A stretch of DNA of 25,533 bases from a virus. The notes under the pieces were generated by a model. The model saw only the letters and a list, made by a program, of their open reading frames with translations, ran no database searches and was not told where the DNA came from. The position numbers were made by a program, and so were the translations under genes. Location: positions 1 to 25,533 of IMG/VR virus record IMGVR_UViG_3300011013_002778, one strand, 5' to 3'. Shown in pieces: positions 1 to 25,533 of this stretch (the stretch's first letter is position 1; each line of letters begins with the position of its first letter).

Positions 1-102
1 AAAATCTCTATTGTTTATCTTACTCAGAGCTTTTTTGAATTCTTTTATTCTGCCCTTCAATTCTTTCTTAATTAATTGTTTACAAGTCTTGTTCTTCTCC
101 AT
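1..102 (-). CDS. Partial small basic protein, cut by the left edge
   Basis: An open frame of 34 codons begins at ATG 102 and runs off the left edge without a stop. The peptide begins MEKNKTCKQLIKKELKGRIK and is lysine-rich and apparently helical. A strong ribosome binding site (GGAGGGAGA) lies just upstream, inside the zinc-ribbon gene whose stop it overlaps by about 23 bases. Overlap and signal strength support a real translated gene in the same operon. The family cannot be recognised from this fragment. Confidence 0.55.
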   Translation of the reverse strand, partial: MEKNKTCKQLIKKELKGRIKEFKKALSKINNRDF

Positions 103-244
103 AATTCTCTCCCTCCATTCTAATGTTTAAACTATCTCTTTCTAATTTCGCTTCTTGTTTTTTACATTCCTTGCAGATCCAATAAGGAATCTCTACAACA
201 CTGTATTCCTCTTTGCCACACATGAAACACTTAATCGTCGTCAT
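80..244 (-). CDS. Small zinc-ribbon protein (54 aa)
   Basis: Starting at ATG 244, the protein opens MTTIKCFMCGKEEYSVVEIP and carries CxxC (CFMC) and CxxC (CKEC) pairs about 17 residues apart, a zinc-ribbon knuckle, followed by a charged helical tail. A longer frame exists upstream, but ATG 244 has GTGATG just before it, the site type used throughout this window, so I chose it. It overlaps the stop of the preceding zinc-ribbon gene by 14 bases, implying translational coupling. Such small ribbons usually bind nucleic acid or a protein partner; the specific role is unknown. Confidence 0.7.
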   Translation of the reverse strand: MTTIKCFMCGKEEYSVVEIPYWICKECKKQEAKLERDSLNIRMEGENYGEEQDL

Positions 245-419
245 CTTCATCACACTCGTAATCTTCATTATCGCAAGGATCAACATAATCTGATCTATCA
301 TCGTCTGCCAATTCTGGGCAAGTTATGTTATCTGATGTTAACTTTGTGCCACAATTCGGGCAATACTCCCAACTTGATAATATAAGTTCGCCACAATTTC
401 TACAGAAAAACTCCGTCAT
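231..419 (-). CDS. Zinc-ribbon protein with acidic tail (62 aa)
   Basis: The N-terminal half is a typical zinc ribbon: CRNCG, then CPNCGTKL 13 residues later. The C-terminal half is very acidic and ends in a run of Asp. The start at 419 is preceded by GGGAGATG. It is the first gene after a 264-base non-coding region containing a good archaeal TATA box at 479-489, so it probably heads the leftmost operon with the second zinc-ribbon gene. A role as a transcription or DNA-mimic type regulator is possible but only inferred from the combination of a ribbon with an acidic tail. Confidence 0.75.
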   Translation of the reverse strand: MTEFFCRNCGELILSSWEYCPNCGTKLTSDNITCPELADDDRSDYVDPCDNEDYECDEDDDD

Positions 420-478
420 ATTTACATCTCCCTATTTTTATTTTTACATTTCCTAAACTATAACATATATAACCACGA

Positions 479-489
479 AGTATATATAA
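479..489 (-). promoter_or_regulatory. TATA box of the zinc-ribbon operon
   Basis: On the minus strand this reads TTTATATATAC, a close match to the archaeal TATA consensus. A start about 25 bases downstream would fall near 462 and leave a leader of about 40 bases before the ATG at 419. No competing gene occupies the region. Confidence 0.6.
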
Positions 490-490
490 A

Positions 491-545
491 GGTATGTTTT
501 CAGTTTCATAAACAAAAATAGGTATTTTATTTAAGTTTCATAAAT
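491..545. repeat. Imperfect direct repeat upstream of a TATA box (candidate operator)
   Basis: AGTTTCATAAA occurs twice on the plus strand, at 502-512 and 534-544, each preceded by GGTAT and a T-rich stretch (491 and 521). The units are 30-32 bases apart, about three helical turns, and lie directly upstream of the TATA box at 479-489 for minus-strand transcription. That position fits an activator or repressor site, but binding is inferred. Confidence 0.45.
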
Positions 546-634
546 ATAAAGAAGGTAATGGTTTGATATCTTAATGTAGTATATAAATGTTGCTAAAATT
601 AGGGTTTTTTATAAAATATAAAGATAAGGGACAC

Positions 635-655
635 GAGGGAGATGGTACGCCCCTC
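635..655 (-). other. Short GC-rich inverted repeat in AT-rich DNA
   Basis: GAGGG (635-639) and CCCTC (651-655) form a 5-bp stem around an 11-base loop. It lies shortly after the TATA-like block at 668-690, so a transcript starting there would carry it at its 5' end. It could be part of a leader, a small RNA or a terminator; it has no immediate T-run, so I do not call it a terminator. Confidence 0.3.
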
Positions 656-667
656 TTATATATAATA

Positions 668-690
668 TTGATATATAAGTATATTAATCG
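668..690 (-). promoter_or_regulatory. Candidate TATA promoter downstream of the thermosome operon
   Basis: Minus-strand sequence CTTATATATCAAT followed by TATATATAAG resembles the promoter block seen at 6322-6361, 18651-18684 and 21637-21667, but the spacing is shorter and the AAAC core is not conserved. It begins next to the stop codon of the gene at 684. It would give a long leader for the zinc-ribbon operon or a separate small RNA. Confidence 0.35.
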
Positions 691-869
691 TTTAATTCTT
701 TGCTTTTGAGAATTTCTCTGAGTTGAAAACTTATGTTTTCGTCCTTAATAGTTGTTATAAATATAGTGTTATCCACGATGTCCGTGACTGTGCCTGTGTA
801 GAAAACAAAACCTTTCTCTGATTCTGGATTCTTGATCTTGAATATATATTTTTTATCTGTTAGAAACAT
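684..869 (-). CDS. Small beta-barrel-like protein (61 aa)
   Basis: The sequence alternates hydrophobic and polar residues (YIFKIKNP, FVFYTGTVTDI, TIFITTIKDE, ISFQLREI), the pattern of a small SH3- or Sm-like beta barrel of five strands. Its ATG overlaps the thermosome stop as TAATG, so it is translationally coupled to the chaperonin and is the last gene of that operon. No catalytic motif is visible. An RNA-binding or chaperonin-accessory role would be guesswork; I do not recognise the family with confidence. Confidence 0.7.
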   Translation of the reverse strand: MFLTDKKYIFKIKNPESEKGFVFYTGTVTDIVDNTIFITTIKDENISFQLREILKSKELND

Positions 870-2383
870 TACTCTGTTCGCCCCTGCAATATATATTTAA
901 TTCTTAATACATTATTCGCATACTCAGTAGCTGTTGTGTATATAGATCTTTTAAGTTCTAATGGCTCTAAGACATCGGTTAAGTTTGTTACTTCTGCATC
1001 CTCTACATTAATACCATAGTCTTTGTCCTTGTTATATCTCATCTTGCCTAAGGCTGTAAGTTTTTGCATTCCTGCACTCTGTGCCAATAACTTAGGGATA
1101 TATTCTAAGGCACTTGCATATTTTTCTATAATTGCCTGATAGTTGCCGTTTTCTATTGTTTTAGCGTATTCTCGCAAGTCATAAGCTAGTTTTACTTCTA
1201 TTACGCCACCACCTAAGACATATTGTTTGTATTTCCTTATTGTTTTTATTACACCTAAGGCATCGTTTATGCCCCTCTCATATTCGTCTTGGTTAAGCTT
1301 ATTACTTCCACCTATTACTATTGTTACAGCTTTTGTATTGCCCTCTATTACTATATATCTTTCATCTGCATATTCTTTTATATATGCTCGCTCTACAATA
1401 AGAATGTCGTCTTTCCTAGCTGTGTCTATGTTTTTGACAATTGTGCCTTTACCCTTGCTTAGAATTTCTAGGTCTTCCTTTGGTACGTTTCTAACTGCTA
1501 AGATATTGTTTCTGGCGAAATAATCTAAGGCATAATCGTGTATATTCCTTTGACATATAACCACATTTGCTCCGAGTTCTTTTATCTTCTTTGCTTTGGC
1601 TATTACTGTGTCTTTTTCCATTTCAATTAAGTTGTTGTATTGGTTAACTCCAGAGATGTCTATTTTCATATCTAAAGCAGGATTTACCAATTCTAAGGCA
1701 TCATCTAAGAGAATTACTTTGGCTTTTTTTATATCCTCTGGCATTTTGTTAAGTGGAGAATTTACATCTAAAACTAAGCCTTCCACTAATTCTGTGTTTG
1801 AGACGCTTCCTGTTTTTGGTTTTAATTTCCTAATCTGATTTAAATCGCCATCTGTTTTTATTACTGCATCAACACAAATATTATAAATAGATTCTAACCC
1901 TTCAGAGTTCTTGCCTGTTAAGGTTGTTTTTACAAAGTTTTTAAGAGCTACTTTGTCATTTGTGTCTATCTCTTTTGAATATCTTTCTAATAATTCGTCT
2001 GTTTTTTGTAGTGCTATTTTATAACCTTTTGTTATTGTTACAGTATCAACGCCTTCTTCTTGCTTTAGCTCTAACCCGTACTGACATAGTTTGCCTGCAA
2101 TTACAGTCATACTTGTTGTGCCGTCTCCAACCCTGTCTGCGAGTATATTTGCACTTTCTACAAGAGACTGGATTATTGGATTTGTTATATTTAAGTTTGT
2201 TAAAATAGTTGCACCATCGTTACTTGTAATGCTGTCTCCTATATTATTTACAACTAGAACATCTGCACCTTTGGGTCCAAGTGTTTGTCCTATAATATTA
2301 GACACTTTTATAACATTTATTACATTTTCTGTTAAGGCATCTAAACCTTGTGCTTGCACATTAGGTTGGTTGTTATTTGCCAT
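869..2383 (-). CDS. Virus-encoded group II chaperonin (thermosome subunit)
   Basis: An ATP-driven protein-folding ring subunit of the thermosome/CCT type. Visible hallmarks: TLGPKGAD at 34-41, SNDGATIL at 54-61, GDGTTS at 86-91, the apical GANVVICQRNIHDYALDY at 271-288, NDA at 373-375 (position of the second catalytic Asp) and GGGVIEVKLA at 391-400. All ATP-site signatures remain, so it is probably active. At 504 residues it is shorter than the usual roughly 540, with an abbreviated N terminus, compressed loops between about 315 and 365, and no glycine/methionine-rich C-terminal tail. Its start has GAGGTGAT upstream. It sits after the fibre and membrane genes in the late region, suggesting it folds capsid or fibre proteins, either alone or mixed with host subunits. 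The divergence argues against recent capture from a host. Confidence 0.95.
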   Translation of the reverse strand: MANNNQPNVQAQGLDALTENVINVIKVSNIIGQTLGPKGADVLVVNNIGDSITSNDGATILTNLNITNPIIQSLVESANILADRVGDGTTSMTVIAGKLCQYGLELKQEEGVDTVTITKGYKIALQKTDELLERYSKEIDTNDKVALKNFVKTTLTGKNSEGLESIYNICVDAVIKTDGDLNQIRKLKPKTGSVSNTELVEGLVLDVNSPLNKMPEDIKKAKVILLDDALELVNPALDMKIDISGVNQYNNLIEMEKDTVIAKAKKIKELGANVVICQRNIHDYALDYFARNNILAVRNVPKEDLEILSKGKGTIVKNIDTARKDDILIVERAYIKEYADERYIVIEGNTKAVTIVIGGSNKLNQDEYERGINDALGVIKTIRKYKQYVLGGGVIEVKLAYDLREYAKTIENGNYQAIIEKYASALEYIPKLLAQSAGMQKLTALGKMRYNKDKDYGINVEDAEVTNLTDVLEPLELKRSIYTTATEYANNVLRIKYILQGRTE

Positions 2384-2394
2384 CTATATCACCT

Positions 2395-2649
2395 CTATTT
2401 CTTTTCTTTATCTTTTACTGTTATAAAAAAACCTTTATCATCTCTATTTATTTTATCTATTACTTTATCAGTAGATATTCTATACTTATTTGGTAACTCG
2501 CCTAAAAACTTATTGAATCTCAATTCGTATGCTTCTAAAATTAGTTTTGAATGTCGTACGCCTTCTATTGCTCTGGTTGTAAGAAAATTTAAATCTGCAA
2601 AGGCTAGACCGTCCTCTGGACTAAGGTATATCTTATCTGTATCTGACAT
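2395..2649 (-). CDS. Uncharacterised protein (84 aa)
   Basis: I do not recognise this protein. It is mixed helical, with a predicted central helix around residues 20-50 (FLTTRAIEGVRHSKLILEAY) and a lysine-rich C-terminal strand (FFITVKDKEKK). It has a clear ribosome binding site (GGAGTGAT) and is separated from the thermosome start by only 11 bases, so the two are co-transcribed. No zinc, membrane or enzymatic motif is visible. Confidence 0.7.
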   Translation of the reverse strand: MSDTDKIYLSPEDGLAFADLNFLTTRAIEGVRHSKLILEAYELRFNKFLGELPNKYRISTDKVIDKINRDDKGFFITVKDKEKK

Positions 2650-2661
2650 TGTATCACTCCT

Positions 2662-2892
2662 TTATCTTTTTCTTATATATACGCGCTGATGCTTTTTATA
2701 CTTTTCGGTTTTGAACAATTCTTTGAAACCTAAATCTACTCCAATATTTACTCCAAAAATATTTATATAGAAATTGTATTCTAAGTCGTTAAAATTAAAG
2801 GGTGCTAACTCTAAATGAAAGTATTTTGTGTCTATGATCCAACCTGTTTCTATTACTTTCCATATTTTTTTAATTGTTTTTACAAAACTCAT
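2662..2892 (-). CDS. Uncharacterised small protein (76 aa)
   Basis: A short protein rich in aromatic residues with beta-like alternation in the middle (YFHLELAPFNF, YNFYINIFGVNIGVDLG) and a basic C terminus (HQRVYIRKR). It starts with ATG overlapping the stop of the 50-residue gene upstream (ATGA), behind GAGGTGA. The family is unknown. Its place between membrane/coiled-coil genes and the thermosome suggests a late function. Confidence 0.65.
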   Translation of the reverse strand: MSFVKTIKKIWKVIETGWIIDTKYFHLELAPFNFNDLEYNFYINIFGVNIGVDLGFKELFKTEKYKKHQRVYIRKR

Positions 2893-3041
2893 TCTTTCAC
2901 CTCTTTAAGATATGTTTTATCTATATATATAAATCCTATATTTTTTATGAACACTGTGCTCCATTTACCAAAATCTTTTTCTCTGATCAATTCTCCTTCC
3001 TTATCTGCATGTTCGCCTTTTAAGATTAATACTTTTTTCAT
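2889..3041 (-). CDS. Small KOW/SH3-like protein (50 aa)
   Basis: A 50-residue gene bounded by ATGA overlaps on both sides: its start overlaps the stop of the coiled-coil membrane gene and its stop overlaps the start of the next gene. It contains ILKGEHADKEGELI, which resembles a KOW-type turn (hydrophobic, G, charged, G, hydrophobic), followed by strands WSTVFI and IGFIYI and a C-terminal TYLKEV, as in a small SH3-like barrel. Tight coupling on both sides is the main evidence that it is real. Function unknown. Confidence 0.7.
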   Translation of the reverse strand: MKKVLILKGEHADKEGELIREKDFGKWSTVFIKNIGFIYIDKTYLKEVKE

Positions 3042-3427
3042 AATGAACCAATAATCGCACTTGCTATATTAGGAAGTATACCTAACAGACTTAACACCCA
3101 TAAAATTATAACAAGTAACAATACAACAATTATACTTGCTATGATCAATAGTGTGAAGTTTAAGATTACTTTTTTCTTTGGTCTTGAAAAAAACCATTTG
3201 ATTATATTTATTCCACTTTGATTATTTTCTATATTTGATTTTATGTTTTTTATCTCTTCTGAGTGCGTGTTTATTTGTTTATCATGATAGTTTATTCTGT
3301 CTTTGTTTTTTTGCATACCTACCTTGATATCAGTTATATCGTCTTGAACCTTGTCTATTTTATTACCTATTTTGTTTTGTGTGGTTATAAGGTTGTCTAT
3401 CTTCACACTAAGCACGTCCTTGTTCAT
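3038..3427 (-). CDS. Coiled-coil protein with C-terminal membrane segment (129 aa)
   Basis: Residues about 1-75 form a long helical, heptad-like region (VKIDNLITTQNKIGNKIDKV and onward). A basic stretch (RPKKK) is followed by one long or two short membrane segments (VILNFTLLIIASIIVVLLLV, then WVLSLLGILPNIASAIIG). The arrangement recalls XhlA-type lysis-associated proteins of phages, which have an N-terminal coiled coil and a C-terminal membrane anchor, but this protein is longer and that link is by architecture only. It may be a membrane-bound lysis or egress factor. The start is preceded by GAGATGATT. Confidence 0.75.
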   Translation of the reverse strand: MNKDVLSVKIDNLITTQNKIGNKIDKVQDDITDIKVGMQKNKDRINYHDKQINTHSEEIKNIKSNIENNQSGINIIKWFFSRPKKKVILNFTLLIIASIIVVLLLVIILWVLSLLGILPNIASAIIGSL

Positions 3428-3438
3428 TTAATCATCTC

Positions 3439-3654
3439 TTATTTTGTTACTTCTTTTGGATTTAGAATTTCGTAATTTGATTTTATTTCTTTAAGTTTAT
3501 TCTTCTGTTCTAATATTCTTTGTTCTGTTTCAGTTGTGTCTTGCTCTAATTTATTTAGATATTCGTCTGTAATCTCAATCTTTTCCTCATATGTTTTTAT
3601 TTGATATACCTTACCGTTTTCTTTTACAATTTCTTCGCTTATTAATTCTAACAT
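3439..3654 (-). CDS. Small coiled-coil protein (71 aa)
   Basis: An N-terminal beta-like segment (MLELISEEIVKENGKVYQIK) is followed by a charged coiled coil (about residues 25-62, with Glu, Lys and Leu in heptad spacing). The ribosome binding site is GGTGAT. It lies between the last fibre gene and the coiled-coil membrane protein, 11 bases from the latter. Small proteins of this type often follow tail-fibre genes in phage genomes, but I cannot assign a function. Confidence 0.7.
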   Translation of the reverse strand: MLELISEEIVKENGKVYQIKTYEEKIEITDEYLNKLEQDTTETEQRILEQKNKLKEIKSNYEILNPKEVTK

Positions 3655-3667
3655 CTAATCACCTTTT

Positions 3668-4783
3668 TTATAATATTATGCCAAATAACCTTATCTTTAT
3701 TGTTCCTGCAGTCCCTGAATCAGTATTACTTACATTTACATACACATCTGAATTGCTTTCGCCTTTACCATATTCATTAGATAAGTCTACACTTTTTAAT
3801 TTTGAGACATTTGAAGAGTAAACAAAATTTAAGGCTAATATATTATTATAACTTGTTGCATTATTACCTATTGTTATGCTAGCATCACCAATTAGACTAT
3901 CAGCAGTAAGTGTTTCTACTACTATATTTGTTATATAATAATATTTGTCAATAGAATCTAATATCTTGGTTGCGCCTGTTGTTTTTAAGTCTATTGTTGC
4001 AGATCCTAAATACTTTATTCCTGTCGTTTGTGTTAAAGGAGCAATATCATCAGTAATATCTGAAGTCCACCCATTTGCAGTATCTACTTTTAACCAGTCA
4101 GCAGGTGTGCCACCAGTTGATCTAAATCTAATAACTGCATCAGTATCTTCATTATAATTATCTTTATCTGTTGCATTTGCAAAATCCCACAATACTTTAG
4201 CATCTGCAGGAACTTCTTGCTTAACACTAGCATCATCAACATATGCAGTTACATCATTACCATTAATATTTATATGCATTGTAATGTCGCCATTTGCTGG
4301 GGCAGGTATAGGGTTATCGCTACTCAATTCTACCCAATCACTAGTTAGGGTTGTAGTTACAAACATATCAGGTCCTAAATCTTGAGGTCCTGTATATGCT
4401 TCCCATTGATTATCTACAAAATTATATACCTTTGTAGGAGATAAATCTATATTATCATCTAAGAAAAACATACTTATTTCTCCAGATCCTTTACCATATA
4501 CACTTACAGAGCAATTATCTCCTGCTGTTAACCCTGTAACACTTTGAGATATGTATTTACCATATCCATTTGAATCATTTACAAACTTAACAGAATATGA
4601 CCCATTTCTTACCTCTGTGCTCTCTTGGGTTAATGAACCACCAACACCTTGCCCAGCATTACCTTTTGTCCAATTAGTTAATGTTGTAGAATCAGTCCAA
4701 TTTTCAAAACTTGGGTCTGTTAATTGCTCTGAACCACCTGTGCTTGGTTTCTTTATATTTCCTCTTAATATATTATATGCCAT
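3668..4783 (-). CDS. Tail fibre/receptor-binding protein with jelly-roll module
   Basis: The protein (371 aa) opens with MAYNI, shared with the fibre gene at 7113-8153, suggesting a common attachment tip. Residues about 20-195 look like a carbohydrate-binding jelly roll (CBM 4/9 style): DPSFENWTDSTTLTNW, VRNGSYSVKF, YISQSVTGLTAGDNCSVSVY and a closing AYVDDASVKQE. The remainder is a Thr/Asn/Asp-rich beta region with YYITNIVVETLTADSLIG, typical of fibre C-terminal domains. It is probably displayed at the tail tip and binds surface glycans such as glycosylated S-layer. Ribosome binding site AAGGTGAT. Family assignment is by pattern only. Confidence 0.75.
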   Translation of the reverse strand: MAYNILRGNIKKPSTGGSEQLTDPSFENWTDSTTLTNWTKGNAGQGVGGSLTQESTEVRNGSYSVKFVNDSNGYGKYISQSVTGLTAGDNCSVSVYGKGSGEISMFFLDDNIDLSPTKVYNFVDNQWEAYTGPQDLGPDMFVTTTLTSDWVELSSDNPIPAPANGDITMHININGNDVTAYVDDASVKQEVPADAKVLWDFANATDKDNYNEDTDAVIRFRSTGGTPADWLKVDTANGWTSDITDDIAPLTQTTGIKYLGSATIDLKTTGATKILDSIDKYYYITNIVVETLTADSLIGDASITIGNNATSYNNILALNFVYSSNVSKLKSVDLSNEYGKGESNSDVYVNVSNTDSGTAGTIKIRLFGIIL

Positions 4784-4794
4784 TTAATCACCTT

Positions 4795-5628
4795 CTATAT
4801 TATTAACCAATTTACTCCATCAGAGTATATTGTAACACTACCATAATCACTGCTTATTGTTAATGTTTCTGAACCATCAATTGTCTCACTACCTTCGGTA
4901 TTTATAGTTATATTATTCGCACCTGCATTACCACTTGCATCTTTTATTACTATTGTTCTGCCACTTGCTACTTGAGAACTCGGCAAGGTTATAGTTGTTG
5001 GGCCTGTGCTTGTATAAGTAACATTTAGTATATCATCGCCATTCACTAAGCTATAAGTTGCAGAATTAATTGTTGTTATGTTCCTCCAACGACCACCTTT
5101 TGTAGATAATCCACCATCTTTGTCAAAATATGCTTTCTCTACATCTGAATTTTGAATACTTACTATTTTTGCCCCTGGAGTTGTTAGGGTGTAGTAAGCT
5201 TTCAAAATTAGACCTATTGCAGTAGCATCATCGTGGTCAGTCCCCTGCATTGTTAGTGGTAAGGGATTACTACCCCAAGCAGAGACTTTTGCACCAGAGG
5301 CATATATTGAATCTCCTGTAATTGACCCATAAGTAGTTATTTTACCGTCTTTATCTATTGATACTTTTTCTACACCATTATTCCGTATACTTAACAACAG
5401 TGAGCCTGAAGCTGTATAATTATATAATGTGTCTACAATTAGACTTATTGCTGTTACCCCATTTGGTTGGTCTCCTCTTAATGTTGCTGCAGTTCCTGAA
5501 CTCGCCGCAAATAAACCATTTGAAGCATAGAAACTTCCTGCTGTAATATCTTCACTTGTGGTATTACCAATCTCAGTGACTTTTTGTAAGTCTGGTATTT
5601 TTTTTAATCGCCCGTTATTTAAATCCAT
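4795..5628 (-). CDS. Tail fibre protein with tandem beta repeats
   Basis: A 277-residue fibre-like protein. Residues about 29-104 and 105-180 are two diverged copies of one module, both with [F/I]YAS, a TAI-L-I core, a SI-N-VEK segment and [I/F]DKDG. The DKDG motif is typical of head-fibre and tail-fibre repeats. The C-terminal part (about 185-277) has the pattern common to many phage fibres: a strand-rich region with TITLPSS, GRTIVIKDASGNAGANNITI, IDGSETLTI and a terminal DGVNWLII. It probably trimerises. It lies directly downstream of another virion protein gene and has a strong site GAGGTGGT. Confidence 0.8.
   Translation of the reverse strand: MDLNNGRLKKIPDLQKVTEIGNTTSEDITAGSFYASNGLFAASSGTAATLRGDQPNGVTAISLIVDTLYNYTASGSLLLSIRNNGVEKVSIDKDGKITTYGSITGDSIYASGAKVSAWGSNPLPLTMQGTDHDDATAIGLILKAYYTLTTPGAKIVSIQNSDVEKAYFDKDGGLSTKGGRWRNITTINSATYSLVNGDDILNVTYTSTGPTTITLPSSQVASGRTIVIKDASGNAGANNITINTEGSETIDGSETLTISSDYGSVTIYSDGVNWLII
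5089..5544 (-). repeat. Two tandem 75-residue modules in a fibre gene
   Basis: SFYAS (residues 32-36) and SIYAS (107-111) are 75 residues apart; IDKDG (91-95) and FDKDG (168-172) are 77 apart; and VEK recurs at about 86 and 163. The copies are diverged at DNA level, so this is an old duplication of a fibre module. Confidence 0.65.
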
Positions 5629-5638
5629 TTATACCACC

Positions 5639-6235
5639 TCACTTCGCAAATAGTCTATATGCACTATCTGTTCCACTGTGTGTTATTCTTATACTATCCA
5701 CATCTAATCCTGTTAGGTCTAACGTCTCGCCATTTTTCATTGTGAATTGTGTTCCAAATGTAGAACCATCTTCGCTTAATTCTATTAATATATCGCCTGA
5801 TCCATCACAAACAAGATAACCTGTGCTTGCATTCCTTCCAAGATTAGAATTAATATCAATTGTTACTGGGCTATCTGCTGCTGTGAATGAACTGTCTTCT
5901 GCTGGATAATAACCAGGTCCATAACTTTCTCCTGCTATGTGTGTGTATTGATAACCATTTTCATCAACCAAAGCATCTTTTGGATTTGTACCATCTGTGA
6001 AAGCAGCAACATCAACGTTTAGATCGCCACCTAAATTTAATGTTGCACCGTCTAAAATAGTTTTAAGACGCCCCTTTGAATCAAACTGAAAAGTAGAAAA
6101 CTCACCATCTGCTAATGTAATATCAGATGAGTTGTATTCGCCACCAACAACTAAACCTAAGTTGTCATACCTAGTGGCTCCTTGTCTAAAACCAGACCTT
6201 CTTAATATGTCTTGGTAAGAGTTTTGTTCTGCCAT
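5639..6235 (-). CDS. Virion structural protein, fibre-associated (198 aa)
   Basis: A beta-rich Asp/Gly/Ser/Thr-rich protein starting MAEQNSYQDILRRSGFRQGA. Its C terminus (ILIELSEDGSTFGTQFTMKN, LDVDSIRITHSGTDSAYRLF) is typical of a small beta-sandwich that reports virion decoration or fibre attachment. I chose ATG 6235 because GGAGGTG (6242-6248) lies at ideal distance; a GTG nine bases earlier is part of that binding site. It is the first gene after an unusually structured leader (6236-6349). The exact role is unknown; it may connect the fibres to the tail. Confidence 0.7.
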   Translation of the reverse strand: MAEQNSYQDILRRSGFRQGATRYDNLGLVVGGEYNSSDITLADGEFSTFQFDSKGRLKTILDGATLNLGGDLNVDVAAFTDGTNPKDALVDENGYQYTHIAGESYGPGYYPAEDSSFTAADSPVTIDINSNLGRNASTGYLVCDGSGDILIELSEDGSTFGTQFTMKNGETLDLTGLDVDSIRITHSGTDSAYRLFAK

Positions 6236-6236
6236 A

Positions 6237-6273
6237 ATAGACACCTCCGTGTGTAAGTCTGTGCTGTGTCTAT
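6237..6273 (-). promoter_or_regulatory. Leader hairpin overlapping the ribosome binding site
   Basis: In the transcript, ATAGACAC (6273-6266) can pair perfectly with GTGTCTAT (6244-6237), 8 bp with a 21-base loop. Part of the Shine-Dalgarno GGAGGTG (6248-6242) is in the stem, so folding would limit ribosome access to the gene at 5639. The upstream arm plus the next two bases (ATAGACACAG) recurs in the leader of the protease gene at 18607. Confidence 0.5.
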
Positions 6274-6289
6274 CTCTGATTTAATTTAC

Positions 6290-6321
6290 AATAATAATCT
6301 ACAATAGTAGAAATTATTATT
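6290..6321 (-). ncRNA. Leader hairpin containing a Cas12a-type CRISPR repeat sequence
   Basis: The minus strand at 6315-6297 reads AATTTCTACTATTGTAGAT, which has the invariant parts of the processed Cas12a (type V-A) direct repeat: AATTTCTAC, a short loop and GTAGAT, with the TCTAC/GTAGA stem. Flanking AATAATAA and TTATTATT extend the pairing with a 2-base bulge. The predicted start of transcription from the TATA box at 6337-6350 falls close to 6321, so the RNA would begin with this hairpin. Only one copy exists, so it is not an array. It may mimic a CRISPR repeat or act as a protective leader structure. Confidence 0.5.
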
Positions 6322-6361
6322 TATATATAGGTTTCTGATATTTATATATTTATCTTTTTAA
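6322..6361 (-). promoter_or_regulatory. Late-type promoter of the fibre operon
   Basis: The minus strand has a TATA box in ATATATAAATATC (about 6337-6350), then ATCAGAAACC and TATATATA. The same arrangement occurs before the portal and protease genes. The block overlaps the stop of the 27-residue membrane peptide gene, and a start about 25 bases downstream would leave a leader of about 85 bases before ATG 6235. Confidence 0.6.
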
Positions 6362-6433
6362 TTGACCTAAATTCTCTAAAAACCAATATAAAAATAAACC
6401 TACAATTATTGTCAATATTATCTCATATAACAT
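6350..6433 (-). CDS. 27-residue single-span membrane peptide, holin-like candidate
   Basis: ATG 6433 opens a frame encoding MLYEIILTIIVGLFLYWFLE plus a short polar tail ending in KR. It is one hydrophobic helix with acidic N-terminal and basic C-terminal flanks. GGAGCAG precedes it and the start is 11 bases after the stop of the glycoside-hydrolase-like gene, so the two are co-transcribed. Very small membrane proteins next to wall-degrading enzymes are often holins or pinholins, which suggests a lysis role, but size alone does not prove it. Confidence 0.55.
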   Translation of the reverse strand: MLYEIILTIIVGLFLYWFLENLGQLKR

Positions 6434-6444
6434 CTTATCTGCTC

Positions 6445-7107
6445 CTATTTTATTTTTTTATAAAATATCCATCTAAAAATACTATAATTATCTTTTAAGA
6501 TCTGCATATCTTTTTTAAGATATTCTGTTTTCCTGTGCCATGCCTGAATAATTGGCTCACATTTCGGGAATAATAATCTGTGAAAGTATAAAGCAATCCA
6601 TGTTAGGATATTCTCTTTCTTACCATTACCCTTAAAGCAATCTTCGGGATATATCATTGGGCATATTGTTCCTAATCGATTTAATGAAAAATAATTCTGA
6701 CCAACGAAAAAGGCATTAGGGAACAGAAATACTGCTAACTTGAGTTTCTTATTGTTTTTATCACAATATTCTTTTGCAAGCTTTACCCTGTTTGTTATTT
6801 GCTTAGTTTTGAATATATTCTTATAATCAGATTTTATATACCTTATATAATCTAACATGATATTCGCTTCTTTGGAGTATTTTCTCACACGGTTAAGATA
6901 TTCTTTATCAGTTATATATCCAGAAACTATAACAATATAAGGTATTTTGTTCGCTTGTTTTATCTTTTTGCAATAATCAAAAACTTCTTTATCATTTTTC
7001 GGGAGATATTTATTATCAAAGGTTATAGAAAGATAAATTTCTTTAAAGTTTTTGTAATTCTTTGGATCTTGCTCTCGGTTATTCCATACTACCCATATTC
7101 CTCTCAT
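6445..7107 (-). CDS. Glycoside-hydrolase-like TIM-barrel protein, candidate endolysin or tail depolymerase
   Basis: The 220-residue protein resembles the glycosyl-hydrolase-like TIM-barrel families (DUF4015/GHL type). N-terminal strand RGIWVVW; MLDYIRY near residues 84-90 with Asp86 at the strand end; KLAVFLFPN; VGQNYFSL; the typical CPMIYPEDC (149-157); and PIIQAW (185-190) in the usual order. That order and spacing, not a search, is the evidence. It is shorter than typical members, as if the barrel is trimmed. Start chosen at ATG 7107 after AAGTGAG; an upstream GTG is part of the site. No signal peptide is seen. It lies between a fibre gene and a membrane peptide, so it may degrade host glycan for entry or lysis. 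Confidence 0.6.
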   Translation of the reverse strand: MRGIWVVWNNREQDPKNYKNFKEIYLSITFDNKYLPKNDKEVFDYCKKIKQANKIPYIVIVSGYITDKEYLNRVRKYSKEANIMLDYIRYIKSDYKNIFKTKQITNRVKLAKEYCDKNNKKLKLAVFLFPNAFFVGQNYFSLNRLGTICPMIYPEDCFKGNGKKENILTWIALYFHRLLFPKCEPIIQAWHRKTEYLKKDMQILKDNYSIFRWIFYKKIK

Positions 7108-7112
7108 ATAAC

Positions 7113-8153
7113 TCACTTATATAATAAACAACACCAACCTGTTGCTTTGCTACTTACAGTTCCATCAGTATCTTGGTTTAATCTTACTACTAAATGACCT
7201 GTATCTGTTAGACCACTTAAATCAAATATAGCATTAATATCTTGTTCGCTCGTGAATGTAGAACCCCCATCTAATGAAACTTGAGCTTTTACACTTGCTC
7301 CACTTGGTATTTCCTCATATAACTTTGGTCTAATATATGCAGATTTATATCCTGTGCCTACATCTTTATCTATGCTTTGTATAAACGAATCATCATAACC
7401 ATAAGCAACAATATTATCTATATAATTATCTGCAGATGAACTTGCAGAACTACCCCAACTACTATATATATATGATTCAAACTTAAAAGTCTTATTACCA
7501 AAATAATTAGTAGTATTTATTTCTTTTGTTTCTGGAGAACTATTTTCATACGTTTGTTCCGTCGCAGCAGCTCCACGATCTATACTAATAGAATAAAGAA
7601 GAGAACTATCTAATTTAGTATAAAAATGACCTTTTCCATCATTATTAAAATAAAAATAATATTTTAAATCAAAAGTTATTTTGGATATATTTGTAACATC
7701 AATTGTTTGATAAACTGTTGCTGTACTCTCTGCACTACCAGAATATACCGAAATACTTTGATGAAGTCTATGAGAATATGTACCATCTGTAGCATAAGAC
7801 GTGCTTTGCCCAGATGAACTATAACTATCATGTGTTGTAGTCCAATTTGTTTCGGTTTCAAAACTTGGCTCTGAAACAGGACTTGGTGATAATGGTGTTG
7901 TGCCTGCTTTTGAATAATAAATACTTGAAAAATATTGTGAAGTTGTGTTTGTTGTATCTGCTGTGTTTTTGTATCCATTTGAATCACTGAATAAATCTAC
8001 TATCTTATAAGGACTGCTTATTTCGTCCATTACATCTAAATTTGTAGTATTCAACATCGCTATATCACAACTTGTTTTAAGAGTATCATTAAAATTCTCA
8101 TTTACTTCAGAACTCTTTGCCCAACTACCTGCACTAAATATATTATATGCCAT
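7113..8153 (-). CDS. Tail fibre protein with jelly-roll carbohydrate-binding-like domain
   Basis: A 346-residue beta-rich protein opening MAYNIFSAGSWAKSSEVNEN, similar at its tip to the gene at 3668. Residues about 95-235 fit a jelly roll: EPSFETETNWTTTH, ATDGTYSHRL, ATVYQTIDVTNISKITFDLK and DNYIDNIVAYGYDD, as in CBM-like domains. The C-terminal part carries AQVSLDGGSTFTSEQDINA and GHLVVRLNQDTDGT, repeat-like beta elements found in fibre proteins. It probably binds host surface glycans. Ser/Thr/Tyr richness is typical of fibres. Ribosome binding site AGGTGAT; its stop overlaps the ribosome binding site of the glycoside-hydrolase-like gene. Confidence 0.75.
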   Translation of the reverse strand: MAYNIFSAGSWAKSSEVNENFNDTLKTSCDIAMLNTTNLDVMDEISSPYKIVDLFSDSNGYKNTADTTNTTSQYFSSIYYSKAGTTPLSPSPVSEPSFETETNWTTTHDSYSSSGQSTSYATDGTYSHRLHQSISVYSGSAESTATVYQTIDVTNISKITFDLKYYFYFNNDGKGHFYTKLDSSLLYSISIDRGAAATEQTYENSSPETKEINTTNYFGNKTFKFESYIYSSWGSSASSSADNYIDNIVAYGYDDSFIQSIDKDVGTGYKSAYIRPKLYEEIPSGASVKAQVSLDGGSTFTSEQDINAIFDLSGLTDTGHLVVRLNQDTDGTVSSKATGWCCLLYK

Positions 8154-8161
8154 AAAATCAC

Positions 8162-9043
8162 CTAATTAAGTTTATCTGTTTGCTCAAATATTAAATTTAT
8201 ATATTGGTCTTTGGTTATTGTAGATATTACATCTCGCGAATACAACACACTCTTTGTAGAATCAAATAATCCAAACTCTCTTATATAATAACCATTCGCT
8301 TGAACATTGTTAATTGTGAACCTGTTGGTTATTGTCCTTAGTGCCTCGTCTTGAACTGGATAACCTGAATCCATTTCTCCAAATGTGTCTGCAACTGGAT
8401 AAGTATTTATCCAATCCATTATTACATCGTCATTAGTTAGATCTGAATTTATTTTTATATTCGCCCTAATACTATCAATAGATGTAATTGTAACTCCAGA
8501 TCCAGTAGAACTATCTGAGTTTCCTATATCGCATACTATTGCATTCCAACCTGTTTCTAATTGACCATAATTAAAGTTATAAGTATCATAATCTGAGAAC
8601 CCGCCTGTGCCTAAGTCTATGCTAATTGTGTCTGTTGTGTTTACTAATTTGCTTACACTATTTAAATAAAAAGCAAAAAACAAATAACTGTTAGACCCAT
8701 CAAAGCTTGTAACTGTCTTATCATAACTCGCTGTGCCACTTGAATATGTTGCTAATAAATCTAAACTTCCTGTACCTTCTAACCTGTTTCCTGCTGTTGT
8801 GTCTAAAGTAACCCCTGTGGCGTCATTTGAGGCTGTCCAACCTGTTGTGGCATCACAACTATCTATTAAGACTACATTGGTTAAACTTAAAGGAATAGGT
8901 GCATATAAGCTTGTGTCTGACACTTCTGGAGTTTTGTTACACATACCAACCTGAAAGTATTTTATATAACTATATTTACCAAGATTAAATGTTCTATCTA
9001 AAGCTGTATTTTTCGCCTTATTTGTTAATATACCACTTACCAT
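8162..9043 (-). CDS. Tail-collar-like fibre protein with inserted jelly-roll domain
   Basis: The two ends look like one phage tail-collar/fibre domain (DUF3751 style): N-terminal GILTNKAKNTALDR, IKYFQVGMCNKTPEVSDTSL; C-terminal FTINNVQANGYYIREFGLFD followed by VLYSRDVI. Between them about 150 residues (VLIDSCDATTGWTASNDATG to IMDWINTYP) form an independent jelly-roll-like module with a DIGNSDSSTG segment, so a glycan-binding-like domain appears inserted into the collar domain. I start at ATG 9043; a TTG nine bases upstream lies in the coupling site after the stop of the hub gene. Likely part of the tail tip or side fibres. Confidence 0.7.
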   Translation of the reverse strand: MVSGILTNKAKNTALDRTFNLGKYSYIKYFQVGMCNKTPEVSDTSLYAPIPLSLTNVVLIDSCDATTGWTASNDATGVTLDTTAGNRLEGTGSLDLLATYSSGTASYDKTVTSFDGSNSYLFFAFYLNSVSKLVNTTDTISIDLGTGGFSDYDTYNFNYGQLETGWNAIVCDIGNSDSSTGSGVTITSIDSIRANIKINSDLTNDDVIMDWINTYPVADTFGEMDSGYPVQDEALRTITNRFTINNVQANGYYIREFGLFDSTKSVLYSRDVISTITKDQYINLIFEQTDKLN

Positions 9044-9048
9044 AATAA

Positions 9049-10614
9049 TCAACTCTTATAAGTTTCGTCCTCTAATGTTGTTTTTGGTCCTTCGTAACCA
9101 TCTGGAGTCCATTTATAATTATCCCATACACCATAAGTTGGGTGATCCCAAATAAGATAATCTCCAGTAATGTCTTCGGATTTTACATTTATTTTGTTCC
9201 TGTAAAACTCATTTGTGTGTGAAACATTAAGAAAATCTGTCAATACTTGATAATCGCCTTGCAATTGCTGTTCTAAGTCACTTATTCGTTTTTTTATCTC
9301 TAATTCTGAAGTTCCTATTCTATATGTTGAATCGCCTATTGTTATCTTTGCTCCTCCGCCAGGATATTCTCTAATTATTCTTGTTATTAAGAATTCTCTA
9401 TTGTAGATGTTCCTGCTTGCATCTGTTACAGTTATTAATTCGCCTAATTTATAATAATTGTTCTTATCTGTTGTACCTTGCAATTGAACTGTTGTAGTGT
9501 AGAAAGGAACTGAATAAGTGCTTAATAGTTTCTTTGCCCTTGTTAAGGCATCTTCTGTATTGTACACATCTGTTACAGTTAAGGTTTTTGGTATAGGCTT
9601 ATAGTTGCCTTCTGAATCTTTGCCCTTGTTATATAATGCAATACTTGATTCGTCTCGCACACGAACAACAGGAGGAACTTGTGAAGCTGTTGTAATTCTT
9701 ATATTGTCTGTGCCACTTGCTGGAGCTGTTACAAAGTTTATTTGTTTATTTGGTTTGTCTATCCAATAATCATAACTTGCACTTACGCCCTCTGTTCCTC
9801 TTGTCTGCCTTATCCAATTTGAACCGTCATAAACTTCTACTAATACAGAATCGCTTGGAGTAACGTCTATTGTGAAGGTCTTTGTTGTTCCATCTCCACT
9901 GAATAAATATTGTGGGCTCTCTGCGGAAGTTGCTGATCCATATAAGGTTAACTCGTTGTATAATTGTGTTGAATCTTCCTTCCATTTTGCAATCTCTGTT
10001 GCGTCGTTGGGTAGAGTTAAAGAATTACTATTTGTCCAATATCCTTTTGATACAAAAAATACGCTTCCTGTGTTAGAATTGTATTCTGGATCATATAATA
10101 TTATATAGTCTATTATCTTTGCTAATGTACTTACTCGCTCTAACACATTATTCTTAACAGTCGTAATGAACTGCCTTAAAGTATTTAAAGTGCCTGAATC
10201 TTCCACTACTACGGGTAACACCTCTTTTATCATATCTTTGGCTATTGCACTTATCTTACCTGCTGTTGGGTCTGTATCTCGGTTATATACTTTTACCCTG
10301 TTTGATTTTGATAGTTTATATATCTCATCTGCACAATCTACCATTAATAAGTTATACTCATCTTTTATCTCGGTTATAATACCCTTAAATATTAATCTAT
10401 CTGTGCTTGTTGTCCACCCCTCATATACTCTTATCGCATTCCAACAAGATAAGTTATAGCTGTCTTTTATGGTCTTTAATAACTTAATGGTCAAAAGGTC
10501 TGGTCTGTTGTTTAAATCCCCAGTGTATTTCCAACCTTTATTGTAAGAACTTACATCTGTCCAACCATTACCATCGTTGAAGTCTATTTCTACTTTTGTC
10601 TTTTTATCTGCCAT
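9049..10614 (-). CDS. Tail hub/tip protein
   Basis: A 521-residue beta-rich protein after the tape measure and a small tail protein, where siphoviruses encode the tail hub. The N terminus (VEIDFNDGNGWTDVSSY, FKGIITEIKDEYNLLMVDCA) fits a hub beta domain. A middle domain has FTIDVTPSDSVLVEVYDGSN, an inserted beta module. The segment ALTRAKKLLSTYSVPFYTTT, YKLGELITVTD, EFLITRIIREYPGGGAKITI is characteristic of hub proteins of the gp37/GpD type. A coiled coil (SELEIKKRISDLEQQLQG) and a WDHPTYGVWDNYKW tail close the protein. Start chosen at ATG 10614. No peptidase motif is evident. Confidence 0.75.
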   Translation of the reverse strand: MADKKTKVEIDFNDGNGWTDVSSYNKGWKYTGDLNNRPDLLTIKLLKTIKDSYNLSCWNAIRVYEGWTTSTDRLIFKGIITEIKDEYNLLMVDCADEIYKLSKSNRVKVYNRDTDPTAGKISAIAKDMIKEVLPVVVEDSGTLNTLRQFITTVKNNVLERVSTLAKIIDYIILYDPEYNSNTGSVFFVSKGYWTNSNSLTLPNDATEIAKWKEDSTQLYNELTLYGSATSAESPQYLFSGDGTTKTFTIDVTPSDSVLVEVYDGSNWIRQTRGTEGVSASYDYWIDKPNKQINFVTAPASGTDNIRITTASQVPPVVRVRDESSIALYNKGKDSEGNYKPIPKTLTVTDVYNTEDALTRAKKLLSTYSVPFYTTTVQLQGTTDKNNYYKLGELITVTDASRNIYNREFLITRIIREYPGGGAKITIGDSTYRIGTSELEIKKRISDLEQQLQGDYQVLTDFLNVSHTNEFYRNKINVKSEDITGDYLIWDHPTYGVWDNYKWTPDGYEGPKTTLEDETYKS

Positions 10615-10618
10615 AATC

Positions 10619-10999
10619 TTACCCAATTACTCTTGAATTTAATAAATCTAAAATATATTCTAATTTATTGGGGCTACCACCAACATCGTCATAATTAAAC
10701 TTGTTTATAACGACATCTAAACCCCCACCTGTATCAAACCTATCATGAAAACTGCCATTAGTGTTGTGTTCCATCGCCCCAATAATAATATCTAAAAAAT
10801 TACTTATTTGTGTTTCTGTGCCTATATATGTCCCACTTAATTCATATATGAAATAAGGATAACCAAAATTTATTGTCTCTGCTTGATCGCCTGAAACAAA
10901 GGGCGGAACTGTTACTAAGTTTGTAACTGTTTTTTGTGTTATTTCTTTTACAACACCTAAATCTACGCTTGAACCATCTAAATATAAAGCTACAGACAT
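10619..10999 (-). CDS. Small tail protein between tape measure and hub (126 aa)
   Basis: A beta-rich 126-residue protein beginning MSVALYLDGSSVDLGVVKEI, with an acidic middle and the segment EYILDLLNSRVIG at its end. It overlaps the tape measure stop (TAATG) and is followed after 4 bases by the hub gene. In siphovirus order this slot holds distal-tail or tip proteins, so a structural tail role is likely, but no family motif is recognised. Confidence 0.65.
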   Translation of the reverse strand: MSVALYLDGSSVDLGVVKEITQKTVTNLVTVPPFVSGDQAETINFGYPYFIYELSGTYIGTETQISNFLDIIIGAMEHNTNGSFHDRFDTGGGLDVVINKFNYDDVGGSPNKLEYILDLLNSRVIG

Positions 11000-12315
11000 T
11001 ATACACCACCTGCTGAATTATAACTTATCCTTCTTTGTATCTCTTCGCTTACCTTCTCGGCTAATTCTCTTATCTGTGTGTCTGAGTTTAATTCTTGAAC
11101 TGCTATGTTTACATTCATGGTATTTATTTTTGTCCCTGAACTTCCTAAACTGCTGGGGTTTTTTGTTGCTATTAAATAATCATCTGGAGCTGTGGTTATT
11201 ACTTTGCCCCCTGGAGTTATAATTGCATCGCTAACACTTGTTGAACCACCTGATCCGCCTCCGCCACCTCCAAAAACAGAAGCAATCTGGCTGCTTATCC
11301 AACTTACTATACTATTGAATAAATGCTTTACTGGATTTACTATGTTATTTCTTATCCAAGATCCTATGCTCTTTATTGCATTACTTATCCCGTCTTTTAT
11401 GCTCTTGAAAAAATTACTTACTGGATCTGTTATATTGGTTTTTATCCACTTTATTATCTTTTTGTATATACCTTTTATGCCTTTTTTTATTTTGCCAAAG
11501 AATAAACTTATTGGTTTTATTATATATGTATTTATCCATTTTGCTATATTAACAACATGATTCGCTATCGCTATGCCTATATTCGCAAAGAAATCACCAA
11601 GAGGAACTAAAATATTATCATATACCCATTTACCTGCATCTGCAACTGCATTTGCAATTGCTGATCCTACACCTGCGAAGAAATTACCAATAGGGGTTAA
11701 AATATTGTCATATATCCAAACCGCTACCTTGCCTATTGCTTTGCCTAAGGCTGTGAATAATTTTTCAAATATAGTAACTATTTCGCCAACCCAAGGTAGT
11801 TGCTCTATCTTACCACCAATTTCTTGTATAGCTCCAATAAGACCTTGCAATAATCCTTCTGCTTTTTCTTTTAATGTGTCCCCGTTTCTTAACTTTTCTA
11901 AACCTTCGGCTTGATTCTCTTTGCCCTTCTTTATATTCTCATTTGCTGTTTTCATCTGTGCAACATAACCTTTGAGCATTAATATTGCAAGAGGTCTTAA
12001 AATTGTTGCAACAAAGTCTGCTAAGGGTTTAAGCGCCAACATAAATGCTTTTTTCATCAATAAACTGGTAGACTTTAAGGCTGGGCTTACATCTTTTAAT
12101 ACTGAATATATCTTGGATAATAACTCAATTGTCTGATTCGCAACAATAGCCAAGATGCCAAAGCTTTTACTGGATAATTTGTTTGATTTTGATATTGAGT
12201 CCTGAACCTTATTAATAGTGTTATTGCTGCTCGCTGTTGCGTTAGACGTTACATTAGAGGTTACTGTGTTATTCGCTTGGTTTATAACTCTTAATACAAT
12301 TTCCTCACTTGCCAT
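10999..12315 (-). CDS. Tail tape measure protein
   Basis: A 438-residue, mostly helical, hydrophobic protein in the tape-measure position after the assembly chaperones. The N-terminal part is Asn/Ser/Thr-rich, then helices with probable membrane-active segments (about 85-120). Residues 200-349 are five consecutive 30-residue repeats, each starting with Trp and of the form W[IV]xxxIxxPxxxxF. A Gly-rich linker (GGGGGGSGG) leads to a C terminus with ITPGGKVITTAPDDYLIATK, a motif common at tape-measure ends. At about 1.5 Å per residue the tail would be about 65 nm, short for a siphovirus. Start overlaps the preceding stop (TAATG). Confidence 0.9.
   Translation of the reverse strand: MASEEIVLRVINQANNTVTSNVTSNATASSNNTINKVQDSISKSNKLSSKSFGILAIVANQTIELLSKIYSVLKDVSPALKSTSLLMKKAFMLALKPLADFVATILRPLAILMLKGYVAQMKTANENIKKGKENQAEGLEKLRNGDTLKEKAEGLLQGLIGAIQEIGGKIEQLPWVGEIVTIFEKLFTALGKAIGKVAVWIYDNILTPIGNFFAGVGSAIANAVADAGKWVYDNILVPLGDFFANIGIAIANHVVNIAKWINTYIIKPISLFFGKIKKGIKGIYKKIIKWIKTNITDPVSNFFKSIKDGISNAIKSIGSWIRNNIVNPVKHLFNSIVSWISSQIASVFGGGGGGSGGSTSVSDAIITPGGKVITTAPDDYLIATKNPSSLGSSGTKINTMNVNIAVQELNSDTQIRELAEKVSEEIQRRISYNSAGGV
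11269..11718 (-). repeat. Five tandem 30-residue repeats in the tape measure
   Basis: Starting with Trp200, five units of exactly 30 residues follow one another (200-229, 230-259, 260-289, 290-319, 320-349). Each has W[I/V]xxxI at positions 1-6, Pro at 9, aromatic FF (LF in the last) at 13-14, and Ile/Val at 17, 21 and 25. Units 1 and 2 are nearly identical; units 3-5 are more diverged. Confidence 0.85.
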
Positions 12316-12503
12316 TATAACACCTCATCTGAGTTATCCTTCCTTCTTAACTTATTTATATACATTATAGCCATTATCTCATTTATATCTTGTTTGTCTA
12401 TCTCACTTGGTAACCACTTGAATCTTTGTGCACAATTTTCTTTTATGATTAAATCTATTGCTTTGGGCTCTAAAAATCCTTCTTGCAATAGAACTTCTCT
12501 CAT
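12315..12503 (-). CDS. Tail assembly chaperone, downstream part (frameshift product)
   Basis: The ORF has its own ATG at 12503 (MREVLLQEGFLEPKAIDLII, 62 aa), but its frame is open upstream for ten more codons, back to a run of ten A's at the end of the preceding chaperone ORF, exactly in the -1 frame. This fits the G/GT arrangement of lambda-like tails, in which a -1 slip adds a T domain. The fusion would be about 170 residues. The segment FKWLPSEIDKQDINEIMAIM resembles T-domain patterns. The internal ATG has only a distant binding site (GAGGT, about 10 bases away), so the frameshift route is preferred. It directly precedes and overlaps the tape measure gene, as expected. Confidence 0.75.
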   Translation of the reverse strand: MREVLLQEGFLEPKAIDLIIKENCAQRFKWLPSEIDKQDINEIMAIMYINKLRRKDNSDEVL

Positions 12504-12529
12504 TTTATCGCTGACCTCATAAAACTTTT

Positions 12530-12826
12530 TTATTTTTTTTTTATAGTCTCTAAATCTATGCCATTGATATAAGCATCTAACTTGTCCAGAATTGGCTCAA
12601 TTTCGTCCTCATATAAATTGTTTATTTCCTCTTTTGATATTTGAGGGTCTAAAAACTTATATAGGTTGTCTAACCTGAACTTGTTTAACTCTGCCGCATA
12701 TTTCAAACCTTTATCTGCATCTGATAAATTCTCTTTTATCTCTGCCATTTTGTTTAAGTATTCTTGCTTGTCCTTAACAAGAACACGCTTAAACCTATAC
12801 TTTTTATCTCTGATCTCTATCTCCAT
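12530..12826 (-). CDS. Tail assembly chaperone, upstream part (G-like)
   Basis: A 98-residue helical, highly charged protein starting MEIEIRDKKYRFKRVLVKDK. It lies between the tail tube and tape measure, the usual position of the G chaperone, which keeps the tape measure soluble during tail assembly. It ends in IKKK encoded by an A-run that is a probable slip site giving the longer GT form. Ribosome binding site AGGTGAGA. Family similarity is weak, so the call rests on position, size and the frameshift arrangement. Confidence 0.75.
   Translation of the reverse strand: MEIEIRDKKYRFKRVLVKDKQEYLNKMAEIKENLSDADKGLKYAAELNKFRLDNLYKFLDPQISKEEINNLYEDEIEPILDKLDAYINGIDLETIKKK
12533..12542 (-). other. 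Probable -1 ribosomal frameshift site (A-run)
   Basis: Ten A's in the mRNA contain the slippery heptamer A AAA AAA in the right phase (zero-frame codons AAA), immediately before the zero-frame stop TAA (12532-12530). A one-base backward slip continues through ten sense codons into the frame of the 12315-12503 ORF without a stop. No stable downstream hairpin is evident by eye. Confidence 0.7.
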
Positions 12827-12842
12827 ATTCTCACCTATTTCT

Positions 12843-13796
12843 TTATGCTATATAATTTGTTTCTAATTGGTCCTTAAAAGTTACAGTTCCTAATGCTTTT
12901 GGTATATAACTAAATTCTGCAAATACTCTATTATTGCTTAGATCTACTGCATGATTTAATTCTGTTAGGTTTACATCTGTTAGAGCTAAACTTAACTCAT
13001 ATTGTGTTGTTGTTGCGCCTGTTGTTGCAACAAAACTTAGTGCTTTTGCATTCCCTGTTTCTGATCCTGTGGAGAATGTTGTTTTAAAGTCGTTGTATAA
13101 ATCTAAGGAACTAAATATTGCAACAAATGAACCATTCATTTTTATTTCTCCTTCTGGTAGTGCTTGCCTACGCCTGTCTCCAATATTGTATTCGTCTTCG
13201 CCCAGATTGTTGTTATAAGTGAAATTAAAAGTTTTTACATCTATTTCTCCAGAATCCCAACTTACTGTTGCTGAATAACTTGGTTGTACTGGCTCTGTTG
13301 GAGCTGTTCGTGTGCCTACACTAGACGTTATTGTAGTTACATCTTTGCCAACCCAATTATAAGTGCCTTTTAATAATCCACCTGTGTCTAAGTCTAAGCT
13401 GAAATCATTTACTTTACAACCTGCAACTGTAAACCCTTTGTCTGTGCTTATAAAATTCTGTGTTAAAGTGAAGGAACTTAAACCCTCTGTGTCTGCTTGT
13501 GCTAATGTGTGTGTTGTTGGTCCTGTGCCTGATGGGGAGTCTGTGCCTAAAGCATAAGCTAATAATCTGCCATTTAAGATAGACCCTGTTAAGCTTCCTG
13601 ATACCCCGTATTTGCCGTACACTAATTGGTTGTTTTTTCGTGAACCAACACCATAATTCTCTACTACATTTTGTTTCTCGCTTATACTTCCTGTTGCTTC
13701 CAATAACCCAACATCTAAGCTTGCAGTTACTGGAGTTCCCCATGTTGTTTCTTTTGCCATTTCCCAAAAACTTGTATATCCTGTGTCATATGTCAT
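12843..13796 (-). CDS. Major tail tube protein
   Basis: A 317-residue beta-rich protein, with the N-terminal TSFWEMAKETTWGTPVTASL opening typical of phage tail tube families, followed by VSGSLTGSILNGRLLAYALG, the central KGTYNWVGKD and a C-terminal ELSLALTDVNLTELNHAVDL. Size is larger than a minimal tube protein, suggesting an added surface domain. It polymerises around the tape measure. The gene has a strong binding site (GGTGGT) and its ATG overlaps the previous stop (TAATG). No sheath gene precedes it, indicating a non-contractile tail. Confidence 0.85.
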   Translation of the reverse strand: MTYDTGYTSFWEMAKETTWGTPVTASLDVGLLEATGSISEKQNVVENYGVGSRKNNQLVYGKYGVSGSLTGSILNGRLLAYALGTDSPSGTGPTTHTLAQADTEGLSSFTLTQNFISTDKGFTVAGCKVNDFSLDLDTGGLLKGTYNWVGKDVTTITSSVGTRTAPTEPVQPSYSATVSWDSGEIDVKTFNFTYNNNLGEDEYNIGDRRRQALPEGEIKMNGSFVAIFSSLDLYNDFKTTFSTGSETGNAKALSFVATTGATTTQYELSLALTDVNLTELNHAVDLSNNRVFAEFSYIPKALGTVTFKDQLETNYIA

Positions 13797-13966
13797 TATT
13801 TACCACCCTTTTTCTTTTCTACTTTATAACCTTTATGATTTGAGAAGTAAGCTAAATCATCTTTGTCTGTTACTTCGCATTCTTTATTAATGAACTCATA
13901 AAAATTACCCTTGGCTGTTGATACTTTATAATAATCTCGCTTTGTGTTGCTACAAATAACTTTCAT
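13796..13966 (-). CDS. Small conserved-position tail gene product (56 aa)
   Basis: Starting at ATG 13966 behind GGAGGCGG, it reads MKVICSNTKRDYYKVSTAKG and is basic and mixed beta/helical, ending in a Lys/Gly-rich tail. Both ends overlap neighbours as TAATG, the previous gene's stop and the tube gene's start. An upstream TTG frame (to 13987) is less likely because it lies before the binding site. Such small proteins commonly sit between the tail terminator and the tube gene; I do not recognise the family. Confidence 0.65.
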   Translation of the reverse strand: MKVICSNTKRDYYKVSTAKGNFYEFINKECEVTDKDDLAYFSNHKGYKVEKKKGGK

Positions 13967-14427
13967 TATACCGCCTCCGAGTTGCATGTTATATTTATCT
14001 CCATAACTATCCTAAAATTCTTATGTAATTTTGTGTTTTCTGAATTGCTAAAAGGAGTTGTGTCTTTAATCTCTAATATACACTGTTCGCCCTCTGTACC
14101 ATAATCTTTGCCTGCTGGGACTATATAATTTACATTTTTGTGTATAATTCGCTTTACCTCTTCCTGCATCAAAAAAACCTGTGCTTGGGATAAATCTGTT
14201 CGCAAGTCAACAGATACCCTATAAACTACTTTTCTGTTTGTGTTGCCTACAGAGGAAGGATTTTCGCTTGTAATTCTATTGTAAATAAGAACTTCGTCTT
14301 GGTTTGTGAAGCCATTTGCACGCTTCTTTTCGTAATACTCATTAAAAATAGGAAGGCGGTTGCCTGTGTTACTTTTATTCCATTCGTCTTTTAACAGACT
14401 CTTGACTAATAAACTACCTATGATCAT
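13966..14427 (-). CDS. Probable tail terminator/completion protein
   Basis: A 153-residue protein beginning MIIGSLLVKSLLKDEWNKSN, a helical segment followed by a beta-rich body: VLIYNRITSENP, VVYRVSVDLRTD, VFLMQEEVKRIIH, YIVPAGKDYG, CILEIKDTTP and FRIVMEINITCN. This order (helix, then strands around a central helix) and its position just upstream of the tail tube fit tail terminator proteins of the lambda gpU/HK97 type, which cap the tube and join it to the head. No close family can be named by eye. Ribosome binding site GGTGGGAC. Confidence 0.65.
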   Translation of the reverse strand: MIIGSLLVKSLLKDEWNKSNTGNRLPIFNEYYEKKRANGFTNQDEVLIYNRITSENPSSVGNTNRKVVYRVSVDLRTDLSQAQVFLMQEEVKRIIHKNVNYIVPAGKDYGTEGEQCILEIKDTTPFSNSENTKLHKNFRIVMEINITCNSEAV

Positions 14428-14453
14428 TGTCCCACCTAATTAATTAATATGCT

Positions 14454-15332
14454 TTAAAAACGCATCGTTTTAATGATGCTCTGTAGGGATTTTATTTGTG
14501 AGATATAACTATCTCTTTTCGTAGATAAATCTTGATCGCCAACTTTTATGTTTGCGGCATAATCGTCATTATCTACAAGGTTTAGTGCTGTTTTAAGTAT
14601 ACAAAGTTTTTCTATTTCGCTGGGTACTGTGGATTTACCCCATTTATAAGTCAATCTTAAATAATGGTCGCCCCATTCTACTGGCTTTATATATATAATA
14701 CTCTTGTTGTAATCTATCCAATAATCATCGCCACGACCTTCGGTTTTATCTGTTACAAAATCAATATAAGAATTTCCATCAAAGTTTTCTATTTTCCAAT
14801 CTGAATCTTTTATTAATAATGGTCTATATGTTGGGAATATAGGCATATACCCGTCGCTGGTTCTCGCATTTGGATTTAAATCATGATACTCGCTTGTCAC
14901 AAGGTTACTCTTGAAAGATGTCATTGTAAACCTGTCTATCTCGCCCTCGTTTCTTTTTATATAATCTGCAATAACAGAATCTGTTGGAGTACTGCTTGGA
15001 CTGAATGTTGTTGGATCTAACCCTAAGAATTCTGCAACTTGCTGGACTGTGCAATATGTTGTGGAATAACTCGGTAAGCGAACATAAAACCCTGTGTCAT
15101 CTTGATATGCATTATAATAATAAAAAAAGGGAGTATAACCCGTTTTTGTTACCTTGACTAAATGAACATTATTAGTATCATCTAAGGTTATATTAGAATC
15201 TAATGTGCCAAAAGAATTGGTTGTGCCTGTGCTAACAGATGATCCAGATGCAGAGTATATTGTTATATCTGCTCCGTCTATCAGATTCGCATTCTGATCT
15301 TTTACCAAAATATTGAAATTATATGTAGTCAT
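14454..15332 (-). CDS. Head-tail connector with N-terminal Ig-like domain
   Basis: Residues about 1-90 form an Ig-like/carboxypeptidase-regulatory domain: FNILVKDQNANLIDGADITI, TNSFGTLDSNITLDDTNNVH and LVKVTKTGYTPFFYYY. After a short linker, residues about 95-292 resemble the head-tail adaptor (gp6-like) family: YCTVQQVAEFLGL, DSVIADYIKRNEGEIDRFTM, LRLTYKWGKSTVPSEIEKLC and a C-terminal helix. The adaptor part would join the portal to the tail; the Ig-like domain probably projects outward from the neck. Ig-like additions are common on capsid and tube proteins but less so on connectors. Ribosome binding site AGGGATAAT. Confidence 0.7.
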   Translation of the reverse strand: MTTYNFNILVKDQNANLIDGADITIYSASGSSVSTGTTNSFGTLDSNITLDDTNNVHLVKVTKTGYTPFFYYYNAYQDDTGFYVRLPSYSTTYCTVQQVAEFLGLDPTTFSPSSTPTDSVIADYIKRNEGEIDRFTMTSFKSNLVTSEYHDLNPNARTSDGYMPIFPTYRPLLIKDSDWKIENFDGNSYIDFVTDKTEGRGDDYWIDYNKSIIYIKPVEWGDHYLRLTYKWGKSTVPSEIEKLCILKTALNLVDNDDYAANIKVGDQDLSTKRDSYISQIKSLQSIIKTMRF

Positions 15333-15333
15333 A

Positions 15334-15717
15334 TTATCCCTTATATTTATTTATTACTTTATCTATTGCATTTCTTACATATGCTTTTGGGTCTGTGCCT
15401 TCTTTTGCTATTTTTCGCTGAACAGCATAAGCAAAGTTCGGATTAAAGCCTTTATGTCTTGCCCATTCTATTAATGGTTTAATAGGTGTCCAGTGAGGCT
15501 CTGTACCATACTCAACATAATCTGCATAATTAATTCCATATCTTACTATACAACCATTCTGAGTAGGAATCAACTCGCCACTTTGTAATAATTGCCCTGT
15601 ATCAACAGAGCCATAATCTACGAGGTTTTGCTTGGATTGGGAGAAAATCTCCTCACCCAAATACCTTGCAACCTTTATGAGTCCTTCTTCTACGCTGTTC
15701 GCTTCTATAGTAACCAT
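15334..15717 (-). CDS. HK97 gp10-like neck/head closure protein
   Basis: A 127-residue protein with the HK97 gp10 pattern: N-terminal helix with EEGLIKVARYLGEEIFSQSK, DTGQLLQSGELIPT, then YGINYADYVEYGTEPHWTPI, PLIEWARHKG and a C-terminal AYAVQRKIAKEG, PKAYVRNAID. This family acts at the head-tail interface or tail completion. Its stop is separated from the next start by one base. The position after the capsid gene is consistent with the neck module. Confidence 0.85.
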   Translation of the reverse strand: MVTIEANSVEEGLIKVARYLGEEIFSQSKQNLVDYGSVDTGQLLQSGELIPTQNGCIVRYGINYADYVEYGTEPHWTPIKPLIEWARHKGFNPNFAYAVQRKIAKEGTDPKAYVRNAIDKVINKYKG

Positions 15718-15726
15718 ATTACCAAT

Positions 15727-16122
15727 TTATTTCTTTACTGCTTTTTTTTGCTTTTCTTTTGATTTTTTCTTTTCTAATTCTTCATGATAAAACAATTTGC
15801 CTTTGTGGTATTCTTTGTATAATTTATAGATTTCTGGATCTGTTTCTTTGAAAAAATCTTCCTCTTCTTTTGTTAACTTTACTAAGACAATATCATGTCT
15901 TCTTATAAAATCTCTTAGTGCTTTGTAAAATCCGTAATGAACTCTTTTCTTATTAATAGTACGAACTATTGAAGTGCCATATATGCTTTTTAATGGTTTT
16001 ATATCCTGTACTCCAAATAAGTCCAAAACTTTGGGTTTCTCGCTGTGACCAAAAAAATACTTATGATAAGTGGTCATAACACTCTGATTTACAGTTTTAT
16101 CTTTTGTATCAACTAATGCCAT
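15727..16122 (-). CDS. Uncharacterised lysine-rich protein next to the capsid gene (131 aa)
   Basis: A basic helical protein (about 30 Lys) with a C terminus of clustered Lys/Glu (ELEKKKSKEKQKKAVKK). N-terminal part: MALVDTKDKTVNQSVMTTYH. No family recognised. Its gene is the first after the terminator at 16152-16185 and precedes the neck genes, a position sometimes held by capsid completion or internal DNA-binding proteins; the basic tail would suit either. A good binding site (GGAGATGA) supports the start. Confidence 0.7.
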   Translation of the reverse strand: MALVDTKDKTVNQSVMTTYHKYFFGHSEKPKVLDLFGVQDIKPLKSIYGTSIVRTINKKRVHYGFYKALRDFIRRHDIVLVKLTKEEEDFFKETDPEIYKLYKEYHKGKLFYHEELEKKKSKEKQKKAVKK

Positions 16123-16151
16123 ATTTTCATCTCCTGCTTTTTCTATATCTT

Positions 16152-16185
16152 AAAAAACATTATAAAGGGGGTTAACCCTTTATAA
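16152..16185 (-). terminator. Hairpin/T-run terminator after the major capsid gene
   Basis: The RNA from 16185 to 16160 forms a perfect 10-bp stem (TTATAAAGGG with CCCTTTATAA, 6-base loop), followed by TGTTTTTT. It overlaps the capsid stop codon (16180-16182). The stem also contains TTTATAA, so it could double as a TATA box for the genes downstream. Confidence 0.8.
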
Positions 16186-17298
16186 CGAACTTGCTTTTAA
16201 GTCTCTAATAGAACCTTGTCTAAATCTGCTCCTACATCGCAATTCGCCTGCTGTGTAGTAAGCTGACTTTTCTTTTGCTGCATCTAACAATACCCAGTTG
16301 TTTGCATTTGTTATGATAGTTGGTTGTGCAACATTTATGCTTACTTGAGGAACACCCCATTGTGCACTTGTGTCCATTACATAAACTCTTCCTATGCTGT
16401 CTTTTTGTACATTTGGATCAGTAAATATAGGAACACCATCTATGCTTGCTATTGGGAATCCAACTTCTTGTCCGTTGCTTGGTTTTGCACCTTCCTCAGT
16501 TACTTCATATCGCATCTCAGCCATTGGAGCATATCTCATCTGAGTTTGTGCTGAACTTAACATCTGTCCGTAAGTGTCTGTGTTTGTTATTGCTAGGTTT
16601 GGGTTTCCGTTGTTACCTCTTATATCGCCTGTCATTGCGAAAAAGTAACCCATACTCCAAGTTCTATCTGTGCCTGAATTGTGGTCTGTTAAAGCATCAT
16701 ACCAAGTGTAAGTAGATACATCTACTCCATTGTAATCCTCGTCGCCTGCTGTCCAACCTGCTGCCGAAGCATAAGCTGCACTTGCTGTCATTCTATCAAC
16801 AGATTCTAAGTTGTTACCTGCTAATGTGTCACCGTCTGTATTTAAGTGGCTGTTTAAACCTGCTGCGTGGAATTCTGCTGTATTCTTCAAAATCCAATCT
16901 ACATCAACATAATCGTTTGCTCTTGCTTTCAATAAAGTTTTATTTGTTAATTCTATAGATGTGATTTCTTCTTTGAATCCTACTGTTGTCTCATAGATAT
17001 CAGGCTTGTCTGTGTCGGGTATTGCTCCACCTTCTGCTATACCTGTTGATAGAGTGCCTGTTGCGTACAATAATCTCATACCATCTGGGTTGTCTCCACC
17101 ATATACATCTTTTGGCAATATACTGAATGTGTTCTTTGAGTACAATATATTGATAAACGCTCTTGCACCATATACTGTGTTCGCATATCCAGAAGTGCTT
17201 GATACAATTGGATCATCAGATTTTGCTAAGTAATTTGAGACTTTCTTGCCATAATATTTGCCGTAAGCTTGTTCTAAGAATTCACTGAAACTAGTCAT
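16180..17298 (-). CDS. Major capsid protein, HK97 fold
   Basis: A 372-residue protein directly after the protease-scaffold gene, the standard place of an HK97-fold capsid gene. Visible pattern: N-terminal helical arm, TGTLSTGIAEGGAIPDTD (E-loop-like), KEEITSIELTNKTLLKARA with the long spine helix, and an A/P-domain stretch including YFFAMTGDIRGNNGNPNLAI, GFPIASIDGVPIFTDPNVQK and the C-terminal ELRCRSRFRQGSIRDLKASS. It forms the icosahedral shell. Its start has the best ribosome binding site in the window (GGGGTGATG), embedded in the end of the protease gene, and it ends in a strong terminator: both signs of very high expression. Confidence 0.85.
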   Translation of the reverse strand: MTSFSEFLEQAYGKYYGKKVSNYLAKSDDPIVSSTSGYANTVYGARAFINILYSKNTFSILPKDVYGGDNPDGMRLLYATGTLSTGIAEGGAIPDTDKPDIYETTVGFKEEITSIELTNKTLLKARANDYVDVDWILKNTAEFHAAGLNSHLNTDGDTLAGNNLESVDRMTASAAYASAAGWTAGDEDYNGVDVSTYTWYDALTDHNSGTDRTWSMGYFFAMTGDIRGNNGNPNLAITNTDTYGQMLSSAQTQMRYAPMAEMRYEVTEEGAKPSNGQEVGFPIASIDGVPIFTDPNVQKDSIGRVYVMDTSAQWGVPQVSINVAQPTIITNANNWVLLDAAKEKSAYYTAGELRCRSRFRQGSIRDLKASSL

Positions 17299-17299
17299 C

Positions 17300-18607
17300 T
17301 TACATCACCCCTTTTTCTTTTTTTACATAACTCCATACTGAAGATGATTTTACACCCTCTGCTCCTGAAGGAACTGGAGTTACTGATTTTGCTACGTTAG
17401 ATGTTAATTTTTTTCTTATCTCTGAAATTGATTTCTCTAAGTTCTTAATAGATTTTTGCATGTCTTCGCCTTCGTCTTTCTTGTTTGCCTCGTCCTCTGC
17501 GGATTCTGGCTTTTGTTCTGTGTCTGGTTTGTCTTCTTTCTGTTCTTCTGCTTTTGCTACTTCTTTGTCTGGCTCAACAGCTTCGTCTGGTTTTGGTTCT
17601 GGAGCTACTGGCTTGTCTTCTGATTTCTCAGGTAACCTTGCTAATATACTTCCCATCGTATCTTGAATATTGGAAATACCTTCTGCTAACTTCTGCAAGG
17701 CTTGAGCTAATTCTATATTCTGTGAATTTTCTTCTGCCATATCTTTCACCTCGCTATCTGATTTTTTTATCATATCTTGATAAATGTGCATAACTATTGC
17801 ATAAAACTTATCTGACCCTTCTGGGACATCTTTATATTCTTGCTTTACCTTATCTTTGGCTTCTTTCCATTTCGCTTCGTCAACATCGCCTGGCTTAGAT
17901 AAGTATTCTTCTGATTTAATTAATTTATCTGCGTCTGCATCGCTTTTTATTACGCCTGCTTTTCTACCTATATAAGCACAAAGTTTTTCTGCGTTTTCTT
18001 TTGGTAGTCCTTTGGTATTTGTAGCCCATTCTACGCAACCATCAAAACCTCCTTTGAATTTGTTATCTGACGTTACATATTTGCTATTTGCTTTATCCAC
18101 TTTACTCACCTCACTTTTTGCCATGCTGAATCCAGTTATAAGTGCTAATGGGTTCGCTGGTCGCTCCACAACACTGATCTCCATAAGTGGAACAGTCTCT
18201 AACTCTGCCGTATCGCCGTTTTCTGTGTGCTTCATTAAAGCAATAGGTCTGCCCCCGCCAATAGAAACACCTCTGTATTTGCCTGACTTAATTCCTTCCC
18301 AAGTATCATCATAAATAGAGTTATCAGCATCGTGAGGATAAATCTGACATAAAATCTTAAATGCTTTGTAGTCGCCTTTGTCTTCCTCTTCGCCTGATAT
18401 TACCTTGCCGACAACTAATGGGCTGTGTTTGTTATTCTCGTCAACAATGTGTAAAGTAGCACCACGAATAAGAAATTTATAAAACGCCTTCTTAAAAATA
18501 GAAATTGGGACTTTTTGATTTTGGTTATCAATAATGTCTGCGGTAGCATAAGCAGTGAATAATCGCTCTGCATCATCTTGAATTATAATATCGTCATAAG
18601 TACCCAT
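17300..18607 (-). CDS. Prohead protease (XkdF-like) fused to scaffold
   Basis: The N-terminal domain (about 1-165) resembles XkdF-type proteases: RGATLHIVDENNKHSPLVVG, GKYRGVSIGGGRP and LMEISVVERPANPLALITG, with His and Ser candidates of the active site. The middle domain (about 175-285) contains FDGCVEWATNTKGLPKENAE, KLCAYIGRKAGV and FYAIVMHIYQDMIKKS, seen in other phage proteases. The C-terminal third is a Glu/Pro/Lys-rich scaffold with a coiled coil. Two well-spaced GAGGTG sites precede in-frame GTG 18100 and ATG 17740 at the domain boundaries, so shorter products are likely. Start ATG 18607 is favoured, but GTG 18616, within the leader hairpin, is possible. It cleaves scaffold and capsid during maturation. 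Confidence 0.85.
   Translation of the reverse strand: MGTYDDIIIQDDAERLFTAYATADIIDNQNQKVPISIFKKAFYKFLIRGATLHIVDENNKHSPLVVGKVISGEEEDKGDYKAFKILCQIYPHDADNSIYDDTWEGIKSGKYRGVSIGGGRPIALMKHTENGDTAELETVPLMEISVVERPANPLALITGFSMAKSEVSKVDKANSKYVTSDNKFKGGFDGCVEWATNTKGLPKENAEKLCAYIGRKAGVIKSDADADKLIKSEEYLSKPGDVDEAKWKEAKDKVKQEYKDVPEGSDKFYAIVMHIYQDMIKKSDSEVKDMAEENSQNIELAQALQKLAEGISNIQDTMGSILARLPEKSEDKPVAPEPKPDEAVEPDKEVAKAEEQKEDKPDTEQKPESAEDEANKKDEGEDMQKSIKNLEKSISEIRKKLTSNVAKSVTPVPSGAEGVKSSSVWSYVKKEKGVM
17738..17752 (-). promoter_or_regulatory. Internal ribosome binding site and ATG for a separate scaffold
   Basis: GAGGTG, six bases, then ATG at 17740, in frame with the protease gene. It begins the peptide MAEENSQNIELAQALQKLAE and would yield a 146-residue scaffold lacking the protease, comparable with the nested C/Nu3 arrangement of lambda. 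Confidence 0.6.
18098..18112 (-). promoter_or_regulatory. Second internal ribosome binding site with GTG start
   Basis: GAGGTG, six bases, then GTG at 18100, in frame, opening VDKANSKYVTSDNKF right after the protease domain. It is the same motif and spacing as at 17740, so it might give a middle-domain-plus-scaffold product. Weaker evidence because of the GTG start. Confidence 0.35.
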
Positions 18608-18610
18608 TTG

Positions 18611-18635
18611 AGACACATTCCTTTATCCTGTGTCT
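18611..18635 (-). promoter_or_regulatory. Leader hairpin around the protease ribosome binding site
   Basis: AGACACA and TGTGTCT (7 bp) pair across an 11-base loop holding AAAGGA, so the ribosome binding site is displayed in the loop. The upstream arm is part of ATAGACACAG, which also occurs in the leader of the gene at 6235. Confidence 0.5.
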
Positions 18636-18650
18636 ATACTATATCTACTA

Positions 18651-18684
18651 TATATAGGTTTTTGATATTTATAAGTTTTTCTAT
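18651..18684 (-). promoter_or_regulatory. Late-type promoter of the protease-capsid operon
   Basis: ATAGAAAAACTTATAAATAT (TATA box 18665-18674) followed by CAAAAACC and TATATATAG on the minus strand. It is nearly identical to the promoter before the portal gene and similar to that at 6322. It overlaps the last codons of the zinc-ribbon gene at 18681. Confidence 0.65.
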
Positions 18685-19076
18685 TCTAACCGATGTTTTC
18701 TATTTTCTATCTCTTTTTTTAACCTTATTTCATTTTGCCTTTTTTGTTTATCTGTGTCATTAAATTGGCTTATTCTTGAATATCGCTTTAAAGTGTTTCG
18801 CCCCGCATAAAAAGACACTTGAACAAAAGGAGTACTTATATAAAAATTAGTACCACAAAATCTACAAACGCCTGTTCTATATGTTAGTTTGCCTTTCTTA
18901 ACAAAGTCTTTGTCTTGGTATTTCTTTGCGCACCGCATACACATACTATCGTTAATGGGATATAACTGATCACAATACTCGCCTGTCAATTCGTCTTTGC
19001 CACCATACACATAACGCTTATTCTTTATCTTCGCCTGATCTTCCCAACGTGTTAAGTTCCTGTGTAATTGCTCCAT
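18681..19076 (-). CDS. Zinc-ribbon protein in the head module (131 aa)
   Basis: Contains C46xxC49 (MCMRCAKKYQ) and C71xxC74 (CRFCGTN), a zinc ribbon, with another Cys at 35, and a long basic helical C terminus (SRISQFNDTDKQKRQNEIRL and more). It lies between the minor head protein and the protease, where structural virion genes are usual. The start is uncertain: ATG 19076 overlaps the previous gene by 59 bases and has a weak site; later GTG starts are possible. Function unknown; binding to DNA or a head protein is plausible from the ribbon and basic tail. Confidence 0.65.
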   Translation of the reverse strand: MEQLHRNLTRWEDQAKIKNKRYVYGGKDELTGEYCDQLYPINDSMCMRCAKKYQDKDFVKKGKLTYRTGVCRFCGTNFYISTPFVQVSFYAGRNTLKRYSRISQFNDTDKQKRQNEIRLKKEIENRKHRLE

Positions 19077-19260
19077 CTTCTACCACATCTTTATAGTCTA
19101 TAACCTTTATACCCAATTCTTTAAAACTACCTATAATAATCATCTGAGTAGAATGATCTAAGGTTACTACTGTGCCACAACTTGGACATACCCAACGGCT
19201 TCGCTCATTTTTAACTCCAAAAGGGAACATCTCTTTATCACAATTCGGACAACTTGCCAT
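19018..19260 (-). CDS. Zinc-ribbon protein (80 aa)
   Basis: CPNCDKEMFPFG and CPSCGTVV form a zinc ribbon about 20 residues apart, followed by a helical/strand C terminus (STQMIIIGSFKELGIKVIDY). Site GTGGTGAGAT precedes ATG 19260. Its end overlaps the next zinc-ribbon gene, so the two may act together. Zinc ribbons of this kind bind DNA, RNA or protein; none can be preferred here. Confidence 0.7.
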   Translation of the reverse strand: MASCPNCDKEMFPFGVKNERSRWVCPSCGTVVTLDHSTQMIIIGSFKELGIKVIDYKDVVEDGAITQELNTLGRSGEDKE

Positions 19261-19356
19261 ATCTCACCACTTTGTTTACTTTTTTTTTATTTTTTAAGTA
19301 TCTGGTTAACTTTTTCCTTTTTGCCCTGCCGACAAAATAAATTTTCTCAAACTTAT

Positions 19357-20079
19357 TTATTGCTTTTGGTTAGGAATTCTAACAAATGTGCTACGACAAT
19401 TGATATGAGGCATGAATGGTCGCTCTGGAGTATATACTTTTGGATCTGCTTCTTCCCTTATTATTTGTTTTAACTCTTTTAATGTTACACCCTGTATTGT
19501 TCTTTTACTTATGTTATAACAGTATTTTGTTCGCCTGTTATCAGGTATAGATAACCATTTATATCGCCATTCGCCTTTGGGGTCTAAATCTTTATATGTT
19601 TTCTCCATGCTTAGTCTTTGGACATTTGCATACTCTGTTCGGATAATTCTGTTTACTCGCTCTTTGCTTAAAGAAGGCAATTCTTTTAATAATTCCTTCT
19701 TTGCACCTGCATAATCAAACTCATTTCCTTCAAAATGGTTTTCTAAGATTTTATTTATCTTCTTGCTTAAATCATCGCTTAGGTTACTATAACTCTGCCA
19801 TAATAACTTGGATTTTGTAAACTGTTCTATTTCTTTCTTATCTGATTCTGTTATAGGTAATCTTGTGCCTTCGCTACTTGCTACTGAGTTTCTTGCTCGC
19901 TCGTAAATCCTGCTTATCTCTTTTGTTACTTTGGGAATTACAGAACCTACAAAGGCTGTAACTAAGGCGTTAACACCTTGCTTAATGTTAGTGTGAGAGA
20001 GATTTTTAATCTTGTTTTTTAATACTCTAAAAATAGGCTCTGTGTCTTTGGGTAATGTGGTTATGGGCTTAGGACTCAT
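19357..20079 (-). CDS. SPP1 gp7/Mu F-like minor head protein
   Basis: The 240-residue protein has the gp7/F pattern: long helical N terminus, RVNRIIRTEYANVQRLSMEK, the conserved WRYKWLSIPDNRRTKYCYNI region and a C-terminal PFMPHINCRSTFVRI, with the HxNCRS motif typical of this family. These proteins attach to the portal and help DNA retention or ejection. I start at ATG 20079, behind AAGTGA next to the portal stop; an upstream TTG or GTG frame would overlap the portal but lacks a binding site. The order portal, minor head protein, protease, capsid is the usual one. Confidence 0.85.
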   Translation of the reverse strand: MSPKPITTLPKDTEPIFRVLKNKIKNLSHTNIKQGVNALVTAFVGSVIPKVTKEISRIYERARNSVASSEGTRLPITESDKKEIEQFTKSKLLWQSYSNLSDDLSKKINKILENHFEGNEFDYAGAKKELLKELPSLSKERVNRIIRTEYANVQRLSMEKTYKDLDPKGEWRYKWLSIPDNRRTKYCYNISKRTIQGVTLKELKQIIREEADPKVYTPERPFMPHINCRSTFVRIPNQKQ

Positions 20080-20083
20080 AATT

Positions 20084-21622
20084 TCACTTCTTATCTGTCT
20101 TAGGGCTGGATAACTTATCATATCCTGGCATCGGACCAAAGGTATCCTCTAATCCTCGTGCGTTAGAACTAAAAGAACTAAATGTTGAACTTGGCTCTCT
20201 TACTGGTTTATCAGTGTATATGAATTCTTGCCTCTCTTCGTCATAATCTAAGATGTCAAACCCTAAGTTAACCATGCCTGTTGCATTCTGGATTTTTAAA
20301 CCTTTCAATCTTAATTCGTTGGCTTCCTCTTCCTTCTGAGAAGGTCTTAAAGTTATACTCCAATCTGTTATGTCTTTGGATTTTGTAATGTTGTCTAAAA
20401 CATAAGAATTAATTGTTTTTTGTATCTCTTTTATAAACTCTGGATCTGCGGTTATTTGCCTTGTATTTGGGTCTATATTGCAATTATATGCAGAGACTAT
20501 ATCCTTCTCATACTTATCCTGTAATTCAATTAATTTTAATTCGTCAATAGAACCTAACATATCTACAACCTTCATAAACTCGCCTGTTGTGGTTGTGTCA
20601 GAACCAACTGCAAACATTGGTATATAGTTTCTGTCTTTCTTTAATTCTACCTTGTTTTTCTCATTGCTTTCAATTAAGGCATCAATGTTGTTGGTCTTAA
20701 AGAATAAAGCTCTGTTTGGGTATCTTCTCGCTACATAAATATCATTAATTAAATTGTCTATCGCTAATATAGAGGTAATCTTATATCCCAAAGTTTCTAT
20801 TAAACTAAATCTGGAACTCTGCTCAAATAAAGGTATTCTTATTATTTCATCTCTATTGTAATAAGTCTTTGTATTCTTGCCTTCGGTTGTAAGTGCATAA
20901 TAATCGGCTGTGAGAAGTGGAGTACCGCATTCAGGACACACTAAAGATTTCTCTAAGCTAACTAGTTTCTCACGGTGAAAAGGACAAAAACCCTGTGCTG
21001 CACCCACTCCTATATTGGCTGCTCCCAAGACTCCTTCTTGCGAAATGTTTGGATAAACATTAATGGGGACAATCCGTTGTACGCCTTTTAACTCTTTATG
21101 TAAAGTGTTATTCATTACACTGTATTCATATTGCTTGAGTATCATACCTTCGTCATATCGTAATAAGTCTAAGACTACGGCTTTAATCTCGTGTTTAAGT
21201 GAATAACTATTTACATTCGCATTCTTAATCAGTTTTTCTAAGTATTCTTTATTTTGATCATTTGGTTTTATGAACTCCTCTGAACCACAAACATCACATT
21301 TATCAACATTCGCCTTATATTCTGTGCCACAGTGAGCACATTTCTTAACATAAGCACTCTGGATATAAAAACCTTCTTTGGTTGTATCTAAAACTATTTT
21401 ATTCTGTATGTTTCTGACTATAGATGTTTTCTTACTTAATTCTGCATAAGAATAGTTTTGCATCTTACTCGCATAAAACTCTAAAATATCTTGAATTTTG
21501 TCTATAGTAGGAGCATAAGGAGTACTTGCTTTTAAATCGGGAACTCTTACTATCTTTACTGGTTTTGCTTCGGATTTTCGCATATAACCAAATCTTTTTG
21601 CAATATTATCAAATAAGCCCAT
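20084..21622 (-). CDS. Portal protein with two zinc-binding motifs
   Basis: A 512-residue portal, the dodecameric DNA gate at one capsid vertex. It follows the terminase and precedes the minor head protein. Features: helical wing and crown regions, FSLIETLGYKITSILAIDNL, RYPNRALFFK and a C-terminal Ser-rich tail. Two insertions carry metal-ligand patterns: C95xxC98 with C109xxC112 (CAHCGTEYKANVDKCDVCG), and C213xxH216 with C229xxC232 (CPFHREKLVSLEKSLVCPEC). Most portals lack them, so they probably stabilise the wing or contact other head proteins. Ribosome binding site GGTGGTAAT; the leader is very short after the promoter at 21637. Confidence 0.85.
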   Translation of the reverse strand: MGLFDNIAKRFGYMRKSEAKPVKIVRVPDLKASTPYAPTIDKIQDILEFYASKMQNYSYAELSKKTSIVRNIQNKIVLDTTKEGFYIQSAYVKKCAHCGTEYKANVDKCDVCGSEEFIKPNDQNKEYLEKLIKNANVNSYSLKHEIKAVVLDLLRYDEGMILKQYEYSVMNNTLHKELKGVQRIVPINVYPNISQEGVLGAANIGVGAAQGFCPFHREKLVSLEKSLVCPECGTPLLTADYYALTTEGKNTKTYYNRDEIIRIPLFEQSSRFSLIETLGYKITSILAIDNLINDIYVARRYPNRALFFKTNNIDALIESNEKNKVELKKDRNYIPMFAVGSDTTTTGEFMKVVDMLGSIDELKLIELQDKYEKDIVSAYNCNIDPNTRQITADPEFIKEIQKTINSYVLDNITKSKDITDWSITLRPSQKEEEANELRLKGLKIQNATGMVNLGFDILDYDEERQEFIYTDKPVREPSSTFSSFSSNARGLEDTFGPMPGYDKLSSPKTDKK

Positions 21623-21636
21623 ATTACCACCATAAA

Positions 21637-21667
21637 TATATGTTTTTGATATATATAAGTTTTTCTA
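21637..21667 (-). promoter_or_regulatory. Late-type promoter of the portal operon
   Basis: ATAGAAAAACTTATATATAT (TATA box 21649-21658) then CAAAAACATATAT on the minus strand, overlapping the end of the terminase gene. A start about 25 bases downstream leaves a leader of roughly 10 bases. Same block as at 18651 and 6322. Confidence 0.65.
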
Positions 21668-23017
21668 TATATCCAGTGTAAACGCCTTAACATCGCCTAA
21701 TACAACACTCAAAGCAATCATCAGAGAGTCTGCCTCGTCTGGACTTTTATCTTCTGGATCAATAGTTTGAATCTGTCTGTCGCTTGCTATCTTGAAAGTC
21801 CATTTCTTTAATTGTAAAGTATATTGGCTGTTCGCTGGTAAGTTATAAAACCTGCCTTGTTTGAATATATCTGCTAAGCCAAATATAGATTCTGCCTTTA
21901 AATTGAAAAATCTGTTTTTATCTATTGCCTTAAAACCGCTCCTAAATCCAAATACTTTATATCCTAATTCTTTTATTCTGTCGGCTACGCCTTTTCCTAT
22001 TGGATAATCTACTTTTATTATTATGTCTTTTTTATCCCATTTTTTATTATGTAAGTATTCAGATACAGTTCCTACAATCGCCATATCATTGTTTTCGTCC
22101 ATTTTTATACTGTCATAGAAAGAATATTCGTCGTCTTTTTGCCAAACAATTGTTATAACAGTATAGTCCTTGCCGCCTTGTGCAGTGTCTATGCCTATTA
22201 AGATTTTATCATATGTTTTAAATTCTTTCTTTCTTATTGCTTGCTTTATATGTATATCTTCCTTAAATATAGAATGTTCTATGTCCTTTGGGAAGTCTGC
22301 ATTAAATAAGACATCAAACTCTAAGTCGGTTAGGTTCTTCCTCTGATCTTCAATTGCCTTTTTGGTTAATCTTCCCTCAGAGACTGCTGTCTGCCACGGG
22401 ATAGATAATTTACTCCAGGAGTCGTCATTAAAGTGCTCATAAAAATGATTTAAAAACCAAGGGTTGCCTATTTCTATCAATTTTGCATCTGGGTTTTCTA
22501 CTAACATTCTGTATATTTTACTATATACCTCTGTGGGTAATTCTGCAACTTCGTCTACAACAGTTAGATCATAACCAAATCCCATGACACTAAATCCTTT
22601 GCCTTTTATGTCTGCTGTTAAGACTTCTATGCTGCTGCCGTTTTTGAATGTTATTCGCTTCTTAGACACTTCTCGTTTCAATCTCTCTAACTTGGTTAAC
22701 TGCATTAAGTCTAAATCAACTATGTCAGACATCTGGGGACAACTGCTTAATGATTTTAAAATGTACCCCATTATTATTTTTGTCTTTTGTAATGTTGGAG
22801 CTATAATACCTACTCGCTTGTTATCAATAAAAATTGCATACATTATAGAACCAAGAGCAATAGTCTGAGACTTGCCATATCTTGTACAAGCCTTAATGGT
22901 TATCTTATTTGAATTGTTAAAAAAATAGTCTATGATCTTATTCTGAGAGGGATATAAAGAGAAATTAAACCACTTCTTAATGTAGTAAATAGCAATCTTG
23001 GTAATATCATTCATCAT
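21665..23017 (-). CDS. terL: Terminase large subunit
   Basis: A DNA-packaging motor with ATPase and nuclease parts. ATPase: Walker A CTRYGKSQT (44-52, Lys49), Walker B LTVVDE (151-156) and coupling motif IEIGNP (181-186). Nuclease: Asp277 in LIGIDTAQ, Asp337 in KVDYPIGKG and Asp427/Asp430 in KSPDEADSLM, all expected metal ligands. The 450 residues fit the family. The start overlaps the small-subunit gene (ATG at 23017 or 23014 inside its last codons). The gene shares its stop region with the portal promoter. Confidence 0.95.
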   Translation of the reverse strand: MMNDITKIAIYYIKKWFNFSLYPSQNKIIDYFFNNSNKITIKACTRYGKSQTIALGSIMYAIFIDNKRVGIIAPTLQKTKIIMGYILKSLSSCPQMSDIVDLDLMQLTKLERLKREVSKKRITFKNGSSIEVLTADIKGKGFSVMGFGYDLTVVDEVAELPTEVYSKIYRMLVENPDAKLIEIGNPWFLNHFYEHFNDDSWSKLSIPWQTAVSEGRLTKKAIEDQRKNLTDLEFDVLFNADFPKDIEHSIFKEDIHIKQAIRKKEFKTYDKILIGIDTAQGGKDYTVITIVWQKDDEYSFYDSIKMDENNDMAIVGTVSEYLHNKKWDKKDIIIKVDYPIGKGVADRIKELGYKVFGFRSGFKAIDKNRFFNLKAESIFGLADIFKQGRFYNLPANSQYTLQLKKWTFKIASDRQIQTIDPEDKSPDEADSLMIALSVVLGDVKAFTLDI

Positions 23018-23432
23018 CTTCCTCTTTTATTTTGCCCTTTAATATTTTGTTTACTTCTTCTTTAACACTCATGACTTCGCTGTTCATTTGAATGTTTTCT
23101 GTGGTCTCGCCTTGTAGTAATCTCTTCAATTTAACAGCTTCTATAACATCGTGGTAGTTTATCTTTTTTATCATTTCTGACTGGTTTTCGCTTATTGCTT
23201 TTGTGTACATTGCAAGGATACTTTCTACTATTTTTAAATCCTGTTCGCTTTTTTCTTTCTCTTTTTCGCGAACTTCCCAAATTTTATGTCGTTTTTCTTC
23301 CCAATTATAAGTCTTGATCCATCGGTATATGCTGTCTTTTTTAAGACCTAAATAAGAGGTTATTTTATTTGGCACTATGCCTGCACAATACATAGCATAA
23401 GCTTTTTCTCTTGTCTCTCTTGGTAAAGCCAT
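23007..23432 (-). CDS. terS: Terminase small subunit
   Basis: The 141-residue protein has an N-terminal helix-turn-helix: RETREKAYAMYCAGIVPNKI then YLGLKKDSIYRWIKTYNWEE, followed by a long charged helical region used for oligomerisation and an acidic C terminus (KGKIKEEDDE). It recognises viral DNA and directs the large subunit, which lies next and overlaps it. The site AAGTGAG precedes its ATG. Confidence 0.85.
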   Translation of the reverse strand: MALPRETREKAYAMYCAGIVPNKITSYLGLKKDSIYRWIKTYNWEEKRHKIWEVREKEKEKSEQDLKIVESILAMYTKAISENQSEMIKKINYHDVIEAVKLKRLLQGETTENIQMNSEVMSVKEEVNKILKGKIKEEDDE

Positions 23433-23434
23433 GT

Positions 23435-23584
23435 TTACTCACTTAGTTTTACTAATCTTTCTATTTCTGACTCTTTGTCTTTGATCTTATCTTTTAAATA
23501 CTTATTCTCTATATATAAATTTATTAATTCTATTTTTAACTGTTCTGGCTTTTTGCTTATCAGTTTGTTTATTTCTTCATTCAT
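23435..23584 (-). CDS. Small coiled-coil protein (49 aa)
   Basis: ATG 23584 opens a 49-residue charged helix (MNEEINKLISKKPEQLKIEL and onward) with heptad-like Leu/Ile spacing and a C-terminal IERLVKLSE. Its start overlaps the stop of the decarboxylase gene and its stop falls 2 bases before the terminase start, behind AGGTG. Position and coupling make it real. It might dimerise and help the small terminase; the function is unknown. Confidence 0.7.
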   Translation of the reverse strand: MNEEINKLISKKPEQLKIELINLYIENKYLKDKIKDKESEIERLVKLSE

Positions 23585-23990
23585 TTACTCGCACCTCACT
23601 AATATGTGTTTTTGATCCATCTGGGTTTAACTTATAAACTTCTTTGTTTTCTTCTAAACCTGTGCCTCTTTCTAATATGATTAAATTACCCGCTTTAATT
23701 GGCAACTTGCTAATTATATATTCTATATACTTATTTACACCTATTTTACCACATGTGAAATAATCTAAAAATATTCCTTTCTCCTCTGGATATGTATGAA
23801 TACTCGCATGGCTCTCTGATATTAATATATTTAAACTGTACCCATCTGGTTTAAAGTAATGTTCTAACTCACCCAAGATTGTAGCACCTGTTTTTTTAAT
23901 TGCAACTTTAATTATTTGCTTTAATTTTACAGGAGGCATATTTTTATTTAATTTAACATCTATAATTGCGTGCTTCCCTTTAAACTCCAT
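23577..23990 (-). CDS. speD: S-adenosylmethionine decarboxylase homologue (SpeD-like)
   Basis: A pyruvoyl-dependent decarboxylase of 137 residues, the normal small size. All key residues are present: self-cleavage between Glu59 and Ser60 (SESHASIHTYPE), Ser52, His65 and Cys80 (DYFTCG) in the spacings known for the Thermotoga enzyme (Ser55, Ser63, His68, Cys83). It would give decarboxylated AdoMet for spermidine, or, as reported for some phage relatives, act on ornithine or arginine. Its start overlaps the methyltransferase end by 11 bases. Polyamines would help DNA packaging, and AdoMet use could affect host methylation; both are inferences. Confidence 0.9.
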   Translation of the reverse strand: MEFKGKHAIIDVKLNKNMPPVKLKQIIKVAIKKTGATILGELEHYFKPDGYSLNILISESHASIHTYPEEKGIFLDYFTCGKIGVNKYIEYIISKLPIKAGNLIILERGTGLEENKEVYKLNPDGSKTHISEVRVNE

Positions 23991-25266
23991 TTTTCCACCT
24001 TAAATATTCTTTTATATCATCGCCTTTATAAAATACTAATATGTTTTGATGCATTCTCCCAACCTTCATACCTTTTTCCCAAGACCTTCTTGCCCTTATT
24101 GGCAATGTACCTATTGCATTTACTAATATAATTTCATTATAATATTTTAAACCTGCATTTTTACACCATTCTATCATCTTTGGTATAAAACCAATATATT
24201 CGCCTGTTGGGTTTCTTACTTCTGATATGACAAATACAGCAAACCTATTATCTTTTAATTTCTTTACACCTTTTGTTATACTTTCTTTTAAAACCTTATC
24301 AAAATCTTCTATATTCATATTACTAACATCTTTTTCATCTTCGCTATAATGTTCCAAAGTATAATAAGGCGGGCAACTAAATAATAAATCAATACTATTA
24401 TCTTTAATGTATTTATCCATATTAAGTATATCATCGGCATACAAATTTATATCTTTTAACTCTAATTGTTTTATTTTTTTATTTGTTGCATTAACTTGTT
24501 CTTCTCTTAATTCTACACCTTCTAGTTTATATCCATCTAAACCTGCTACTAAATTAGGTTCCATATCACCAGCATACATATTAAATATTTTGCCATTCTT
24601 TTTACAAAACCAATTAAATAAAACTTTTGAAAGTAACGGGTCAAATAAACTAACGCCTCCATTTATATTGTGTATAATAGTATCCGAAGACTTAGATAAT
24701 TTACTTTCTCTTGTTTCAGTAGTTACCCCAAATAAATCATAATATTTTTGTCTTTTTTCTCGCCATAAACCAGATTTTGTATCTATAACACTAAATGGAG
24801 GGACTATATAATCTTCTGCTAAACTCCCTTTTTTAAATTCGCCTAAATCAAATTGTTCCTTTTTTAATTCTGCAACCAAAATATTTAATTCTTTTTCATT
24901 AAACCCTGTTAAGTCTAACATATTGTCTAATTTAAGTGTTTCTAATTGTGGCAACAAATATTCATTATTCCAACTGCTTAATTCAGCACTGCGGTTATCC
25001 ATAATTGCAAAGGCTTTGGCTTCCTTCTCATTCATATCAACAAAATGAACAGGAATTTTATTTATTCCTAATCGTTTGCAAGCAGAATATCTGCCATTGC
25101 CTACAAGAATTATTCTATCTTTATTACAAATAAGTGGGTTTCTAAATCCAAATCGTTTTATGGATTTCATGATATTTTCTATATCATAATCAGTATGTTT
25201 CCTCGTGTTTGCTTCGTTTGGTTTTATACTATTTATATCAACTATTTCTATTTTATACTCACACAT
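23980..25266 (-). CDS. ParB-domain DNA methyltransferase (orphan)
   Basis: The 428-residue protein combines an N-terminal ParB/Spo0J-like domain (IVDINSIKPNEANTRKH; VGNGRYSACKRLGINKIPVH) with a C-terminal amino-methyltransferase domain. The linker has PPFSVIDTKSGLWREKRQKY, and the MTase part shows FDPLLSKVLFNWFC, a modified AdoMet motif NMYAGDM (usual DPFAGG), ELREEQ and the catalytic SCPPYY (297-302), as in N4-cytosine or N6-adenine methylases. No restriction enzyme is adjacent. It may mark viral DNA against host restriction. I chose ATG 25266 because the earlier GTG is part of the GGTGAT site. It precedes the decarboxylase. Confidence 0.9.
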   Translation of the reverse strand: MCEYKIEIVDINSIKPNEANTRKHTDYDIENIMKSIKRFGFRNPLICNKDRIILVGNGRYSACKRLGINKIPVHFVDMNEKEAKAFAIMDNRSAELSSWNNEYLLPQLETLKLDNMLDLTGFNEKELNILVAELKKEQFDLGEFKKGSLAEDYIVPPFSVIDTKSGLWREKRQKYYDLFGVTTETRESKLSKSSDTIIHNINGGVSLFDPLLSKVLFNWFCKKNGKIFNMYAGDMEPNLVAGLDGYKLEGVELREEQVNATNKKIKQLELKDINLYADDILNMDKYIKDNSIDLLFSCPPYYTLEHYSEDEKDVSNMNIEDFDKVLKESITKGVKKLKDNRFAVFVISEVRNPTGEYIGFIPKMIEWCKNAGLKYYNEIILVNAIGTLPIRARRSWEKGMKVGRMHQNILVFYKGDDIKEYLRWKNGV

Positions 25267-25271
25267 ATAAA

Positions 25272-25454
25272 TCACCTTACAAAAGACATTGCAGTGGTTA
25301 TCTCTTTATATATTATTTTTCTTATTCGCTCGTAATCAATAGGCTCTTGGCTAAGAAGGTTTCTTATTGCTATGTTTATATTTGGATTTAATTCTTTTAG
25401 TTTGTTATAAATATCTACATCTATCCTTGTTACCTTTGTTGTTATACTACTCAT
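25272..25454 (-). CDS. Ribbon-helix-helix-like small protein (60 aa)
   Basis: Start at ATG 25454 (the GTG nine bases earlier belongs to the binding site AGTGAT). MSSITTKVTRIDVDIYNKLK fits an RHH beta strand and first helix, continued by NINIAIRNLLSQE as the second helix. It probably binds DNA and regulates. Its stop is part of the methyltransferase ribosome binding site. Only about 20 bases separate it from the tRNA gene, leaving little room for its own promoter. Confidence 0.6.
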   Translation of the reverse strand: MSSITTKVTRIDVDIYNKLKELNPNINIAIRNLLSQEPIDYERIRKIIYKEITTAMSFVR

Positions 25455-25475
25455 TTTTATCACTTATACAAATAA

Positions 25476-25533
25476 TAGTGGAGATTGGATTTGAACCAAC
25501 GACCTTCGGGTTATGAGCCCGACGGGCACTCCA
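25476..25533 (-). tRNA. Initiator tRNA-Met (CAU), 5' part beyond the window
   Basis: From the right edge on the minus strand: end of the D arm, anticodon arm TCGGG-CTCATAA-CCCGA, variable loop AGGTC, T arm GTTGG-TTCAAAT-CCAAT and acceptor strand CTCCACT with A73 at 25476. The GGG/CCC pairs in the anticodon stem are the initiator signature, and T at position 72 implies the A1:U72 pair of archaeal initiators. CCA is not encoded. About 17 bases of the 5' end are missing. The 3' end faces the viral genes, so it may mark an attachment site, or it may be a viral tRNA. Confidence 0.85.

What the first reader, a model, noticed from the sequence alone, without database searches (positions are those of the whole stretch)
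6290..6321. Solitary Cas12a-type CRISPR repeat at the 5' end of the fibre transcript
The minus strand has AATTTCTACTATTGTAGAT, the conserved processed repeat of Cas12a systems, in a leader whose predicted start site lies almost at the hairpin. Roughly, with AT-rich composition, such a match is not expected by chance in a window of this size. Known phage-encoded solitary repeat units act as RNA anti-CRISPRs that tie up Cas proteins. Type V-A occurs in some archaea (for example Methanomethylophilus/Methanoplasma relatives), so the virus may decoy Cas12a. Flanking AT arms extend the hairpin, so an ordinary leader stem is the alternative.
Basis: partly seen in the sequence, partly recalled or inferred. 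Interest (0 to 1): 0.78.

Follow-up and report, generated by a model that had tools for sequence, protein, structure and literature searches.

The report
Cas12a crRNA handle in archaeal virus
A virus of archaea carries, just ahead of a tail-fibre gene, one exact copy of the RNA handle that the CRISPR nuclease Cas12a grips, most likely a decoy that ties the nuclease up, as some bacteriophages are already known to do.

Summary
Window 6315-6297 (minus) is AATTTCTACTATTGTAGAT, the exact processed handle of type V-A crRNAs; a Markov model of the window predicts 2e-6 such matches. It lies in the leader of a tail-fibre operon, in a tailed virus whose capsid and portal proteins match only archaeal viruses. 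The same 19-mer occurs in 54 other viral contigs, nearly all solitary and mostly outside ORFs; a stem-permuted control of equal composition gives 2 (one family). In bacteriophages the handle often begins 0-9 nt after a promoter -7 box and can precede virion genes, so this layout has precedents. An Aenigmatarchaeota genome has Cas12a, Cas4, Cas1 and arrays with the identical handle, so archaeal targets exist. Best explanation: an RNA anti-CRISPR (Racr-like solitary repeat) at the 5' end of a structural mRNA. Confidence stays near 0.6 because the host is unknown, no relative covers the leader, and a second TATA-like box, if used, would start the RNA inside the handle. Racrs against V-A are already published, so this is a variant of a known kind: archaeal, handle-only, in an mRNA leader.

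The parts
6297..6315 (-). Cas12a crRNA handle core AATTTCTACTATTGTAGAT (solitary repeat unit, 3' part of a V-A repeat only)
   Evidence: exact match, once in window; identical to repeats in many V-A arrays; Markov expectation 1.9e-6
6288..6320 (-). extended hairpin: AT arms AUAAUAAU / AUUAUUAU around the handle stem UCUAC-UAUU-GUAGA
   Evidence: RNA fold of the leader, z -3.85; core stem pair probability 0.97-1.0
6339..6348 (-). upstream TATA-like element T1 (TATATAAATA), predicts start at about 6321-6315
   Evidence: sequence; the T1 position is shared by all three copies of the promoter module; spacing rule from general knowledge
6322..6329 (-). downstream TATATATA element T2; if it were the TATA box the start would be near 6300, inside the handle
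   Evidence: sequence; in the portal copy T2 is too close to the ATG to serve as TATA box
6322..6341 (-). shared viral promoter-like module ATATCARAAACCTATATATA, fibre operon copy
   Evidence: 3 copies in window against 0.02 expected
18649..18668 (-). same module upstream of the prohead protease gene; this leader has no handle
21633..21652 (-). same module (2 mismatches) upstream of the portal gene; no handle
6237..6273 (-). second leader hairpin AUAGACAC/GUGUCUAU that covers part of the Shine-Dalgarno sequence GGAGG (6248-6244)
   Evidence: fold
5639..6235 (-). first gene of the fibre operon (ATG at 6235, 198 aa), unknown family
   Evidence: ORF list; no PHROG match
4795..5628 (-). baseplate / tail-fibre-like protein, next gene of the operon
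   Evidence: phrog_20556 and phrog_972

Best explanation
It is a virus-encoded mimic of the Cas12a crRNA handle, carried at or near the 5' end of the tail-fibre operon mRNA of an archaeal tailed virus. Proposed working: transcription from the upstream TATA box begins at about 6321-6315; the RNA folds into the handle; host Cas12a binds it (and may trim up to about 5 nt 5' of it) and is held on a viral transcript. The sequence that follows cannot direct Cas12a to its own locus, because AGAT, not a TTTV PAM, precedes it on the viral DNA. Placing the handle at the very 5' end costs the mRNA nothing, so one abundant transcript can serve both as decoy and as message. Shown: sequence identity, solitary state, non-chance enrichment in viruses, placement right after promoters and ahead of virion genes in other viruses, existence of archaeal V-A with the same handle. 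Inferred: the start site, Cas12a binding, inhibition, and that the actual host has V-A.
For: Exact 19-nt match, 2e-6 expected. Core found in more than 120 genome stretches, many of them arrays with 63-66 nt spacing. 54 viral contigs carry it, nearly all once, about 35 of 56 sites outside any ORF of 60 aa or more; a stem-permuted control of equal expected frequency gives 2 contigs, one family, coding. In 42 non-redundant viral sites the -7 box TAnnTTTG ends 0-9 nt upstream of the handle 9 times, against about 0.6 per 10-nt bin elsewhere. Handles lie 6-32 nt ahead of portal, major capsid, scaffold/decoration and adaptor genes in L152, L170, L157, L174. Archaeal identity: capsid matches only haloarchaeal and Methanofastidiosa viruses, portal only the latter. 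Aenigmatarchaeota contig with HerA and a cas12a-cas4-cas1 locus and the same repeat. Three V-A Racrs inhibit Moraxella Cas12a; a Racr can share an RNA with a coding gene (PMC10651486).
Against: Host unknown; only 1 of 145 sampled genomes of the Aenigmatarchaeota phylum has Cas12a over the family cut-off or this repeat, and the virus capsid has no convincing relative there. None of 1038 V-A spacers matches the window convincingly. No relative covers the leader, so conservation is untested. TATA box T2 would start the RNA inside the handle. Only the 3' 19-27 nt of a 36-nt repeat is present. A late structural operon is an odd place for early counter-defence. The AT arms could pair in preference to the Cas12a pseudoknot.
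Confidence: 0.6

Rival explanations
1. An ordinary leader stem that stabilises or regulates the fibre mRNA and matches the Cas12a handle by coincidence.
For: The leader is structured and AT-rich with long outer arms; a second hairpin covers the Shine-Dalgarno, so structure in this leader has a regulatory flavour; chance matches do exist, e.g. 22 nt inside an ORF in L002; host V-A unproven.
Against: 2e-6 expected; 54 against 2 in viral contigs for a hairpin control with the same loop and flanks; the 5' U asymmetry belongs to the Cas12a handle and is not needed in a plain stem; the sister leader with the same promoter (18668-18616) has no such stem.
Confidence: 0.24
2. A DNA operator: the near-palindrome at 6288-6320 binds a regulator at the promoter, and the RNA starts at about 6300 from TATA box T2.
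For: T2 has a good upstream purine-rich element and predicts a start at about 6300; the palindrome lies where a repressor would sit.
Against: The two arms differ by a 2-nt insertion, which breaks dyad symmetry for a dimeric DNA binder; the other two copies of the module have no such palindrome; in the portal copy T2 is too near the ATG to act as TATA box.
Confidence: 0.08
3. A working crRNA or Cas12a-responsive switch: the handle plus the following leader guides Cas12a to another element, or Cas12a binding controls fibre synthesis.
For: Virus-borne mini-arrays act in inter-virus conflict (PMC6858448); Cas12a binding would sit 61 nt from the start codon.
Against: There is no second repeat; the guide-like 24 nt is AT-rich and pairs with the upstream arm, and no prefix of it of 10 nt or more recurs in the window; no target known.
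Confidence: 0.08

Closest known systems
RNA anti-CRISPRs (Racrs) / solitary repeat units, including RacrVA1-3 (Camara-Wilpert et al. 2023, PMC10651486)
   Same: single virus-encoded CRISPR repeat mimic outside arrays, placed just downstream of a promoter; V-A members proven against Moraxella Cas12a; RacrIC1 shares a bicistronic RNA with a coding gene
   Different: here only the processed 3' part of the repeat is present (best match 27 of 36 nt), in the leader of a virion gene, in an archaeal virus, with AT arms extending the stem; activity untested
Virus-borne mini-CRISPR arrays (Sulfolobales viruses, PMC6858448; Bathyarchaeia Chiyouvirus, PMC10848311)
   Same: archaeal viruses that exploit host CRISPR machinery with host-type repeats
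   Different: mini-arrays have two or more repeats and a spacer; here there is one repeat and no identifiable spacer
Type V-A (Cas12a) crRNA handle of host arrays, e.g. Aenigmatarchaeota JAFGFG01
   Same: identical 19-nt core AATTTCTACTATTGTAGAT
   Different: host repeats are 36 nt (GTCTAGAAGCATGCTTT + core) in arrays next to cas genes

Membership tests
RNA anti-CRISPR (Racr) / solitary repeat unit | matches a known CRISPR repeat | tested here: met
   exact to 19-21 nt, best alignment 27 nt at 96% to V-A repeats
RNA anti-CRISPR (Racr) / solitary repeat unit | at least 90% coverage of the repeat and at least 41.1 bits (published SRUFinder criteria) | tested here: not met
   best hit 46.1 bits but 27 of 36 nt, 75% coverage, against 65 array consensus repeats; their repeat database was not available. 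This is a search filter, not a mechanism
RNA anti-CRISPR (Racr) / solitary repeat unit | solitary and intergenic, not part of an array or cas locus | tested here: met
   one copy in the window, no cas match among the ORFs tested, leader position
RNA anti-CRISPR (Racr) / solitary repeat unit | transcribed from an adjacent promoter | tested here: inconclusive
   T1 predicts a start just before the handle, T2 a start inside it
RNA anti-CRISPR (Racr) / solitary repeat unit | matching CRISPR subtype in the host | tested here: inconclusive
   host unknown; an archaeal genome with the matching V-A system exists
RNA anti-CRISPR (Racr) / solitary repeat unit | inhibits the cognate CRISPR-Cas system | not testable with these tools
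   needs an interference assay
Virus-borne mini-CRISPR array | two or more repeats flanking a spacer | tested here: not met
   no second copy within 3 mismatches

The most novel reading that the evidence does not exclude
Handle-first mRNAs: viruses of both bacteria and archaea have independently put a minimal, processed-size Cas12a handle at the 5' end of late virion-gene mRNAs, so that the most abundant viral transcripts double as Cas12a sponges without losing coding sequence; published full-repeat searches may have under-counted this class.
Probability: 0.35. Interest if true: 0.72.

Novelty: new variant of a known kind. Interest (0 to 1): 0.56.

Why it matters
If true, RNA mimicry of Cas12a crRNAs extends to archaeal tailed viruses and so to V-A systems in archaea, which appear rare. 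It also means a decoy can be written into the leader of a structural mRNA with as few as 19 nt, which makes such elements easy to miss and easy to evolve. The prediction is cheap to test with any Cas12a that uses this common repeat.

Tried and rejected
Relatives covering the leader: scans with the fibre protein, terminase, capsid alignment and tail-protein alignment found only L216 (58-60% identical), which stops before the leader. The promoter module is absent from other viral contigs. V-A spacers against the window: nothing above chance. Host from the chaperonin: 31-39% to all sampled Aenigmatarchaeota and a similar score to other archaeal thermosomes, not diagnostic. Capsid in the Aenigmatarchaeota phylum: none by single protein, one weak partial match by profile. 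Rfam: only a tRNA fragment at the window end. Mini-array: rejected, no second repeat. Direct repeat D1 at 6569-6592 (79%) lies in an ORF and lacks the stem; taken as chance.

Full report
Observation. The minus strand at 6315-6297 reads AATTTCTACTATTGTAGAT, once in the window. The first-order Markov expectation for both strands is 1.9e-6. The leader folds into the handle stem UCUAC-UAUU-GUAGA, extended by AT arms to 6320-6288, followed by a second hairpin that covers the Shine-Dalgarno; z-score -3.85. The handle ends 61 nt before the ATG at 6235.

What the sequence is. That genome has a Cas12a RuvC match at E 1.6e-105, and its contig carries a HerA-like ATPase, a 1291-aa Cas12a frame, Cas4-like and Cas1-like frames and the array (Cas4, Cas1 and HerA named by eye from the translations). 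Its repeat is GTCTAGAAGCATGCTTT followed by the exact core. Among 145 sampled genomes of that phylum it is the only one with this repeat or with Cas12a above the cut-off.

What the virus is. Capsid protein: the only matches among 50,697 phage records are Haloarcula viruses and a Methanofastidiosa virus; portal: only the Methanofastidiosa virus; terminase: best is Halogranum tailed virus 1. A group II chaperonin is also encoded. So it is most likely a tailed virus of archaea, host unknown.

Viral background. The 19-mer is in 54 other viral contigs, 52 of them with one copy; about 35 of 56 sites lie outside any ORF of 60 aa or more (counted by hand). A control with the stem letters permuted, the same loop and flanks and an equal expected frequency occurs in 2 contigs of one family, apparently in coding sequence. 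In 42 non-redundant sites the Bacteroidota -7 box TAnnTTTG ends 0-9 nt upstream of the handle 9 times, with 12 in the other 19 bins of 10 nt together, so these handles sit at predicted transcription starts. Some are followed by terminators (L124, L136, L138, L139, L140, L144, L149, L167), like stand-alone small RNAs. Others lie 6-32 nt ahead of virion genes: portal (L152), major head protein (L170), head scaffolding/decoration (L157), head-tail adaptor (L174). The window therefore fits a pattern seen in unrelated phages. Only 1 of 38 representative viral sites matches a full 36-nt repeat among those I could test; the rest hold just the 3' part, as here.

Promoter. Upstream of the handle lies TATAAATA-TCAGAAACC-TATATATA. 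The 20-nt module ATATCARAAACCTATATATA occurs three times in the window, at the fibre, protease and portal genes, against 0.02 expected. If the first box (T1) is the TATA box, the start falls at about 6321-6315 and the RNA begins with the handle hairpin. If the second (T2) is, the start is about 6300 and the handle is not transcribed whole. In the portal copy T2 is too near the start codon to work as TATA box, which favours T1 for the shared module, but this is inference. Read-through from the upstream gene would also transcribe the handle. The protease leader shares the promoter and an ATAGACACAG stem but no handle, so the handle is an addition to one leader rather than part of the promoter.

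Mechanism and rivals. A Cas12a decoy explains the exact core, the 5' U asymmetry, the lack of the upstream repeat half, the solitary state and the position. The sequence after the handle cannot direct Cas12a to its own locus, since AGAT, not TTTV, precedes it (general knowledge of Cas12a PAMs). A plain leader stem does not need the asymmetry or the core letters. An operator would not have a 2-nt asymmetry. A mini-array needs a second repeat. The main weaknesses are the unknown host, the absence of any relative that covers the leader, the ambiguous start site and the late position of the operon.

Known or new. Racrs including three V-A members are experimentally proven, solitary repeats often lie immediately downstream of a promoter, SRU-bearing viruses include archaeal ones, and RacrIC1 shares an RNA with a gene (PMC10651486). 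Archaeal viruses with mini-arrays are known (PMC6858448, PMC10848311). Searches of the held papers turned up none evidently about Cas12a handles in archaeal viruses, and none on V-A in Aenigmatarchaeota; this is absence in a partial library. SRUFinder asks for 90% coverage of the repeat and 41.1 bits; the window element reaches 75% coverage against the 65 repeats I could test, so handle-only units may be under-counted, though their repeat library may hold shorter entries.

Noticed in passing
L128, L136, L149, L138/L165 (bacteriophage contigs): Apparent compound solitary repeats: a type I-C-like repeat end (...GTGGATTGAAAC, in L138 GTGGATTAAAAC) lies shortly upstream of the V-A handle; in L136, L138 and L149 a terminator follows, so one small RNA may mimic two CRISPR types at once.
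   Followed up: partly
L126 (4613-4673), L133 (4628-4686): Two V-A handles only 40-42 nt apart, shorter than the 63-66 nt spacing of arrays: tandem decoys or minimal arrays with a roughly 22-nt spacer.
   Followed up: no
window 6322-6341, 18649-18668, 21633-21652 (minus): A tandem BRE/TATA-like module, ATATCARAAACCTATATATA, is repeated at three operon starts: a virus-specific promoter with no copy in other viral contigs scanned.
   Followed up: yes
window 6237-6273 (minus): A stem AUAGACAC/GUGUCUAU covers part of the Shine-Dalgarno of the fibre operon; the protease leader (18637-18610) has a related stem, suggesting translational control of late genes.
   Followed up: partly
window 869-2383 (minus): Full-length group II (thermosome-type) chaperonin in an archaeal tailed virus, 31-39% identical to archaeal homologues.
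   Followed up: partly
window 23577-23990 and 23980-25275 (minus): S-adenosylmethionine decarboxylase next to a ParB-domain / DNA methyltransferase fusion in a viral genome.
   Followed up: no
G001 contig C5, locus L213: Complete-looking type V-A locus (Cas12a 1291 aa, Cas4-like, Cas1-like, array) in an Aenigmatarchaeota genome; no paper on it found in the held library.
   Followed up: partly
window 25476-25533 (minus): 3' part of a tRNA (anticodon looks like CAT) cut by the end of the contig.
   Followed up: no
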